Shown here: positions 1 to 64,000 of the stretch, in pieces
Layout of the letters: each line of letters starts with the position of its first letter
How positions within the stretch are numbered: the first letter of the stretch is position 1
DNA from: Brevundimonas pondensis
GTDB taxonomy: Bacteria > Pseudomonadota > Alphaproteobacteria > Caulobacterales > Caulobacteraceae
Length of the DNA: 64,000 nt
Direction: 5' to 3'
Assembly: GCF_017487345.1 (NCBI RefSeq)
Contig: NZ_CP062006.1
Location: 3,276,501-3,340,500 of the forward strand
Made by a program: the position numbers and the translations under genes
Notes under the pieces: generated by a model
What the model was told of the DNA's origin: nothing
What the model saw: the letters and a program-made list of their open reading frames with translations, nothing else
The model's database searches: none

Positions 1-226
1 CCGCCGCCTGGGCCTGGGGCCGCGTCATGACCCCCAGCTGTTCCTGGGCCTGATAGTGGGACACGACGCTATGGGCGACCTCGACCGTCTTCTTGGTCCG
101 GTCGGCGATCTCGGCGCGCATGACGCCGTCGAGCTTCATCAGAGAGAGGCCCGTCACCAGAAGCAGGCCGGCCACCGCCAGCACCGACAGCAGGTTCACC
201 CTGCCGCCGATCGTCAAACTACGCAT
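1..226 (-). CDS. Methyl-accepting chemotaxis protein, N-terminal fragment
   Basis: Only the first 75 codons are present; the gene runs off the left edge. The protein starts MRSLTIGGRVNLLSVLAVAG, with a short basic N-terminus and then one hydrophobic segment (about residues 10-28). This is followed by a predicted extracytoplasmic part with KKTVEVAHSVVSHY, the usual entry into a small single-Cache sensor domain of chemoreceptors. ATG at 224-226 has an AGGGG ribosome site about 8 bases upstream. The family senses ligands in the periplasm and signals through CheA. A histidine kinase or cyclase with the same sensor domain cannot be excluded because the cytoplasmic part is missing. Confidence 0.7.
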   Translation of the reverse strand, partial: MRSLTIGGRVNLLSVLAVAGLLLVTGLSLMKLDGVMRAEIADRTKKTVEVAHSVVSHYQAQEQLGVMTRPQAQAA

Positions 227-333
227 TCGTCATATCCCCTGACTGTCAGGGTCAGGATGAAGAACGCCGGTAAACGCAGCGGAAAACCCGTGCTGCGTAA
301 AATTCCCTGCGTAAAAGCCCTTATGCCGCTAGG

Positions 334-1077
334 TCAGCCTTGGCGTCGAAACTCCAGGAAGATCGGCGTGGTGTCGCCCAGCTTCTTTTCCTCATAGCGG
401 GTGACGACGTGGTCGGCCGGAACGGCGAACCAGTCCTGGCCCTCGGCCATGATCCGCGTCAGACTCGGCGTGCGCGCCAGCCGCTCCAGCGCCCATTCGG
501 CGTAGTCCAGCCAGTCGGTGACGAAGCGCACCCGGCCGCCGGGTTTCAGCAGGCGCGCGATCTCGACCGCCGTCTCGTCCTGCAGCAGACGGCGCTTGTT
601 GTGGCGCGCCTTGTGCCAGGGGTCGGGGAAGAGGATCATCACCCGGTCCAACGAGGCGTCCGGCAGGGCCGTCATCACCGCGCGGGCGTCGTCGGCGTGC
701 AGGCGCACGTTCTTCAGACCGCCCTCCTCCACATGGCGCAGGGCCGAGGCCACGCCATTGAGGAAGGGTTCGCAGCCGATCATCAGGGCGTCGGGGTTGC
801 GTGTCGCCTGTTCGGCCAGGTGTTCGCCGCCGCCGAAACCGATCTCCAGCCAGACTTCTTTCGCTTCCGGCATCAGGGCCAGGGGGTCGATCGGGCCCTT
901 GCTCGGGTCCGGCACGGCGATCTGCGGCATCAGGGTGTCGAACAGGGCCGCCTGACGCGCCTTGATCGGCCGCGACTTGATGCGCCCGAACGAGCGCAGC
1001 GGGCCATGGGCTTGAGCCCACTCGGGGCGGTCACTGTCGAAGGCGGGCAGATCGGCGGGGTCGGACTTGTCGGTCAT
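334..1077 (-). CDS. trmB: tRNA (guanine-N7-)-methyltransferase TrmB
   Basis: This enzyme uses SAM to methylate N7 of G46 in the variable loop of tRNAs in the cytoplasm. The 247-residue protein has the class I methyltransferase SAM loop EIGFGGGEHLAEQA (about residues 77-90). It also has the TrmB signature FPDPWHKARHNKRR (about 149-162) and the C-terminal RYEEKKL followed by PIFLEF. Length is normal for the family apart from a basic N-terminal stretch. It follows htpX on the same strand with a 53-base gap and precedes the chemoreceptor gene. Confidence 0.95.
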   Translation of the reverse strand: MTDKSDPADLPAFDSDRPEWAQAHGPLRSFGRIKSRPIKARQAALFDTLMPQIAVPDPSKGPIDPLALMPEAKEVWLEIGFGGGEHLAEQATRNPDALMIGCEPFLNGVASALRHVEEGGLKNVRLHADDARAVMTALPDASLDRVMILFPDPWHKARHNKRRLLQDETAVEIARLLKPGGRVRFVTDWLDYAEWALERLARTPSLTRIMAEGQDWFAVPADHVVTRYEEKKLGDTTPIFLEFRRQG

Positions 1078-1130
1078 GGCGCGCGCTCTAACCCCTTAAG
1101 GCCGCGCACGCAAAGGCGATCCGCCCTGGA

Positions 1131-2105
1131 TCAGCCCCAGGGGCCACGCGGGGCGGTCGGCGCCGAGGGCGTGGTCGGCACGCTGGTCCGGCTCGCGCCC
1201 GGCGTCGGAGCCGGCGCCACGGGGGCCGTCGCCGGGCGTCGGCTCATGCCCATGCTCGCCCCCAGCTCCATCAGGGCGCGCACGCGATTACCGGTGGCCG
1301 GGTGGGTCGAGAACAGGTTGTCCGCCCCCTTCCCGTTCAGCGGATTGATGATGAACATATGGGCCGTGGCCGGATTGCGCTCGGCGGGCGCGTTCACCGC
1401 CCCACGGGCATAGGCCTCGATCTTCTGCAGGGCCGAGGCCAGGGCGTGGGGGTCGTTGGCGATCTCGGCGCCGACGCGGTCGGCCTCGTATTCTCGCGAC
1501 CGACTGATGGCCATCTGCACCAGACCCGCCGCCATGGGCGCCAGCAGCATCAGGGCGATGGTCCCGATCATGCCTCCCGGCCGCTCGCGGTCGTCGCCGC
1601 CGCCGAAGAAGAGGGCGAAATTGGCCAGCATGGCGATGGCGCCCGCCACCGTGGCCGTCACCGTCATGGTCAGGGTGTCGCGGTTCTTCACATGGGCCAG
1701 CTCGTGCGCCATCACGCCGCGCACCTCTTCGCGCGTCAGCATGTCCAGCAAGCCGCTGGTGGCGGCCACGGCGGCGTTCTGCGGATTGCGGCCGGTGGCG
1801 AAGGCGTTGGGCTGGTCGTTGGGAATGATGGTGATGGTCGGCAGGGGCAGGCCCGCGTCCGTCGCCATCTGCTTCACGTCGGCGACATAGGCCCGGACCA
1901 CGGCGTTGGGGTGGGTCTCGTCCACCACCTGAGCCCTGTACATCTTCAGCACGATCTTGTCGGCGTTCCAGTAGCTGAACAGGTTCATCCCCGCCGCCAC
2001 CGCCAGGGCGATCGCCATGCCGGTCGCGCCGCCGATCAGATAGCCCAGCCCCATGAACAGGGCGGTCATCACGGCCAGCAGGGCGAAGGTCTTGAGATGG
2101 TTCAT
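1131..2105 (-). CDS. htpX: Zinc metalloprotease HtpX
   Basis: This is an inner-membrane M48 peptidase involved in quality control of membrane proteins. The zinc motif is visible in [13 protein letters not shown], with His134, Glu135 and His138. A third ligand is probable in [14 protein letters not shown] near residue 207. Two N-terminal hydrophobic segments (about residues 5-45) and two more after the active site (about 148-200) fit the HtpX topology. The last 35 residues form a Pro/Ala/Thr-rich tail beyond the usual family end. The start is divergent from the SDHAF4-like gene, 85 bases away. Confidence 0.95.
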
Positions 2106-2190
2106 AGGGTCCGGGCGTCGTCAGGGGTGGCGAAGAAGTCCTGAAGCTCTATTTGAGGCCCTGCACTCCCGCCCTCAAGGCAGACCCCCT

Positions 2191-2439
2191 GTGACCGAAC
2201 AGCCCACCTCCCCCATCACCGACGCTGTCGAGGAAACGCCTGCGTTCAACGCTGACGTGCCTCACGCGACCTCGGAGCGCCCCTTGAGCGAGGCCGCGCG
2301 CCGCGCCCTTCTGGAAGCGGCCGAACGTCGCAATGCGGCCGAGGTCCAGGTTCCGGATCAGGAACACGGCGGCCCGCGCGGCCCCGAACCGACCCGCTAC
2401 GGCGACTGGGAGAAGAAGGGCCTGGCCATCGACTTCTGA
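2191..2439 (+). CDS. DUF1674 / SDHAF4-like succinate dehydrogenase assembly protein
   Basis: This is an 82-residue protein starting at GTG. The C-terminus GPEPTRYGDWEKKGLAIDF matches the conserved end of DUF1674, the bacterial relatives of mitochondrial SDHAF4. In mitochondria SDHAF4 binds flavinylated SdhA and helps assemble complex II. The N-terminal half is acidic and low in complexity, as usual for the family. No sdh genes are nearby. The frame stays open upstream to position 2053, but that part overlaps the start of htpX on the other strand, so the GTG at 2191 is preferred. Confidence 0.8.
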   Translation: MTEQPTSPITDAVEETPAFNADVPHATSERPLSEAARRALLEAAERRNAAEVQVPDQEHGGPRGPEPTRYGDWEKKGLAIDF

Positions 2440-2534
2440 TGAAGTCAGCGCGCCCCTGTTCGCGCGAAGGGAGAATATTGAACGCTTCTGTCGAAACCGC
2501 ATTAACCTTTGCGGCTGAAACAAGGAGCGTGGCC

Positions 2535-3365
2535 ATGAAGGCTGTTGCATACATCGCTGTCGGCGCGGCCCTGCTCGCCGCCGGAACCGCCGAGGCGCAG
2601 CAGCGCCATGTCCGCCACAACGCCGCTTCGGGTTATGCGCATCAGGCCTACGCCCAGCGCGGCCCCATCGTCGAGAGCCGCGTCCAGACCTGGTACAGCG
2701 ACAGCGGCTGGCAGGGCGGCTACGGACCGGTCGAGGCCTATGGATACGGCTATGGCTACGGCGGCGCCGGCCAGCGCCCGCCCGTGGTCATCGCGCCGCA
2801 GCAGGAACCGATCCGCCACGGCTACGGCTACAGCGGCGTCACCCGCTCCATGCCCTTCGGCTATCCGGTGGACGGCTATGGCCGCTATCCGTGGGCGCGC
2901 GGCTATGGATACGGCCAGGGTCAGTATCAGACATCCTACTATCAGGGCGGCTATGCCCCGGACTGCGGGCGCTGCGGCCCGCCGCCCCAGCCGGTCCACT
3001 ACCGTCCCGAGCCGGTCTATGTGAGCCAGCCCCCGGTCTATGTCTCGCAGCCGCCCGTCTATGTGGAATCGCCGCCGGTCTATGTGCAGCCGGCCCCGGT
3101 CTATATCGAACCGGCCCGCGTCCATGTCTCGCCGCCGCCCGTCTATGTGGCCCCCGCCGATGTCCGCGTCGCCCCGGCCCAGGTCGAGGTCGCCCAGCCT
3201 CAGGTCCATGTCGCTCCGCCGCGCGTCGAGGCCGCGCCCCCGGTCGTCAACTTCGAGCAGGGCTACTACGCTGTTCCCGCGGCGCCGCCGCCCCCGCCTC
3301 CTCCGCCGCACCACAGGTCGCCGACCGAGCGACCCTATATGCAGGAGCCCGGCGAACGGGGCTGA
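2535..3365 (+). CDS. Secreted Pro/Val/Tyr-repeat protein of unknown function
   Basis: The start at ATG 2535 is set by AAGGAG at 2522-2527. A signal peptide is clear (MKAVAYIAVGAALLAAGTAEA, cleaved after AEA, before QQRH). The first half is rich in Tyr and Gly (YGYGYGYGGAG type). Residues about 159-236 are a run of roughly 14 short repeats of the form P-x-V-x-V, mostly PPVYV, drifting to VHV, VRV and VEV. A polyproline block follows. No enzyme domain is seen. The repeat suggests an extended cell-envelope or extracellular protein. The function is unknown. Confidence 0.85.
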   Translation: MKAVAYIAVGAALLAAGTAEAQQRHVRHNAASGYAHQAYAQRGPIVESRVQTWYSDSGWQGGYGPVEAYGYGYGYGGAGQRPPVVIAPQQEPIRHGYGYSGVTRSMPFGYPVDGYGRYPWARGYGYGQGQYQTSYYQGGYAPDCGRCGPPPQPVHYRPEPVYVSQPPVYVSQPPVYVESPPVYVQPAPVYIEPARVHVSPPPVYVAPADVRVAPAQVEVAQPQVHVAPPRVEAAPPVVNFEQGYYAVPAAPPPPPPPPHHRSPTERPYMQEPGERG

Positions 3366-3371
3366 TACGAC

Positions 3372-3405
3372 AAAGGGCGGCCCCCGCAAGGAGGCCGCCC
3401 TTTTT
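3372..3405 (+). terminator. Rho-independent terminator after the Pro/Val/Tyr-repeat gene
   Basis: The arms AAGGGCGGCC and GGCCGCCCTT form a strong GC stem with a short loop, followed by TTTTTGTTT. It lies 7 bases after the stop codon of the repeat protein. The A-run on the other side means it could also act on pyrF transcripts from the other strand. Confidence 0.85.
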
Positions 3406-3468
3406 GTTTCACGTGGATCAAGGGCTTGCGCGTGATCCGATCAGCGCCACCCCTGCCGTGATCAGCCT

Positions 3469-4191
3469 TTAAACGAGCGCGATCTCCGCCGTGATCGCTT
3501 GCGCCGCCGCGCGCGGATCGGCGCTGGCGGTGATCGGGCGTCCGACCACCAGATGGGTCGCGCCGGCTTCCAGGGCGCTGGCCGGGGTCGCCGCCCGCGC
3601 CTGATCGTCCAGGGCCGCGCCCGTCGGCCGCACGCCCGGCGTCACGATCAGGAAGTCGTCGCGGCCCGCCGCCAGGGCGATCTCGCGCACCCGCCCCGCC
3701 TCATGCGGGCTGGAGACCACGCCGTGGACGCCCGCCTCCAGCGCCTGACGCACGCGCAGTTCGACCAGATCCGCCGCCGACAGGCTGTGGTCGTCCGCCT
3801 TCAGGTCCTCCTCGGTCAGGCTGGTCAGGACCGTGACGCCCAGAATCTTGAGGTCCGAGCCCGCCGCCCCCCGCGCCGCCGCCGCCATGACCTGAGGCCG
3901 GGCGTGGACGGTCAGCAGGTCGCAGCCGACATGGGCCAGCACCGCCGTCGCCTTCTCCACCGTCGCCCCGATGTCGTGCAGCTTCCAGTCCAGAAACACC
4001 TGAGCGCCCGACGCCTTCAGCTCTCGCGCCAGACCCATGCCGTCCGAGGCAAACAGCTGCAGCCCGACCTTGTAGAAGCCGACTGCGTCGCCGATCCGCT
4101 CGACCAGGGCCCGCGCCTCATCGGTCGTCGGCACGTCCAGGGCGCAGATGACGCGCGGGTCGAAGGGGCGATTGGGGCGGTCTTCGGACAT
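3469..4191 (-). CDS. pyrF: Orotidine 5'-phosphate decarboxylase
   Basis: This enzyme catalyses the last step of UMP synthesis, decarboxylating OMP in the cytoplasm. The 240-residue protein starts MSEDRPNRPFDPRVICALDV. It carries the signature DWKLHDIGATVEKA, with the Asp-Lys-x-x-Asp catalytic tetrad element, and the C-terminal phosphate loop VTPGVRPTG plus HLVVGRPIT. The frame is open further upstream, but the ATG at 4191 gives the standard N-terminus. It is divergent from marC. Confidence 0.95.
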   Translation of the reverse strand: MSEDRPNRPFDPRVICALDVPTTDEARALVERIGDAVGFYKVGLQLFASDGMGLARELKASGAQVFLDWKLHDIGATVEKATAVLAHVGCDLLTVHARPQVMAAAARGAAGSDLKILGVTVLTSLTEEDLKADDHSLSAADLVELRVRQALEAGVHGVVSSPHEAGRVREIALAAGRDDFLIVTPGVRPTGAALDDQARAATPASALEAGATHLVVGRPITASADPRAAAQAITAEIALV

Positions 4192-4288
4192 TTCCGGCTC
4201 TCGGCGGGTTGCAGGCGCGCGCGGATGCCCCGATAGGTGAGACAAGGGGTCGCGGGTCGCGCGGCGGGATTTAAGGCGGGGGCAAGCA

Positions 4289-4987
4289 ATGAACGCGGTC
4301 GATCTGGGGGTCAACCTGTTCGTGGCGCTGTTCGCGCTGCTGGACCCCATCGGCAATGTGCCGATCTTCGCCGCCGCCACCGCCGGGGCCTCCCTGCGTC
4401 AGCGCATCAGCGTCTCGGCCATGATCTGCGCCTTCGCGGTCGCCTTCCTGGCCTTCTTCTTCTTCACCGGCCTGGGCCTGCTGCAGTTCTTCGGCATCTC
4501 CCTGGCCGCCTTCCGCATCGCCGGCGGCATCCTGCTGCTGCTGCTCGGCCTGGACATGGCGCGCGAGGACTTCCTCAAGATCTTCGCCGACGCCGACGCC
4601 GTGACCGACGCCAAGGACGTGCGCGGCTACGCCAAGCGCCGCTTCAAGCGCCTGATCGTGCCCTTCGCCATTCCCCTGATGATCGGCCCGGGCGCCATCT
4701 CGGCCATCATCATCAACGCCGGCGAGGCCCAGAAGCTGGGCGCGGCGGGCACGGCCGCCTCGCTCACCGCCATGGTCGCGGCCTGTCTCGTCACCTTCCT
4801 GTGCTTCGCCGCCACCGGCCCGATCAGCCGCATCCTCGGCGACGTCGGCATGGCCATCGTGGTCCGCGTCCTGGGCCTGATCCTGTGCGCCCTGGCCATC
4901 CAGTTCATCATCGCCGGCCTGGGCGAGGCCATCCCGGGGATGTTCAGTCTGGGCGTCACCGCCCCCTACCCTGCGGGCGGTCACTAA
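4289..4987 (+). CDS. MarC family integral membrane protein
   Basis: This 232-residue protein has about six hydrophobic segments and the family opening FVALFALLDPIGNVPIF. It also has the mid-protein MIGPGAISAIII, both conserved in the MarC/UPF0056 family. Family members were once linked to multiple antibiotic resistance, but that link was not upheld and the substrate is unknown. It is a single gene, divergent from pyrF, and ends just before a pair of palindromic repeats. Confidence 0.9.
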   Translation: MNAVDLGVNLFVALFALLDPIGNVPIFAAATAGASLRQRISVSAMICAFAVAFLAFFFFTGLGLLQFFGISLAAFRIAGGILLLLLGLDMAREDFLKIFADADAVTDAKDVRGYAKRRFKRLIVPFAIPLMIGPGAISAIIINAGEAQKLGAAGTAASLTAMVAACLVTFLCFAATGPISRILGDVGMAIVVRVLGLILCALAIQFIIAGLGEAIPGMFSLGVTAPYPAGGH

Positions 4988-4998
4988 GGGGACTCTAG

Positions 4999-5175
4999 TC
5001 CTTCTCCCGATGGGAGAAGGTGGCCCGAAGGGCCGGATGAGGGTCGCCGGCATCCGTCGGCGTAAGCCGCCGCGCCACGGCTCACGCCGACTGAAACCAC
5101 AGCCCCTCACCCTTTCGCCTGACCAATCGCTGCGCTCCTGGAGGCTCAAGCCCTCTCCCGCCGGGAGAGGGTAGA
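4999..5175. repeat. Pair of inverted palindromic intergenic repeats
   Basis: The first unit contains the palindrome CTTCTCCCGATGGGAGAAG followed by GGCCCGAAGGGCC and GGATGAGGG. The second, in opposite orientation, ends with CCCTCTCCCGCCGGGAGAGG and has CCCCTCACCCT inside. Such paired REP-like units are common between convergent genes in proteobacteria. Here they separate the ends of marC and the SDR gene and could end transcription in both directions. No gene is seen in this gap. Confidence 0.75.
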
Positions 5176-5189
5176 GATGAGATCAGTCG

Positions 5190-5996
5190 CTACAGTCTAT
5201 CCAGCCGTTTGGCGTGGCCGCCGACCATCTTCAGCGCCAGGGCGTCGGGCAGCAGCCCGCCCAAGGCCGCCAGCACATTATTGGCGACCCCCGGCGTCAC
5301 GCGCGGCCGATTGGCCTCGACCGCCTCCCAGCCGATGCGGGCCACGCGGTCGGCGTCCATCCACATCCATTTCGGATAGGCGCTCGACACCTGCTCGCGC
5401 GAACCGTTGACGTCGTGGAACTCGGTATAGGTGTAGCCGGGGCATAGCGCCGTAACGTGCACGCCGGTCCCTTGCGTCTCCAGCCACAGGCCTTGCGACG
5501 CCTTGATCAGGAAGCTCTTGATCGGCCCGTAAAGCGTGTCGCCGCCGGTCGCCGGCATCTGCCCGGCCAGCGAGGCCACGTTCAGCACCCGGCCCCAGCC
5601 GCGTTCGATCATGCCCGGCAGCAGCAGGCGCGACAGCTCGACCGGCGCCGTCAGCATGACGCGGATCATCGACGCATGGTCGGCTGGATCGGTGGCCAGA
5701 AAGCCCGTGGTGCGGCTGAAGCCCGCGTTGTTGATCAGGCCGTCGGCGCGCAGGCCCCGCACCGCGATGGCCTCGACCAAGGCCACAGGTGCGCCCGGCT
5801 CGGCCAGATCGGCGACGACGATGTCGGCGGTCACGCCATGCTGCCTCGCCAACTCTTGAGCGAGGGCCTGCAACGGTCCTTCGCGCCGCGCGGTCAGTAT
5901 CAGGTCGTATCCCCGCCCCGCGCATTCGCGCGCCAAGGCCGCGCCGATGCCGGCGCTGGCCCCCGTGATCAGAATGGCTCGGCGATGCCCCCCCAA
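5190..5996 (-). CDS. SDR family NAD(P)-dependent oxidoreductase
   Basis: The 268-residue short-chain dehydrogenase has the Rossmann motif TGASAGIG near the N-terminus and NNAG at about residue 90. The active-site Tyr-x-x-x-Lys is in LYGPIKSFLIK. The substrate cannot be told from sequence. It lies 10 bases downstream of the Rrf2-type regulator on the same strand, so the two are probably co-transcribed and perhaps functionally linked. Confidence 0.9.
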   Translation of the reverse strand: MGGHRRAILITGASAGIGAALARECAGRGYDLILTARREGPLQALAQELARQHGVTADIVVADLAEPGAPVALVEAIAVRGLRADGLINNAGFSRTTGFLATDPADHASMIRVMLTAPVELSRLLLPGMIERGWGRVLNVASLAGQMPATGGDTLYGPIKSFLIKASQGLWLETQGTGVHVTALCPGYTYTEFHDVNGSREQVSSAYPKWMWMDADRVARIGWEAVEANRPRVTPGVANNVLAALGGLLPDALALKMVGGHAKRLDRL

Positions 5997-6006
5997 GCGA
6001 CGCGCG

Positions 6007-6477
6007 TCAGGCGGCGACGGGGCAGGACGAATGCGGCGCGAAGTCGCGCAGCGAGGCGGGGTCCGCCTCCAGCAGGTCGGCGATGGTGATCTTGGCCAGG
6101 GCGGCGCCCGCGGCCTGATCGGCGGCGGTCAGGGCCTTGGCCACCTGACGGGGGATGTGCTCGCCCACCGGGCAGCCCTTGGCGCCGGCGGGGGTCGAGC
6201 CCAGGTGGGCGCAGCCGTTCACCGCCTTCAACACCTCGTCCAGACGAATGGTCTCGGGCTGGCGCAGCAGCCAGGACCCGCCCGAGGCGCCGGGGCGCGT
6301 GGCGATCAGCCCGGCCTTGGCCAACAGGGCCGTCACCCGGCGGATGACCACCGGATTGGTCGGCACCGAGGCGGCCAGAACGGCGCTGGGCGCAGCGTCG
6401 GCGGCCGAATAGGCGCCCTTGTGGGCCAGATAGGCCAGGGCGTGGGCGGCGACGGGGAATCTTTGGCTGTCAGACAT
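6007..6477 (-). CDS. Rrf2 family transcriptional regulator
   Basis: This 156-residue protein has an N-terminal winged helix (SDSQRFPVAAHALAYLAHKG, then PVVIRRVTALLAKAGLI). It also has the family wing GASGGSWLLR and LDEVLKAVNG. Two cysteines follow in NGC and GAKGCPVG. Many Rrf2 proteins hold an iron-sulfur cluster through three cysteines; only two are seen here, so a cluster is possible but not shown. ATG at 6477 is chosen over an in-frame TTG at 6486 because GGAG lies about 11 bases before the ATG and only 3 before the TTG. Confidence 0.9.
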   Translation of the reverse strand: MSDSQRFPVAAHALAYLAHKGAYSAADAAPSAVLAASVPTNPVVIRRVTALLAKAGLIATRPGASGGSWLLRQPETIRLDEVLKAVNGCAHLGSTPAGAKGCPVGEHIPRQVAKALTAADQAAGAALAKITIADLLEADPASLRDFAPHSSCPVAA

Positions 6478-6568
6478 CTTGATCAATGCTCCAGACCGGA
6501 AGGTAGGGCTTCCGGCGCCGTTTCACAAATCCAACCGCAACAAAAACTGTTTTAATTATCGCAAAGCT

Positions 6569-7642
6569 TCACGCCCCGGCCTTCCGGGCGAAGCTCCAGG
6601 CCGCCTCCGACAGGGGTCCGACCTGGGCCGCCATGGTCCTGGCGTGGGCGCTGGCGGCGGTGCCGTCGCGCACCCGCCCGGCGATGCCCTGACAGATGGC
6701 CGCCAGCCGGAACAGATTGTAGGCGAACAGCCAGTCCAGGTTCTGCGGCGCCGCCGTCCCGGTCTTTTCCGCGTAGCGCGCGACCGTCTCCTCAACCGAG
6801 GGAATGCCCAGGGCCTTCAGGTCTGCGCCGGCCAGACCGTTCCTCAAGCTGGCCGGAATGACCCAGGCGATCAGCAGATAGGAAAAGTCGGCCATGGGGT
6901 CGCCCAGGGTCGACAGCTCCCAGTCCAGCACCGCCCTCACCTTGGCCTCGCTCGGGTCGAGGATGAGATTGTCGAGGCGGAAATCGCCATGGACGATCCG
7001 CGTCGGCCCCTCCGGCGGCAAGCTGTCGGGCAGGAAGGCGATCAGCCGGTCCATGGCCGCAATCGGCTCGATCTCCGAGGCCCGATACTGCTTGGTCCAA
7101 CGTCCGACCTGACGGGCGAAATAATTCCCCGGCTTGCCATAGTCCGACAGGCCGATAGCGGCGGGGTCAAAGGCGTGCAGGGCCGCCAGGGTGTCCGTCT
7201 GCGCCTCATAGATGGCGCGGCGTTCGGCGGGTTGCAGCCCCGGCAGTTTCAGGTCCCAGAAGACCCGCCCCTCGACCTTGTCCATCACATAGAAGATCGA
7301 GCCAATGACGTTTTCATCCGTACACAGAGCGTAGGGGCGCGCCACGGGGAAGCCTTGCGCGTGCAGGGCCGAGATGACGGTGAACTCGCGGTCCACGGCG
7401 TGGGCGCTTGCCAGCAGGACGCCCGGCGGCTTGCGACGCAGGACATAGGCCCGTCCCGGCGTGGTCAGTTGATAGGTCGGGTTCGACTGGCCGCCCTTGA
7501 ACTGGCGGATCGTCAGCGGCCCGGCGTAGCCCGCGACATTGGCGCTCAGCCAGGCGTCCAGCGCGACCTCGTCCAGCCGATAGCGTTCGTCCACCTCGCG
7601 CGTGCCGGAAAAGGCAGACTGGGCGTCCAGATGGTCGGTCAT
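6569..7642 (-). CDS. APH-type phosphotransferase family protein
   Basis: The 357-residue protein has the aminoglycoside phosphotransferase/choline kinase fold. The ATP-site start is FKGGQSNPTYQL, the invariant Lys is in YVLRRKPPG, the catalytic loop is VHGDFRLDNLIL and the metal-binding motif is VLDWELSTLGDP. The last two motifs are the form seen in proteins related to the ACAD10 N-terminus, often near acyl-CoA metabolism genes. Antibiotic resistance is not implied. The true substrate is unknown. A MaoC-type gene lies about 2.7 kb away on the other strand. Confidence 0.85.
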   Translation of the reverse strand: MTDHLDAQSAFSGTREVDERYRLDEVALDAWLSANVAGYAGPLTIRQFKGGQSNPTYQLTTPGRAYVLRRKPPGVLLASAHAVDREFTVISALHAQGFPVARPYALCTDENVIGSIFYVMDKVEGRVFWDLKLPGLQPAERRAIYEAQTDTLAALHAFDPAAIGLSDYGKPGNYFARQVGRWTKQYRASEIEPIAAMDRLIAFLPDSLPPEGPTRIVHGDFRLDNLILDPSEAKVRAVLDWELSTLGDPMADFSYLLIAWVIPASLRNGLAGADLKALGIPSVEETVARYAEKTGTAAPQNLDWLFAYNLFRLAAICQGIAGRVRDGTAASAHARTMAAQVGPLSEAAWSFARKAGA

Positions 7643-7682
7643 GTCTCGTCTCCCCCGCCGACGCTCTTTGGCGTGCGTGCGA

Positions 7683-9218
7683 TCATTCGGCGGCGATGAT
7701 GGCGGCCTTCACCGCCCCGCGCCAGCCCTTCAGCAATCGCGCCCGTTCCGCCTCGCCCATGCGCGGACGCCAGACAGCGGGGGCCTCGGCGGGCGCAGTC
7801 CACAAGGCCTCAGTCAGGCCGACGCCGAAGGCCGCCAGTCGCGCCGCCCCCATGGCCGTCATCTCCTGAAAGGCCGGTCGTTCGACCTCGACCTCGCAGA
7901 TGTCGGCGACGAACTGCATGGCGAAGGCGTTGGCCGTGACGCCGCCGTCCACCTTGAGCCGCGTCAGCGCCGGCGCGCCATCTTTCGCCAGGGCGTCCAG
8001 CAGGTCGCGGGTCTGATAGGCCAGGCTCTCCAGCGCCGCGCGCACGAAGTGGGCCGGACCGCTGTCGCGGGTCAGGCCAATGACCGTGCCGCGCGCCTCG
8101 GGCTTCCACCAGGGCGCGCCCAGTCCGGTGAAGCCGGGCACCAGATAGACGCCGCCATTGTCCTTCAGCGTCTGGGCCATGGCCTCGGACTGGCGCGAGT
8201 CCGAAATCACCTTCAACCCGTCGCGCAGCCACTGGATCGCCGACCCCGCCGAAAAGATGGAGCCTTCCAGCCCATAGGCGACCTGCCCGTCCGCCGCATA
8301 CCCCAACGTCCCCAGCAGGCGCGAGGTCGAGGCCACCGGCTGATCCCCGACATTGGCCACCAGAAAGGCCCCCGTGCCATAGGTGATCTTGGCGTCCCCG
8401 GCCTTCAGCGCCCCATGCCCGACCAGAGCCGCCTGCTGGTCCCCCGCCGCCCCGTGGATGGGCAGGGCCCGCCCGAACAGGCTGGCGTCGCAGTCGCCCA
8501 GATGATCGGCGCAGCCCCGGATCTCGGGCAGGGCCTGCATCGGCACGCTGAACAGGTCGCACAGGTCCGCGCGCCATTGCAGGGTCTTCAGATCCATCAG
8601 GCTGGTGCGGCTGGCGTTGGTGGCGTCGGTGACGTGGCTCTGCCCGCCGGTCAGCTTCCAGATCAGCCAGGCGTCGATGGTGCCCAGCTTGACCTCGCCC
8701 CGCGCCGCCCGTTCGCGCGCACCGGGCACGGCGTCCAGCAGCCAGGCGTATTTCGAGGCCGAGAAATAGGGATCAAGGATCAGGCCGGTCGCCGCCTGAA
8801 CCTCCGGCTCATGCCCCGCCGCCGCCAGCCGCGCGGTCACGTCCGCCGTGCGTCGGTCCTGCCAGACGACCGCCCGATGCAGCGGCTCGCCGGTCGCCGC
8901 GTCCCAGATGACCGAGGTCTCGCGCTGGTTGGTGATGCCCACGGCGGCGAAGCGGCCGACGCCGCCGGCCTTCCTCACCACCTCGCGACAGGTCTGCAGG
9001 GTCGCGCGCCAGATCTCGGCCGCGTCATGCTCGACCCAGCCGGACTGCGGGAAGTGCTGAGCTAGCTCGATCTGGCTGACGGCCACGGCGCTGAACGCGC
9101 CGCCGCCTCCATTTTTGTCGCCTACCGGGCTTCGCCCTACTTGAGGCGTGACTTCAAACGCAATGGCCCGCGTCGAGGTCGTGCCCTGGTCGATGGCGAG
9201 GATCATGTTCGCTTGCAT
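7683..9218 (-). CDS. glpK: Glycerol kinase with an in-frame repeat-derived insertion
   Basis: This enzyme phosphorylates glycerol to sn-glycerol 3-phosphate using ATP. The FGGY kinase start is MILAIDQGTTSTRA. Substrate motifs include GWVEHDAAEIW, GITNQRETSV and WQDRRT, and the C-terminal ATP-site stretch LKVDGGVTANAF is present. The family normally passes directly from the first strand (AIAFE) to VAVSQIEL. Here about 21 residues, TPQVGRSPVGDKNGGGG plus AFSA (about residues 24-44), are inserted. The first part is encoded by a copy of a palindromic repeat found between genes elsewhere in the window. The reading frame is kept. The start is uncertain between ATG 9218 and ATG 9206; neither has a clear ribosome site. 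Confidence 0.92.
   Translation of the reverse strand: MQANMILAIDQGTTSTRAIAFEVTPQVGRSPVGDKNGGGGAFSAVAVSQIELAQHFPQSGWVEHDAAEIWRATLQTCREVVRKAGGVGRFAAVGITNQRETSVIWDAATGEPLHRAVVWQDRRTADVTARLAAAGHEPEVQAATGLILDPYFSASKYAWLLDAVPGARERAARGEVKLGTIDAWLIWKLTGGQSHVTDATNASRTSLMDLKTLQWRADLCDLFSVPMQALPEIRGCADHLGDCDASLFGRALPIHGAAGDQQAALVGHGALKAGDAKITYGTGAFLVANVGDQPVASTSRLLGTLGYAADGQVAYGLEGSIFSAGSAIQWLRDGLKVISDSRQSEAMAQTLKDNGGVYLVPGFTGLGAPWWKPEARGTVIGLTRDSGPAHFVRAALESLAYQTRDLLDALAKDGAPALTRLKVDGGVTANAFAMQFVADICEVEVERPAFQEMTAMGAARLAAFGVGLTEALWTAPAEAPAVWRPRMGEAERARLLKGWRGAVKAAIIAAE
9121..9147 (-). repeat. Palindromic repeat copy inside glpK
   Basis: On the minus strand it reads GCCTCAAGTAGGGCG then AAGCCCGGTAGG. 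It shares the frame GCCTCAAG...CGGTAGG with intergenic copies such as 50736-50765. The inner arms are complementary but of different sequence (GGGC/GCCC here, GCCC/GGGC there). It lies wholly in coding sequence and is read in frame as part of TPQVGRSPVG. Confidence 0.8.
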
Positions 9219-9263
9219 CAGGAGAGTTATGCAGAGGCTGCGTCCGCGCGTAAGAGGGAACCT

Positions 9264-10238
9264 ATGCATACGCCCAGCTTCGAAGGCGTCCTCGACGCCA
9301 CCCGCCAGATCGCCCCCGCCGCCGTCCGCACGCCGCTGATCGAGCATCCGGCCCTGAACGAAGCCGTCGGCGGCCGTGTGCTGATGAAGGCCGAGACGCT
9401 GCAGGTGGCGGGGGCCTTCAAGTTTCGCGGGGCCTATAACCGCATCAGCCGCCTGACGGACGACGAACGCAAACGCGGCGTCGTGGCCTATTCTTCAGGC
9501 AATCATGCGCAAGGGGTGGCGGCGGCGGCCCAGGCAGTCAGCACCCGCGCCCTGATCGTCATGCCCTCGGACAGCCCGACGGTGAAGGTGGAAGGCGTGC
9601 GCGCCTTCGGCGGCGAGGTGCGCTTCTACGACCGCTGGAGCGAAAGCCGCGAGGCCATCGGCGCCGAGATCGCGGCCGAGCGCGGCTCCATCCTGGTCCC
9701 GCCCTTTGACGACCCCTTCATCATCGAAGGCCAGGGCACGGTCGGGCTGGAGATGCTGGAACAGGCCAGCGTCCCCATGGACCAACTGCTGTGCGGCGCC
9801 TCGGGCGGGGGCCTGATCGCCGGGATCAACCTGGTCATGGCCGAACAAAGCCCCTCCACCCGCGTCATCGTCGTCGAGCCCGAGGCCTTTGACGACACCC
9901 GCCGCTCGATGGAAGCGGGTGAACGGACCCCTCACCCACAGGGCGCGCCCTCCATCTGCGACGCCCTGATGGCCCCCCTGCCCGGCGAGCTGACCTGGCC
10001 CATCAACCGACGCCTCGCCGGCGCCGCGACCGTCACCGACGCCGAGGTCGCCGAAGCCATGCGCTTCGCCTTCCGCTGGCTGAAGCTGGTGATCGAACCG
10101 GGCGGCGCCGTGTCCCTGGCGGCCCTGCTGTCGGGCAAGGCCCCGGCCAAGGGCCTGACCACCGGCCTCGTCCTGTCCGGCGGCAACGTCGATCCGGGCC
10201 TGTTCAGCGCCATCATCGAGGGGCGTTTCGCGGCCTGA
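9264..10238 (+). CDS. Threonine/serine dehydratase (PLP-dependent)
   Basis: The 324-residue fold-type II PLP enzyme deaminates threonine or serine to 2-oxo acids. The PLP lysine is Lys53 in AFKFRGAYNR, the substrate loop is SSGNHAQG, and the phosphate-binding glycine loop is CGASGGGLIAG. The C-terminus SGGNVD binds the cofactor ring. There is no regulatory ACT-like C-terminal domain, so this resembles the short catabolic or racemase-like enzymes rather than full biosynthetic IlvA. ATG at 9264 has AGAGGG upstream. It is divergent from glpK with about 45 bases between starts. Confidence 0.85.
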   Translation: MHTPSFEGVLDATRQIAPAAVRTPLIEHPALNEAVGGRVLMKAETLQVAGAFKFRGAYNRISRLTDDERKRGVVAYSSGNHAQGVAAAAQAVSTRALIVMPSDSPTVKVEGVRAFGGEVRFYDRWSESREAIGAEIAAERGSILVPPFDDPFIIEGQGTVGLEMLEQASVPMDQLLCGASGGGLIAGINLVMAEQSPSTRVIVVEPEAFDDTRRSMEAGERTPHPQGAPSICDALMAPLPGELTWPINRRLAGAATVTDAEVAEAMRFAFRWLKLVIEPGGAVSLAALLSGKAPAKGLTTGLVLSGGNVDPGLFSAIIEGRFAA

Positions 10239-10298
10239 CCCCGCCCCTTGCGCCCGCCCGCGACGCAGTGAAGGCTGCATCAAACGGAGGGGCCCCCG

Positions 10299-10754
10299 AT
10301 GACGAAGCCGAGCGATCTGCCATCCCTGGTCGGCCAGGAGGTCGGCCTCAGTCGTTGGATCACCATCGATCAGGCCCGCATCGACGCCTTCGCCCGGATC
10401 ACCGAGGACGAGCAGTTCATCCACGTCGACCCCGAACGGGCCAAGAGCACGCCCTTCGGCGGGACCATTGCGCACGGCTTCCTGACCCTCAGCCTGGCCT
10501 CGGCCATGAGCTATGACGCCGTCGCCCCGCTAGACGGCGTGGTCATGGGGGTCAACTACGGCTTCGACAAACTGCGTTTCCTCGCCCCGGTCCCGGCGGG
10601 GTCGAACATCCGCGGCCGCTTCACGCTGCTGTCCGCCGAGGACAAGGGAGGCGGCCGCTGGCTGCTGAAGCACGAACTGACCGTCGAGATCGAGGGCGCC
10701 GACAAGCCGGCCCTGATCGCCGAATGGTTGTCAATGCAGATGGTGAACGTCTGA
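10299..10754 (+). CDS. MaoC family dehydratase
   Basis: This 151-residue single hot-dog protein has the hydratase-2 motif in which Asp and His act on enoyl-CoA, seen as FARITEDEQFIHVD and PFGGTIAHGFL. Size and motif fit the NodN/MaoC-like (R)-specific enoyl-CoA hydratases. AACGGAGG precedes the ATG. It lies 60 bases after the threonine dehydratase on the same strand. Confidence 0.88.
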   Translation: MTKPSDLPSLVGQEVGLSRWITIDQARIDAFARITEDEQFIHVDPERAKSTPFGGTIAHGFLTLSLASAMSYDAVAPLDGVVMGVNYGFDKLRFLAPVPAGSNIRGRFTLLSAEDKGGGRWLLKHELTVEIEGADKPALIAEWLSMQMVNV

Positions 10755-10848
10755 CGACTGACCGTTTCTGGCGCTGGACAAGAGCCGGATAACGGCGCTC
10801 CAGTAACCACAAAACTCCGCGCACGGTCAGATCGAGGGAGGCTGGACA

Positions 10849-12522
10849 GTGCACCCACACGGCGTTTCCGTCTTCGACGGCCTGTCCTTCCTGGTCGCCG
10901 TCTTCGCCGCCTGGACGGCGCTGGACCTCTTCCGGCAGGTGCGCAGCCGTCAGGGCGCCGCTCGCCTGGTCTGGCTGGCGACCGCGGCGACCGTCATGGG
11001 CGGGGGTATATGGTCGATGCATTTCATCGCCATGCTCGGCGCCGAATCCGGTGCGGCGGTTCGCTATGATCCGACGCTGACCGTCGTTTCCTTCCTGCTG
11101 GCGGTCGTCGGCTCCAGCCTCGCCTTCCTGATCGCCGCCAGTCGAAAGGGTCGTCTCGGCCTGGTCCTGGCCGGAGCGATCATGGGCGCCAGCATCTGCG
11201 CCATGCACTTTGTCGGCATGGCCGCGCTGAGAACCTCGGCGACCCTGGCCTATGCCCCCGGCGCGGTCGCCCTGTCGGCGGCCATCGCCCTGTTCGCCTC
11301 GATCGCCGCCCTGTTCGCCGTCGAACAGGATCGTTCGCGTCTGTGGCGGCTGACGGCGGCGCTGATCCTGGGATTGGCGGTCGTCGGCATGCATCACGTC
11401 GCCATGGCGGCCCTGACGGTGACCGCAATCCAGACGGCGGCGCAGGTGCAACCCCCCGGCGCCTCGCCCCTGATGCTGGCCGTCGGCGTCACCGCCGTGA
11501 CCCTCGTCATCCTCTTTCTGGCCCTGGCGGCCTCCATGATCGGACAACGCGACAAGCTGATCTCGATCATAGATGCGGGCGGGGTCGGCTATTGGGAACT
11601 GAGCCTTCCGGGACAGACCCTCTGGCTCTCTGGACGCGCGCGCAAATACCTGGGCGTGGCGCGCGGCGCGCCCTTCACCGTGGACGACTTCACCCGCAAG
11701 CTGAAACCCGAAGATCTGCCTCGTCGCGCCGCGACCCTGACACGCGCGCTCAAGGGCGACGGCGAATACAATGCCGAGTATCAGATCCGGGACAGCGGCC
11801 ACTGGCTGCAGTTGCGCGGCCGGTTGATCCGCTCACGTTCGGGCCGGGCGATCAAGCTGGCCGGGGTCGTCATCGACGTGACCGACCGGCATCAGGCCTT
11901 CGCCGCACTGGCCACCAGCGAGCACCGCCAGCGCCTGCTGATCAATGAGCTGAACCACCGGGTCAAGAACACCCTGGCCACCATTCAGTCCATCGCCGCC
12001 TTGACCGCGCGGCGGTCGACCAGCGTCGAGGACTTCATGCGCCTGTTCGAGGCGCGGCTGATCGCCCTGTCCGACACCCACAACCTGCTGACCGCCAATG
12101 GCTGGGAACGCGCCCGCCTGCGCGATCTGATCCTGCTGGAGTTCCGTCCCTACGCCGAGGACCGGCTGCGGATGCAGGGCCCGGAGGTGACGCTGGAGGC
12201 CGAACAGGCCCTGTCCATGGGCCTGATCCTGCACGAACTGGTGACAAACGCCGCCAAATACGGCGCCCTCAGCTGTCCTGAAGGGGCGCCCGGCTGGATC
12301 GATGTCGCCTGGCGCGAGGCTGACGCCGACGGTCTGATCACCCTGGACTGGATCGAGCACGGCGGCCCGGCCGTCGCCCCGCCCACGCGCTCAGGCTTCG
12401 GCTCGCGTCTGATCGACACCAGCATCCGCACGACGCTCGCCGGATCGGCGGCCATGGACTACGCCGACGGCCGCCTGCATTGCCGCCTGAGGTTCCGTCC
12501 GGGCGCCGCGCCTAAGGCCTAG
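10849..12522 (+). CDS. MHYT-domain HWE histidine kinase
   Basis: The 557-residue membrane sensor kinase starts at GTG with GAGGGAGG just upstream. The N-terminal half has seven hydrophobic segments with three copies of the MHYT motif (WSMHFIAM, CAMHFVGM, VGMHHVAM). These are thought to bind metal and sense gas or redox. A PAS-like segment follows (about residues 235-350). The kinase core has the HWE phosphoacceptor NELNHRVKNTLATIQS (His near 369), HELVTNAAKYGAL and the Trp-x-Glu in DWIEHGG. No receiver is adjacent. The stop codon overlaps the stop of the convergent dehydrogenase gene. Confidence 0.92.
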   Translation: MHPHGVSVFDGLSFLVAVFAAWTALDLFRQVRSRQGAARLVWLATAATVMGGGIWSMHFIAMLGAESGAAVRYDPTLTVVSFLLAVVGSSLAFLIAASRKGRLGLVLAGAIMGASICAMHFVGMAALRTSATLAYAPGAVALSAAIALFASIAALFAVEQDRSRLWRLTAALILGLAVVGMHHVAMAALTVTAIQTAAQVQPPGASPLMLAVGVTAVTLVILFLALAASMIGQRDKLISIIDAGGVGYWELSLPGQTLWLSGRARKYLGVARGAPFTVDDFTRKLKPEDLPRRAATLTRALKGDGEYNAEYQIRDSGHWLQLRGRLIRSRSGRAIKLAGVVIDVTDRHQAFAALATSEHRQRLLINELNHRVKNTLATIQSIAALTARRSTSVEDFMRLFEARLIALSDTHNLLTANGWERARLRDLILLEFRPYAEDRLRMQGPEVTLEAEQALSMGLILHELVTNAAKYGALSCPEGAPGWIDVAWREADADGLITLDWIEHGGPAVAPPTRSGFGSRLIDTSIRTTLAGSAAMDYADGRLHCRLRFRPGAAPKA

Positions 12523-13451
12523 GGCTCGCCCAGGCAGCGCAGGGCGACTTCCAGATTGCGCAGGCCGTCTTCGCCCGAGACCGCCGCCGTCTCGCCGGTG
12601 CGGATGGCGTGGACGAAGGCCTCGTGTTCCTTCTTGAGCGGCTCGGCCGGCCAGGAGTTCAGCATCCGCGTCGAATAGGAACCGTCCGGCTGCTGGCCGA
12701 AATACTCGGTCACCTGGCGGGTGATCAGGTCGGCGACGATGAAGCGGTTCTTGGTCGCCACCTGCAGGGTGCGGGTCTTGTAGGGCGTGACCCAGTTGGT
12801 GGTGATATGGGCGATCACGTCATTGGCCATGCGGAACTGCAGCAGGGCCGAATCCTCGCGCGAGGCGTGGGTGTGGCCCAGCAACGACTGGACCTCGACG
12901 ACCTCGGACCCCGTCAGGTGACGGATGATGTCGATGTCGTGCACCGCCAGGTCGATGACCACCCCGACCTCGCCCATGCGCGGCGGGAAGGGACCGACGC
13001 GGGTGATCTGGATGGAGATGATCTCGTCGCCGTCGATGGCGCGCTTGACCGTGTCCACCGCCGGGTTGAAGCGCTCGACATGGCCGACCATCAGCACGCG
13101 GTTGTTGGCCTTGGCCGCGTCGATCATGGCCTGGGCGTCGGCGGTCGTGGCCGCGATGGGCTTCTCGACCAGCACATGGACGCCCGCGTTCAGCAGGGCC
13201 ACGCCCAGCTCGGCGTGGAAGCGGTTCGGCGTAGCGATGACGGCGGCGTCCAGACCGGCGGCGACAAATTCCTGCGCCGTCGTCACAGCGGTCGCGCCAT
13301 AGGCGGCGGCCACGCCCTCGGCCGTCACGGCGTCGGGATCAAACACCGTCGTCAGCTCGACGTCGCGCAGTTCCGACAGGACGCGGGCGTGGTTGCGGCC
13401 CATGACGCCGGCGCCGGCGACGCCGATCTTGAGGGGGGTCTGCTGGGTCAT
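12519..13451 (-). CDS. Gfo/Idh/MocA family sugar dehydrogenase
   Basis: The 310-residue NAD(P)-dependent oxidoreductase has the N-terminal dinucleotide motif GVAGAGVMGRNHARVL and the catalytic EKPIA motif. A central substrate-side motif VIDLAVHDIDIIRHL is also present. It sits 5 bases after a DegT-type aminotransferase. That pairing matches WbpB/WbpE-type steps, in which a UDP-sugar is oxidised at C3 and then aminated. The link to UDP-GlcNAc-type substrates is inference. Confidence 0.85.
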   Translation of the reverse strand: MTQQTPLKIGVAGAGVMGRNHARVLSELRDVELTTVFDPDAVTAEGVAAAYGATAVTTAQEFVAAGLDAAVIATPNRFHAELGVALLNAGVHVLVEKPIAATTADAQAMIDAAKANNRVLMVGHVERFNPAVDTVKRAIDGDEIISIQITRVGPFPPRMGEVGVVIDLAVHDIDIIRHLTGSEVVEVQSLLGHTHASREDSALLQFRMANDVIAHITTNWVTPYKTRTLQVATKNRFIVADLITRQVTEYFGQQPDGSYSTRMLNSWPAEPLKKEHEAFVHAIRTGETAAVSGEDGLRNLEVALRCLGEP

Positions 13452-13456
13452 GAGGA

Positions 13457-14617
13457 TCAGGCCTTGAAGCTGGCGACGGCGGCGATGATGCGATCCTGCG
13501 TCGCCGCATCCAGATCCGAATGCATCGGCAGGCTGATGACGCGCTCCATCAGACGCTCGGTCACCGGCAGACCTTGCGGTCCGCGTGGATAATGGGCGTA
13601 GGCCGGCTGCAGGTGCAGCGGGATCGGATAATAGACCGCCGTGGGGATGCCCTCGGCCTTCAGGTGCGCGGCCAGACCGTCGCGGTCCTCATGCTCGATG
13701 GTATACTGCGCCCAGTTGGAGACATTGCCCGCCGGCACGTCCGGCACGGCGGCGACATGGGCGCGCAGACCCTCGTTGTAGCGGGCGGCGGCGGCGTTGC
13801 GCCATTCGATCTCTTGCCCAAAGACCTTCAGCTTCTCGATCAGGACGGCGGCCTGGATGGTGTCCAGACGGCTGTTCAGGCCGATGCGCATGTTCAGGTA
13901 TTTGGGGTCGTGATCGAAGGTCTTGTCCTTCAGATCGACCGCCACCGCCTTGCCGTGCACGCGGATGGAATCGATCAGCTGGGCCAGTTCGTCGTCATTG
14001 GTCAGCACCGCCCCGCCGTCGCCGTAGCAGCCCAGCGGCTTGGCCGGGAAGAAGCTGGTGGTGGTGATGTCGGCCCACTTCAACGGATGCTCGCCGTTCA
14101 GGGTGCAGCCAAAGCCCTGAGCCGAGTCCGAGATCAGCTTCAGACCGTACTTGTCGCAGATCGCCTTGATCGCCGGATAGTCGGCGGGCTGGCCGAACAG
14201 GTCGACGGCGATGACCACGCGCGGCGTCAGACGGCCTTCCTTCAGCGTCGCCTCGATGGCGGCCTCCAGATGGGCCGGGCTCATGTTGTAGGTTTTTTCG
14301 TCGACGTCGATGAAGACCGGCTCGGCGTCGAACCAGGGCACGACCTCGGCGGTGGCGGCGAAGGTGAAGCTAGGCACGAAGACGGCGTCGCCGCGCCCGA
14401 TACCCCAGGCCATCAACGGCAGGGCCAGGGCGTCAGTGCCGTTGGCGCAGCCCAGGGCGTGCTTCGCCTGACCAAAGGCGGCCAGATCAGCCTCGAACTG
14501 GCGCACCTGCGGGCCCATGACCCAGGCGCCGCCGACGACGGCCTCCTGAACGGCGGCCTCGATCTTGCCGCCGAGGCGAAGGCGCTGAGCCTGAAGGTCG
14601 ATGAAGGGAATGGTCAT
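13457..14617 (-). CDS. DegT/DnrJ/EryC1/StrS sugar aminotransferase
   Basis: The 386-residue PLP enzyme transfers an amino group to a keto-sugar nucleotide. It opens with IPFIDLQAQ, has the cofactor region CANGTDALALPLMA, and the Schiff-base lysine lies in SFFPAKPLGCYGDGGA. The C-terminal YPIPLHLQPAY is typical. It is the first gene of a two-gene operon with the downstream Gfo/Idh dehydrogenase. The nearby AGE epimerase and HAD phosphatase on the other strand suggest cell-surface sugar synthesis. Confidence 0.9.
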   Translation of the reverse strand: MTIPFIDLQAQRLRLGGKIEAAVQEAVVGGAWVMGPQVRQFEADLAAFGQAKHALGCANGTDALALPLMAWGIGRGDAVFVPSFTFAATAEVVPWFDAEPVFIDVDEKTYNMSPAHLEAAIEATLKEGRLTPRVVIAVDLFGQPADYPAIKAICDKYGLKLISDSAQGFGCTLNGEHPLKWADITTTSFFPAKPLGCYGDGGAVLTNDDELAQLIDSIRVHGKAVAVDLKDKTFDHDPKYLNMRIGLNSRLDTIQAAVLIEKLKVFGQEIEWRNAAAARYNEGLRAHVAAVPDVPAGNVSNWAQYTIEHEDRDGLAAHLKAEGIPTAVYYPIPLHLQPAYAHYPRGPQGLPVTERLMERVISLPMHSDLDAATQDRIIAAVASFKA

Positions 14618-14817
14618 GAAGGGTCGCTCTCTCGGTGGGGGCCGCGCAGGCGGAACTCGGGTTCGGCGCGCGGGCGCGAAGGCGGATCAACTATCTTGAG
14701 CGCCTCCTACCAAAGCCCGGGGCCACTCGACAAACCCGCGAGGGTCACTTCGCGTTGCCGGTTGCAACGAAAGCGCCGCTTGGCAAAGTCCGCAAGCCTG
14801 CCTAAGCCCGTCGTCAG

Positions 14818-15924
14818 ATGACGCTTTCGACGATGCAGAACCGGGTCCGCGACTGGCTGTTCGGCCAGGCCCTGCCCCTGTGGGCGAGCGCGGGCGTCGA
14901 CGCCGAGGGTCGCTTCTTCGAAAAGCTGAACTTCGATGGCCGCCCGATCACGGGCCGCCCTCGCCGCACCCGCGTGCAGGCGCGTCAGGTCTATGTCTTC
15001 TGCGAGGCGGCGTCGCTCGGATGGGCGGATGGCGAGGCCGTCGCCCGCCGCGCGCTCGATGTCCTGATCCGCGACTACGGCCGTGAGGACAAACTCTGGA
15101 TCCGCGCGACCGACGATGCGGGCGCCGTGATCGACGCCACGCCCGACCTCTACGACCTGGCCTTCGTCCTCTTCGCCCTCGCCGCCGCCCATCGCGTGCT
15201 GAGGGACGACCGCGCCCGACCGCTGGCGCTCTCCACCCTCGCCGCCATCGAAGCCCGCATGGCCGACCCGGTCCACGGCGGCTGGCAGGAGGCCCTGCCC
15301 CCCGTCCTGCCGCGCCGGCAGAACCCGCACATGCACATGCTGGAGGCCCTGCTGGCCTGGCAGGCCGTCGCCCCCGACCCGGCCTTCGAGGCGGCGGCTC
15401 GCCGCGTGCTCGACCTGTTCGCCGCCCGCTTCTTCGACCGCGAACACCTGATGCTGGGCGAGTTCTTCACCGCCGACTGGACGATCGCCCCCGGCGCCGC
15501 CGGTCAAGTCGTCGAGCCGGGCCATCACATGGAATGGATCTGGCTGCTGGATCAGGCCCGCCGTCTCGGCCTCGACGGCCATGAACGACAGGCCCAGGCC
15601 CTGTTCGCCTCGGCCCTGACCAACGGCGTCGGCGCCCGAGGCCTGATGGTTCGCGAGATCGATCGCATCGGCGTGGTCCGTGACGGCGGCGCCCGCCTGT
15701 GGGGCCAGACCGAGGCGATCCGCACCCTGTTATTGCGCGGCCAGACCGACCGCGCCCTGGCCCTGATCGAGACCCTGTTCGCCACCCATCTGGCGACGGC
15801 TGCGCCCGGTCTGTGGATCGACAGTTTCGACGCCGCGGGCGCGCCCCAGGACGCCGACGTCCCCGCCTCCAGCCTCTACCACCTGATGACCGCCTTCTCG
15901 GCCCTGCTGACGGAACCCGCATGA
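14818..15924 (+). CDS. AGE family epimerase/isomerase
   Basis: The 368-residue protein of the N-acylglucosamine 2-epimerase fold is an alpha/alpha barrel acting on hexoses such as mannose or N-acylglucosamine. Typical elements are TRVQARQVYVFCEA, LYDLAFVLFALAAAH, PVLPRRQNPHMHMLEALLAW and EPGHHMEWIWLLD, with conserved His and Glu residues. Its stop overlaps the start of the HAD phosphatase (ATGA), so the two are translationally coupled. The exact substrate is unknown; mannose-6-phosphate isomerase activity is a common assignment. Confidence 0.85.
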   Translation: MTLSTMQNRVRDWLFGQALPLWASAGVDAEGRFFEKLNFDGRPITGRPRRTRVQARQVYVFCEAASLGWADGEAVARRALDVLIRDYGREDKLWIRATDDAGAVIDATPDLYDLAFVLFALAAAHRVLRDDRARPLALSTLAAIEARMADPVHGGWQEALPPVLPRRQNPHMHMLEALLAWQAVAPDPAFEAAARRVLDLFAARFFDREHLMLGEFFTADWTIAPGAAGQVVEPGHHMEWIWLLDQARRLGLDGHERQAQALFASALTNGVGARGLMVREIDRIGVVRDGGARLWGQTEAIRTLLLRGQTDRALALIETLFATHLATAAPGLWIDSFDAAGAPQDADVPASSLYHLMTAFSALLTEPA

Positions 15925-16442
15925 GCCGACCCATGAAGCGTCCTGCCGCCTTCCTCGACCGCGACGGCGTCCTGATCGTCGACAGCGGCTATCCGCATCG
16001 CCCCGACCAGCTGGTCCTGATCCCCGGCGCCGCCGAGGCGGTGAAACGGCTCAACGACGCCGGCTATGTCACCGTCATCGTCACCAACCAGTCGGGCGTG
16101 GCCCGCGGCCTGTTCAGCGAAGAGACCATGCACGGCTTCAACGCCCTGCTGGTCGAGCGCCTGGCTGAAAGCGGCGCCCGCATCGACGCGGTCTACGCCG
16201 CCCCCCATCATGCCGAGGCCGTGGAGGAGCGCTATCGCCATCCCGACCACCCGGACCGCAAGCCCAATCCCGGCATGCTGCTGCGCGCCATCGCCGAGCA
16301 CAACCTCGACCCGGCCCGCTCCCTGATGATCGGCGACCAGCCCTCGGACCTGGAGGCGGCGCGGCGCGCGGGTGTGGCCGGCCATCGCTTCCCCGAAGGC
16401 GGCGACCTTGATCAATTCGTCGCGGGTCTGCTGACAGGCTGA
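15921..16442 (+). CDS. HAD phosphatase, D-glycero-D-manno-heptose-1,7-bisphosphate type
   Basis: The 173-residue HAD-IIIA phosphatase has the nucleophile motif FLDRDGVLIVD and motif II VTNQSGVARG. The zinc-site region is reduced (APHHAEAVEERYRHPDHPDRKPNPGM) and motif III/IV is MIGDQPSDLEAA. In GmhB the middle segment holds a Cys4 or Cys3His zinc site; no cysteines are present here, so it may lack zinc. It is coupled to the AGE epimerase by ATGA. A role in heptose or other surface-sugar synthesis is inferred. Confidence 0.82.
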   Translation: MSRPMKRPAAFLDRDGVLIVDSGYPHRPDQLVLIPGAAEAVKRLNDAGYVTVIVTNQSGVARGLFSEETMHGFNALLVERLAESGARIDAVYAAPHHAEAVEERYRHPDHPDRKPNPGMLLRAIAEHNLDPARSLMIGDQPSDLEAARRAGVAGHRFPEGGDLDQFVAGLLTG

Positions 16443-16510
16443 TCGCAATTCTTCATCTGGTGAATTAACCTCACAGCCAAGGCTATAAGAAACCGCCGGA
16501 GAAGACGTTC

Positions 16511-17407
16511 ATGCCCGCCCAGACCTCGCCCTTCGCCGACCGCTATGTCGAACGTCGCTGGACCTCGCCGGACGGGCTCAACCTCTATGCCCGAGACTAC
16601 GCCCCGGCGGCGGGCGAGGCGAAGCTGCCGGTCATCGCCATCCACGGCCTGACCCGCAACAGCGCCGACTTCGGCGTCATCGCCGGTCTGATCGCCCAAA
16701 GCGGCCGCCGCGTCCTGGCGGTGGACGTGCGCGGGCGCGGTCTGTCGGCTCGCGCCACCGATCCCATGACCTACACGCCTGACGTCTATGCGGGCGACAT
16801 GACGGCCCTGATGGAGCAGACGGGGATCAGTCGGGCGGTCTTCCTCGGCACCTCCATGGGCGGCCTGATCACCATGGCCCTGACCGCGCTCCAGCCGCAG
16901 GCGGTCGCCGCCGCCATCATCAACGACGTGGGGCCGGAAGTGGCCCCCGAAGGCCTGGCGCGCATCGCGGCCTATACCGGGCGAAAGGTCGAGATCACGA
17001 ACTGGGCCGACGCCGCCGCCTACGCCCGCGACATCAACGCCGTCGCCTTTCCCGAGTACGACGACGCCGACTGGGACGCCTTCGCCCGCCGCATCTTTCG
17101 CGAGGACGCCGACGGCCGGCCGGTGCTGAACTACGATCCCGACATCTCGGTCCCGATCAAGGCCGCGGGGGCTGCGGCCCTGGTCCCTGACCTGTGGCCG
17201 GCCTTCAGGGCTCTGGCGACGGAACGGCCGGCCCTGCTGGTGCGCGGCGGCGCCTCGGACCTGCTCAGCTCCGAGATCGCCGGACGGATGCGCGAGGCGG
17301 CGCCTGACATGGCCTTTGTCGAGGTTCCGGGGATCGGCCACGCCCCCATGCTGGACGAGCCCGAAGCCCGCGCCGGCATCCTGACCTTCCTGAACGACGT
17401 GGCCTGA
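16511..17407 (+). CDS. Alpha/beta hydrolase
   Basis: The 298-residue alpha/beta-hydrolase has an oxyanion segment AIHGLTRNSADF, the nucleophile elbow GTSMGG (Ser about residue 117), an acid region LLVRGGASDLLS and the catalytic His in GIGHAPMLDEP. The substrate is unknown; it could be an esterase or epoxide-hydrolase-like enzyme. It is a single gene ending before a palindromic repeat. Confidence 0.88.
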   Translation: MPAQTSPFADRYVERRWTSPDGLNLYARDYAPAAGEAKLPVIAIHGLTRNSADFGVIAGLIAQSGRRVLAVDVRGRGLSARATDPMTYTPDVYAGDMTALMEQTGISRAVFLGTSMGGLITMALTALQPQAVAAAIINDVGPEVAPEGLARIAAYTGRKVEITNWADAAAYARDINAVAFPEYDDADWDAFARRIFREDADGRPVLNYDPDISVPIKAAGAAALVPDLWPAFRALATERPALLVRGGASDLLSSEIAGRMREAAPDMAFVEVPGIGHAPMLDEPEARAGILTFLNDVA

Positions 17408-17425
17408 AGCCTCCCAGGCGCCCTC

Positions 17426-17460
17426 GCCGTCATCCTCGGATCAAGCGCGAGGATGACGGC
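17426..17460. repeat. Palindromic repeat / bidirectional terminator
   Basis: The perfect 13-bp arms GCCGTCATCCTCG and CGAGGATGACGGC are separated by GATCAAGCG. It sits between the convergent ends of the hydrolase and the PhnA-like gene. A related unit with the same TTCCGTCATCC.../...GGATGACGGAA ends lies at 26322-26375. Confidence 0.75.
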
Positions 17461-17470
17461 TGCAGCAACC

Positions 17471-17695
17471 TCAAGCCTTCTTCACGAACTCGGTTCGCAG
17501 GACGAGGCCGCGCACCTTCTCGACATTGGCCTCGATCTCATCGGGGTCGCCGGTCAGGCGGATGTTCTTGACCATGGTTCCGCGCTTCAGAGTCACCCCG
17601 CCCGAGCCCTTGACCTTCAGGTCCTTGATCAGGGTCACGCTGTCGCCGTCGGCCAGAATATTGCCGTTGGAGTCCTTGGTCACGTCGTCGGTCAT
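17471..17695 (-). CDS. PhnA/YjdM-like small protein
   Basis: The 74-residue protein corresponds to the C-terminal PhnA domain (DSNGNILADGDSVTLIKDLKVKGSG, written here across two motifs: DSNGNILADGDSV and TLIKDLKVKGSG). It continues KRGTMVKNIRLTGDPDEIE. The zinc-ribbon domain found at the N-terminus of longer PhnA proteins is absent. Despite the name, the family is not shown to act on phosphonates. It is a single gene. Confidence 0.85.
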   Translation of the reverse strand: MTDDVTKDSNGNILADGDSVTLIKDLKVKGSGGVTLKRGTMVKNIRLTGDPDEIEANVEKVRGLVLRTEFVKKA

Positions 17696-17746
17696 GGTTG
17701 TCTCGCAGAAGGCGGGCGCGCACGGCGAACCCGCAGAATTAAAAGC

Positions 17747-17777
17747 GGCCTCAAGTAGCGCGAATGCGCGATAGGCC
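17747..17777. repeat. Palindromic intergenic repeat, CCTCAAG family
   Basis: The unit reads GGCCTCAAGTAGCGCG then AATGCGCGATAGGCC. The outer arms GGCC/GGCC and inner arms GCGC/GCGC can form a hairpin. It has the same frame as the copy inside glpK. It lies between the PhnA-like gene start and the end of nadE. Confidence 0.75.
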
Positions 17778-17798
17778 CCTAGTTAAAATCAGACGCCG

Positions 17799-19844
17799 TC
17801 AGGCGTCGGAAACATTGTTGTCGAGTTCGTCGAGCCAGACGCGGGCCGAGGAGTCCGACGGCGCTCGCCAGTCGCCGCGCGGCGACAACGAGCCGCCGGT
17901 CACCACCTTGGGCCCGTTCGGCACGGCCGAGCGCTTGAACTGGCTGGTCTGGAAGAAGCGGATCAGGAACTTCCTCAGCCACCCCTTGATGGTCGGCAGG
18001 TCATAGGCGACCCGCTCCGCCTCTGGCAGACCGGCGGGCCAGTTCCCCGTCGTCGCGTCGCCCCAGGCCTGATGCGCCAGATAGGCGACCTTGGACGGCT
18101 TCAGGCCGAAGCGGCTGATGTAGAACAGGAAGAAGTCGTTCAGGGCATAGGGACCGACGATGCTCTGCGTCGACTGGATCGCCCCGTCGGCGCCCGCCGG
18201 CACCAGTTCGGGCGAGATCTCGGTGGCCAGAATGGCGTGAAGCGTCGGCGTCGCCGCCTCGCCCACCAGGCCGCGCTCGGCCACCCAGCGGATCAGGTGC
18301 TGGATCAGGGTCTTCGCCACCCCGCCGTTGACGTTGTAGTGGCTCATGTGGTCGCCGACGCCATAGGTGCACCAACCCAACGCCAGTTCCGACAGGTCGC
18401 CCGTGCCCAGGACGAAGCCGTGGTTCTGATTGGCCAGGCGGAACAGATAGTCGGTGCGCAGCCCCGCCTGCACATTCTCGAAAGTGATGTCGTGCACCGG
18501 CTCGCCGTCCGCGAAGACATGACCGATGTCGCGCAGCATCTGTTCGGCGGCGGGACGAATGTCGATCTCAGCCCCCGTCACCTGCAGAGCCTGCATCAGC
18601 GCCCAGGCGTTGGACTTCGTCCCCTCGGAGGTCGCGAAGCCCGGCATGGTAAAGGCCAGAATGCCGGTGCGCGGCAACTCCAGCCGATCAAAGGCCCTGC
18701 AGGCGACCAGCAGGGCTTGCGTGGAATCCAGCCCGCCCGAAACGCCGATCACCAGGGTCTTCGACCCCGTCGCCGTCATCCGCCGCATCAGGCCCTGAAC
18801 CTGAATGTTGAAGGCCTCGAAGCAGTCCTGATCCAGACGCGCGGCGTCGTCCGGCACGAAGGGGAAACGGTCCAGCGGTCGGATCAGGGCGCCGGTCGCT
18901 CCCTCCCCCGCCTCGAACGGAACCACGATCGCGGCCTCGCCTTCCAGACGGGCGCAGTCGGCGAAGGTGCCGTTGCGCAGACGGTCCAGACCGATGCGGT
19001 CCACATCCACGTCGGCCACGGTCAGATGGCTCTCCAGCGCGAACCGCTCGCCCTCGGCGATCCGGGCGCCCAGTTCGTGGATGGTGGCCTGACCGTCCCA
19101 GGCCAGATCGGTCGTGCTCTCTCCCCAGCCCGAGGCGGCGAAGACATAGGCCGACAGGGTGCGGCTGGACTGGCTGGCGCACAGCAGCGCCCTCTCGTCC
19201 GCCTTGCCGATGACGATGTTGGAAGCCGACAGGTTGCAGAGGATGCGCGCCCCCGCCAGCGCAGCCCGCGTCGACGGCGGCTGCGGCGCCCAGAAGTCCT
19301 CGCAGATCTCAACCGCGAAGACGAAGCCCGGCCGGTTGGTCGCCTCGAACACCAGACCCGGCGCGAAATCGACGCTCTCGCCGTTCAGGACGATGGCGTC
19401 CTCGCTGCGGCTGGCGGCGGGCGCGAACCAGCGCTTCTCGTAGTACTCGCGGTAATTGGGCAGATAGGTCTTGGGCACGACGCCCAGCACCTCGCCCCCG
19501 CCCAGGACGACGGCGCAGTTGAACAGGGCGTCGCCGTTGCGGATCGGCGCGCCGACGACGGCGATCACGCCCGCTTCGTCCGCGACCTCGGCCAGACGCG
19601 CCACCTGGCGCTCGACCTCTTCCAGCAAGGCCGCCTGCATGTGCAAATCGTCGATGGCGTAGGCGCTCAGCGACAGTTCGGGGAAGACCATCAGGTCCAC
19701 GCCCGCCTCCCCCGCCTGACGGATCAGCCGCTCATGCTCTTCGGCGTTGGCCGCGGGGTCGGCGACATGGACCACCGGGGTCGCAGCGGCCACGCGCACG
19801 AAGCCGTGGGCGCGCGGGGCATGGAAGGGGTGCGTCTTCGCCAT
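17799..19844 (-). CDS. nadE: Glutamine-dependent NAD(+) synthase
   Basis: This enzyme catalyses the last step of NAD synthesis, amidating nicotinic acid adenine dinucleotide with ammonia from glutamine. The N-terminal nitrilase domain has the Glu in FPELSLSAYAIDD, the Lys in VPKTYLPNYREYYEKRWF and the Cys in EICEDFWAPQP. The C-terminal synthetase domain has the PP-loop IGVSGGLDSTQALLV (about residue 368) and GTGDLSELALGWCTYG. The 681 residues match the two-domain family. ATG at 19844 is preferred to a preceding in-frame TTG. Confidence 0.96.
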   Translation of the reverse strand: MAKTHPFHAPRAHGFVRVAAATPVVHVADPAANAEEHERLIRQAGEAGVDLMVFPELSLSAYAIDDLHMQAALLEEVERQVARLAEVADEAGVIAVVGAPIRNGDALFNCAVVLGGGEVLGVVPKTYLPNYREYYEKRWFAPAASRSEDAIVLNGESVDFAPGLVFEATNRPGFVFAVEICEDFWAPQPPSTRAALAGARILCNLSASNIVIGKADERALLCASQSSRTLSAYVFAASGWGESTTDLAWDGQATIHELGARIAEGERFALESHLTVADVDVDRIGLDRLRNGTFADCARLEGEAAIVVPFEAGEGATGALIRPLDRFPFVPDDAARLDQDCFEAFNIQVQGLMRRMTATGSKTLVIGVSGGLDSTQALLVACRAFDRLELPRTGILAFTMPGFATSEGTKSNAWALMQALQVTGAEIDIRPAAEQMLRDIGHVFADGEPVHDITFENVQAGLRTDYLFRLANQNHGFVLGTGDLSELALGWCTYGVGDHMSHYNVNGGVAKTLIQHLIRWVAERGLVGEAATPTLHAILATEISPELVPAGADGAIQSTQSIVGPYALNDFFLFYISRFGLKPSKVAYLAHQAWGDATTGNWPAGLPEAERVAYDLPTIKGWLRKFLIRFFQTSQFKRSAVPNGPKVVTGGSLSPRGDWRAPSDSSARVWLDELDNNVSDA

Positions 19845-20010
19845 CAATCTTTCCGCTCATCCCGCCATGCGGGCTCCAGAACCCTAGGGCTGTACGATCA
19901 ATATAGGGTTGCGACCCGAAGCCAAAGCATCGGGTCCCCGTCGCAAGCCGATCTCCGCAGCATGGTGGAAGTTCGTGACCTGCGAACCGCTGTCGGCTAA
20001 GGCTCGCAGC

Positions 20011-20946
20011 ATGAGCGATACGCCCAAAAAAGGCTGGTTCCAGCGACTGAGCGCGGGTCTGTCCCGGTCTTCCAAACAGATGACCGAACAGGTCGTCTCG
20101 ACCTTCGTGAAGGAGCCTCTGTCCGACGAGGCGCTGGAGCGTCTGGAAGAGCACCTGATCGAAAGCGACCTGGGCCCCGCCGCCTCGGCCCGCATCGTCG
20201 AGCGCTTCCGCGAGCTGCGCTTCGGCAAGAGCTCCGACGAGCGCGAGATCAAGGAGGCCCTGGCCGAGGCCGTGGCCGCCGAGCTGCTGCCGCGTCAGGC
20301 GACATTCGATCCCCTCAGCGGACCCAAGCCCTATGTCGTCCTCTTCGTCGGCGTGAACGGCTCGGGCAAGACCACGACGCTCGGCAAGATCGCCTCGGAC
20401 CTGACGGCCAGGGGCGCCAGGGTGATGATCGTCGCCGGCGACACCTTCCGCGCCGCCGCCCGCGAACAGCTGAAAGTCTGGGCCGAACGCGCCGGGGCCG
20501 ATTTCGAGAGCCGCCGCGACGGCGCCGACGCCGCCGGCCTGGCCTTCGACGCCTACACCAAGGCCAAGGCCGAGGGCTATGACGTGGTCCTGATCGACAC
20601 CGCCGGGCGCCTGCAGAACAAGTCCGCCCTGATGGACGAACTGCTAAAGATCGTCCGCGTGCTCAAGAAGGTCGACGCCGACGCCCCGCACGAAACCCTG
20701 CTGGTGCTGGACGCCACCGTGGGCCGCAACGCCCTGGAGCAGGAAAAGATCTTCGGCCGCACCGCCTATGTCTCGGGCGTCGTGATGACCAAGCTGGACG
20801 GCACGGCGCGCGGCGGGGTCCTGGTTCCCGTGGCCCAGGCCTCGGACGCCCCGATCAAGCTGATCGGCGTCGGCGAAGGCGTCGAGGACCTGCAACCCTT
20901 CGACGCACGCGCGTTTTCCCGATCCCTGGTCGGGCTCGAGGACTGA
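20011..20946 (+). CDS. ftsY: Signal recognition particle receptor FtsY
   Basis: This is the membrane-associated GTPase that docks SRP-ribosome complexes at the translocon. In the 311-residue NG domain, a four-helix N domain (about 20-90) is followed by P-loop GVNGSGKTTTLGKIA, DTFRAAAREQLK, DTAGRLQNK and TKLDGTARGG. The acidic A domain of enterobacterial FtsY is absent and a short basic N-terminus (KKGWFQRLSAGLSRS) is present. It is followed directly by the YciB-type gene, with 3 bases between stop and start. Confidence 0.96.
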   Translation: MSDTPKKGWFQRLSAGLSRSSKQMTEQVVSTFVKEPLSDEALERLEEHLIESDLGPAASARIVERFRELRFGKSSDEREIKEALAEAVAAELLPRQATFDPLSGPKPYVVLFVGVNGSGKTTTLGKIASDLTARGARVMIVAGDTFRAAAREQLKVWAERAGADFESRRDGADAAGLAFDAYTKAKAEGYDVVLIDTAGRLQNKSALMDELLKIVRVLKKVDADAPHETLLVLDATVGRNALEQEKIFGRTAYVSGVVMTKLDGTARGGVLVPVAQASDAPIKLIGVGEGVEDLQPFDARAFSRSLVGLED

Positions 20947-20949
20947 GTG

Positions 20950-21594
20950 ATGAGTGAAGCGACCGATACCAAGCGCCCGCAGTGGATCCGTCAGGCCGTC
21001 GACTTCGGCGCCCTGATCGCCTTCATGGCCGCCTATTTCATCACCCGCGACATGATCAAGGCCACCTGGGTCCTGGTCATCGCCTCAGCCATCGCCCTGG
21101 CCGTCGGCTTCGTGCTGGAGCGCCGCCTGGCCCCCATGCCCCTGATCACCGGCGGTTTCGCCCTGGTCTTCGGCGCCCTGACCATCCTCACCGACGACGA
21201 CCTGTTCGTGAAGCTGAAGCTGACGGTGCAGAACGGCCTGCTGGCCGCCGTGCTGCTGGGTTCGCTGCCCCTGAACAAGTCGCCGTTCAAGGCCCTGCTC
21301 GGCTCGGCCATCAAGGTGACGGACGCCGCCTGGCGCACCCTGACCCTGCGCTACGGCCTCTATTTCCTGGCCGTCGCCATCGCCAACGAGGTCTTCCGCA
21401 GTCCGGCCGCCGTCACCGCCATCTGGTCGGCGCTGAACCTGGGCGCCCCCGACCCCAACGGCGTCTGGACCGCCTTCCGCGGCGTCCTGTGGATCGCCGC
21501 CTCCATCTTCGGCCTGTGCCAGGTGCCGCTGATCATGAAAAACATGATCAAGGACGAAGAGCCCGGCCCCATCTCGCCCGATACGGGGCTGTAA
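20950..21594 (+). CDS. Inner membrane septation protein YciB/IspZ
   Basis: The 214-residue protein has five hydrophobic segments and the family motifs DFGALIAFMAAYF, KLTVQNGLLAAVLLGS and ANEVFRS, close to YciB (also called IspZ or septation protein A). The family is tied to cell envelope and intracellular septation. It is coupled to ftsY. GTG at 20947 immediately precedes ATG 20950 in frame; the ATG is used here. Confidence 0.9.
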   Translation: MSEATDTKRPQWIRQAVDFGALIAFMAAYFITRDMIKATWVLVIASAIALAVGFVLERRLAPMPLITGGFALVFGALTILTDDDLFVKLKLTVQNGLLAAVLLGSLPLNKSPFKALLGSAIKVTDAAWRTLTLRYGLYFLAVAIANEVFRSPAAVTAIWSALNLGAPDPNGVWTAFRGVLWIAASIFGLCQVPLIMKNMIKDEEPGPISPDTGL

Positions 21595-21622
21595 GTCACG
21601 CGGGAACCCTACTGCGCCTCAC

Positions 21623-21724
21623 GGCCTCAAGTAGTGCGAAGCACGATAGGCCCACAGGAAGTGAGCGCGAAGCGCGGTAGGCCCCAGGACACTGGCCTCA
21701 AGCAGCCCGCAAGGGCGGTAGGCC
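21623..21724. repeat. Three tandem palindromic repeats, CCTCAAG family
   Basis: Copies lie at 21623-21652 (GGCCTCAAGTAGTGCG, then AAGCACGATAGGCC), 21656-21685 (degenerate: GAAGTGAGCGCGAAGCGC then GGTAGGCC) and 21694-21724 (GGCCTCAAGCAGCCCGC then AAGGGCGGTAGGCC). The loops and inner arms differ but keep complementarity. They fill the 243-base gap between yciB and the MarR-type gene; no coding sequence is seen there. Confidence 0.8.
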
Positions 21725-21837
21725 AACAAAATGTCTTCAAACCGTCAGGCTTACCGTCGTCAAAGCGTAAAGCGCGGCTGTTAGCTGTCGCGCCATGTCC
21801 GGCCCCCTCCTCGCGGTCGGAACAAGGATCGAAGACG

Positions 21838-22485
21838 ATGGTCAAGTCAGGCAAGCAGGCGAAGATCAAGGGCGGGCTGGCGGAATCGCCCAGCCACCTG
21901 ATGCACCGGGTGTTGCAACTCTCGCTCGACATCTATGCCGAAGAAGCCGGCCCCGACGGCCTGACCCAGCGCCAGTTCGCGGTGCTGGAGGCGGTGTCAG
22001 TCCGCTCAGGCCTGACCCAGACCGATCTGGTCAAGGCCACCGGCATCGACCGCTCGACCCTGGCCGATCTGGTCGCCCGCATGACCGCCAAGGGCCTGCT
22101 GGAGCGCGAACGCTCGGCGCTGGACGCCCGCGCCAAGGCCGTGCGCCTCTCCGAAGCCGGTCAGGCCGCGCTGGAGGCCGCCCGCCCCCGCGTCGCCGCC
22201 GCCGACAAGCGCATCCTGGCCCTGCTGCCCAAGGCCCGGCGCGAGGGCTTCCTCGACCTGCTGACCAGCCTGACCGACGCCGCTGACGCCGCCCCCGAAC
22301 AGGCCCGCGCCGAAGCCAAGATCGCCAAGAAGGCGGCCAAGGATGCGCGCAAGGCCGAGAAGGCCGCCAAGAAGGCGCTGGACGGCGGCAAGCCGAAAAA
22401 GAAGAAGAAGGCCGTCGAACCGGCGGCTGACACGGTCGCCGCCGACGCCGTCGTCATCCCGCTCAAGGACGTGGCGAAAGCCTAG
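21838..22485 (+). CDS. MarR family regulator with a Lys/Ala-rich C-terminal tail
   Basis: The 215-residue protein has a MarR winged-helix core at about residues 15-135 (LTQRQFAVLEAV, LTQTDLVKATGIDRSTLADLVARM in two halves, RERSALDARAKAVRLSEAG). The last 60 residues are a tail rich in Lys and Ala (KKAAKDARKAEKAAKKAL, then KPKKKKKA), like histone H1 tails. The tail is beyond the usual family length and could bind DNA without sequence specificity. ATG 21838 has AAGGATCGAAGACG upstream. The final stop overlaps that of the convergent small gene by the tetranucleotide CTAG. Confidence 0.87.
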   Translation: MVKSGKQAKIKGGLAESPSHLMHRVLQLSLDIYAEEAGPDGLTQRQFAVLEAVSVRSGLTQTDLVKATGIDRSTLADLVARMTAKGLLERERSALDARAKAVRLSEAGQAALEAARPRVAAADKRILALLPKARREGFLDLLTSLTDAADAAPEQARAEAKIAKKAAKDARKAEKAAKKALDGGKPKKKKKAVEPAADTVAADAVVIPLKDVAKA

Positions 22486-22721
22486 ACCCGGATATCCAGC
22501 AGGGAGCCCGGCCGTTGGTACCGCATGGTCCCCGAGGCTTCCTGAGTCTGCACCGACCGCACCGGCGTATCCGCCCGCGTCTCGACCGGCGCCGCGGCGG
22601 GCGTCGGCGCGCTCATGCCCATGGCCGCGCGGAAGAAGGCGGACTGGGAGGTTCTCAGCGCATGGGCCGCGCCGCCTGCGGGAGGCGGAAAAACCGGACG
22701 GTCTGAAGGAATCGCGGACAT
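22482..22721 (-). CDS. Small protein of unknown function
   Basis: A 79-residue frame starts MSAIPSDRPVFPPPAGGAAH and ends MRYQRPGSLLDIRV. The middle is Ala/Pro-rich and the two ends look conserved-like (ALRTSQSAFFRAAMG and the C-terminus). No domain is recognised. Support comes from tail-to-tail fit with the MarR-type gene (shared CTAG stop) and its own intergenic start region. The ribosome site is weak, so it could be a chance frame. Confidence 0.55.
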   Translation of the reverse strand: MSAIPSDRPVFPPPAGGAAHALRTSQSAFFRAAMGMSAPTPAAAPVETRADTPVRSVQTQEASGTMRYQRPGSLLDIRV

Positions 22722-22790
22722 GGGGCGACGATCCGCCCAAAGGGTCTAGATATGGTTAATGCGCGATTCACCCTGTTTCGCGGAACGGCT

Positions 22791-23351
22791 TTAGCGCGGC
22801 GGCGCCTTCAGGGCGTCCACCAGCCTCTGCAGATCGGCGTCGGTCAGCACCGGCCCCGAGGACTTGGCGACAATGGTCCCATAGGCGTCGACCGCGAAGC
22901 TCTCCGGCACGCCCGAGACGCCGAGGTCCAGCCCGGCCCGCCCCTCGCGGTCCACCAGCACCAGGGCATAGGGATCGCCCAGTTCGTCAAGGAAGGCGCG
23001 GGTGGCGACCGGCTCGTCCTTGTAGGCCACGCCGATGACGTTGATCCCCTGCGCCTTCAGCTTCATCAGCTGCGGATGCTCCAGACGACAGGGGGCGCAC
23101 CAGCTGGCGAACAGGTTGACGATCATCGGCTTGCCGACCCCCGCCGTCTTCAGGTCCAGCCGTTGATTGGTCTCGACTTCGCCCTGCAGGATCGGCAGGA
23201 CGGTCTCGGGAATGGGCTGGCCGACCAGGGCGTCGGGCTTGTATTCGCGCCCCTCGCCCGGCGCGCCGGACAGATGGCCCAGCTGGATCATCATGAAGAC
23301 GCCCAGCGCGGCGAGCGCCGCGATCGGGATCAGGGCGAACCAGCGATTCAT
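22791..23351 (-). CDS. ccmG: Thiol:disulfide interchange protein CcmG/DsbE
   Basis: This periplasmic, membrane-anchored thioredoxin-like protein reduces apocytochrome c or CcmH during cytochrome c maturation. It has one N-terminal transmembrane helix (about residues 4-23) and the active site WCAPC (Cys85, Cys88) in NLFASWCAPCRLEHP. The cis-Pro loop is GVSGVPESFAVD. Its ATG overlaps the stop of ccmD (ATGA), showing translational coupling in the ccmC-ccmD-ccmG operon. Confidence 0.94.
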   Translation of the reverse strand: MNRWFALIPIAALAALGVFMMIQLGHLSGAPGEGREYKPDALVGQPIPETVLPILQGEVETNQRLDLKTAGVGKPMIVNLFASWCAPCRLEHPQLMKLKAQGINVIGVAYKDEPVATRAFLDELGDPYALVLVDREGRAGLDLGVSGVPESFAVDAYGTIVAKSSGPVLTDADLQRLVDALKAPPR

Positions 23352-23500
23352 TTGCTCGCCTCTTCCAGACGGTCCAGTTCGCGCTTCCAGCGCCGGGCAG
23401 CGATCAGGGCGCGCAACGAAATGGCGGCAAGCGCCGCCGCGCTGATGGCCCAGGACGACCAGACGAAGACGCCGTAGGGGCTCATGTCGAGATCCAGCAT
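23348..23500 (-). CDS. ccmD: Heme exporter protein CcmD
   Basis: The 50-residue protein starts MLDLDMSPYGVFVWSSW, followed by one hydrophobic helix and a basic end RAARRWKRELDRLEEASK (split here as ALIAARRWKR and ELDRLEEASK). Size, topology and position between ccmC and ccmG identify CcmD, the small partner that helps CcmC load heme on CcmE. ATG at 23500 has AAGGAG six bases upstream. The stop overlaps the ccmG start. Confidence 0.9.
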   Translation of the reverse strand: MLDLDMSPYGVFVWSSWAISAAALAAISLRALIAARRWKRELDRLEEASK

Positions 23501-23510
23501 CGGCGGCTCC

Positions 23511-24230
23511 TTACGCTTCTTGCGCGGCGCGGGCGCGCAGCGTCAGAACCCGGCGGCGACGCACCTCGGTGCGGATCGACGTCAGCCAGATGGCCCCGAA
23601 CAGCATGCCGTAGGCCGCCATCATGGTCAGCAGGGGGGCCAGATAGGCCGGGTCCAGACTGGTCCCGCCCGCGCGCAGCAAGGACGCCGGCTGATGCAGG
23701 GTGTTCCACCAGTCGACCGAGAACTTGACGATGGGCAGGTTGATCAGCCCGACCAGACCCAGGACCGCGGCGGCGCGCCCCGCCTTGGCCTCGTCGTCGA
23801 TCGAGGCGCGCAGGGCCATGTAGCCGAGGTAAAAGAGAAACAGCACCAGGACGCTGGTCAGCCGCGCATCCCACACCCACCAGGTCCCCCACATGGGCTG
23901 GCCCCACAGCGAACCGGTGATCAGGGCCAGACCCGTCAGCACTGCTCCCGGCAGGGCGGCGGCGCGCGCGGCGGCGTCGGCCAGCGGATGGCGGAAGACC
24001 AGGGCGAAGAAGCTCGACACCCCCAGCGCCGCATAGGCCCCCAGGCCCAGCGTGGCGGCGGGCACATGGATGAACATGATCCGCACCGTGTCGCCCTGCT
24101 GATAGTCGGCGGGCGCGGCGAAGCTGAGCCAGGTTCCGACCGCCAGCAGGACGAGCGCCAGCCCCCACAGCACCGGGGTTAGCGGGCGGGTGAAGCGCAT
24201 GAAGCGGTCGGGATTGGCGAGGCCGAACAT
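23511..24230 (-). CDS. ccmC: Heme exporter / heme lyase subunit CcmC
   Basis: This 239-residue membrane protein with six hydrophobic segments handles heme for transfer to CcmE. The Trp-rich periplasmic heme-binding motif is WGTWWVWDARLTS, with conserved His residues in FIHVPAA and in the later NTLHQPASL. ATG 24230 gives the usual start MFGLANPDRFMRF. The usual upstream partners ccmA and ccmB are not in the adjacent sequence; a PfkB kinase lies there instead, so they must be elsewhere. Confidence 0.94.
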   Translation of the reverse strand: MFGLANPDRFMRFTRPLTPVLWGLALVLLAVGTWLSFAAPADYQQGDTVRIMFIHVPAATLGLGAYAALGVSSFFALVFRHPLADAAARAAALPGAVLTGLALITGSLWGQPMWGTWWVWDARLTSVLVLFLFYLGYMALRASIDDEAKAGRAAAVLGLVGLINLPIVKFSVDWWNTLHQPASLLRAGGTSLDPAYLAPLLTMMAAYGMLFGAIWLTSIRTEVRRRRVLTLRARAAQEA

Positions 24231-24296
24231 GGTCCGCCGATTACGCGGCGCGACGGGGAACGGCAAGCGCCCCCCGCGCGTGACCTCTGGTCGCGA

Positions 24297-25322
24297 TCAG
24301 AGCTTGAGCCCGTGCTCGACGGCCAGGGCCTCCAGCTTGACCATCGGACGCGGGCCCCAGTGAGCGATCACTTCCGAGGCGGCCAGCGAACCCAGGGCGC
24401 CGGCCTCGGCCAGCGACAGGCCGCGCGCCAGACCCAGCAGGACGCCGGCGGCGTACTGGTCGCCCGCGCCCGTGGTATCGACCACCTTGTCGACGGGGAA
24501 GGCGGCGACCTCGACCCGCTCGTCGCCGCGGAAGATGACCGAACCTGCGGCCCCGCGCGTCACGGCGGCAACCTCGACGATGCGGCCCAGGTGAGCGGCG
24601 GCGTGGTCGAAGTCCTCGGTCTCGAACAGGGCGTGCAGTTCGCCTTCGTTGGCCAGGACGATGTCGGCCGAGGCCTCGATGAAGGCCAGCAACTCGGCGC
24701 GCCAGCGATGGACGACGAAGCTGTCCGACAGGGTGATGGCGACCTTGCGGCCGGCCGCGTGGGCGGCGGCGGCGGCGGCCTCGAAGGCAGCGCGGGCCGG
24801 CGCCGGGTCGAACAGATAGCCTTCCAGATAGACGATCTCGCTGTCGCTGATCAGCCCGGCGTCGATATCGGCGGTCGTCAGCTGGTTGGCGGCGCCCAGG
24901 AAGGTGCACATGGTGCGCTGGCCGTCGGGGGTGACGTTGATCAGGCAGCGGCCGGTGCCGAAGCCCGAGCCCGCGCCGCCTTCCAGCACCGGGGTGTCGA
25001 AATGGACGTGGGCGGCGCGGATGTCGTGGCTGAAGACCTCGCCCAGGGTGTCTTTCGCCACCTTGCCGATATAGGCCGCGCGACCGCCGAACGAGCCGAC
25101 GCCCGCCACGGTGTTGCCGGCCGACCCGCCCGAGGCCTCGACCCCCGCCGCCATGGCGTCATAGAGGGCCGCGCTCTGGGCCTCGTCCACCAGCTGCATC
25201 GAGCCGGGCGTCAGGCCCTGGGCCTCAAGGAAGGCGGGCTCGCACGGGCTCAGCACATCGACGATGGCGTTGCCGACGGCGCAGACGTCGAAGCGGGCGG
25301 TGGAGATGGCGTTCTGGGTCAT
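24297..25322 (-). CDS. Adenosine kinase-like PfkB family kinase
   Basis: The 341-residue ribokinase-fold enzyme has N-terminal CAVGNAIVDVLSP, the substrate-side SGGSAGNTVAGVGSFGG, and the C-terminal anion-hole motif DTTGAGDQYAAGVLLG with the catalytic Asp. Its architecture fits alphaproteobacterial adenosine kinase-like proteins (ATP + adenosine to AMP). Other nucleoside or sugar substrates remain possible. ATG 25322 is used; the frame is open further upstream. It is divergent from the ATP-grasp gene. Confidence 0.82.
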   Translation of the reverse strand: MTQNAISTARFDVCAVGNAIVDVLSPCEPAFLEAQGLTPGSMQLVDEAQSAALYDAMAAGVEASGGSAGNTVAGVGSFGGRAAYIGKVAKDTLGEVFSHDIRAAHVHFDTPVLEGGAGSGFGTGRCLINVTPDGQRTMCTFLGAANQLTTADIDAGLISDSEIVYLEGYLFDPAPARAAFEAAAAAAHAAGRKVAITLSDSFVVHRWRAELLAFIEASADIVLANEGELHALFETEDFDHAAAHLGRIVEVAAVTRGAAGSVIFRGDERVEVAAFPVDKVVDTTGAGDQYAAGVLLGLARGLSLAEAGALGSLAASEVIAHWGPRPMVKLEALAVEHGLKL

Positions 25323-25419
25323 GCGCGCCCCATAGCGGGACACGGCGCGCGACGCCAGCACGAGGCTTTTCGTCGCCGCTGAAAACAGCCTATGCAGTTC
25401 CCGTCCGAGGAGTAGTCGC

Positions 25420-26310
25420 ATGACCGAAGTCGCCGTCCTGACCCCCGATCCCGCCGACCCGTCCTACGCCGGGCAATGGCCGGGCGTGCTGGACCGCCTG
25501 TCGGAAGCCCTGGCCACGGCGGGGATCAGGGCCCGGCCCACGCCCTGGACCGACCATGTGGAGAACGCCCACGGCCTGATGGACTATCCCCTGGTCCTGC
25601 CCCTGATCGTCTGGGGCTACCACCGCGACCATGACCGCTGGATGCAGGCCTGCGCGACCTGGCTTGAGGCCGACGCCCCCCTGGCCAATCCCGCCGAGGT
25701 CCTGCGCTGGAACTCGGACAAACGCTACCTGGCCCGGCTGGCGGAAAAGGGCGTGGCCATCCCCCCGACCATCTGGACCGACCACGCCAGCCCCGCCGTG
25801 GTCGAGGCCGCCTTTGCTGCGACGGGCGCCGAGCAGTTGATCGTCAAGCCGACCGTGTCCGGCGGCGCCTGGCGCACGCTCAAGGTCGCGGCCGGCGACC
25901 TGCTGGAACAGGTGCTGGCCGACGCGCCGGTCGGCGGCGCCATGATCCAGCCCTTCCTGCCGACCATCGCCACGCAAGGTGAAACCTCCCTGCTCTTCTT
26001 CGGCGGCGAACTGAGCCACGTCGTCAACAAGCGCCCGGCCCACGCCGACGAGTTCCGCATCCAGGTCCAGTACGGCGGCCAGTACCAGCGGCTGGATCAA
26101 GCCCCCGAGGGCGCGCTCGACCTGGCCGAACGGACGCTGGCCGCCATCGACGAGCCCCTTCTCTATGCCCGCATCGACATGGTCCCCGACACCGACGGCC
26201 AATGGCTGCTGATGGAGGCCGAACTGATCGAGCCCGACTTCTACCTCGGCGCCGCCCCCGAAGCCGGCGCCCGTTTCGGGCGGGCGGTGGCCGGGCGGCT
26301 GGGCCTGTAG
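25420..26310 (+). CDS. ATP-grasp domain protein of unknown substrate
   Basis: The 296-residue protein has ATP-grasp features: WNSDKRYLARLAEKGV, the ATP-lysine region LIVKPTVSGGAWRT, GGAMIQPFLPTI, LLFFGGELSHVVNK and the metal-binding end LLMEAELIEPDFYL. It resembles the RimK/glutathione synthetase group and the O-ureido-serine cyclo-ligase type. Such enzymes join a carboxylate to an amine or close a ring. No partner gene identifies the substrate. CGAGGAG precedes ATG 25420. Confidence 0.8.
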   Translation: MTEVAVLTPDPADPSYAGQWPGVLDRLSEALATAGIRARPTPWTDHVENAHGLMDYPLVLPLIVWGYHRDHDRWMQACATWLEADAPLANPAEVLRWNSDKRYLARLAEKGVAIPPTIWTDHASPAVVEAAFAATGAEQLIVKPTVSGGAWRTLKVAAGDLLEQVLADAPVGGAMIQPFLPTIATQGETSLLFFGGELSHVVNKRPAHADEFRIQVQYGGQYQRLDQAPEGALDLAERTLAAIDEPLLYARIDMVPDTDGQWLLMEAELIEPDFYLGAAPEAGARFGRAVAGRLGL

Positions 26311-26321
26311 CGCCTCTTCAC

Positions 26322-26375
26322 TTCCGTCATCCTCCGGCAAGCGGCGCAGCCGCGCAGACCGGGGGATGACGGAAG
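26322..26375. repeat. Palindromic repeat between convergent genes
   Basis: The outer arms CTTCCGTCATCCTCC-type and GGGGGATGACGGAAG are complementary over about 12 bp. A smaller inner palindrome GCGGCGCAGCCGC lies between them. It sits between the ends of the ATP-grasp gene and nth and is related to the unit at 17426-17460. It may act as a bidirectional terminator. Confidence 0.7.
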
Positions 26376-26382
26376 AAAGAAC

Positions 26383-27138
26383 TCAAACCCCCACGAAACT
26401 CGCTCGCGACGGACACAGGTCCGCGATCACGCAAGCCCCGCACTTGGGCCGCTGCGCCAGGCAGGTGTAGCGGCCGTGCAGGATCAGCCAGTGGTGCGCC
26501 TTGGGCAGCCAGGCCTCGGGCACGACCTTGTGCAGCTGCGTCTCCACCTTGTCCGGCGTGGCGGCGTTGGCCAAACCCAGCCGGTGCGAGACGCGGAACA
26601 CATGGGTGTCCACCGCGATGGCCGGCTCGATCCCCAGTTCGTTCAGCACCACGCTGGCGGTCTTGCGCCCCACGCCTGGCAGGGCCTGAAGATCAGCCCG
26701 GTTCAGGGGCACTTCCCCGCCGTGCTGCTCGACCAGCATCCGCGCGGCGGCGATGACATTCCTCGCCTTGGTGCGATAGAGGCCGATGGAGGCGATCAGC
26801 GGGATCAGCCCCTCTTCACCCAGGGCCAGCATCTTCTGCGGCGTGTCGGCGATCGCGAACAGGGCCTTGGTCGCCTTGTTGACCCCCACGTCGGTCGCCT
26901 GAGCCGACAGGGCGACCGCCACCACCAGGGTATAGGGATTGACGAAGTCCAGCTCGGTCTTCGGGTCGGGCATGACCCCGGACAGGCGGACGAAGATTTC
27001 CTCGACCCGGTCCTCGTCGGGCGGCCAGCCGATCACGGCCCCGACCGGCGCCTTTTTCGGCGCGCGCGACCGCTTGCCCTTGGGTGCAGGCAGGGCGGCG
27101 CGGACAGCCTTGGACGGGGCGCGTGGGCGAACGGTCAT
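26383..27138 (-). CDS. nth: Endonuclease III
   Basis: This DNA glycosylase/AP lyase removes oxidised pyrimidines in base excision repair. The helix-hairpin-helix LQALPGVGRKTASVVL contains the catalytic Lys, and the catalytic Asp is in AVDTHVFRVSHRLGL. The C-terminal 4Fe-4S site is Cys-x6-Cys-x2-Cys-x5-Cys, visible as CLAQRPKCGACVIADLC. A basic N-terminal extension of about 35 residues (RAPSKAVRAALPAPKGKRSR) precedes the core. It is a single gene divergent from emrA. Confidence 0.95.
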   Translation of the reverse strand: MTVRPRAPSKAVRAALPAPKGKRSRAPKKAPVGAVIGWPPDEDRVEEIFVRLSGVMPDPKTELDFVNPYTLVVAVALSAQATDVGVNKATKALFAIADTPQKMLALGEEGLIPLIASIGLYRTKARNVIAAARMLVEQHGGEVPLNRADLQALPGVGRKTASVVLNELGIEPAIAVDTHVFRVSHRLGLANAATPDKVETQLHKVVPEAWLPKAHHWLILHGRYTCLAQRPKCGACVIADLCPSRASFVGV

Positions 27139-27219
27139 GTCCTCGCTTCGCCTTCCCCGTGCGCGGCGTCAACCGGGCGGAATCGACACAGTGCGACGAA
27201 TTCGCGCAGGCGCCTCTTG

Positions 27220-27245
27220 TATTTTAGACGGCTCCGTCCATTTTA
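27220..27245. promoter_or_regulatory. Candidate TetR-type operator upstream of emrA-emrB-tetR
   Basis: The inverted repeat GACGG-CT-CCGTC lies in an AT-rich flank (TATTTTA on the left, CATTTTA on the right), 31 bases before the emrA ATG. Size and symmetry suit a TetR-family dimer. The third gene of the operon encodes such a regulator, so autoregulation is inferred. Confidence 0.5.
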
Positions 27246-27275
27246 CCCGCCGAAATCGAAGCGAGCTGTCTCCCC

Positions 27276-28388
27276 ATGGCCCTCCCCGCCAATCTGAAGA
27301 AACGCCTGCCCCTGATCGTCGGCGGCGTCGTCGGCCTCGCCCTGATCGCCGGCGGCGTGGTCTGGTGGCAGGGCAAGCAGCGCTGGGAGGCGACCGACAA
27401 CGCCTTCGTCCAGGCCGACACCGTAGCTGTCAGTCCCCGTATCAACGGCGAGGTGATCGAAGTCCTGGTCAAGGACAACCAGCGCGTCGAGGCCGGGCAG
27501 ATCCTGGCCCGACTGGACGACGCCGACGCCCGGACCGCCCTGGCCCAGGCTCAGGCCAATCTGGCCGCCCTGACCGCCGCCGTGGCCAATGTCGACGCCC
27601 GCGCCGAGCAGGAACAGGCCAATATCGCCGCCCGCGCCGCCGCCGTGACCCAGGCCCAGGCCCAGGCCGGCCTCGCCCGCGCCGAAGTCGATCGCTACGG
27701 CAAGCTGGCCGCCGAGGGCTGGGTGTCGCAGCAACGCATCGAGACCCAGCGCGCCACGGCCGAAACCGCCCGCGCCTCGGTCGCCCAGGCCCAGGCCGCC
27801 CTGACCGCCGAGCAACGCACGGCCGCCGTCCTCGGCTCGACCCGCAGCCAGAGCGTCGCCGCCGTCGAGCAGGCCAAAGCCCTGGTCGATCAGGCCCAGC
27901 TGACCCTGGACCGCACCGTCATCCGCGCGCCCGTCGCCGGGGTCGTCGGCGCCCGCGGCGTCCGCGTCGGCCAGGTGGTTCAGGCCGGCGGACAGATGAT
28001 GTCCATCGTGCCCCTGCAGGACACCTATGTGGTCGCCAACTTCAAGGAGACCCAGGTCGGCCGGATGCGTCTGGGCCAGACCGTCGAAATCAAGGCCGAC
28101 GCCTTCCCCGGTCAGGCCCTGGAAGGCCGCATCGACAGCTTCGCCCCGGCCACGGGCTCGGAGTTCGCCCTGATCCCCGTCGAGAACGCCACCGGCAACT
28201 TCACCAAGATCACCCAGCGCGTTCCCGTCCGCATCGTCGTCGAGCGTCGCGCCTCGGGCGAGCCCGTCGCCCTGCGTCCCGGCCTGTCGGTCGAGGTCAA
28301 GGTGGACCTGAAGAGCCAGGGCGGCGCCGCCTTCGCCGACGCCCATCTGGGCGCGGTCCAGGCGGCCTCGCTGGACACGGCCCGGTGA
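27276..28388 (+). CDS. HlyD/EmrA family efflux adaptor
   Basis: The 370-residue periplasmic adaptor of an EmrAB-type pump has an N-terminal membrane anchor (LPLIVGGVVGLALIAGGVVW), the biotinyl-lipoyl motif EVLVKDNQRVEAGQILARLD and a long Ala/Gln-rich coiled-coil hairpin (about residues 85-195). The second lipoyl half is TVIRAPVAGVVGARGVRVGQ and a beta-barrel part begins YVVANFKETQ. Its stop overlaps the GTG start of the MFS gene. Confidence 0.92.
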   Translation: MALPANLKKRLPLIVGGVVGLALIAGGVVWWQGKQRWEATDNAFVQADTVAVSPRINGEVIEVLVKDNQRVEAGQILARLDDADARTALAQAQANLAALTAAVANVDARAEQEQANIAARAAAVTQAQAQAGLARAEVDRYGKLAAEGWVSQQRIETQRATAETARASVAQAQAALTAEQRTAAVLGSTRSQSVAAVEQAKALVDQAQLTLDRTVIRAPVAGVVGARGVRVGQVVQAGGQMMSIVPLQDTYVVANFKETQVGRMRLGQTVEIKADAFPGQALEGRIDSFAPATGSEFALIPVENATGNFTKITQRVPVRIVVERRASGEPVALRPGLSVEVKVDLKSQGGAAFADAHLGAVQAASLDTAR

Positions 28389-29968
28389 CCGACGCCGTCG
28401 CTCCGGCGAGCTCCCCGGAGGCCAGGCCCGAGATCAACTGGACCGTCCTTCTGCTCGGCTTCGCCGGCATGGTCATCGGCCAGTTCATGGCCATTCTGGA
28501 CATCCAGATCGTCGCCGCCTCCCTGCCCCAGATCCAGGCCGGGGTCGGCGCCTCGGCCGATGAGATCAGCTGGATCCAGACCGCCTATCTGATCCCCGAG
28601 GTCGTGATGATCCCCCTGTCGGGATACCTGTCGCGCCTGTGGGGCACGCAGAAGGTCTTCCTCATCTCCTGTACCGGCTTTCTGGTGATGAGCGTGGCCG
28701 TGGGCCTGTCGTCGTCCATCGAGATGATGATCTTCTTCCGCGCGCTGCAGGGCTTCGTCGGCGGGGCCATGATCCCCACCGTCTTCGCCGTGGCCTTCAC
28801 CGCCTTCCCGCCCGAGAAACGCGTCACCGCCAGCGTCATCATGGGCCTGATCGTGACCCTGGCCCCCACGGTCGGCCCTACGCTCGGCGGTCACCTGACG
28901 GAATGGCTCAGCTGGCGCTGGCTCTTCTTCATCAACGTCTTCCCCGGCATGGTGGTCCTCTTCCTGGTCGGGCGTTACGCCCATTTCGACAAGGGGGACC
29001 CCAGCCTGGCCAAGGGTTTCGACTGGTGGGGCCTGATGCTGATGGCCGCCTTCCTGATGAGCCTGCAGTTCGTGCTCGAGGAAGGCGCCAAGGAAGACTG
29101 GTTCGCCGACGACATGATCCTGCTGCTCAGCGTCGTCGCCGCTGTCTGTGGTCCGGCCTTCATCTGGCGCTCGCTCAGCTACCGCAACCCGATCGTGGAA
29201 CTGCGCGCCTTCGGCAACCGCAACTTCGTGGTGGGGGTGCTGATGACCTTCATCGTCGGGGCGGCCCTGTTCGGCGGCACCTTCCTTCTGCCCCTCTTCC
29301 TCGGCCGGGTCCGGGACTATTCGGCGGCCGAGGTCGGCACCACCATGATCGTTTCGGGCCTGGCCATGTTTGCCATGGGGCCGATCGCCGGCCGGCTGGT
29401 GCGGGCGGTGGACGCGCGCATCCTGATGTTCGTCGGCTTCATGATGGCGGCCTGGGGCATGTGGGACGCCCACGCCGTCACGGCCGAATGGGGCTTCTGG
29501 CAGTTCGCCGGGGTCCAGGCCATGCGCGGCGCAGGCGTCATGATCGCCATGATCGCCTCGCAACAGGTGACCATGGCCACCCTGCCGCCGCACATGGTCA
29601 AGAACGCCTCCGGGCTGGTGAACCTGTCGCGCAATGTCGGCGGCGCCTTCGGCCTGGCGGTGCTCAACACCTCCCTGACCCAGAACACCGCCCTGCACAT
29701 GGTCGAACTGACCAACGCCATCGACCAGACCAACGCCGGGGTTCGCGGCCTGATCGCAGGCATGACCCAGAGGTTCGCCGCCTCCATCGACCCGCAGGCC
29801 TCGGCGATGAAGGCGGTCTACGGCATGCTGCAAAAGCAGGCGACGACCCTGGCCTTCGGTGACGCCTTCGCCCTTCTGGCGATCGGTTGCGCCTGCGCCG
29901 CCTTCCTGACCCTGCTGTCGCAACCGGCCAAGGCCGATCCGGCCGCTCCGCCTTCCGAGGTTCACTGA
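28385..29968 (+). CDS. DHA2 family MFS efflux transporter, EmrB/QacA type
   Basis: The 527-residue proton-driven multidrug exporter has 14 hydrophobic segments. Segment 1 holds the DHA2 motif FMAILDIQIVAASLPQI. Then come SWIQTAYLIPEVVMIPLSG, GYLSRLWGTQKV (motif A) and motif C LAPTVGPTLGGHL. It starts at GTG overlapping the emrA stop (GTGA). With EmrA it should form a pump across both membranes; an outer-membrane channel is not encoded here. Much longer frames in this region that begin inside nth are not used. Confidence 0.93.
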   Translation: MTDAVAPASSPEARPEINWTVLLLGFAGMVIGQFMAILDIQIVAASLPQIQAGVGASADEISWIQTAYLIPEVVMIPLSGYLSRLWGTQKVFLISCTGFLVMSVAVGLSSSIEMMIFFRALQGFVGGAMIPTVFAVAFTAFPPEKRVTASVIMGLIVTLAPTVGPTLGGHLTEWLSWRWLFFINVFPGMVVLFLVGRYAHFDKGDPSLAKGFDWWGLMLMAAFLMSLQFVLEEGAKEDWFADDMILLLSVVAAVCGPAFIWRSLSYRNPIVELRAFGNRNFVVGVLMTFIVGAALFGGTFLLPLFLGRVRDYSAAEVGTTMIVSGLAMFAMGPIAGRLVRAVDARILMFVGFMMAAWGMWDAHAVTAEWGFWQFAGVQAMRGAGVMIAMIASQQVTMATLPPHMVKNASGLVNLSRNVGGAFGLAVLNTSLTQNTALHMVELTNAIDQTNAGVRGLIAGMTQRFAASIDPQASAMKAVYGMLQKQATTLAFGDAFALLAIGCACAAFLTLLSQPAKADPAAPPSEVH

Positions 29969-30567
29969 TGCCCCGCGCGCCCGGTCAGGTCGACGAACTC
30001 AAGAGCGCGGCCATTCTTCAGGCCGCTTCCGACCTGTTCGTGGAAAAGGGCGCGGGCGCCTCGATGGCCGAGATCGCCCGCCGGGCCGGAGTGTCGAAAC
30101 AGACCCTCTACAACCGCTTTCCCACCAAGACCGACATCGGCCGGGCGCTGGCGGCCCAGCGCTCGGACGTGGTCACGGCGCCCCTGACGTCAGGCGCCGC
30201 GCCGGAAGACGTCCTGACCGCCATCGCCGAAACCCTGATCAGCAAGATCTGCCATGAGGGCAAGGGCGCCTCGCTGCGCGGCGTGGCCCTGATGTCGCCC
30301 GAGGCCCCCGAACTGTCCCGCGCCATCTATGACGCCGGTCCGGGTGAGAGCGTGCGCCGCATCGCCGCCTGGCTGACCGAGCAGGACCGTATGGGCCTGC
30401 TGTCCGTCCCCGATCCCCTGTCCGCCGCCGAGATGTTCGCCGGCATGACCCTGGGGCACGGCCACCTGCGTTCGGTCCTGGCCCTGCCCCATCCCCATCA
30501 GGACAACATTCCGGCGCGCGCGCGCGAAACCGCTCGCCGCTTCATGCGCGCCTTCGCGCCCGGCTAG
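29968..30567 (+). CDS. TetR family transcriptional regulator
   Basis: The 199-residue regulator has an N-terminal helix-turn-helix (SMAEIARRAGVSKQTLYNRF) and a C-terminal ligand domain of the AcrR/TetR_C type (LRGVALMSPEAPELSRAIYD). Its ATG shares one base with the stop of the MFS gene (TGATG), placing it as third gene of the efflux operon. It probably represses the operon through the inverted repeat at 27220-27245 and is released by a pump substrate; this is inference. Confidence 0.9.
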   Translation: MPRAPGQVDELKSAAILQAASDLFVEKGAGASMAEIARRAGVSKQTLYNRFPTKTDIGRALAAQRSDVVTAPLTSGAAPEDVLTAIAETLISKICHEGKGASLRGVALMSPEAPELSRAIYDAGPGESVRRIAAWLTEQDRMGLLSVPDPLSAAEMFAGMTLGHGHLRSVLALPHPHQDNIPARARETARRFMRAFAPG

Positions 30568-30642
30568 GCGCGTCGATGTTTGGCCCTTTGGCCGGATCGG
30601 CGTAAAGCGCCGGGGTCTGTCTGCCCCCTCGCGGAGTTCCCC

Positions 30643-31404
30643 ATGCTGATCCACCTGTCGTCCTGGCCCGAAATCGACGCGCGCCTGAAGGACGGCGCCG
30701 CCCTGTCCAAGACGGTCATCGTGCCGATCGGCTCAAACGAGCAGCACGGCCCGACCGGCCTGTTGGGCACAGACTGGCTCTGCCCGGAAATCATCGCCCA
30801 CGCCGCCGAGAAGGGCGACGAAAGCCTGATCATCGCCCCGACCTTCAACATCGGCATGGCCCAGCATCACCTGGCCTTCCCCGGCACCATCTCCTTGCGC
30901 CCCTCGACCTTCATGGCCGCCATCACCGACTGGGTGTCGTCCCTGGCCCGCCACGGCTTCGAGCGCATCTATTTCCTCAACGGCCATGGCGGCAACATCG
31001 CCACCATCGAGGCCACCTTCTCGGAAATCTACGCCGAGTGGTCCTTCGTCGAGGAACAGCCTCCGTTTGTGCTGAAGCTGCGTAACTGGTGGGACCTGCC
31101 CGGCGTGCACAAGCTGTGCGAGGAGATCTTCCCGGTCGGCCACGGCGCCCACGCCACCCCGTCCGAGATCGCCGTCACCCAGGCCGCCTATCCCGACCAT
31201 ATCAAGATCGCCGACTACAGCCCCAGGATCGCCCCTATGGGTCCGATCCGCGACGCGCTCGACTACCGTGCCCGCTTCCCCGACGGCCGCATCGGTTCGG
31301 ACCCGGCCCAGGCCAGCCCCGAGACCGGCCAGCGCATCATCGACGCCTCGATCCCGGCGCTGATCCAGGACGTCTCGGCCTTCGCCGCCGAAGTCCTGCC
31401 CTGA
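30643..31404 (+). CDS. Creatininase family protein
   Basis: The 253-residue metal amidohydrolase fold has the metal ligands in PIGSNEQHGPTGLLGTDW, NGHGGNIATIEAT and GHGAHATPSEIAVT. It starts MLIHLSSWPEIDARL. The family includes creatinine amidohydrolase, mycofactocin maturase MftE and riboflavin-pathway ArfB. No mycofactocin genes are nearby, so the substrate is open. Confidence 0.88.
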   Translation: MLIHLSSWPEIDARLKDGAALSKTVIVPIGSNEQHGPTGLLGTDWLCPEIIAHAAEKGDESLIIAPTFNIGMAQHHLAFPGTISLRPSTFMAAITDWVSSLARHGFERIYFLNGHGGNIATIEATFSEIYAEWSFVEEQPPFVLKLRNWWDLPGVHKLCEEIFPVGHGAHATPSEIAVTQAAYPDHIKIADYSPRIAPMGPIRDALDYRARFPDGRIGSDPAQASPETGQRIIDASIPALIQDVSAFAAEVLP

Positions 31405-31462
31405 GACTGAAACCGGGCCTGATCCGCTTGCCCGGCGAGCGGAACAGGCCCAGGCTCCCCGC

Positions 31463-31924
31463 ATGACCCCCATCGATCACGCCGCCCGCACCGCCCGCGC
31501 CGGACAGGAGACCGCCGAGGCCTCGGCCCAGGTCATCGCCCGTCGCCTGGCCATCATGGGCGAAGCCCTGGCCGATCCCCTGCGGGCCGATCATGCGGAA
31601 CTGGGCCGGATGGGGACGGAGAAGGTCGAGGCCTTGACGGCCTCGGCCGGAGCGGTCGCTTCGGGCGCCCTCGATCTGGCCGATCAGGGCCGCCGCATCG
31701 CCGACCGCGAGGGTCTGGAAGCCTCGGCCCACCTGGCGCGGCTGTCGAAAGCGGACAGTCTGGCCGGGGCGGCGGCGCTCCAGGCCGCCTGGGGCGTGGG
31801 CCTCTGGTCCCGCGCCCTGTCCGACAGCTGGAACCTGGGAAACACCATGCTGAAGCTGCAGGCCGAGGCCCTGTCGCCGATCCACGCCGCCGCCGTGGCC
31901 AACGCCAAACGTCTCAGGAAATAG
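31463..31924 (+). CDS. Phasin-like helical protein
   Basis: This 153-residue protein is Ala-rich and almost entirely predicted helix, with no signal peptide. It contains RAGQETAEASAQVIARRLAIM and VEALTASAGAVASGALDL, heptad-like patterns seen in phasins that coat polyhydroxyalkanoate granules. The central TrpGlyValGlyLeuTrp is unusual. Assignment rests on composition and length only; no PHA genes are close. Confidence 0.6.
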   Translation: MTPIDHAARTARAGQETAEASAQVIARRLAIMGEALADPLRADHAELGRMGTEKVEALTASAGAVASGALDLADQGRRIADREGLEASAHLARLSKADSLAGAAALQAAWGVGLWSRALSDSWNLGNTMLKLQAEALSPIHAAAVANAKRLRK

Positions 31925-32002
31925 CCTCGCTCGCGCGGCCGTGATGGAACGCCCGCTTCTGTCCGGGATTGCCCTGTCTCCACCTGAGCGAAGGAGCCCG
32001 GC

Positions 32003-32161
32003 ATGGCCGAGAAAGATCCCAAGACGCCCTACCCCGGCATGATGGGCGACGGGACCGAGGAACAGAACCTCAACCAGCCCGGCGATCCGTCCAAGCGGAT
32101 CACCGAGGAAGAGGTCGATGAGGCCTTCACCAAGGACCCGAAGATCGTCCCGAAGGAATAG
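32003..32161 (+). CDS. Small acidic protein of unknown function
   Basis: A 52-residue frame starts MAEKDPKTPYPGMMGDG and ends RITEEEVDEAFTKDPKIV-PKE. GAAGGAG lies six bases before the ATG, an excellent ribosome site. The protein is hydrophilic, with many Glu, Asp, Lys and Pro, and probably disordered. No domain is recognised. It ends 6 bases before the convergent Rieske gene end. Confidence 0.7.
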   Translation: MAEKDPKTPYPGMMGDGTEEQNLNQPGDPSKRITEEEVDEAFTKDPKIVPKE

Positions 32162-32167
32162 CCGTCT

Positions 32168-32554
32168 CTAAGCTGTGCGGATGATCCCGCCCCTGGCCTC
32201 CACGGGCCAGGGCGTCAGCTTGCCGCCCGCGCACGGCCCGCCGACGCAGGCGCCCGACAGCGGCTCGAACACCGCCCCGTGCCAGCCGCACATGATCAGC
32301 GATCCATCCGGCGTCAGATAGCGATCCAGCTCCATGGCGATGGGAAAGCCAGCGTGCGGGCAGCGATCGACCCAGCCGGCGACCACGCCGTCCTTCCTGA
32401 CCACGAAGCCGTGGAAGAAGGCTTCGCCGATCTGCAGCACGAAGCCGCGCGAGCCGGGGTCGGCGATGTCCGCCTCCGCACACAGAGGCACGTTGGGCGG
32501 CGTCTTCCAGACGCGCTTGCGCTCTTCCGGCGCAGCTTCAGCGGTATCGGCCAC
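32168..32554 (-). CDS. Rieske 2Fe-2S domain protein
   Basis: The 128-residue soluble Rieske ferredoxin-like protein has cluster ligands Cys65 and His67 in VDRCPHAGFP and Cys89 and His92 in IMCGWHGAVFEPLSG. It has no transmembrane helix or oxygenase domain, so it likely acts as an electron carrier. It starts at GTG, whose G is the last base of the gpsA stop (TAGTG), so translation is coupled to gpsA. Confidence 0.88.
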   Translation of the reverse strand: MADTAEAAPEERKRVWKTPPNVPLCAEADIADPGSRGFVLQIGEAFFHGFVVRKDGVVAGWVDRCPHAGFPIAMELDRYLTPDGSLIMCGWHGAVFEPLSGACVGGPCAGGKLTPWPVEARGGIIRTA

Positions 32555-33552
32555 TATTCGCGTTCGGGCTTGAGCGGCCGGGTCAGCAGGGCCTCGATGG
32601 CGGCGTCCACCGTGGTCTCGCCCGCCAGGACGGCGGCGACGGCCTCGCAGATCGGGGTCTCGACGCCCAGCTTGCGGGTCAGCTCGCGCACGGCGGGCGC
32701 ACTCTCATAGCCCTCGGCCACAGAACGCTTGCCGGCCAGGGCCTGCTCGACGCTCATGCCCTGACCCAGGGCCAGGCCCAGGCTCATGTTGCGCGACTGC
32801 GGGCTGGAGCAGGTCAGAACCAGATCGCCCAGACCGCACAGGCCGGCGACCGTCTCAGCCTTGCCGCCCAGGGCCTGAGCCACCCGGACGATCTCGGCGA
32901 AGCCGCGGGTGATGACGGCGGCGTGGGCGCTGCGGCCCAGTTCGCGACCCTCGACGATGCCGCAGGCGATGGCCAGAACGTTCTTCAAGGCCCCGCCCGT
33001 CTCGGCCCCGATGAGATCGTCGGCCAGGTAGGGACGGAAGACCGGCCCCGACAGGGCAGTGGCCAGGGCGACCGCCATGTCCTCGTCCTCACAGGCCACG
33101 GTCACCGCGCTGGGCAGGCCGCGCGCCACCTCGGCGGCGAAGCTGGGACCCGACAGGACGGCGGGGGTCGCCGACGGAATGGTCTCGGCCAGGACCTCGG
33201 TCATCAGCTTCAGCGAGCCGCGCTCAATGCCCTTGGCGCACAGGACGATGGGCAGGCCGGGCCGGGCGTAGGGGGCGAAAGCGGTCAGCGTCGCCCGCAT
33301 GTGCTGGGCCGGGGGCACCGCCAGGATCAGGTCGCAGTCGGCCAGATCGGCCAGGTCCGGGGTGACGTTGATCGCCGCGTCCAGCTCGATCCCCGGCAGG
33401 AAGGCGTCGTTCATCCGCCGGCTGCGGATGCTCTCGATCACCTCAGGCTCGCGCGCCTGCAGGACGACCGCGAGGCCCGCCGCCGCCGCGCTCTGCGCCA
33501 GGGCCGTACCCCATGCGCCGCCGCCAATCACACCTGCCGTATGAAATTCCAT
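32554..33552 (-). CDS. gpsA: Glycerol-3-phosphate dehydrogenase [NAD(P)+]
   Basis: This enzyme reduces dihydroxyacetone phosphate to sn-glycerol 3-phosphate for phospholipid synthesis. The 332-residue protein has the dinucleotide motif [27 protein letters not shown], the catalytic Lys region CAKGIERGS and the substrate site [13 protein letters not shown]. The ATG at 33552 gives the standard N-terminus. It lies 41 bases after tsaD and is coupled to the Rieske gene. Confidence 0.96.
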
Positions 33553-33593
33553 GTCTTCTCCGGTCCCCCGACCACCGCCCGAACCCCGGCCGA

Positions 33594-34745
33594 TCAAGCC
33601 TTGGCGCCCTTGCGGCCCGTTTTCTTGTGCACAGGATCGGCGTTCGCGCGCGCCTCGTCCAGAGGCCATCGCGGCCGGGCCGCGACATCAATGTCCGAGG
33701 TCAGGCCTTTTTCCAGTCGTTCCGCCCCCGCCAGGGCGATCATGGCGGCGTTGTCGGTGCAATAGACCATGGGCGGCGCCAGGAAGCCGAAGCCGTGCTT
33801 CGTCGCCAGATCCTCCAGCGTGCGCCGGATCGTCTTGTTGGCGGCCACGCCCCCGGCCACCACGAAATGCAACGCCTCATGCTGCTCAGCATAGGCCAGC
33901 ATGGCCCGTTCGGTCCGCTCCGACAGCTGGCGCGCGATCGCCTTCTGCACTGCATCGGCCAGATCAGCCCGATCCTGCTCGCTCTCGCAGGTCTGGGCCA
34001 GCCGCGAGGCCGCCGTCTTCAGACCCGAGAAGGAGAAGTCGCAGTCCTTGCGCCCCAACAGGGCCCTTGGCAGCTCGAACCGCGACCCGTCGCCGCCATT
34101 CTCTCGACTTTGGGCCGCCAGCCTCTCCAACGCCGGCCCGCCCGGATAGCCCAGCCCCATGGCCTTGGCGATCTTGTCGAAGGCCTCGCCCGCCGCGTCG
34201 TCGATGGTGGTGCCCAGACGGCTCATGTCGCCGATGCCGCGCACCTCCAGCAGCTGGCAGTGCCCGCCCGAGACCAGCAGCAGCAGGAAGGGATAACGCG
34301 TCTCCGCCCCCAGCCGCGCCGACACGGCATGGCCCTCCAGATGGTTGACCGCGATCAGCGGCAGGCCGCGCGCCAGGGCCACGGCCTTGCCATAGCTCAG
34401 CCCCACCATGACCCCGCCGACCAGACCCGGCCCGGCCGTCGCCGCCACCCCGTCCAGGGCGGCGTAGTCGATGCCGGCCTCGGCCATGGCCCGGCGGGCG
34501 ACGCCGTCAATCATCTCGACATGGCTGCGGGCGGCGATTTCCGGCACCACCCCGCCGAATGCGGCGTGCTCGTCGATCTGGCTGTGAATGACGCTGGACA
34601 GGACCTCGGCCCCGGCCGCCGACAGCCGAACCACCGAGGCGGCGGTCTCGTCGCAGCTGGTCTCCAGACCCAGCACGGTCAATCCGTCCGACCCGCGTTC
34701 GGTTGCCCCGTCCGTCGCCCTGCTATAGTCCGCGTCCATCTTCAT
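33594..34745 (-). CDS. tsaD: tRNA N6-adenosine threonylcarbamoyltransferase TsaD
   Basis: TsaD transfers the threonylcarbamoyl group to A37 of tRNAs that read ANN codons. The ASKHA-fold start is [16 protein letters not shown] and the metal-binding motif is [22 protein letters not shown] and [12 protein letters not shown] follow. The first 20 residues ([20 protein letters not shown]) precede the usual family start, so ATG 34745 or ATG 34739 may be used. It is divergent from hemC, with the two starts 48 bases apart. Confidence 0.95.
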
Positions 34746-34792
34746 TGGGCGGAGTTAGCGACCCGCCCCCTCTTTCGCAACGGCGCCTCGAC

Positions 34793-35746
34793 GTGACTGA
34801 ACCCCTCCTTCGCATCGGCACCCGCCGCTCCAAGCTGGCCCTGGCCCAGTCCGGCATGATGCAGCGCGCCATCGGCCGCGCCCTGGGCGTGGCCGAGGCC
34901 GACATCGAAGCCCTGGTCCCCCTGGTCGAGATCGTCACCACCGGCGACCGCATCCAGGACCGCCGCCTGCTGGAAGTCGGCGGCAAGGCCCTCTTCACCA
35001 AGGAGATCGAGGAGGCCCTGCTCGACGGCCGCGTCGACGTCGCCATCCACTCGATGAAGGACGTTCCCGCCGAACAGCCAGACGGTCTGGCCATCGCCGC
35101 CGTGCCTGAACGCGAGGACGCCCGCGACGGCTTCATCAGCGAACATTTCGCCACCTTCGCCGACCTGCCGCACGGCGCCCGCCTCGGCACCGCCTCGCTG
35201 CGGCGTCAGGCCCAGGCTCTGGCCCTGCGTCCCGACCTGCAGATCGAGATGCTGCGCGGCAATGTCGACACCCGGCTGAAGCGGCTCAAGCACGGCGATT
35301 TCGACGCCATCCTTCTGGCCTGCTCGGGCCTGAACCGGCTCGGCTTCTCCGAGGTCATCCGCGAGCGCCTGTCGCTCGACGTCTTCCTGCCCGCCCCGGG
35401 CCAGGGCGCCCTGGCCATCCAGACGCGCGCGAACGACGCAGACGCCGCCTGGACCCGCCTCCTCAACCACGACCTGACGGCCCTGACCGTCGCCGCCGAA
35501 CGCGGGGCCATGGCCGCGCTGGAAGGGTCCTGCCGCACCGCCATCGGCGCCCACGCCGTGATCGAGGGCGACGTCCTGCGCCTGACCACGGAAATGCTCA
35601 GCCCCGACGGCTCTGCCCGCTGGCGCCGCGTCGGCGAAATCTCCGGGGTTTCAGCTGCGACCGCCCTCGACCACGCCCGCTCGCTCGGCCTGCGGCTCGG
35701 GGCCGAGGTCCACGCCGAGGCCGGCGACCAGAAGATCGACCTCTAG
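34793..35746 (+). CDS. hemC: Hydroxymethylbilane synthase
   Basis: This enzyme joins four porphobilinogens into hydroxymethylbilane in heme synthesis. It starts at GTG with RIGTRRSKLALAQS. The active-site Asp region is DVAIHSMKDVPAE, with GTASLRRQAQ following. The cofactor-binding Cys is in EGSCRTAIGAHA (about residue 246). The 317 residues match the family. It is followed after 3 bases by hemD. Confidence 0.96.
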   Translation: MTEPLLRIGTRRSKLALAQSGMMQRAIGRALGVAEADIEALVPLVEIVTTGDRIQDRRLLEVGGKALFTKEIEEALLDGRVDVAIHSMKDVPAEQPDGLAIAAVPEREDARDGFISEHFATFADLPHGARLGTASLRRQAQALALRPDLQIEMLRGNVDTRLKRLKHGDFDAILLACSGLNRLGFSEVIRERLSLDVFLPAPGQGALAIQTRANDADAAWTRLLNHDLTALTVAAERGAMAALEGSCRTAIGAHAVIEGDVLRLTTEMLSPDGSARWRRVGEISGVSAATALDHARSLGLRLGAEVHAEAGDQKIDL

Positions 35747-35749
35747 GCC

Positions 35750-36445
35750 ATGCGGCCGATCCGCCGCGTCTGGATCACCCGCGCCCAGCCCGGCGCCGCG
35801 CGCACCGCCGCCCGGCTGACGGCGCGGGGCTTCACGCCTGTCGTCGTTCCCTTGCTCACGATCCGCCCCCTGCCCGACGCCCTCAAGACCGCGCCCGACT
35901 TCGCCACGGTCAACGCCCTCGCCTTCACCAGCCCCAACGGCGTCGAGGCCTTCGCGGCCCTGACGCCCGCCTTGCGCGACCGCCCCGTCTTCGCCGTCGG
36001 CGACGCCACCGCCGAAGCCGCCCGCGACGCGGGCTTCGCGAACGCCCGCTCGGCCGCCGGCGACATCCACGCCCTAGCGCGCCTCATCGCCGCCACGTCC
36101 ATCAAGGGGCTCATCCTCGCCCCTGGCGCCCGCGAGCCCGCCGGCGACCTGCCCGCCCTCCTGCCCGCCTGCCAAATCCAGCGTCTGCCGGTCTACGCCG
36201 CCGAGGAAACCGGCGCCGTCCCGCCCGCAGACTTCGACGCGGTTCTGCTCCACTCCCCCCGCGCGGCCCGCGCGCTCGCGGCCTGTCTGGACCCCGACGC
36301 CGCGCGAAACCGCCTCGTCGTCTGCATCTCCCCCGCCGCCGCCGTCCCGCTCCAGGGCCTCAGCTTCACCGAAATCCGCACCGCCGACGCCCCGGATGAA
36401 AACTCCATGCTGACAGCGCTTGGCAAGTCCGCCGGACCCGTATAA
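35750..36445 (+). CDS. hemD: Uroporphyrinogen-III synthase
   Basis: This enzyme cyclises hydroxymethylbilane with inversion of ring D. HemD sequences are poorly conserved. This 231-residue protein has the two-lobe pattern WITRAQPGAARTAARL, LAFTSPNGVEAFAA, VFAVGDATAEAARDAGF, LYAPGA-type LILAPGAREPAGDL and ALLHSPRAARALA-type VLLHSPRAARAL. Position directly after hemC makes the assignment firm. Confidence 0.9.
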   Translation: MRPIRRVWITRAQPGAARTAARLTARGFTPVVVPLLTIRPLPDALKTAPDFATVNALAFTSPNGVEAFAALTPALRDRPVFAVGDATAEAARDAGFANARSAAGDIHALARLIAATSIKGLILAPGAREPAGDLPALLPACQIQRLPVYAAEETGAVPPADFDAVLLHSPRAARALAACLDPDAARNRLVVCISPAAAVPLQGLSFTEIRTADAPDENSMLTALGKSAGPV

Positions 36446-36494
36446 AGACCCGACCTCGCGCGGCCCTCCGACACTGGTCAGGCCGCCGACCGGA

Positions 36495-36570
36495 GCCGCT
36501 TTAGCTCAGCCGGTAGAGCACATCATTCGTAATGATGGGGTCAGGTGTTCGAGTCACCTAAGCGGCACCA
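36495..36570 (+). tRNA. tRNA-Thr (CGT anticodon)
   Basis: The acceptor arms GCCGCTT and AAGCGGC pair fully, followed by A and an encoded CCA. The D arm contains AGCTCAGCCGGTAGAGC, the anticodon stem is ATCATT-CGT-AATGAT with CGT at 36528-36530, and the T arm contains GGTGTTCGAGTCACC. Length is 76 bases including CCA. It reads ACG threonine codons. It lies between hemD and metK with no neighbouring tRNAs. Confidence 0.95.
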
Positions 36571-36687
36571 CTTCCTTCCAGCACATTGAAATCAGAAGAA
36601 ACCGGTCCGGCCGCCCGTCTGTTCGCGCGCGGACCTCTTGCCTGTGCGCACCTGTGATTCCGCGCCATGCTTCGGTCATCCCTTGAA

Positions 36688-36709
36688 CGTATAAGCATAT
36701 CTTTATATG
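36688..36709. promoter_or_regulatory. Candidate SAM/SAH-regulator operator before metK
   Basis: This is an imperfect 22-base palindrome, CGTATAAGCAT then ATCTTTATATG, sharply AT-rich against its surroundings, 33 bases before the chosen metK start. Similar ATATAAAG/CTTTATAT palindromes are known before methionine-cycle genes controlled by ArsR-family SAM/SAH regulators in alphaproteobacteria. The regulator is not in the window. No SAM riboswitch fold is recognised in the leader. Confidence 0.5.
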
Positions 36710-36742
36710 TCTGTCGGCCTCACCGTCTTGCAGGAGCCTGCC

Positions 36743-37939
36743 TTGGCCCGTTCGTCCTTCCTCTTCACCTCCGAGAGCGTTTCGGAAGGCCACCCCGACA
36801 AGGTCGCGGACCAGATTTCCGACTCCATCGTCGACCTGTTCCTGTCCAAGGACCCCGAGGCGCGCGTGGCGTGCGAGACCTTGACGACGACCAACCTGGT
36901 GGTCCTGGCCGGTGAAATCCGCGGCAAGGGCATCATGGACACCGAGGGCGCTTGGGCTCCCGGCGTCGAGCAGGAGATCGAAGACACGGTGCGCGGCGTG
37001 GTCCGCGACATCGGCTATGAGCAGGACGGTTTCCACTGGAAGACCTTCCGCTTCGAGAACAACCTGCACCCGCAATCGGCCCACATCGCCCAGGGCGTCG
37101 ACGCCGCCGAGGACAAGGACGAGGGCGCGGGCGACCAGGGCATCATGTTCGGCTACGCCTCGAACGAGACGCCCGAGCTGATGCCGGCCACCCTGCAATA
37201 CAGCCACAACATCCTGAAGACCCTGGCCGACGCCCGTCACGCAGGGATCGAGCCGGGCCTGGAGCCCGACGCCAAGAGCCAGGTCACGCTTTATTACGAG
37301 AACGGCCGCCCGACACGCGCGACCTCGATCGTCGTCTCGACCCAGCACAAGGCCAATCTGAGCCAGTCGCAAGTCGCGGCCATCGTCAAACCCTATGTCG
37401 AGAAGGTGCTGCCCGAAGGCTTCATCACCGACGAGACCGAGTGGCACATCAACCCGACCGGCACGTTCGTCATCGGCGGGCCGGACGGCGACGCCGGCCT
37501 GACCGGGCGCAAGATCATCGTCGACACCTACGGCGGCGCGGCCCCGCACGGCGGCGGCGCCTTCTCGGGCAAGGACCCGACCAAGGTCGACCGTTCAGCC
37601 GCCTACGCCTGCCGCTACCTGGCCAAGAACGTGGTCGCCGCCGGCCTGGCCGACCGCTGCACCATCCAGATCAGCTACGCCATCGGCGTGTCCAAGCCCC
37701 TGTCGGTCCACGTCGACCTGCACGGCACGGGCAAGATCGACGAGGCCGTGCTGGAAGCCGAACTGCCCAAGCTGATCGGCGGCGCCTCGCCGCGCGCCAT
37801 CCGCGAGCACCTGGGCCTGAACAAGCCCATCTATCGCCGCAGCGCCGCCTATGGCCACTTCGGCCGCGCCCCCGACGCCGACGGCGGCTTCAGCTGGGAA
37901 AAGACCGATCTGGTCGACAGGCTGAAGGCCCTCGTCTGA
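36743..37939 (+). CDS. metK: S-adenosylmethionine synthetase
   Basis: MetK makes SAM from methionine and ATP. TTG at 36743 is chosen because AGGAG lies six bases upstream and the protein then starts [19 protein letters not shown], the family norm. An ATG at 36707 is in frame but lies inside the palindromic operator. Further motifs are [12 protein letters not shown], the P-loop-like [16 protein letters not shown] and [12 protein letters not shown]. The 398 residues match the family. Confidence 0.96.
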
Positions 37940-37962
37940 GGCCTGTGATCGCCTGAACAATG

Positions 37963-37997
37963 AAGGGCGTCGCGGCTTCGGTCGCGGCGCCTTTTTC
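37963..37997 (+). terminator. Rho-independent terminator of metK
   Basis: GGCGTCGCGG and TCGCGGCGCC form a GC-rich stem around CTTCGG, followed by TTTTT. It lies 24 bases after the metK stop. Confidence 0.85.
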
Positions 37998-38101
37998 ACA
38001 TCGGCGTCTCACGACACAATCATGCCCTTGCATCACAGGGCGTCTGGTCCTTTAAGCGCGCCAGACACGCCTCCCCGCGGCCCGAAAGGATTTTTCGACC
38101 C

Positions 38102-39349
38102 ATGACCTCGCCCGCCCCCCAAGAACGGCCCATCAAGAAAGTCGTCCTCGCCTATTCGGGCGGGCTGGACACGTCGATCATCCTGAAGTGGCTGCAGGAG
38201 GAATACGGCGCGGAGGTCATCACCTTCACCGCCGACCTGGGCCAGGGCGAAGAGCTGGCCCCCGCCAAGGAAAAGGCGCTGAAGCTGGGCATCAAGCCGG
38301 AGAACATCTTCATCGACGACCTGCGCGAAGAGTTCGTGCGCGACTTCGTCTTCCCCATGTTCCGCGCCAACGCCCTGTATGAAGGCCAGTATCTGCTCGG
38401 CACCTCGATCGCGCGTCCGCTGATCGCCAAGCGCCAGATCGAGATCGCCCGCCAGCTGGGCGCCGACGCCGTCTGCCACGGCGCCACCGGCAAGGGCAAC
38501 GATCAGGTCCGCTTCGAGCTGGGCTATTACGCCCTGAACCCGGACATCCACGTCATCGCCCCGTGGCGCGAGTGGGAGTTCCGTTCGCGCGAGGCCCTGC
38601 TGGACTTCGCCGAGAAGCACCAGATCCCGATCGCCAAGGACAAGCGCGGCGAGGCCCCCTTCTCGGTCGACGCCAACCTTCTGCACTCCTCGTCCGAGGG
38701 CAAGGTGCTGGAAGACCCCGCCGTCGAGGCCCCCGAGTTCGTGCACCAGCGCACCATCTCGCCGGAAGCCGCCCCGGACGTCGCCACGGTCATCGAAATC
38801 GGCTTTGAAATGGGCGACGCCGTCTCGATCAACGGCGAGGCCATGAGCCCCGCGACCATCCTGACCGCCCTGAACCAGTACGGCCACGACAACGGCATCG
38901 GTCGTCTGGACCTGGTCGAAAACCGCTTCGTCGGCATGAAGTCGCGCGGCGTCTACGAGACCCCCGGCGGCACCATCCTGCTGGCCGCCCACCGCGGCAT
39001 CGAGTCCATCACCCTGGACCGCGGCGCCATGCACCTGAAGGACGAACTGGCGGTCAAATACGCCCACCTCGTCTACAACGGCTTCTGGTTCTCGCCCGAG
39101 CGCGAGATGCTGCAGGCCGCCGTCGACAAGAGCCAGGAGAAGGTCTCGGGCGTGGTCCGCGTCAAGCTCTACAAGGGCAACGCCACGGTCATCGGCCGCG
39201 AAAGCCCCTACAGCCTCTATGATCAGGACCTCGTCACCTTCGAGGAAGGCGTCCAGGCCTATGACCACAAGGACGCCGCCGGCTTCATCAAGCTGAACGC
39301 CCTGCGCCTGCGCGTCCTGGCCAAGCGCGACGCCCGCACCAAGGGCTAA
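38102..39349 (+). CDS. argG: Argininosuccinate synthase
   Basis: ArgG joins citrulline and aspartate with ATP in arginine synthesis. The PP-loop is [19 protein letters not shown] at the N-terminus. [20 protein letters not shown] and [17 protein letters not shown] (each shown alone) are family signatures. The 415 residues are normal. It is a single gene; a 12-bp hairpin (GCCGGGCGATCC / GGATCGCCCGGC at 39373-39399) just beyond it could end transcription, although that hairpin lies in the 3' end of the opposite gene. Confidence 0.97.
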
Positions 39350-39367
39350 GGCCCAAAAGACCAATGC

Positions 39368-40669
39368 CTAGGGCCGGGCGATCCTCAGGATCGCCCGGCT
39401 GCGGTCGTCCGTGACCCAGATCGACCCGTCGGCGGCCACCGCCATGACCACCGGCGAGCCGCGCGGCTGACGCCCCGCCACGCGGTCCCAGCCCGGCGTC
39501 AGAACCTTGCCCTTCACGCTCGGCGCCCCCGCCGGATAGGCCAGCGACCCGCGCGGATAGACGGCGTAGCGCCCGCCTACGTCGGTCAGCGGAACCCCCC
39601 GCTCATCTGTCTCCACCGCCGTGATCCGACCCGCCGTGCGGCGATAGCCGTGCCAGGTCATCAGCAGCCGCCCGCGCAGTTCCGGGAACATCGCCCCCTC
39701 GTAATAGATCATGTCCAGCGGCGCCGCGTGCGGCGGCAGCAGGGCGACCGGCCGATCCCGCTCTCCACACCGCGCCTGACGTGCGGGCCAACCGGGCAGA
39801 GGCGTCTGCAAGTCCACGCAATAGGGCCAGCCGTAATGGCCGCCCTGTCGCAGCACATTGACCTCGTCGAACGGATGCTCAGGCGTGGTCAGATCGACCG
39901 AGTTCTCGGCCTGCAACACCGTCCCCGACGGATGCCGCACCAGGGCGATGGAGTTGCGCAGACCACTGGCGAAAACCGTGCTGTCCTCGGCCCAACGGCC
40001 ATTGCCCAGATAGGCGTGACGCCGCACCTGGGCCGTCGCCGCGTCCTCGACGCAGGCGCCGCGCGCGTCGGTCTTGGGCTTGCCCGCCGCGTCCAGACAG
40101 CGGTCGCTCGGCGCCCCGACATTGACCAGCAGGTCGCCGTTCCCGTCGAAGACGAAGCTCGACAGCGGATGGCGATTGTCGTGCAGCCGGTTGTCCGGCA
40201 GGTCGCCGATCACGGTTCGCACGCTGGCCGCCGGATCGGCCGCCTCGGGGTCCAGCGTCAGGATGCGGTTCATCTCGGACACATAGATCCGCCCGTCCGG
40301 CCCGCGCGCCACGGTGTGCGGCATCGACAGTCCGCCCGCCAGCCGCCGCCAGCGCGCCGCGCCATCCGCCGCGAACCACAGCCGCCACACCGCGCCCCGG
40401 CCCGCCTCCCAGCCGCCCAGGTCCGTCACCAGCCAAGCGCCATCGGCCAGTTGCATCAGTCCGCGCGGCATCCGCGGCCCCTCGGCCCCCGCCCCCTGCC
40501 AGACCAGACCCAGACACAGCCCCGGCGCCATGCGCACCGTGGTCGCGGGTTCGCCGTCGCAATCACCGCTGATCGCATAGGTGCGGGCGCTCGCTTGCGC
40601 CTGGGCCTCGTTCAGCGATCCGGTCGTGAAAGACGCCAGCACGGCGAGTGAGAGCAGGGCAGGTTTCAT
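39368..40669 (-). CDS. Secreted PQQ-dependent sorbosone/glucose dehydrogenase-like protein
   Basis: The 433-residue protein has a signal peptide (MKPALLSLAVLASFTTGSLN, EAQA cleavage region) and the beta-propeller of soluble PQQ-type sugar dehydrogenases. Motifs are LPHTVARGPDGRIYVSEMN-type SMPHTVARGPDGRIYVSEM, SFVFDGNGDLLVNVGAPSD, GLRNSIALVRHP, and EVNVLRQGGHYGWPYC. L-sorbosone or a related aldose may be the substrate; a non-enzymatic propeller cannot be excluded. It is divergent from the next secreted protein gene. Confidence 0.8.
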   Translation of the reverse strand: MKPALLSLAVLASFTTGSLNEAQAQASARTYAISGDCDGEPATTVRMAPGLCLGLVWQGAGAEGPRMPRGLMQLADGAWLVTDLGGWEAGRGAVWRLWFAADGAARWRRLAGGLSMPHTVARGPDGRIYVSEMNRILTLDPEAADPAASVRTVIGDLPDNRLHDNRHPLSSFVFDGNGDLLVNVGAPSDRCLDAAGKPKTDARGACVEDAATAQVRRHAYLGNGRWAEDSTVFASGLRNSIALVRHPSGTVLQAENSVDLTTPEHPFDEVNVLRQGGHYGWPYCVDLQTPLPGWPARQARCGERDRPVALLPPHAAPLDMIYYEGAMFPELRGRLLMTWHGYRRTAGRITAVETDERGVPLTDVGGRYAVYPRGSLAYPAGAPSVKGKVLTPGWDRVAGRQPRGSPVVMAVAADGSIWVTDDRSRAILRIARP

Positions 40670-40787
40670 GCACACATGCTGACGCTTGCGCTCATCGCAT
40701 GGCAAGGCCAACTTGCATTCTCGCTCGGTCGTCCCGACCAGCGCGCCCTACATCGGACGCCCCGTTCGTTCCTGCCGGAGTTCCTCC

Positions 40788-41261
40788 ATGTCCCGCCTGA
40801 CACTCGCCGCCGCCGTCGCGGCCTTCGCCGTGTGCGCCGCGCCCGCCGTCGCCCAGCAAGCCGCCGCCCCGGCGCCGAGCTCGGCCGCCCCCGCCAAGTC
40901 GGCCGAAGAAGTCGCCTTCGAGGCCAGGGGCCAGGCCTTCCAGGCCGAAGCCGCGCGCATGGGCAGCGAACTATCGGTCGTGATGGACGACGCCAGCCTC
41001 GACGCGGCGACCAAGAAGACGCGCACCGACGCCATCCTGAACCAGTACGAACCGCGCTTCTCGGCCTTCGCCGACGAAATGGCCGCCTTCCTGCGCCTCA
41101 TGGCCGAGAAACCCGAGCACGCCGCCGACAAGACCCAGATCCTCGCCGCCGCCGAAGCCGCCCCGGCTCAGGTCCGCAATGTGCCGAGCCAGATCCGCTC
41201 CAGCATCGCCCAGGCCCTGGCGGCGCCCGCCGCTCCGGCTGCGCCCGCCGGTCAGAACTGA
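40788..41261 (+). CDS. Secreted Ala-rich protein of unknown function, copy 1
   Basis: The 157-residue protein has a signal peptide (MSRLTLAAAVAAFAVCAAPA, cut near AVAQQ) and an Ala/Pro-rich linker. A helical domain with FEARGQAFQAEAARMGSELS, DAILNQYEPRFSAFADEMA follows, then an Ala/Pro tail ending APAGQN. No known family is recognised. It shares its layout with the next gene (signal peptide, helical core with a Q-Y-x-P-x-x-x-A-F motif, Ala/Pro C-terminus), so the two look like tandem paralogues. Confidence 0.8.
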   Translation: MSRLTLAAAVAAFAVCAAPAVAQQAAAPAPSSAAPAKSAEEVAFEARGQAFQAEAARMGSELSVVMDDASLDAATKKTRTDAILNQYEPRFSAFADEMAAFLRLMAEKPEHAADKTQILAAAEAAPAQVRNVPSQIRSSIAQALAAPAAPAAPAGQN

Positions 41262-41319
41262 CCCGGAATCGCAGCAGGGCGGGCCGTTCGCCTTACCGCG
41301 ATTTCACTTGAGATCGAGC

Positions 41320-41355
41320 CTCCTTCGGCGGACCTTGCAGCGTCCGCCGAAGGAG
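41320..41355 (+). promoter_or_regulatory. Hairpin covering the ribosome site of the 41363 gene
   Basis: CTCCTTCGGCGGAC (41320-41333) and GTCCGCCGAAGGAG (41342-41355) are perfectly complementary over 14 bp with an 8-base loop. The 3' arm contains AAGGAG (41350-41355), the only ribosome site for ATG 41363. The fold would hide that site in mRNA. No T-run follows, so it does not look like a simple terminator of the upstream gene. Confidence 0.65.
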
Positions 41356-41362
41356 ATCCGAA

Positions 41363-41893
41363 ATGATCCGCGCCCTGTCGCTCGTCGCCGCCCTTGCCCT
41401 GCTGCCCGTTTCCGCCGCCGTGGCCCAGGACCAGAAGACCCAGGCCGAGATCCAGCTGGAAACGGCCGCCGCCGCCTTCGAAAAGAAGATGGAGGAGTTC
41501 GGCGAACGCGCCGAGGCCATCCAGGACGACGACACCCTCGACGAAACCGTCAAGGGCTTGAGGGTCGCCGCCCTTTGGTCGGAGTATCAGCCTCACGTCA
41601 CGGCCTTCACCAGCCTGGCGACGCAGCAGGCCGGCGAAATCGCTCAACAGGCCCTGGCCGCGATCGACATCGACGCCGTGGTCGCCGAGGCCCTGGCCGG
41701 CGTCGAACCCATGGTGCAGGGGCTGGCGACAAACGGCGCCTGGGCCCAGGCCGATCCTGACCAGATGGTCACCTATGGTCTGATGGCCGACTACGCCGTC
41801 GGCCAGACCGAGGAGGCCATGGCGGAAGTCGAGGCGGCCTTCACGGCCCCGCCGGCCCCGCCGGCGCCCCCGGCCAAACCCGCCAAGACCTGA
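41363..41893 (+). CDS. Secreted Ala-rich protein of unknown function, copy 2
   Basis: The 176-residue protein has a signal peptide (MIRALSLVAALALLPVSAAV, cut near AVAQ). An acidic helical core follows (FEKKMEEFGERAEAIQDDD, LWSEYQPHVTAFTSLATQQA), with a Pro/Ala C-terminus ending PAKPAKT. It resembles the upstream gene in plan. AAGGAG lies 7 bases before the ATG but is buried in a perfect hairpin. The function is unknown. Confidence 0.82.
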   Translation: MIRALSLVAALALLPVSAAVAQDQKTQAEIQLETAAAAFEKKMEEFGERAEAIQDDDTLDETVKGLRVAALWSEYQPHVTAFTSLATQQAGEIAQQALAAIDIDAVVAEALAGVEPMVQGLATNGAWAQADPDQMVTYGLMADYAVGQTEEAMAEVEAAFTAPPAPPAPPAKPAKT

Positions 41894-41946
41894 ACTCGAC
41901 ACCCGACCGCGCTTGACCTGACCAATCGCGCGCCGGAAAGGGTCTT

Positions 41947-42585
41947 ATGGCCGCGCTTCCCGTCGATCCGCATCTTTACGCCGCCTTCCTGGGCGTCATG
42001 GCCGTCATGGCGATCACGCCGGGCCCCGCCAACCTGTTCGCCGTGGCGACCGGCATGGAAAAGGGCCGCGCCTCGGCCCTGATCGGCGTGGTCGGCATGA
42101 ACGCCGCCACCCTGGTCTGGTTCGGCGCCGCCGCCCTGGGCCTCGGCGCCCTGGTCGCCGCCTTCCCCCAGGTCTTCCGCATCATCGCCGTCCTCGGCGC
42201 CCTCTATGTCGCCTGGCTGGGCGTCAAGGCCTTGCACGGGGCCTTCGCTACGGCGGCCGAGCCCGACCATGTCGAGGTCAGGCGCGGCCGCAGCGCCCTG
42301 ATCGACGGCTTCACGGTCCAGATCGCCAACCCCAAGGCCATCCTCTTCTTCACCGCCGTCCTGCCGCCCTTTCTCGACGTCAACCGCCCGGTCGCGCCCC
42401 AGCTGGCCCTGTTCGCCCTGGCCACCATCGGCATGGACGTCCTGTCGATGAGCGCCTACGGCCTTGGCGGCGCCGCCCTGGCGAACCGGATGAACCAGCC
42501 CCGCTTCAAGCGCGGTTTCGGGATCTTTGTCGGCGGTCTGCTGATCCTTGCAGCCGTCCTGATCATCACCAGATTGCACGGATAG
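41947..42585 (+). CDS. LysE family amino-acid exporter
   Basis: The 212-residue inner-membrane transporter has about six hydrophobic segments. The family motif is AITPGPANLFAVATGMEKGR near the N-terminus, and GFTVQIANPKAILFFTAVLP lies in the middle. LysE/RhtB proteins export amino acids such as threonine or homoserine. The substrate cannot be read from sequence. It is a single gene. Confidence 0.9.
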   Translation: MAALPVDPHLYAAFLGVMAVMAITPGPANLFAVATGMEKGRASALIGVVGMNAATLVWFGAAALGLGALVAAFPQVFRIIAVLGALYVAWLGVKALHGAFATAAEPDHVEVRRGRSALIDGFTVQIANPKAILFFTAVLPPFLDVNRPVAPQLALFALATIGMDVLSMSAYGLGGAALANRMNQPRFKRGFGIFVGGLLILAAVLIITRLHG

Positions 42586-42672
42586 GCGTCTGTGTCGCAG
42601 ACTCAGGAACTTGGCTGTTCACCTGTCGTTCAGCAGCACGGTCGTTCAGTGAAGGTTCAAGGAGACGTTCCC

Positions 42673-43230
42673 ATGAGAAATCTTCGTAAGACGTCGGTTC
42701 TGGTCGCCCTCGCCGGCGCCCTGGCCCTGGGCGCCTGCGCCACCGCCACCCCCTATCAGCCGGCGGGCCTGAACGGCCAACGCGGCGGCTATGCCGAACA
42801 GCGTCTGGAAGCCAACCGCTACGCCGTCAGCTTCTCGGGCAACTCCGTCACCTCGCGCGATCAGGTCGAGATGTCGCTGCTGCTGCGCTCGGCCGAATTG
42901 ACGGTCGAGAACGGCTACGACTGGTTCGCCACCGTGACCCGCGCCACCGACCGCGACACCCGCTTCTATTCGACGCCCGATCCCTTCTACTACGACCGCT
43001 ATGGCCCCTACTGGGGTCCGTCGTGGCGCTTCTACCAACGCGGCTACTGGAGCACCTGGGACCCCTACTGGGGTCGTGACCGCGACATCCGTCAGGTGGA
43101 CCGCTACGAGGCCACGGCCGAGATCGTCATGGGCCGCGGTCCCAAGCCCGCCGGCGATCTCAACGCCTTCGACGCCCGCGAGGTCATCAACAACCTCGGC
43201 CCGCGCGTGCTGCGGCCGGCGTCCAGGTAA
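42673..43230 (+). CDS. Lipoprotein, CC0125/CC1285-like family
   Basis: The 185-residue protein has a lipoprotein signal peptide with lipobox ALGACATATP (Cys about residue 21). The core has RYAVSFSGNSVTSRDQVEM and LLLRSAELTVENGYDWFATV, as in Caulobacter CC0125/CC1285-type lipoproteins. A Tyr/Trp-rich stretch (YDRYGPYWGPSWRFYQRGYW) follows. GGAGACG precedes ATG 42673. It is probably anchored in the outer membrane; the function is unknown. Confidence 0.8.
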   Translation: MRNLRKTSVLVALAGALALGACATATPYQPAGLNGQRGGYAEQRLEANRYAVSFSGNSVTSRDQVEMSLLLRSAELTVENGYDWFATVTRATDRDTRFYSTPDPFYYDRYGPYWGPSWRFYQRGYWSTWDPYWGRDRDIRQVDRYEATAEIVMGRGPKPAGDLNAFDAREVINNLGPRVLRPASR

Positions 43231-43234
43231 GAGG

Positions 43235-43274
43235 GCGCTATCGCTCGCGACACGGTCGCTCGCTGCTTGAGCGC
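43235..43274. repeat. Dispersed repeat, GCGCTATCGCTCGCGAC family
   Basis: The unit reads GCGCTATCGCTCGCGACACG then GTCGCTCGCTGCTTGAGCGC. A nearly identical unit lies at 54657-54696 with three single-base differences. The outer arms GCGCT/AGCGC are complementary. Both copies follow a gene end and lie near CCTCAAG-family repeats. Confidence 0.75.
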
Positions 43275-43321
43275 ATTTTGGTGCGCTAACGGCCTCCGGC
43301 CTGCTTGAGCGCCGAACTAGA

Positions 43322-43351
43322 AACGCCCGCCTCAGCGATGAGGCGGGCGTT
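43322..43351. terminator. Strong hairpin after the lipoprotein gene
   Basis: AACGCCCGCCTC and GAGGCGGGCGTT form a perfect 12-bp stem around AGCGAT. Only a weak pyrimidine stretch follows on either side. It lies between the convergent lipoprotein and DUF6065 genes and may end transcription in both directions. Confidence 0.65.
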
Positions 43352-43366
43352 CCTGTCTGTGATTTC

Positions 43367-43396
43367 GGCCTCAAGTCGCGCGAAGCGCAATAGGCC
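43367..43396. repeat. Palindromic intergenic repeat, CCTCAAG family
   Basis: GGCCTCAAGTCGCGCG then AAGCGCAATAGGCC. It is the same frame as other copies, with CGCG/GCGC inner arms, just beyond the end of the DUF6065 gene. Confidence 0.75.
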
Positions 43397-43423
43397 CCCT
43401 CAAGAAAGACCCTCGGGTCGGCT

Positions 43424-44164
43424 CTAACCGACCCGAGGCGTCTTCAATCTCCGCTTGTTGGCGTGGGTGGCCGGCGCCGAGCCTAGGGCCTCCGGCACCT
43501 CGCCCTTGAAGTAGAAGCGCTGCCAGGCCTCCTTGGCCGCATCGGGATCGCCCGAGGCCAGACGGCTGTTGAAGTCGGTGCGCGCCCGGTTCCAGGCGTC
43601 GAACTGCCCTCTCATGCCGGGGTTGGACTCCAGCGAGCGGATCACCGGCTCGAAGCCTTCCACCTTGCGATGCTCGATCGGCAGGATGAAGCAGAAGGGC
43701 TCGCCCTTCTCGAACCGCACCTTGCCCGGCCGGGTGAAGATCCAGTTCATGGTGAAGGGGAAGGGCAGCCAGTCGGTCTCGATCAGACCGGTCAGCGGCT
43801 GGATGCCGTCCTTGACGTGGTTGGGCGAACCCTGCGCCAGCATGCCCCAGCCCGGCGGCGTCCGGAACAGGTACTGCGGGTGCATGGTCAGGACCCCGCG
43901 CGAGAAGTGCGAGCTGACGAAGTGATCCAGTTCCGGCTGATGCCGGTCCGGCGTGATCTTGATGTCCGACTGGGCCGGGCCGCCGTTCCATTCCGCCGTG
44001 AAGCCGAACGGGCACAGGATCTCCCAGCCCGTGGTGTTGGCCATGTTCAGCGGCAGGCAGCGATAGGGGTGCCGGCTGGCGAAGGCGTCCATCCAGTTGC
44101 GCGACTGGCGGCCCGGCACCAGGTCGCACGGCCGGGCGGTCATCGGATAGCATTCCAGTTCCAA
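43424..44164 (-). CDS. DUF6065 family protein
   Basis: The 246-residue protein begins [18 protein letters not shown] and has [20 protein letters not shown] (20 residues) and [20 protein letters not shown], hallmark stretches of DUF6065. No enzyme motif is clear and the function is unknown. No ATG fits. TTG at 44164 has GGGAG eight bases upstream; a second in-frame TTG at 44179 is possible. It is divergent from the YbaK-type gene. Confidence 0.82.
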
Positions 44165-44240
44165 GACGCGGGCTCCCAAACAGGCTAACGATTGTCTTCT
44201 CCTCCCCTATCGCCCCCGCCGCCCGCCCGACAAGACCGAG

Positions 44241-44783
44241 ATGACCGACACCGCCGCCGAACCGCCAGTCCCCGAGTCTGTTCCCGCCTACGACCGCGCC
44301 CGCCTCCTGGCCTGGATGGCCGACAACGGCGTGGCCCAAACCACCCATGACCACCCCGCCGTCTTCCGCGTCGAGGAAGGTCTGGAGCTCAAGGCCGACA
44401 TGCCCGGCCTCCACACCAAGAACCTGTTTCTCAAGGACAAGAAGGGCCGGCTTTGGCTGATCTCGGCGGCCCAGGACACGGTCATCGACCTGAAGCGGGC
44501 GCACCGCGCCATGGGTTCGGATCGCCTGTCCTTCGGCAACGAGACCCTGATGTGGGAGACCCTCGGCGTCCGCCCCGGCTCGGTCACCGCCCTGGGCCTG
44601 ATCAATGACACGGATCGCCGCGTGACCTTTGTGCTGGATCAGCGCCTGTGGGAAGCGGACGTGGTCAACTTCCACCCCCTGACCAACACGGCCACCACCG
44701 CCCTCGATCAGGCGGACTTCCGCCGTGTGCTGACCCTGATGAGCCGTGAGCCGCTCGTGGTCGACTTCAACGCCCTGGACTGA
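44241..44783 (+). CDS. YbaK/ProX-type aminoacyl-tRNA editing protein
   Basis: The 180-residue stand-alone editing domain hydrolyses mischarged tRNA, typically Ala-tRNA(Pro). The family elements are [13 protein letters not shown], the catalytic Lys in [37 protein letters not shown] (20 residues) with the GxxxP loop, and [14 protein letters not shown]. Size and motifs best fit ProXp-ala/PrdX. Confidence 0.9.
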
Positions 44784-45197
44784 GCTGAGACACCGGTTCT
44801 CAAGCTCGTCTGCCGCGACTAGTTCGGGTCGCGGAGGCCAAGTTCATGTTTGGCGAGTGAGGATACTAAGCAACTGTTCGAGCGTGCTTAATTCGCAGCA
44901 TCCACAGCATCCCCCACCGAATTGAGAACAAAGAGCGAAGATCAAGTCTTTACGTGCGATTAGCCATGTGCGCCCATGCATATAGTCGAGCGCGAATCCA
45001 ACACACTACATCTAGTGTTCCGATCCGCTCTTGATCGCACCGACGAAAAAGCCGCCGGGACGGCAATCCCGACGGCCTCAGCTTCGAAGGTGTTCCCGGA
45101 TTGGCGGGGCCTGTCTAAGCGCTCACCGTGAATTCTTCCACGGGCTAACGGTCTCGTCAATCCATCACTTTTAGGCCTGCACTCCAGGCAGAAAGGG
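44784..45197. other. 414-base intergenic stretch, AT-richer than its surroundings
   Basis: No coding sequence with a plausible start is seen. It holds a small stem (CCGCGAC / GTCGCGG, 44813-44834) after the YbaK-type gene and a minus-strand terminator at 45046-45076. AT-rich patches (for example ATACTAAGCAACTGTTCGAG and TTTACGTGCGATTAGCC) are present. It forms the left flank of the Bro-N islet. Confidence 0.6.
45046..45076 (-). terminator. Rho-independent terminator on the minus strand without a recognised gene
   Basis: On the minus strand GCCGTCGGGA and TCCCGGCGGC pair over 10 bp, counting one U-G wobble, around a 6-base loop, followed by TTTTT. On the plus strand the same position is a C-A mismatch, so it is built for leftward transcripts. 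No leftward gene is seen between it and the Bro-N gene start. Confidence 0.65.
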
Positions 45198-46004
45198 ATG
45201 GCGATGCAATACGCTCTCCAAGTGTTTGAAACTGAAGACCACCTCCAGTTCCGTACCTTCGATGTAAACGGGGAGCCATGGTTTAGCCTCGCTGACGCGT
45301 GCAGTGCGCTCGACATCAAGAATGCGAGCGACGCCGCAGGCCGTTTAGACGAGGACGAAAAGGGGGTCGTTCAGACCGATACCCTTGGTGGAACGCAAAA
45401 GATCCGGATCATCAACGAGTCCGGCCTGTGGAACCTTGTAATGAGGTCGGACAAGCCAGAGGCCAAGCGCTTCAAGAAATGGGTGACTGGAACAGTCCTG
45501 CCCCAGATCCGCAAGACAGGCTCATTCGGCCAACAGCGCATGCCGCTCTTTCTGCAGCGCTACAGCGCAAACCATAATCGCGTTTCCGCCGGACACTTCT
45601 CCGTCATCCAAGTACTCGCCACGCACCTCTATGGCCCGCTAGAGTTTGCGGGCCATGTGATGGCGGATCGAAGTCTCGACGGAAAGGAAATGCGGCCTGA
45701 AAATAGCGTTGGCAGGCTTTTTAGCGACTGGCTCAAGCGGAACCATCCCGAAGCCAATGACCAGTTCAGCTACTATATCCACTGGACGCCTCAAGCGGAG
45801 TTTCCGGCGCGGCAGTACCCCAATTCTATGTACGGCTTGTTCGTGGAGTTCATGCAGGAGACATGGATCCCGCAATGCACCTCCTACTTCAAGGGTCGCG
45901 ACCCAGGTGTCCTTCCCCATCTGCCGAAGCTGCTTCCCGCGAACGACGCTAGAGGCGGGATGATGAGGCTGCCGACCATGCGTCGTCGGAAAACTAGCAA
46001 CTGA
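45198..46004 (+). CDS. Bro-N domain phage antirepressor-like protein
   Basis: The 268-residue protein has a Bro-N domain at about residues 5-115: FRTFDVNGEPWFSLADACSA, ALDIKNASDAAGRLDEDEKG, IINESGLWNLVMRSDKPEAK and FKKWVTGTVLPQIRKTGSF. The C-terminal 150 residues (VIQVLATHLYGPLEFAGHV, FVEFMQETWIPQCTSYFKG) match no domain I recognise. Such proteins are common in phages and islands as antirepressors. No integrase, repressor or structural gene is nearby. Base composition is lower in GC than neighbours, which suggests transfer. Confidence 0.85.
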   Translation: MAMQYALQVFETEDHLQFRTFDVNGEPWFSLADACSALDIKNASDAAGRLDEDEKGVVQTDTLGGTQKIRIINESGLWNLVMRSDKPEAKRFKKWVTGTVLPQIRKTGSFGQQRMPLFLQRYSANHNRVSAGHFSVIQVLATHLYGPLEFAGHVMADRSLDGKEMRPENSVGRLFSDWLKRNHPEANDQFSYYIHWTPQAEFPARQYPNSMYGLFVEFMQETWIPQCTSYFKGRDPGVLPHLPKLLPANDARGGMMRLPTMRRRKTSN

Positions 46005-46230
46005 AGCCGACACGATCGGATGCCGCCTTTGGCAACCAAACACCCCGGGGAGACTTCGGTCTCCCCCACATCACCGCCTGATCCTTACACGCCTTGATCG
46101 CGATGGCTCGCGCCACCAGCCACTCCCTGGGGAAAGTCCCGTTTCCCTGAATCGTCCTGTCCAGACCGCGCGACAACCAATAATATCGCCGTTCTTCATT
46201 TCTGCGCCGGACGGCGCCGCGGGCGTTCAT
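45994..46230 (-). CDS. Small protein of unknown function
   Basis: A 78-residue frame starts MNARGAVRRRNEERRYYWLS and continues RGLDRTIQGNGTFPREWLVA, with a basic C-terminal part. It is convergent with the Bro-N gene and overlaps its end by 11 bases. The protein is basic, with no signal or membrane segment. It may belong to the same islet. The ribosome site is weak, so confidence is moderate. Confidence 0.5.
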   Translation of the reverse strand: MNARGAVRRRNEERRYYWLSRGLDRTIQGNGTFPREWLVARAIAIKACKDQAVMWGRPKSPRGVWLPKAASDRVGFSC

Positions 46231-46258
46231 CGCGTCAGACCCTCGAGGGGGACGGTGC

Positions 46259-48010
46259 ATGCGACTGTTGTGGAAAGCCCTGGCCGTGGGCGGCGCCGGT
46301 CTGGTTCTGACGGGTTCCAGCGCCCTGTCGCCCCTGCCGGCCGCGACGCCCGGCGCGCTCAATGCAATCTGCGGTCCCGCCAGCACGGGCGGCGCTCTGC
46401 TGCGCGAACTGCTGATCGCCTCGGCCGTTGCCGCGCCGGCCAGTCAGGCCCAGCCCATACCCCTCTATCCCGACCTGACGACCTCGCCGTTCCGGGCGAC
46501 CACCGACGATCCCCGCGCCCAGGCCTATTTCAGCCAGGGACTGATATTCGCCTATGGCTTCAACCACGCCGGGGCGGTGCGCTCCTTCCGCGAGGCGCAA
46601 GGCCTCGATCCCGACTGCGCCGCCTGCTGGTGGGGCGAGGCCCTGTCGCTGGGGCCCAACATCAACGCCCCGATGGACGACCGCGACCGGGCCGCCGCCC
46701 TTAACGCCAGCGACCGGGCCATGGCCCTGCGCGAGCGCGCCAGTCCCCGCGAGCAGGCCCTGATCGAGGCTCTGGCCCTGCGCTATTCGCGCGATCCCGC
46801 CGCCGACCGCGCCGCGCTGGACGCCGCCTACGCCGACGCCATGCTGGCCGTCGCCCGCCGTTTTCCTGATGACGACGACATCGCCGTCCTGGCCGCCGAA
46901 GCCCTGATGGACACCACGCCATGGAACTACTGGGAGGCCGACAAGCGCACCCCCGTCGGCCGCAGCGGCGAGGCCGTGCATCTGGTCGAGGGGGTCCTGA
47001 CCCGCAATCCCGGTCATGTGCAGGCCGCCCACCTCTACATCCACCTGCTGGAGGCCGCCGATCCTCAGCGCGCCGAGGCGGCCGCCGACCGCCTGGCCGC
47101 CGCCTCCACGCCCAGCGCGGGCCATCTGGTCCACATGCCGGGCCACATCTATGTGCGGCGCGGGCGCTACGCCGACTCCATCCGCCTGAACGTCGCAGCG
47201 GCGCGGGCCGACGAGGCCTTCATCCGCGACACCGGCGACGAGAGCCTGGTGCGTTACGGCTATTATCCGCACAACATCCACTTCATCGTCGCCTCGGCCC
47301 AGATGGCCGGCGACATGACCACCGCCCTGACCGAGGCGCGGCGCCTGCGCACGGTGCTGGACCCGGCCACCTCGGCCCGGATCGCCTGGATCCAGGTCAT
47401 CGACGCCGCACCCTATCAGGCCCTGGCCCAGTTCGCCGAGCCGCGCGCCATCCTGTCGGCCCCGGCGCCTGACGCCCGGCTGCCCTATGCGGTCGCCATG
47501 CGCCACTACGCCCGCGCCGTCGCCTATGCGCGACTGCGCGACCAGAGGGGCTTTGACCGCGAACTGGCGGCCTTGACCGCGCTCAAGACCTCCGACGCCT
47601 TCGCCGACATGATCGCCCAGGGCGTGCCGGCGCCCGACCTGCTGACCCTCGCCGAGGCCGTGGCGCGCGGACGGCTGGCGACGGCGCGCGGCCGCCACCT
47701 CGAGGCCGCCGACCACTATCGCCGCGCCGCCGAGATCGAGGCGAGCCTGCCCTATCAGGAGCCGCCCTACTGGTATTATCCGGTCAATCAGTCGCTGGGC
47801 GCCGCCCTCTATCAGGCCGGTCGGCCCGCCGAGGCGGCCGTGGCCTTCCGCTACGCCCTGGCCCAGACGCCCAACAACGGCTGGGCCCTCTACGGCCTGG
47901 CCCGCAGCGAGGCGGCGCAAGGCCACGCCGACGAGACGGCGACGGCGGAAGCCTCCTTGCGCGCCGCCTGGCGGGGCGATCGTCGCTGGTTACGCATGGA
48001 CCGGCTCTGA
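46259..48010 (+). CDS. Exported tetratricopeptide-repeat protein
   Basis: The 583-residue protein has an N-terminal signal-like segment (LWKALAVGGAGLVLTGSSAL). TPR-like units are spread over the length: AQAYFSQGLIFAYGFNHAGA, CAACWWGEALSLGPNINAPM, HVQAAHLYIHLLEAADPQRA and a final SLGAALYQAGRPAEAAVAF. The conserved HMPGHIYVRRGRYADSI is typical of an uncharacterised TPR group. It is probably a periplasmic scaffold; the role is unknown. Confidence 0.85.
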   Translation: MRLLWKALAVGGAGLVLTGSSALSPLPAATPGALNAICGPASTGGALLRELLIASAVAAPASQAQPIPLYPDLTTSPFRATTDDPRAQAYFSQGLIFAYGFNHAGAVRSFREAQGLDPDCAACWWGEALSLGPNINAPMDDRDRAAALNASDRAMALRERASPREQALIEALALRYSRDPAADRAALDAAYADAMLAVARRFPDDDDIAVLAAEALMDTTPWNYWEADKRTPVGRSGEAVHLVEGVLTRNPGHVQAAHLYIHLLEAADPQRAEAAADRLAAASTPSAGHLVHMPGHIYVRRGRYADSIRLNVAAARADEAFIRDTGDESLVRYGYYPHNIHFIVASAQMAGDMTTALTEARRLRTVLDPATSARIAWIQVIDAAPYQALAQFAEPRAILSAPAPDARLPYAVAMRHYARAVAYARLRDQRGFDRELAALTALKTSDAFADMIAQGVPAPDLLTLAEAVARGRLATARGRHLEAADHYRRAAEIEASLPYQEPPYWYYPVNQSLGAALYQAGRPAEAAVAFRYALAQTPNNGWALYGLARSEAAQGHADETATAEASLRAAWRGDRRWLRMDRL

Positions 48011-48226
48011 GGCGACCACGACCCGTTCTGGCGCAGCCGCCTGCTATCCAGATCGGGTCCGGGCGGCGGATTTCAGACGATTCAGACGAATTGGACTCCG
48101 TTTTTCGCGCGCGGACCCGTCCCCTTGCGACGAGACGCCTCATCTCCGCCACTTGGCGCTTGATGACGAGGTATCCCGACGCCATCTGATCCGTTACGAT
48201 TCTTCGACCCTGATGCGGACCCGATC

Positions 48227-49120
48227 ATGACCTTCGCCGACCCCAAGCTTTCCGATGACCTGATCAAGGACGGCACGGACGCCTCCTTCATGACCGACGT
48301 GATCGAGGCCTCGAAGCATCAGCCGGTCATCGTCGACTTCTGGGCCACCTGGTGCGGCCCTTGCCGGACCCTCGGCCCCGCTCTGGAGAAGGCCGTCCGC
48401 GGCGCCGCCGGCGCGGTGAAGATGGTCAAGATCGATGTCGACGCCAACCCGGCCTATGCGGGGCAACTCAGGGTCCAGTCGATCCCGACCGTCTACGCCT
48501 TCGTCAACGGCCAGCCCGTCGACGGCTTCCAGGGCGCCGTGCCCGACAGCCAGATCAAGGCCTTCATCGACAAGCTGACCGGCGGCGCCGGGGTCAACAC
48601 CGACGTCGAACAGCTGCTGTCTCTGGGCGAGGAATCCCTGTCGCTGAACGACCTGGGCGGCGCCGCCCAGGCCTTCGCCCATGTCCTGACCATGGAGCCG
48701 GAAAACCCCAAGGCCATCGCCGGCATGGCCCGCGTCTATCTGGCCGAGGGCGACGCCGAGCAGGCGCGCCAGACCATCGCCATGGCCCCCGCCGATTCCA
48801 CCGACCCCATGGTCCAGAGCGTCCGCGCCCAGCTGTCGCTGGCCGCCTCGGCCCCGACCGGCGCCGCCGCCGAACTGCAGGCCCAGATCGCCGCCGATCC
48901 CAATGATCATCAGGCCCGCTACGACCTGTCCCTGGCCCTGGCTTCGGCGGGCGACCTGAACGGCGCCGTCGATCAGCTGCTGGCCATCGTCAAGGCCGAC
49001 CGCGAGTGGAACGACCAGGCGGCGCGCAAGCAGCTTCTGACCGTGTTCGAGGCGGCGGGCGCCACCAGCGAGGTGGCCCGCGACGGCCGCCGCCGCCTGT
49101 CTTCCATCCTGTTCGCCTGA
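48227..49120 (+). CDS. CnoX/YbbN-type thioredoxin with TPR domain
   Basis: The 297-residue protein has an N-terminal thioredoxin fold with active site WCGPC (Cys43 and Cys46) in DFWATWCGPCRTLGPALE and the cis-Pro in VQSIPTVYAF. It continues into TPR-like helices (GEESLSLNDLGGAAQAFAHV and onward) with a co-chaperone-type C-terminal domain. E. coli CnoX lacks one active-site Cys; both are kept here, so redox activity is plausible. The downstream LON-domain gene follows after 13 bases, suggesting an operon. Confidence 0.9.
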   Translation: MTFADPKLSDDLIKDGTDASFMTDVIEASKHQPVIVDFWATWCGPCRTLGPALEKAVRGAAGAVKMVKIDVDANPAYAGQLRVQSIPTVYAFVNGQPVDGFQGAVPDSQIKAFIDKLTGGAGVNTDVEQLLSLGEESLSLNDLGGAAQAFAHVLTMEPENPKAIAGMARVYLAEGDAEQARQTIAMAPADSTDPMVQSVRAQLSLAASAPTGAAAELQAQIAADPNDHQARYDLSLALASAGDLNGAVDQLLAIVKADREWNDQAARKQLLTVFEAAGATSEVARDGRRRLSSILFA

Positions 49121-49133
49121 TCGGAGACCGGCG

Positions 49134-49793
49134 ATGGCCCAGGGCTATATCAAGGCGATTGAACTGCCCCAGATCATCCCGGTCTTTCCCCTGCCAGGGT
49201 CGATCCTGCTGTCGCGCGGCCAGCTGCCGCTCAACGTCTTTGAGCCGCGCTATCTGAACATGGTCGACGACGCCATGGCCGGGGACCGGATCATCGGCCT
49301 GATCCAGCCCCAGACCAGCGCCCTGGAGCCCCAGCCGCCCCTGGCCCGCGTCGGCTGCGCCGGGCGGATCACCAGTTTCAACGAGACCTCGGACGGGCGT
49401 TATCTGATCACCCTGACCGGGGTCTGTCGCTTCCGCGTGACGAGCGAGCTTCAGGTCAGAACCCCCTATCGGCAGGTCCGCGCCGACTTCGCCCCGTTCG
49501 AGCCTGACCTGCGCGCGCCTGACCCCGCCGCCGACTTCGACCGCGACAGCTTCCTCGACGCCCTGCGCCCCTATCTGGAACACCGGGGTCTGAACGTGGA
49601 CTGGGACACCGCCGAGGCCGCGCCGCAAGAAGCCTTGATCAACAGCCTGGCCATGGCCCTGCCGTTCGAGCCGCCCGAGAAGCAGGCCCTGCTGGAGGCC
49701 GAGACCCTGGACGCCCGCGCCGAAGCCCTCACCGCCCTCCTGCGCATCGACGCCGCCAGCGACGGCGACGACGACAACCCGGCGATGCAGTGA
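49134..49793 (+). CDS. LON substrate-binding domain protein
   Basis: The 219-residue stand-alone Lon N-terminal-like domain starts with QIIPVFPLPGSILLSRGQLP and LNVFEPRYLNMVDDAM, and contains GCAGRITSFNETSDGRYLI. No ATPase or protease part is present. Such proteins are thought to bind substrates or partners of proteolysis. It lies next to the CnoX-type gene. Confidence 0.9.
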   Translation: MAQGYIKAIELPQIIPVFPLPGSILLSRGQLPLNVFEPRYLNMVDDAMAGDRIIGLIQPQTSALEPQPPLARVGCAGRITSFNETSDGRYLITLTGVCRFRVTSELQVRTPYRQVRADFAPFEPDLRAPDPAADFDRDSFLDALRPYLEHRGLNVDWDTAEAAPQEALINSLAMALPFEPPEKQALLEAETLDARAEALTALLRIDAASDGDDDNPAMQ

Positions 49794-49859
49794 GTTGGCG
49801 CTGCTCCGACCTGACGCTATGAACCGCAACAGCCTCTGGCGAACGATTGGGCGACCGGC

Positions 49860-49899
49860 GCCCTCAAACAGCGAGCGCCCGCGGCGCGAACGATAGGGC
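49860..49899. repeat. Palindromic intergenic repeat, long CCTCAA variant
   Basis: GCCCTCAAACAGCGAGCGCC then CGCGGCGCGAACGATAGGGC. It has the same ends as the CCTCAAG family (CCTCAA.../...TAGG) but with a longer inner stem. A related long form lies at 54755-54794. Confidence 0.65.
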
Positions 49900-49905
49900 A
49901 CAATA

Positions 49906-50100
49906 ATGAGCGACGCCTTCAACACCCCCGTCTCGGTCGATCCTCGCCTGCTGGAGGTCCTGGTTTGCCCGGTCACGCGCGGCCGCCTGACCTATGACCG
50001 CGAGCGTAACGAACTGGTCTCGGCGGGCGCCAGGCTGGCCTTCCCCATCCGCGACGGCGTGCCGATCATGCTTGCCGAGGACGCCCGCCCGCTGGACTGA
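49906..50100 (+). CDS. Trm112-like protein lacking the second zinc cysteine
   Basis: The 64-residue protein of the Trm112/YcaR family contains [18 protein letters not shown] and [20 protein letters not shown]. In the usual form the first motif is CPxCxG; here the second Cys is replaced by Thr, leaving one cysteine, so zinc binding is doubtful. Bacterial members are small and act as partners or stabilisers of methyltransferases; the role here is unknown. Confidence 0.85.
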
Positions 50101-50193
50101 GTCGGCTTACGCCGCCCTTAGGCGCCGGCCCGTTTTCCACATCGCGGCCTTACGCCCTTCGGGTGTCTTCTTCGCCCCATGAAGGAGACGCCC

Positions 50194-50331
50194 ATGAGCC
50201 GCCGCGCCCTGTTGAACCAGTCCCTCCGCCCCGCCGCCCCGCCCGGCGGGCCCAGCGTCTGGCGCATGACCCAGACTGTTCTGGCCCTCTATCTCGGCTG
50301 CACGCCCCGCGACCGGAGCAGCCCCCGATGA
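50194..50331 (+). CDS. Micro-operon protein 1 (45 residues)
   Basis: The frame reads MSRRALLNQSLRPAAPPGGP then SVWRMTQTVLALYLGCTPRD. AAGGAG lies six bases before the ATG, a strong ribosome site. One mildly hydrophobic stretch (TVLALYLGC) is seen. Its stop overlaps the next start (ATGA), as in real operons. The function is unknown. Confidence 0.6.
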   Translation: MSRRALLNQSLRPAAPPGGPSVWRMTQTVLALYLGCTPRDRSSPR

Positions 50332-50537
50332 TGAGCGGCTATCCCGACACACGGGCGCCGGACCCACGTCCGCACCCCGCCCGAGCCTATGGCGTGATCG
50401 CTCGCGACGGCGGCTGGTGCGTCACCCTGGAGGACTGCGCCACCCGCCCCTTCAAGGACCGCGAGGCCGCCCTGCGCATCGCTCGCCAGCTGCAGGCCCA
50501 GGCCGACCGCCTGAACCACACGGAGACCCGGCCATGA
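50328..50537 (+). CDS. Micro-operon protein 2 (69 residues)
   Basis: The protein contains YGVIARDGGWCVTLEDCATR and FKDREAALRIARQLQAQADR, a short beta-rich start then a helix, resembling DUF2188-type small proteins. Two cysteines are present. It overlaps both neighbours by ATGA, so translation of the three genes is coupled. The function is unknown. Confidence 0.68.
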   Translation: MMSGYPDTRAPDPRPHPARAYGVIARDGGWCVTLEDCATRPFKDREAALRIARQLQAQADRLNHTETRP

Positions 50538-50710
50538 CCGCCGCCCCCGTCCTGTTCGAAATCCGTCGCCTGGGCCGCGTCTGGCGCCTGGCCTCCTCGG
50601 ACGGGCTCTTCTTCGGCCTGTTCCAGACCCGCGCCTCGGCCCTGCGCTGCGCCGTCGAGGAAGCCGACCGCCGCCACGACGCCGACGTGCTCCTGCACAC
50701 ACACGACTAG
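50534..50710 (+). CDS. Micro-operon protein 3 (58 residues)
   Basis: The protein reads VLFEIRRLGRVWRLASSDGL and FFGLFQTRASALRCAVEEAD, ending in a His-containing tail LLHTHD. Its layout (beta strands then a helix ASALRCAVEEA) parallels protein 2 (REAALRIARQL), so the two may be distant paralogues. It is the last gene before a palindromic repeat. The function is unknown. Confidence 0.68.
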   Translation: MTAAPVLFEIRRLGRVWRLASSDGLFFGLFQTRASALRCAVEEADRRHDADVLLHTHD

Positions 50711-50735
50711 GCGCTCAGCCCCCTGCCGCCCAAAC

Positions 50736-50765
50736 GGCCTCAAGCAGCCCGAAGGGCGGTAGGCC
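50736..50765. repeat. Palindromic intergenic repeat, CCTCAAG family
   Basis: GGCCTCAAGCAGCCCG then AAGGGCGGTAGGCC. It is the cleanest copy, with full GGCC ends and GCCC/GGGC inner arms. It separates the micro-operon from the end of the hydroxylase gene. Confidence 0.8.
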
Positions 50766-50768
50766 CCT

Positions 50769-52019
50769 TTAAAGAGCCTCGCCTCGCAAGAGGCGGGGCA
50801 AATCCCCCGTCGCCCCGCCCGCCTCGTGCATGAAGGCGCGGCGCAGGGGGGCGATGCGGTTGACCGCCGCCATGCCCAGGTCGCGCACCAGCCGCACCGG
50901 CGGCAGGTCGTTGGAGAACAACCGCACAAAGCCGTCAAAGCCCGCCGCCAGGGCCGCATTGTCGAACCGGCGCCAGCGGGCGTAGCGCTCCAGCACCAGC
51001 TCCGAGCCGATGTCCTCGCCTATCCGCACCGCATCGGTCAGCACCTCGGCCAGGGCCGCGGCGTCCTTCAGGCCCATGTTCAGCCCCTGCCCCGCCACCG
51101 GATGCACCCCGTGGGCGGCGTCGCCCAGGATGGCGATGCGCGGGGCGACCAGCTTCTCGGCCAGACTGAGCGACAGCGGATAGACGAAGCGCGGCCCGAC
51201 CACCTCCACCCCATCCAGAAACTCGCCGAAGCGGCGCATCAGGTGGGCGTGGAAGGCCTCGTCCGAAGCGACCTTCAGGGCCTCGGCCCGGCGCGTGCTC
51301 TCGGTCCAGACCAGGCTGGCGCGCTGTTCCGTCAAGGGCAGGATGGCGAAGGGGCCGTCGGGCAGGAAATACTCGTGGGCGACATTGCCGTGGTCACGGC
51401 CCAGCTTGACCGTCGCAACAACCCCGCTCTGGCCATAGCTCCAGCCGAAGGTGTCGATGCCCGCCGCCCGGCGCACGGTCGAGCCGCGTCCCTCGGCCCC
51501 GACAACCAGAGGCGCCTGGATGGTCGAACCGTCCTTCAGGCTCACAGACGCCAGACCCGGCCCGACCTCGACTCCGGCCACGCTGGCGGGCGCCCGGACC
51601 TCGATCCCCGCGGCGGTCACGGCCTCGGCCAAGGCGGTGCGGATGCGGCGGTTCTCCAGCATATAGCCCAGGGGCTCGCCGCCGTTACGGTCGCCGATCT
51701 CGTCGGCGTCAAAGCGGATATAGGCCGGCGACGGCGGGCGGCTGGCGGCGCCCGGCCGCTTGCCGTCCGTGACCAGAATGCGGTCCATGCGGCAGGCGTG
51801 CGGACGAAGGCTCTCGCCCAGCCCCAGTGCGTCCAACATGCGGAAGGTGGAATAGGCGATGGCCGTCGAGCGCCCGTCAAAGGTCGGCGCCAGCTGGGCG
51901 TCGAACGGTTGGGGATCGACCAGCACCGGCTTCAGCCCGCCCTGCGCCGCGGCCAGCGCAAACGTCGCCCCCGCCAGTCCCGCGCCCGCGATGATGATGT
52001 CGTAATCCGTCTGAGCCAT
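50769..52019 (-). CDS. UbiH/UbiF/COQ6-type FAD-dependent hydroxylase
   Basis: The 416-residue flavoprotein monooxygenase probably hydroxylates the ring in ubiquinone synthesis. The FAD site is [20 protein letters not shown], the middle motif is the DG region [17 protein letters not shown], and the second FAD motif is [20 protein letters not shown]. Which ring carbon it acts on cannot be told. It is divergent from ftsK. A far longer frame opposite ftsK is not a real extension; the ATG at 52019 gives the family start. Confidence 0.9.
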
Positions 52020-52151
52020 GCCGCCTGTGTCGCGCCGTTGGCGCCGCGCGTCCAGAGGCCAGACGTCGCGGGCGCCGGATCCTCGCCTGGTAAACAGCCC
52101 CTTAACCCTGTCGCGCGACAAGGGAGGCCTAGTCTTCTGAGGTTCGCCTTC

Positions 52152-54620
52152 ATGTCCGCCGCCCTCGCGCTCGGCCAACGCGCCTGGTCCACCGCCCGCA
52201 TCGTCTGGGGGGCGCCCTTCGCCGTGCGCTTCCGCGGCGTGCTGCAAGCCCTGCTGGCCAGCCTGCTGCTGGTCGCCATGATCTCGTGGAACCCGGCGGA
52301 CCCCAGCCTCAACGCCGCCTCGACGCAGGGGCCGACCAACTGGCTGGGCGCCACGGGCGCCGTCTTCGCCGACCTGATGATGCAGTCGCTGGGTCTGGCC
52401 GCCTGGCCCGCCGTCCTGCTGCTGATCGCCTTTGGACTGGCGACGGCCATCGGCGACGCCTTGCAGCACCGGCTGCAACCCACGGCCTTCAAGGTCTTCT
52501 GCTCGGTGTCCGGCGTCCTGCTGCTGTCCGCCGCCCTGTCGGCCCTGGCCGCGCCCGCCAGGTGGCCGCTGGCGGCCGGTCTCGGCGGCCTGTGGGGCGA
52601 CGGCGTCACCGGTCTGGCGGCGCAGGGCCTCGCCGCCCTGCACATCCCCGCTGGACGCTGGATCGCCGGGGGCCTGTTCCTGATCCTCGGCCTGTGGGCT
52701 CTGGGCTACGCCGTGGGCCTGCGCCTGCGCGACTTCACCGACACCGCCGGCTGGGCCGCCGAGAAGAACGCCGCCCGCCGCGCCCAACAGGCCGAACGCC
52801 CCGCCAAGCCCGCTCGCGCCGTCGCCGAGGCCGCGCCCGTTGCTGCGGCTGCTCCTCGCCGTCCGCGCCGCGTCCACGAACAACCCGAGCCCGCCCCTGA
52901 GGCGCAAGGCGTCGAGGCCGACGACAACCCCTATGCGGCCGATCCCTACGCTGACGACGAACCCCCCGCCTACGCGCCGCCGTGGGAGGATGCGGCCCCC
53001 GCCCCGGTCGCCCCGCCCTCGGCCCGTCCGTCTAAGGCTGTCGAGCCGCGCGTGGCGGCGGTAAAAGCGCCCAAGCCCCGCAGCGACGCCGATCAGGCGA
53101 CCTTCGACTTCGAGCCCGGCGAGGGCTTCGACCTGCCCTCGCTCGGCATCCTGGCCAAACCGGGCCAGCGCGGCGGCGCCGTGGACGAGGAGTCGCTGAA
53201 GCAGAACGCCAAGATGCTGGAAGGCGTGCTGCAGGAGTTCGGCGTGCGCGGCGTGATCGACCAGATCCGCCCCGGCCCGGTCGTCACCCTCTATGAGCTG
53301 GTCCCCGCGCCCGGTGTGAAGCACGGCCGCGTCGTGGCCCTGGCCGACGACATCGCCCGCTCGATGTCGGCCCGCGCCTGCCGCATCAGCGTGGTCCAGG
53401 GCCGCAACGCCATCGGCATCGAACTGCCCAACGCCAAGCGCGAAACCGTCTATCTGCGCGACCTGCTGGCGTCCGGCGAGTACGACAAGAAGAGCCACCT
53501 GCTGCCGCTGGCGCTGGGCGAAACCATCGGGGGCGAACCCTATGTCGCCGACCTGGCGCGCATGCCTCACCTGCTGATCGCGGGCACCACCGGCTCGGGC
53601 AAGTCGGTCGGGGTCAACGCCATGATCCTGTCGATCCTGTACCGCCACTCGCCCGCCGAGTGCCGCTTCATCATGATCGACCCCAAGATGCTGGAACTGT
53701 CGGTCTATGACGGCATCCCGCACCTGCTGGCGCCGGTCGTGACCGATCCCAAGAAGGCGGTCGTGGCCCTGAAGTGGACCGTGCGCGAGATGGAGGACCG
53801 CTATCGCCGCATGTCCAAGCTCGGCGTCCGCAACGTCGCCAGCTATAACGAGCGGGCCCGCGAGGCCCAGGAAAAGGGCGAACATTTCGAACGCACCGTC
53901 CAGACCGGCTTCGACGAGCAGGGCCGCCCGGTCTACGAGTCCGAGAAGATCCGCCCCGAGCCCATGCCCTATCTGGTCGTGGTCATGGACGAGATGGCCG
54001 ACCTGATGCTGGTCGCCGGCAAGGACGTGGAAGGCGCCGTCCAGCGTCTGGCCCAGATGGCCCGCGCTGCCGGCATCCACCTGATCATGGCCACCCAGCG
54101 CCCATCGGTGGATGTCATCACAGGCACCATCAAGGCCAACTTCCCGACCCGGATCTCCTTCCAGGTCACGTCCAAGATCGACAGCCGCACCATCCTGGGC
54201 GAGCAGGGCGGCGAGCAACTGCTCGGCCAGGGCGACATGCTCTACATGGCCGGCGGCGGCCGCATCACCCGCCTGCACGGCCCCTTCGTCACCGACCAGG
54301 AAGTCGAGGAGGTGTGCAAGCACCTGCGCCTCCAGGCCGAGCCGGATTATCTGGACCTGATCACCGACGAGCCGGACGGCGACGGCGACAACGCCATGGG
54401 CGGCGACGGCGACGGCATGTCAGGCGACGACCTCTACGACCGCGCCGTGGCCGTGGTCACGCGCGACCGCAAGGCCTCGACCTCCTACATCCAGCGCCGC
54501 CTGCAGATCGGCTACAACCGCGCCGCCACCCTGATCGAGCGCATGGAACAGGAAGGCGTCGTCAGCCCCGCCAATCACGCCGGCAAGCGCGACATCCTGG
54601 CCGGGCCGCCTCCCATGTAG
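52152..54620 (+). CDS. ftsK: DNA translocase FtsK
   Basis: FtsK is a septal DNA pump coupling chromosome segregation with division. The 822-residue protein has four N-terminal transmembrane helices (about residues 25-195) and a Pro/Ala linker (about 200-330). In the RecA-like motor the Walker A is [15 protein letters not shown] (about 477) and the Walker B is [10 protein letters not shown] (about 609). The C-terminal gamma winged helix is [20 protein letters not shown] and onward; it reads KOPS sequences. The linker is shorter than in enterobacteria. Confidence 0.97.
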
Positions 54621-54656
54621 CCTCGGCTGCGCCGAGGGCGGCGGCTTCGCCGCCGA

Positions 54657-54794
54657 GCGCTATCGCTCGCGACGCGGTCGCTCGCTGCTTCAGCGCCGAA
54701 GCGGGCACGGGCGAACGGAACCGCTTACCCACCAGACCCGTTGGAACGCCTCGCGTCCTCAAGCAGCGAGCCGCCGTGCGGCGAGCGTTAGGAC
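54657..54794. repeat. Two dispersed repeats downstream of ftsK
   Basis: 54657-54696 is a second copy of the GCGCTATCGCTCGCGAC unit also seen at 43235-43274. 54755-54794 is a long variant of the CCTCAAG family (GTCCTCAAGCAGCGAGCCGC then CGTGCGGCGAGCGTTAGGAC). A smaller palindrome (GGCGGCGGCTTCGCCGCC) precedes them. Together they fill most of the 299-base gap between ftsK and lolA. Confidence 0.75.
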
Positions 54795-54919
54795 CCCAAA
54801 ACAATGAACACCGCTTCATCGGACCGCCGAAATATGGTCAGGCTGGCGTCATGGGGTCGCCGTCTGCCTGCGGCTTGATGACGATCCGAACCCTCATCCC
54901 GAACGGGAGAAGAAAAGAC

Positions 54920-55555
54920 ATGACGATTTCACGCCGCGCCTTCGGCTTCAGCGCCGCCGCCTTGGCGATCATCGCCGCCGCACCCGCCTCGGCTCAATCC
55001 AACCTGTCCGCCGAGGATCAGGCCACCCTGCGTCAGGCCCAGGCCTATCTGACCGCCCTGACAGCGGCTCAAGGCAACTTCGTCGAGACCGGCCCGGGCG
55101 GCCAGCGCCGCACCGGCCGGTTCTGGCTGCAGCGCCCCGGCAAGATGCGTTTCGAATACAGCGACCCGGCGGGTCTACTGGTCGTGGCCGACGGCAATAA
55201 CGTCAAACGCTACGACCCCCGCCTGAACGTCTTCCGTCAGGTGCCGCTGGCCGCCACCCCCCTTTCGACCTTCCTGGCCCGAGAAGTTCGTCTGGATCAG
55301 GGCGTCCGCATTGACCGCGTCACCCGCATGGAGTCCGGCGCCTTCGCCATCACCGCCCGCGACGCGTCCAAGCCTGCCGAGGGTTCGGTCATTCTGGCCT
55401 TCGCCGGATCGCCGCTGCGCCTGCAGGAATGGAGCATCACCGACGCGCAAGGCTCGCGCACCCGCATCCAGCTGACCTCGCTGCAACCCGCCTCGGGTCT
55501 GGCCGCCAGCCTGTTCCAGCTACGCGACCCGACGCGTCGCCCCAGCCGCAACTAG
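54920..55555 (+). CDS. lolA: LolA-type outer-membrane lipoprotein carrier
   Basis: This periplasmic protein carries lipoproteins from LolCDE to the outer membrane. The 211 residues start with a signal peptide that resembles a Tat type (TISRRAFGFSAAALAIIAAA). Core motifs are GNFVETGPGGQRRTGRFWLQ, RPGKMRFEYSDPAGLLVVAD and YDPRLNVFRQVPL. GAGAAGAAAAG precedes ATG 54920. A Tat-like signal for LolA is unusual and should be treated as a prediction. Confidence 0.9.
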   Translation: MTISRRAFGFSAAALAIIAAAPASAQSNLSAEDQATLRQAQAYLTALTAAQGNFVETGPGGQRRTGRFWLQRPGKMRFEYSDPAGLLVVADGNNVKRYDPRLNVFRQVPLAATPLSTFLAREVRLDQGVRIDRVTRMESGAFAITARDASKPAEGSVILAFAGSPLRLQEWSITDAQGSRTRIQLTSLQPASGLAASLFQLRDPTRRPSRN

Positions 55556-55616
55556 CCGCCGCAACCAGAGCGGGGGGCGTCGCATCAACGGCACAACCTT
55601 GACTCATTTTGTTGAT

Positions 55617-55645
55617 TTGACTTTTTTCGTTCGTGTGACATTCTG
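55617..55645 (+). promoter_or_regulatory. Candidate promoter of the small RNA
   Basis: TTGACT (55617-55622) is followed after 17 bases by ATTCTG (55640-55645), within a 50-base AT-rich island. A second TTGACT lies at 55599. The -10 match is only moderate. The start would fall near 55650, at the base of the first hairpin. Confidence 0.45.
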
Positions 55646-55648
55646 ACC

Positions 55649-55750
55649 ACAGAACGGCGGCGGCCGTTCTGTCCGCCATGGAATCATCCCCTCCCGGCGG
55701 CGAGAGAGACGAACCTGATCAGCGCCCGGACCCGTTCCGGGCGCTTTTTT
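55649..55750 (+). ncRNA. Candidate small regulatory RNA between lolA and xth
   Basis: A roughly 102-base transcript unit has a 5' hairpin (ACAGAACGGC / GCCGTTCTGT, loop GGCG). A single-stranded middle with ATCATCCCCTCCCGG follows, then a strong terminator hairpin with T-run. The CCCCTCC stretch is complementary to a Shine-Dalgarno sequence, as in several alphaproteobacterial trans-acting small RNAs. No known family is assigned. A 34-codon frame from ATG 55678 crosses the terminator and has no ribosome site. Confidence 0.6.
55721..55750 (+). terminator. Rho-independent terminator of the small RNA
   Basis: AGCGCCCGGA and TCCGGGCGCT form a perfect 10-bp stem around CCCGT, followed by six Ts. 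It lies 28 bases before xth, so it ends the upstream transcript rather than xth. Confidence 0.85.
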
Positions 55751-55778
55751 CATGGCTGCTCCGTGCTAAGGCCGGGTC

Positions 55779-56582
55779 ATGACCCTTCGCATCGTCACCT
55801 GGAACATCAACTCGGTCCGCCTGCGCGTCGACCAGATCGCCCGTTTCGTCGCCGAATACGCGCCCGACGTCCTGTGTCTGCAGGAGATCAAATGCACCGA
55901 GGACCAGTTCCCTCGGGAAGCCTTTGAGCAGATGGGCCTGCCCTATCTGAAGATCCGCGGCCAGAAGGGCTGGCACGGCGTGGCCATCGCCAGCAGGCTG
56001 CCCATCCTTGACGGCGAAGGACCCGCCCTCGACGTCTGCCGTGAAGGTCATGGCCGCTGCGTCTCGGGCCTGATCAACGGGGTCGAGGTGCAGAACTTCT
56101 ACATCCCGGCCGGCGGCGATATTCCCGACCGCAAGCTGAACCCGAAGTTCGATCACAAGATGGACTTCTACGAGCGTCTGACCGCCGAGATGAAGACCCG
56201 CGACCGGCAGCGCCCCCTGATCCTGGCCGGCGATTTCAACATCGCGCCGGGCGACAACGACGTCTTCAATCACAAGTTCATGCTGAAGGTCGTCAGCCAT
56301 ACGCCGGGCGAGATCGAGACCCTGCGCCGTCTGCAAGATGCAGGCGGTTTCGCCGATGTGGTGCGCGACCAGATCCCGGACCCGGTCAAACTGGCCAGTT
56401 GGTGGAGCTATCGCGCCAAGGACTTCCGGGTGTCGAACCGGGGCCTGCGTCTGGACCACCTGTGGACCTCGCCCGGCCTGACCCCCGCCGTGGTCAAGGG
56501 CAGCGCCCGCATCCTCGACACCGTGCGCGAATGGGAACGGCCCAGCGACCATGCCCCGGTCGTGATGGACCTGGATGTCTGA
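55779..56582 (+). CDS. xth: Exodeoxyribonuclease III
   Basis: This is an AP endonuclease and 3' exonuclease in DNA repair. The 267-residue endonuclease/exonuclease/phosphatase fold has NINSVRLRVDQI, LCLQEIKCTEDQFP (metal Glu), GDFNIAPGDNDV, LDHLWTSPGL and the final catalytic ERPSDHAPVVMDL. Length is normal. It is a single gene directly after the small-RNA terminator. Confidence 0.95.
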   Translation: MTLRIVTWNINSVRLRVDQIARFVAEYAPDVLCLQEIKCTEDQFPREAFEQMGLPYLKIRGQKGWHGVAIASRLPILDGEGPALDVCREGHGRCVSGLINGVEVQNFYIPAGGDIPDRKLNPKFDHKMDFYERLTAEMKTRDRQRPLILAGDFNIAPGDNDVFNHKFMLKVVSHTPGEIETLRRLQDAGGFADVVRDQIPDPVKLASWWSYRAKDFRVSNRGLRLDHLWTSPGLTPAVVKGSARILDTVREWERPSDHAPVVMDLDV

Positions 56583-56591
56583 TACCGGCGC

Positions 56592-58025
56592 TCAGAACGG
56601 GAAGAAGATCGGGATGGCGACCATGGCCGCCGCCCAGGTGATCAGGTTCAGCGGCAGACCCACCCGCACGAAGTCCAGATAGCTGTAGCCGCCCATCTGA
56701 TAGACCAGCACATTGGTCTGATAGCCGAAGGGGGTAGCGAAGGCGGCCGAGGCGGCCATCATCACCGCCACCAGGAAGGGTCGCGGATCGACCCCCAGGC
56801 TCTCGGCCAGGGCCACCGCGATCGGCGTCACCAACACCGCCACCGTGGCGTTGGACAAAAGCTCGGTCGCGAACAGGGTCACGCCGTAAAGCACGATCAG
56901 GGCGCCCAACGGCCCGAACGGACGGATCACCTCGATCAGCAGGCCCGCCCCCTGGGCCGCCAGACCCGTCACCTCGATGGCGGTGCCAACCACCACCATG
57001 CCGGCGATCAGCAGCAGGATGTCGGGCTTGAGGCCCGAATAGGCCTCTTCCGGCGTCAGCACCCCCAGCAGGATCAGGGCCACCGCCCCAGCGAAGGCCG
57101 CCGCCGCGATGGGGGCGATCCCCAGCCCCGCCGCCGCCACCACCAGGACAAAGACCGTCAGGGCGATCAGGGCGCGCCGCCACTGCAGCGGCCGGTCGGC
57201 CGAGGCGTACATCTCGACATCGCCCAGATGGGCGTCGCCGGTGCCGTCTCGCTGGTTGCGGCTTTCACCGAACCTGCTCAGCGACGGCAGGGCGAAGGGC
57301 AGGCGCCAGCGGCCGAGGCGCGGCTGGCGCGTCGCTGCCTGGGTCTCGGCCAGGGCTCGCGCCTCGGCCTCGATCCGCTCGCGTTCAGCCTCGGCCTCTT
57401 CATCCAGACTGGCGGTGCGGCCAAGCTGGCGCGCCCCGAAAAAGTAGAGCCACAGCCCGCCGACCAGGGCGATGACCAGGCCAACCGGGGTGATCTCGAA
57501 CAGGCTGAAGACCGGCTGGCCCGCATTGCGCGCCATGTCGTTGACCAGAAGATTGGTCGAGGTGCCGATCAGGGTCAGCAGGCCGCCCAGGACTGTCACA
57601 TGGCTGAGCGGCATCAGGAACCGCTTGGGCGACAGCTTCAGCGACCGGGCCATGTCGCGCACCACCGGCGCGGCCAGGACCACCACCGGCGTATTGTTCA
57701 AAAAGCCGCCGACCGAGCCGCACAGGCCGATCACCGCCCAGATGCCGACCGCGCCGAAACGCCGGCACAGGGCTGTGGCCTTGCGGATCATCAGGCCCAG
57801 AAGGCCCGACAGCTCGATGGCGTAGGCGATGACGAACAGACCGGCCAGGGCGATGACGGCGGGACTGGCGAAGGCGCTCTGGACCTCGACCGGACGCACC
57901 ACGCCGAGCAGCAGCAGGGCCGCCGCGCCGCTCAGCGCCACCACGTCCGACCGCATCCGCCCGTGAATCATCAGCCCGACCACGGCGACCAGAACGATGA
58001 GTGCGATGATCTGATCCAGCGTCAC
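56592..58025 (-). CDS. SLC13/DASS family permease without RCK_C domains
   Basis: The 477-residue permease has two sets of hydrophobic segments. The paired loops are GFLNNTPVVVLAAPVV with GGLLTLIGTSTNLLVN in the first half, and LLSNATVAVLVTPIAVALAE with AFATPFGYQTNVLVYQMGGY in the second. Related bacterial proteins of about 590 residues have two TrkA-C domains in the middle; here that position is an 80-residue charged linker (EEAEAERERIEAEARALAET). The substrate may be a dicarboxylate or sulfate. It is convergent with xth. Confidence 0.85.
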   Translation of the reverse strand: MTLDQIIALIVLVAVVGLMIHGRMRSDVVALSGAAALLLLGVVRPVEVQSAFASPAVIALAGLFVIAYAIELSGLLGLMIRKATALCRRFGAVGIWAVIGLCGSVGGFLNNTPVVVLAAPVVRDMARSLKLSPKRFLMPLSHVTVLGGLLTLIGTSTNLLVNDMARNAGQPVFSLFEITPVGLVIALVGGLWLYFFGARQLGRTASLDEEAEAERERIEAEARALAETQAATRQPRLGRWRLPFALPSLSRFGESRNQRDGTGDAHLGDVEMYASADRPLQWRRALIALTVFVLVVAAAGLGIAPIAAAAFAGAVALILLGVLTPEEAYSGLKPDILLLIAGMVVVGTAIEVTGLAAQGAGLLIEVIRPFGPLGALIVLYGVTLFATELLSNATVAVLVTPIAVALAESLGVDPRPFLVAVMMAASAAFATPFGYQTNVLVYQMGGYSYLDFVRVGLPLNLITWAAAMVAIPIFFPF

Positions 58026-58120
58026 GCGTGCGCGGACCCTCCCCGGCCCTCGCCCCCGCTGTGGATGCCGGTCGTTCGGCCGGGGGCGCCCTTCAGCGTT
58101 TCTCGTGTTAGGCTGGTTCC

Positions 58121-59032
58121 ATGCCGATCACAACGACCCGTCTCGCCGCGCCCGTCGCTGTTCTCGCCGCCCTGCCCCTGCTGGTCTGGTGTCAGAGGCC
58201 GCCCGAGCCCGCGCCGTCGCCGGCGCCCGCCACGTCTTCACCGCCGCCGACGGTCGTGATCGACTCCACCTTGAACCGCGCCGCCCTGTTGGCCGCCCTG
58301 ACCGAGGCCGGATCGGCCTTGGCCGACGGCCGCGAGCGCGACACGGCCCTGAACGGCCGCACCGTGTCGGTTCGCATGCCCTTCGGCTGCGGAGGGCCGA
58401 CCGGCGGGGACGGTGCGGCGGCTGCAGGCCTGCCGCGTCTGGTCCGCAACCTCGACGGCGGCCTGACCCTGACGGTCACGCCCGAGGATCTGAAGGCCAG
58501 GATCGCGGCCGACGGCGTCGCGCCCGCCGCGGAGACAAGCCTGGATCAATGGGACGCGATCGAGGGCTTCTGGATCGCGCGTCCATGGAGCGGACTGGAC
58601 GCCTGTCCCGCGGGCGCCGTCGCAGCGACAGCAGCGGTCGCGGCGCCCGAAGCGTCCAAGGTAGAGGCGGATGGATCAAAACCCGCCAAGGCGGCGGTCG
58701 AGGCGACGCCGCCCGCTCCGATCCTGCCGGAACGCACGGCAGGGCTGGCGGCCGTGGTCGAGGCGGACGGATCGCGTCTCGGCCGGCGTCAGGGCCAGGC
58801 CTACGCCCATGTTATTCGGGGAGAAAAGGGGGCCGCGGCCTCGCCCGCGCCGGGCGGCTATGCGTTGCGGCTGGAAGGGCGGCTGACGACCTTCGCCGAC
58901 GGCAAGGCCGTGAAATGCGTCCAGAGGGACCTTGAGAGCCGGCCGGTCTGCGTCGCCGCGCTGCGGCTGGACCGGCTGGCCTTCGAGGATGGAGCCACGG
59001 GCGCCCTTCTCAGCGAATGGCGCCCGCGTTGA
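58121..59032 (+). CDS. Exported protein of unknown function
   Basis: The 303-residue protein has an N-terminal hydrophobic segment ending in LPLLVWCQRPPEP, which could be a lipobox although Trp before Cys is unusual. A Pro-rich linker follows, then a domain with ALNGRTVSVRMPFGCGGPTG, IEGFWIARPWSGLDACP and C-terminal YALRLEGRLTTFADGKAVKC. Four or more cysteines suggest disulfides. No family is recognised. Confidence 0.75.
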   Translation: MPITTTRLAAPVAVLAALPLLVWCQRPPEPAPSPAPATSSPPPTVVIDSTLNRAALLAALTEAGSALADGRERDTALNGRTVSVRMPFGCGGPTGGDGAAAAGLPRLVRNLDGGLTLTVTPEDLKARIAADGVAPAAETSLDQWDAIEGFWIARPWSGLDACPAGAVAATAAVAAPEASKVEADGSKPAKAAVEATPPAPILPERTAGLAAVVEADGSRLGRRQGQAYAHVIRGEKGAAASPAPGGYALRLEGRLTTFADGKAVKCVQRDLESRPVCVAALRLDRLAFEDGATGALLSEWRPR

Positions 59033-59055
59033 GCTGAGCTCAGCTCGGGCAGGTT

Positions 59056-59178
59056 TTAGGCGGCGCCGAGCAGCTTGGCGCCGGCCAGAACGCCCAGCAG
59101 GATCAGGGTGACGCTGCCGGTAAAGACGACGACGGCTTCGAACGAGAGGGCGTTGGCGCGGGGATGCACGAGTTTCAT
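59056..59178 (-). CDS. 40-residue single-pass membrane protein
   Basis: The protein starts MKLVHPRANALSFEAVVVF and has one strong hydrophobic helix (VVVFTGSVTLILLGVLAGA), ending AKLLGAA. AAGGAA lies about 9 bases before the ATG. It is convergent with the exported-protein gene and sits downstream of the broken LysR gene on the same strand. The function is unknown. Confidence 0.65.
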   Translation of the reverse strand: MKLVHPRANALSFEAVVVFTGSVTLILLGVLAGAKLLGAA

Positions 59179-59279
59179 GATGAGGGTTCCTTGTCGGCGG
59201 GGAGATCCGAGCCCGCTGAACATGCCCCCTCAAACCCCTGTGGACAAACCACGGTTAGGCTAGGTCGCGTGAGTTTCAG

Positions 59280-60202
59280 TCACTCGACAGGCGCGTCGTG
59301 GGCCTCGGTCTCTATCCAGTTCAGGAAGCGCCGCAACTTGGGCTCGTCAGCGCGCTCGGGCAGGACCACCGCCCAATAGGCCAGGTTGTTGGTCAGGGCG
59401 TGGTCGACCGGCTGGATCAGCCGCCCTTCTCTCAGGTCGTCTGCGGCCAGGGGCGCCGAGGTCAGGGCCACGCCGCGTCCCGACAGGGGGCCTCCAGCGC
59501 CAGATGGCTGTGACTGAAGACCGGGCCGCGCAGGTGGTTGACGCGAGGGTCAGAGACGCCCGCGCTCTCGAACCAGGCCTTCCAGCCCATGCGATCGGAA
59601 TAGGGCATGTCGTGCCAGGTCTCGTGGATCAGCACCACGTCCAGCAGGTCGGCCGGGGTGTTGACCTTGCGCGCCGCCGCCAACGACGGGGCGCAGACGG
59701 GGATCAGACGTTCGCTCATCAACCGGCGCGCCGTCTGGCCCGGATAGGGGCCTTCGCCATAGCGCAGGGCCACGTCGGCCTCGCCGTTCGACAGATCGGC
59801 GATGCGGTCCTCGGCGAAGACGATCAGGTCGAGGTCGGGGTTGTCCTCGCTGAAGCGGTGCAGGCGCGGCGACAGCCACTTGCCCGCCAGCGACGGCAGG
59901 GCCGAGATCCGCAGCTGGCGCGACCGCCCCGGGCGCACGGCCTCCAGGGCGCTTTCCAGCCGTTCGAAGGCGTCGGCCACCCCTTGCGCCAGACGACGGC
60001 CGTCGGCGGTCAGGACCACGGAGCGGTTGAAGCGGTCGAACAGACGCAAGCCGAGGCGCATCTCCAGCGCCTTGATGTGGCGGCTAACGGCGCCGGGGGT
60101 GACGCCCAGTTCCTCGGCGGCCTCGCGGAAGCTGCCAAGGCGGGCGGCGGCGTCGAACGCCCGAAGCGCCACCAGGGGCGGGGTCGGACGACGCTCGCTC
60201 AT
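59280..60202 (-). pseudogene. LysR family regulator with a one-base frameshift
   Basis: The N-terminal 240 residues are a normal GcvA-like LysR protein: the helix-turn-helix RLGSFREAAEELGVTPGAVS, then RLFDRFNRSVVLTADGRRL and a ligand domain. After HSHLALEA the frame slips to PCRDAAWP and stops. The lost C-terminus continues in another frame (GVALTSAPLAADDLREGRLI to ETEAHDAPVE). The break is near 59488, where GAGGCC-CCCTG lacks one G compared with the expected GAGGCCGCCCTG. A CAGGGGG run at the spot makes a sequencing error possible. Confidence 0.82.
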
Positions 60203-60209
60203 CGTCCGG

Positions 60210-60896
60210 TCAGGGCTGCAGGCGGTAGCCGCCCGCGTCGGTCAGCAGCAGCCGCGCCTGACCGGGCTCGGGCTCGATCTTCTGGCGCAGGCGATAGATG
60301 TGGGTTTCCAGGGTGTGGGTGGTGACGCCGGCGTTGTAGCCCCAGACCTCGGTCAGCAGCTCTTCGCGCGACACCGGCTTGGCCCCGGCGCGATAGAGGT
60401 ACTTGAGGATGTTGGTCTCTTTTTCTGTCAGCCGGACCTTCTTGCCCTTGTCGTCCAGCATCATCTTCGACGCGGGACGGAACTCGTAGGGGCCGATCTG
60501 GAAGACGGCGTCCTCGGACTGCTCGTGGCTACGCAGGTGGGCGCGGATGCGGGCCAGCAGGACGGCGAAACGGAAGGGCTTGGTGACGTAGTCGTTGGCC
60601 CCCGAGTCGAGGCCCAGGATGGCGTCGGCGTCCGATGACTGGGCCGTCAGCATGATGACCGGGGTCGAGACGCCCGCCTTGCGGATCAGGCGACAGGCCT
60701 CGCGCCCGTCCATGTCGGGCAGGTCGACGTCCAGCAGGATCAGGTCGGCGCGGACCTCGCGCGCCTGACGCACCCCGTCGGTCGCGGTCGAGGCCTGGAC
60801 GGGACGAAACTCCTCATGCAGGGCCAGCTGCTCGGCCAGGGCCTCGCGCAGGTCGTCGTCGTCGTCGATGATCAGGATGGTCTTGGGCGTCGGCAT
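60210..60896 (-). CDS. cenR: OmpR/PhoB-type response regulator, CenR-like
   Basis: The 228-residue regulator has a receiver domain (KTILIIDDDDDLREALAEQL), phosphoacceptor Asp56 in LILLDVDLPDMDG and the conserved Lys in NDYVTKPFRF. The C-terminal winged helix has VRLTEKETNILKYLYRAG and THTLETHIYRLRQKIE. The sequence is close to Caulobacter CenR, an essential envelope regulator; the assignment rests on my memory of that sequence and on the NtrZ-type neighbour. No kinase is adjacent. Confidence 0.72.
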   Translation of the reverse strand: MPTPKTILIIDDDDDLREALAEQLALHEEFRPVQASTATDGVRQAREVRADLILLDVDLPDMDGREACRLIRKAGVSTPVIMLTAQSSDADAILGLDSGANDYVTKPFRFAVLLARIRAHLRSHEQSEDAVFQIGPYEFRPASKMMLDDKGKKVRLTEKETNILKYLYRAGAKPVSREELLTEVWGYNAGVTTHTLETHIYRLRQKIEPEPGQARLLLTDAGGYRLQP

Positions 60897-60954
60897 GGGT
60901 AGAGAATGGCGAGGCTTGAAGGGTTCGCCAAGGGCGCTCCGCTATTTCATCGCC

Positions 60955-61665
60955 TTAAGAGGGCTTCAGAGGCGAAATTCGTTCCCCGAACAGGGCCGAA
61001 CCGACCCGGACATGGGTCGCACCGCAGGAAATGGCGGCTTCATAGTCGCCGCTCATGCCCATCGACAGAACCGACAGGCCGTTTCGGGCGGCGATTTCCG
61101 CCAGAAGTTTGAAATGCGGTTCCGGCGCTTCGTCCGCCGGCGGGATGCACATCAGGCCCTCGACGGTCAGGCCGTGGCCGTCGCGGGCGCTCGCGATCAG
61201 GGCGTCGGCGTCGTCCGGCAGGACCCCGGCCTTCTGCGGCTCGGCGCCGGTATTGACCTGAACCAGGATGCGGGGGCGTCGGCCTGTCTTCTGCATCGCC
61301 GCAGCCAAGGCCGCCGCCAGCTTCTCGCGGTCCAGGGTTTCGATGACGTCGAACAGTTGCACCGCTTCGACCGCCTTGTTGGTCTGCAGCGGGCCGATCA
61401 GGCGCAGCTCCAGATCGGGAAAGGCGGCGCGGCGGTCGGCCCAGTGCGCCTGCGCCTCCTGCACCCGGTTTTCGCCGAAGACACGCTGTCCCGTGGCCAG
61501 GGCCGCCTCCAGCGCCTCATCCGGCTGGGTCTTGGACACGGCGGTCAGGATCACAGAGGCTAGATCGCGACCCGCAGCGACGCAGGTCGACCGGATGCGC
61601 TCCCGCACGACGGCGAAGCGATCATGGATGGACGGAACGACGGAAGCGGGATTAGAGGCGGTCAT
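60955..61665 (-). CDS. YggS/PLPBP family pyridoxal phosphate-binding protein
   Basis: The 236-residue alpha/beta-barrel protein holds PLP and keeps vitamin B6 balance, with no catalysis shown. The PLP lysine is in ILTAVSKTQPDEALEAAL. Further motifs are GENRVQEAQAHW, LIGPLQTNKAVEAVQLFDVI (20 residues), GLMCIPP and the C-terminal LSMGMSGDYEAAISCGATHV with GSALFG. Its ATG overlaps the ATG of the divergent thiE-like gene within CATG. Confidence 0.94.
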   Translation of the reverse strand: MTASNPASVVPSIHDRFAVVRERIRSTCVAAGRDLASVILTAVSKTQPDEALEAALATGQRVFGENRVQEAQAHWADRRAAFPDLELRLIGPLQTNKAVEAVQLFDVIETLDREKLAAALAAAMQKTGRRPRILVQVNTGAEPQKAGVLPDDADALIASARDGHGLTVEGLMCIPPADEAPEPHFKLLAEIAARNGLSVLSMGMSGDYEAAISCGATHVRVGSALFGERISPLKPS

Positions 61666-62305
61666 GACCCTGTCCGAGGACGCGCGCACGCTGTGGGAGA
61701 CGGCGACGGCTCTAGCCCGTGCGGCGGCGGCTGTCAGCCCGCCGAAACATCCCCTGCCCCCCCTGCTCTTCTTCACCGACCCCGAGCGCACGCCGCGACC
61801 GTGGGAGACGGCGGCGCGTCTGCCGGCGGGTGCGGGCGTGGTGTTCCGTCATTTCGGGGCAGGCGATACGCTCGAGACGGGCCTGCGGCTGCGGGCGGCG
61901 ACAAAGGCGGCCGGCGTGCGTCTGCTGGTCGGGCTGGACGCCGATCTGGCCGAGCGGATCGGCGCCGACGGCGTGCATCTACCGGAACGGGCCCTGTCGG
62001 CAGCCTACGCCCTGTCGGGACGGCGGCCTGACTGGTTGCTGACCGGTGCGGCGCACTCATCGGAAGCGATCCGGCGCGCCCGCGATCTGGACGCCTTGGT
62101 CCTGTCGCCGGTGTTTCCCGCAGGGGGCGCTTCAGCGGATAAACCGGCGCTGGGAGTCGAGAGCTTCAAGGCGCAGGCGATCCGGGCCCCTTGCCCCATC
62201 TACGCCCTGGGCGGAATCAGCGCCGCGAACGTCGTAGCGCTGGTGGGCTCAGGCGCATGCGGCATCGCGGGCGTGGACGCCCTGCAGGCCGCTTTCAGAC
62301 CCTAG
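61664..62305 (+). CDS. ThiE/TenI-like thiamine phosphate synthase family protein
   Basis: The 213-residue beta-barrel protein ends with the ThiE-like IYALGGISAANVVALVGSGA and CGIAGVDALQAAF. It carries GADGVHLPERAL and VLSPVFPAGGASADKPALG. Canonical ThiE has GVHLGQxD and a GPxFxTxTK loop; both are altered here, so it may be a TenI-type or divergent enzyme rather than true ThiE. ATG 61664 overlaps the yggS start; an in-frame ATG at 61625 is also possible. Confidence 0.72.
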   Translation: MTLSEDARTLWETATALARAAAAVSPPKHPLPPLLFFTDPERTPRPWETAARLPAGAGVVFRHFGAGDTLETGLRLRAATKAAGVRLLVGLDADLAERIGADGVHLPERALSAAYALSGRRPDWLLTGAAHSSEAIRRARDLDALVLSPVFPAGGASADKPALGVESFKAQAIRAPCPIYALGGISAANVVALVGSGACGIAGVDALQAAFRP

Positions 62306-62317
62306 GGTCCGTCGCAA

Positions 62318-62713
62318 TCAGAATTTGAAGATGGTTTCCAGACGCACGCGCGGCGCGGCGCGACGGTCGGCGGCGCTTTCGGGCGCACGGGCCGGATCAA
62401 CCTCGGGCGAAGCCAGATTAGCGGCGGCGCCGACCCGCAGGCGCGGGCTGAGTCGATAGTAGGCGCCGGCCTCGACGTCGCCCCAGTCGGTCTCGCGACC
62501 GACGGGCTGGTTCAGGTTGAAGTTCAGACCCCAGCGACCGCTGTCGTTCCAGCGCAGGCCCCGGCGCTGCGGCGCGGGCGTCGCATGCGAGGTCTGAGCG
62601 GATTCGGTCAGGGATACAGCGGGAGCGCGACGGGCCTGGGCCGAGGCGTCATGAGCCATCCCGGCGATAGCCAGGGCGCCCACAGTCGCAGCGATGATCG
62701 CAACGAAACGCAT
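62318..62713 (-). CDS. ntrZ: NtrZ family periplasmic regulatory protein
   Basis: The 131-residue exported protein has a signal peptide (MRFVAIIAATVGALAIAGMA, cut near ASA-QARR). The mature part has DSGRWGLNFNLNQPVGRETD, WGDVEAGAYYRLSPRLRVGA and the end RAAPRVRLETIFKF, all matching NtrZ. In Caulobacter, NtrZ sits in the periplasm and restrains the sensor kinase NtrY. ntrYX is not in this window. Confidence 0.85.
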   Translation of the reverse strand: MRFVAIIAATVGALAIAGMAHDASAQARRAPAVSLTESAQTSHATPAPQRRGLRWNDSGRWGLNFNLNQPVGRETDWGDVEAGAYYRLSPRLRVGAAANLASPEVDPARAPESAADRRAAPRVRLETIFKF

Positions 62714-62934
62714 CTTCCAACCCTTGGGATCGTCATCCAGGCGACGACCCTTGTTTTACGCACGCGAGCCCGAAAGTCTCGTGCCTGCCGATTAGACACC
62801 GCAGCTTCCCGCGGTCAACGTAACCTAGTCATCCACAGGCCGTTTCGCTGCACTTTCACGCGACTCTGCCGCCTCCTGTGGCGCTGACACCACGCCAATT
62901 GTTCAGCTTGGGGCTGTTGGAACACCGGATCGCC

Positions 62935-62963
62935 TTGTCACGGCCCCTTTTCGCCGTGTTATA
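62935..62963 (+). promoter_or_regulatory. Candidate promoter for the DUF3576 gene
   Basis: TTGTCA (62935-62940) and GTTATA (62958-62963) are 17 bases apart in the 348-base gap between ntrZ and the DUF3576 gene, about 100 bases before the ATG. The rest of that gap shows no gene. The call rests on consensus likeness only. Confidence 0.4.
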
Positions 62964-63061
62964 GAGCGCAGCTAGCGGTGCGAACGTGCGCGGGCCCACA
63001 GGCGTCAACGCCTGAAAGTCCGCGCCACGGCTCGACCTCGAACCTTTACGGAGACCTCGGA

Positions 63062-63508
63062 ATGGCATTTGTTCGCGGCGCTGCGGTCGCCCTGATCGCG
63101 TCGGGACTGCTGCTGGGCGGTTGCTCCAGCCTGCCTTTCGTCGGCAGCAAGGATAAGGCCCCCAAGGCCGACGCCCAACTTGGCATCGGCGTGAACGCCT
63201 ATCTGTGGCGCGCCACGCTGGACACCCTGGCCTTCATGCCCCTGGCCAGCGCCGACCCGTGGGGCGGCGTGGTCAACTATGACTGGTACGTCAATCCTCA
63301 GGCGCCGAACGAGCGCTTCAAGGTCACCGTCTTCATCCTGGACCGCCGCCTGCGCGCCGACGCCCTGAACGTGTCGGTGACCAAGGAAGTCAAGGACGCC
63401 GCCGGCGCCTGGTCCGCCGCCCCGGTCGCGGCCCAGACCGAAACCGATCTGGAAAACGCCATCCTGACCAAGGCGCGCCAACTTAATCTCGCCAACGCGG
63501 CCCGCTAA
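63062..63508 (+). CDS. DUF3576 family lipoprotein
   Basis: The 148-residue protein has a lipoprotein signal with lipobox LLLGGCSSLP (Cys about residue 21). The DUF3576 core is LGIGVNAYLWRATLDTLAFM, PLASADPWGGVVNYDWYVNP and NERFKVTVFILDRRLRADAL. The function is unknown; the gene commonly precedes leuS in alphaproteobacteria, as it does here. Confidence 0.88.
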   Translation: MAFVRGAAVALIASGLLLGGCSSLPFVGSKDKAPKADAQLGIGVNAYLWRATLDTLAFMPLASADPWGGVVNYDWYVNPQAPNERFKVTVFILDRRLRADALNVSVTKEVKDAAGAWSAAPVAAQTETDLENAILTKARQLNLANAAR

Positions 63509-63551
63509 GAGCCGCTTCTCGCTTTCGCCACTCCAACGCAGACCTCAGGGC

Positions 63552-63586
63552 CGCCTCAAGCTTCGCGCCTGAGGCGATACCTCAGG
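63552..63586. repeat. Degenerate CCTCAAG-family hairpin before leuS
   Basis: CGCCTCAAGCTTCGCG then CCTGAGGCGATACCTCAGG. CGCCTCA and TGAGGCG are complementary, and the sequence begins like the other family members but the TAGGCC end is degenerate. It lies in the leader between the DUF3576 gene and leuS. Confidence 0.45.
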
Positions 63587-63593
63587 ATACGCC

Positions 63594-64000
63594 GTGGCCA
63601 CTCGTTACGAGCCCAAGACCGCCGAACCCCGTCAGCAGGCCCGCTGGGCGGCGGCTGACGCCTTTTCGGTGCCCAATGCCGACACCGGCCGTCCAAAATA
63701 CTATGTGCTCGAGATGTTCCCCTATCCGTCGGGCAACATCCACATGGGCCACGCCCGCAACTATGTGATGGGCGACGTGGTGGCGCGTCACAAACGGGCG
63801 CAAGGCTTCGACGTCCTGCACCCCATGGGCTGGGACGCCTTCGGCATGCCGGCCGAGAACGCGGCCATGGAGCGCGGCGTCCACCCCGGCGACTGGACCT
63901 GGTCCAACATCGCGACCATGCGCGACCAGCTGAAGCTGCTGGGTCTGTCGCTGGACTGGAGCCGCGAGTTCGCCACCTGCGACCCGGCCTATTACGGCAA
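63594..64000 (+). CDS. leuS: Leucyl-tRNA synthetase, N-terminal part
   Basis: The first 135 codons are present; the gene runs off the right edge. It starts at GTG ([20 protein letters not shown]). It shows [20 protein letters not shown] with the class I HIGH-type motif (HMGH), then [36 protein letters not shown] and [18 protein letters not shown]. This charges tRNA-Leu in the cytoplasm. Confidence 0.96.

Follow-up and report, generated by a model that had tools for sequence, protein, structure and literature searches.

The glycerol kinase gene (glpK) of Brevundimonas pondensis raises the question of where the extra codons near its N-terminus come from. We analyzed this gene within a window of 64,000 nucleotides (the window is the whole stretch of DNA under study). 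A first-pass annotation had proposed that about 21 codons, with no counterpart in the family, are a palindromic intergenic repeat inserted in frame. The encoded protein scored 613.5 bits against TIGR01311 (cut-off 590.35) and also matched PF00370 and PF02782; an alternative start is possible at a Met five codons in. The features of the gene are as follows.

7683..9218, minus strand: glpK, glycerol kinase, 511 aa (TIGR01311, PF00370, PF02782)
9099..9149, minus strand: expanded GlpK loop T24-G40, 17 codons (four codons in the nearest relatives; AlphaFold2 pLDDT)
9119..9148, minus strand: REP-like hairpin element inside glpK, read as PQVGRSPVG (repeat matches; filled and empty sites in relatives)
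9108..9118, minus strand: probable A-rich tail of the glpK element, GAC AAA AAT GGA (position counts in 178 copies)

A copy of the repeat is present inside glpK, and the reading frame is kept through it, as proposed. Its limits had to be corrected: the core lies at 9121-9146 on the minus strand, and the full hairpin of 30 nt is followed by the A-rich tail. The proposed number of extra codons was too high, since the loop of 17 codons replaces one of four codons in the nearest relatives, a net gain of 13. In a BLAST search of the glpK segment against its own genome, the top non-self matches reached 93% over 28 nt (E = 4e-5). An exact repeat pattern gave 10 matches, and the same pattern read backwards gave 4. 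Furthermore, a model of the own-genome copies found all five copies named by the first-pass annotation elsewhere in the window, together with an additional, diverged one.

17747..17777, plus strand: element copy, 51.4 bits
21623..21652, plus strand: element copy in an array 12 kb from glpK, 52.1 bits (orthologous arrays in nine relatives)
21694..21724, plus strand: element copy in the same array, 46.9 bits
43283..43312, minus strand: diverged element copy facing the copy at 43367, 30.1 bits (the additional one)
43367..43396, plus strand: element copy, 39.7 bits
50736..50765, plus strand: element copy, 53.2 bits

The two facing copies at 43283-43396 are 54 nt apart; only two other pairs in opposite orientation were seen in this study. 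The window also holds tandem 21-nt repeats (2990-3234) in apparently coding DNA.

Over the whole genome (3.55 Mb), the search gave 41 element matches with E ≤ 1, of which 35 had E < 0.01; the search model was built from 17 own-genome copies, including that of glpK, and those 17 match by construction. Among the 30 copies with scored flanks, 28 were outside convincing coding frames and two were in well-supported ones. Half of the own-genome copy clusters (15/30) lie within 300 kb of glpK (window 9119; G000:C1:3.0-3.55 Mb; binomial P = 3e-5). The dnaA gene is at 1.2 kb of this genome, which places glpK about 266 kb from it, and the element-rich stretch around glpK is probably origin-proximal. At G000:C1:2511282-2511389 (L171 and L174), three copies with a GCGC outer stem recur every 39 nt or so; they fall within an open frame of 228 codons whose coding value is doubtful.

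The element forms a hairpin with an outer stem of five pairs, an internal loop (6 × 3), and an inner stem of four pairs capped by a loop of three bases. Both stems covary, and the internal loop is nearly constant between copies. Over 15 distinct rows, 99.3% of cells were paired, four of the nine pairs had changes on both sides, and the covariation score (0.292) was reached by none of 500 shuffles. The consensus ends GGCC...GGCC occurred in 150 of 178 copies. In the same 178 copies, positions +4 to +10 after the hairpin are rich in A (39-71%), so the element probably includes the A-rich codons that follow its hairpin in glpK. The hairpin tip GCGAAGC (window 9129-9135, and other copies) is what we take to be an unusually stable DNA mini-hairpin; such a stable tip might help extrusion. 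An intrinsic terminator was considered and dismissed because the tail is A-rich in the hairpin direction and the T run precedes the hairpin on the opposite strand. Rfam gave no identity either: all four matches fell under the gathering score, one of them a weak hammerhead hit that overlapped the element (15.5 bits, E = 3.2).

To compare the site between species, we used the GlpK sequences of relatives. GlpK was detected in 119 of the 121 genomes of the genus sample, and glpK was read in 68 genomes (L040-L069, L310-L347) and in 28 named loci (L070-L097), nearly all of which are titled Brevundimonas or Caulobacterales. Of these 96 rows, three were unusable (L075, L096, L328) and 10 duplicates were removed, leaving 83. 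The alignment revealed filled and empty sites at one identical loop: the element was present in 13 of the 83 distinct genes, and most others had a short loop there. Thus, the statement that the segment has no counterpart holds for most GlpK proteins seen but not for all Brevundimonas. Six relatives have short loop extensions at this site that are unlike the repeat, and among the glpK genes of relatives we saw no case of the same extra residues encoded by unrelated DNA.

Within a clade of 15 species around our genome, six carry the insert and nine are empty, and empty sites occur in genes whose products are 93-96% identical in GlpK (G055, G001, G023, and G026). The number of copies also varied. 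Among the six, L046 (G089) has two head-to-tail copies, and L054 (G069) has three diverged copies. The other seven carriers, of vesicularis type, belong to a second clade and have a different inner stem (GCGC or derived) at the same place. The copies in glpK retain 7 to 9 of the nine stem pairs. In addition, the element peptide pattern was found in 16 of the 120 GlpK N-terminal proteins listed among 6020 database matches, in several loop backgrounds; one of them is named Brevundimonas albigilva.

The AlphaFold2 model of GlpK (27 sequences) had a mean pLDDT of 91, and residues 29-38 fell below 50. The insert falls in the turn that joins strand 15-24 to strand 41-51, where a low-confidence loop is predicted in an otherwise confident fold. 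The model matches solved glycerol kinases, and the Staphylococcus aureus enzyme has a short turn at this place. The turn is presumably away from the active site. The element peptide in GlpK is most likely tolerated rather than useful.

A search for the repeat within other coding genes, which the first-pass annotation had suggested, found it in two further enzymes. In our own genome, a flavoprotein of family TIGR00275 (405.7 bits) carries the element in a well-supported coding frame, read as ASSSPKGDRP, which is a different frame from that of glpK. Among 21 genomes, the flavoprotein had the insert in five (own genome, G055, G023, G026, and G089), an altered form in G001, and other loops in 15. 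By pattern, the 120 database relatives listed included 84 with one copy, 11 with two, three with three, and 22 with none; this list is biased to carriers because the query itself has three copies, and the 22 include some near misses. The AlphaFold2 model of the flavoprotein (four sequences) had a mean pLDDT of 29 and was not usable. RibF of G044 carries a 36-nt element insert, G099 has a decayed insert of equal length, and six further loci were empty (eight of 14 loci inspected); on visual comparison of the filled and empty ribF sites, which come from different species, no clear target-site duplication of the kind expected of a MITE was apparent. In glpK, the flavoprotein gene, and ribF alike, the element lies in the sense direction. 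This is a hint only, because two of three frames of the consensus are open in the antisense direction as well as in the sense direction.

Other database proteins with the element were also seen. A DctQ-type protein (P0127, PF04290) has two element peptides as a C-terminal tail, and two proteins with no Pfam domain (P0124 and P0125) have two or three copies. In five flavoproteins (P0165, P0166, P0172, P0201, and P0202), the element peptide is seemingly broken by a further PPGSDQGSARGQAP-like stretch, which may be a second repeat nested within the tip of the hairpin.

The placement of the element over genomes was determined for distinct copies, whose number fell from 208 to 180 (gene context) and then 178 (position counts) through outer-stem, flank, and locus filters. 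With a crude gene caller of our own, 163 of the 180 copies lay between co-directional (101) or convergent (62) genes, seven lay between divergent genes, four were inside genes, and six had no clear context. Close pairs were in the same orientation in 38 of 41 cases and opposite in three; this count used a looser outer-stem filter than that of tandem pitch and hence contains more pairs. Head-to-tail spacing was mostly 8-14 nt, and the 24 close tandem pairs had a pitch of 38-44 nt, a multiple of three in only three of them. Inside genes, where the frame must stay open, the pitch was 36 nt (L046), 42 nt (L054), and 39 nt (flavoproteins). The number of copies per relative genome ranged up to 37 in G089, with none in G088 and G057 (E ≤ 0.001). 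Among 60 sampled genomes of the family (strict filters, E ≤ 1e-4), five had matches: our own, three congeners (of six sampled from the genus), and a member of another genus whose two matches were weak.

The empty sites, the one to three copies at the filled sites elsewhere, and the in-frame repeat in at least two other enzymes support, at the level of sequence, that the extra residues of GlpK are a translated repeat. As a whole, the observations are very probably explained by an in-frame copy of a REP-like element of Brevundimonas, which is normally intergenic and has spread and been tolerated in loops. A short sequence in a GC-rich genome may resemble a repeat by chance. Nevertheless, the E value of the own-genome match argues against chance, and an assembly fault is unlikely because the insert recurs in database proteins and in other assemblies, of which G087, G089, and G069 are single-contig; with the filled and empty sites as well, both a chance resemblance and an artefact of sequencing or assembly can be practically dismissed.

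The history of the in-frame element at glpK is less simple. The carriers in the 15-species clade are not monophyletic: their joint grouping was rejected (p-AU = 3.0e-6), and six changes were needed on each of three trees (glpK minus its insert, the flavoprotein gene, and the two genes combined). All six clade carriers have a GGGC/GCCC inner stem (one of the three copies of L054 is mixed), which was found in only five of 178 other copies. Because this rare stem is common to all six, the glpK copies of the clade probably share one source. Apart from glpK, only one copy of G019 and one orthologous array between genes were found to have this stem. The array of this type lies 11-13 kb from glpK (distances from match coordinates) in five of the 10 species inspected, and it is perhaps that common source. 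Against a role of the array as local donor, only G070 and G069 of the five carriers inspected (all but G089) have the GGGC/GCCC type there, whereas our own genome, G087, and G031 are without it. Recombination of the flanks was rejected as the cause of the patchiness, since segments around the insert did not clearly place the carriers nearer to one another than to their sister species. Meanwhile, the third positions of the nine element codons had no differences among five carriers (L054 left out), against a mean of 21.4 in segments of equal length compared without gap alignment, and 11 of 451 segments were as low. At all positions, the same carriers had eight differences against a mean of 33.0 (35/451 as low). 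For the vesicularis-type carriers, there were 28 differences at third positions (mean 36.0; 150/451 as low) and 61 at all positions (mean 47.2). The unchanged third positions of the five carriers favour recent insertion, homogenisation, or constraint, and would not be predicted by neutrality alone if the insert is old. In addition, all nine empty species of the clade have the four-residue ancestral loop without scars, a result hard to obtain by plain deletion.

One old insertion at the base of the clade, followed by many losses or replacement by empty alleles, with the copy of the second clade separate or older still, is to be weighed against these data. It would account for the inner stem shared by the six carriers, for the tracing of this stem to one array and the G019 copy, and for the similar tails (GACAARAATG), but it requires about eight or nine losses (counted by eye on the trees) with the short loop restored each time, and it fits poorly with the identical third positions and with flanks that are not clearly closer among carriers; we consider it a serious candidate with somewhat less than an even chance. 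The same third positions, the rare codons that were retained (GTA 1.3%, CGA 3.3%, and ATA 1.2% of the codons for their amino acid in the glpK set), and the kept stem pairs might instead mean that in-gene copies are useful, as a hairpin in glpK mRNA for stability or translation or as a protein linker. This is unlikely, as most of the close species (9/15) do without the insert, the vesicularis-type element changes as fast as the gene, and conservation in the flavoprotein element is weak (six third-position differences against 20.2; 39/363 segments as low). As for the mover, a GTAG-type REP whose RAYT (REP-associated tyrosine transposase) has recently disappeared would fit the size, hairpin, and gene-end position, GTAG does occur inside the sequence (CAAGTAG, GGTAGG), and loss of RAYTs in some species is on record (PMC3733652). 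However, the Y1 transposase domain PF01797 had no match in our genome or in any of 25 relatives, one of which has as many as 37 element copies, despite a positive control in Caulobacter vibrioides, and the element has no terminal GTAG and pairs mostly in one orientation where such REPs form opposite-orientation dimers; this makes a lost RAYT improbable. A more far-reaching possibility, at rather long odds, is a hairpin element without recognisable transposase that copies itself locally, from arrays to nearby genes, and by which the same enzyme loops are repeatedly filled and emptied.

For the in-frame REP-like element as a whole, we propose that it would spread by a trans-acting or replication-linked process with head-to-tail pile-up, and that selection would remove most in-gene insertions. 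The surviving copies would be those that keep the frame in tolerant loops, here the turn of GlpK described above. The earlier suggestion that the repeat is mobile and can be tolerated within a protein is supported by the filled and empty sites with 0-3 copies as far as tolerance is concerned; mobility we infer from the patchy occupancy of sites, with no mover found and no live transposition seen.

REPs often exceed 100 copies per genome. Like them, the Brevundimonas element is a palindrome of 20-40 bp in many copies with conserved pairing, mostly at co-directional or convergent sites, but unlike many REPs it has fewer than 100 copies per genome. The REPs of the GTAG/CGTC super-family are described as 20-40 bp long and mostly near the ends of convergent or co-directional genes, and they also occur within genes of free-living bacteria as singles, dimers, or groups in frame; in recB of Xanthomonas, about the same REP site is used in two species (PMC3733652). 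The small palindrome, the gene-end placement, and some in-gene in-frame copies are thus alike. The element differs in the internal loop, the head-to-tail arrays instead of mainly opposite-orientation dimers, the lack of a terminal tag (GTAG is only internal), and the negative PF01797 search in our genome and 25 relatives, where a RAYT-mobilised REP would flank such a gene. The comparison with Rickettsia palindromic elements (RPEs) made by the first-pass annotation is fair, since RPEs are described as palindromic repeats in frame in unrelated metabolic genes, in several frames (PMC10969869), and our element was inserted in frame in the unrelated glpK, flavoprotein, and ribF genes, in different frames. 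This likeness is one of description, and we do not class the element as an RPE: RPEs are about 150 bp (PMC10969869), and the Brevundimonas element is 30 nt plus the tail. RPE-4 and RPE-6 of R. conorii have been assigned to the CGTC class (PMC3733652). The free-living setting is true here, but the idea is not new, because PMC3733652 already describes REPs in genes of free-living species. The enterobacterial RU-1 to RU-3 are also small mobile repeats with open frames that occur inside annotated genes, and they are 103-168 bp long (PMC2759123). Among titles and abstracts of openly licensed literature on palindromic, extragenic, or interspersed repeats of Brevundimonas, we found no description of the element. 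The CcrM-associated intergenic repeats (CIR) of Caulobacter, a related genus, are longer than 100 bp. They are described as strictly intergenic (PMC10969869), unlike the Brevundimonas element. Three things set the element apart: the same loops are used repeatedly and hold from 0 to 3 in-frame copies, the hairpin is of an unusual form, and no mover is known.

Brevundimonas is free-living and culturable, and its close species have anywhere from none to three in-frame copies of the element at a single loop of a well-studied enzyme. The old question of whether proteins draw on palindromic repeats as raw material, neutral or useful, can therefore be put to a direct test outside obligate intracellular bacteria, and the filled and empty sites are a starting point toward finding the mover. 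If local copying without a recognisable transposase is true, sister species would differ in disordered in-frame segments of 0 to 3 units, and the element would be a standing source of loop diversity in the housekeeping enzymes of a free-living genus.
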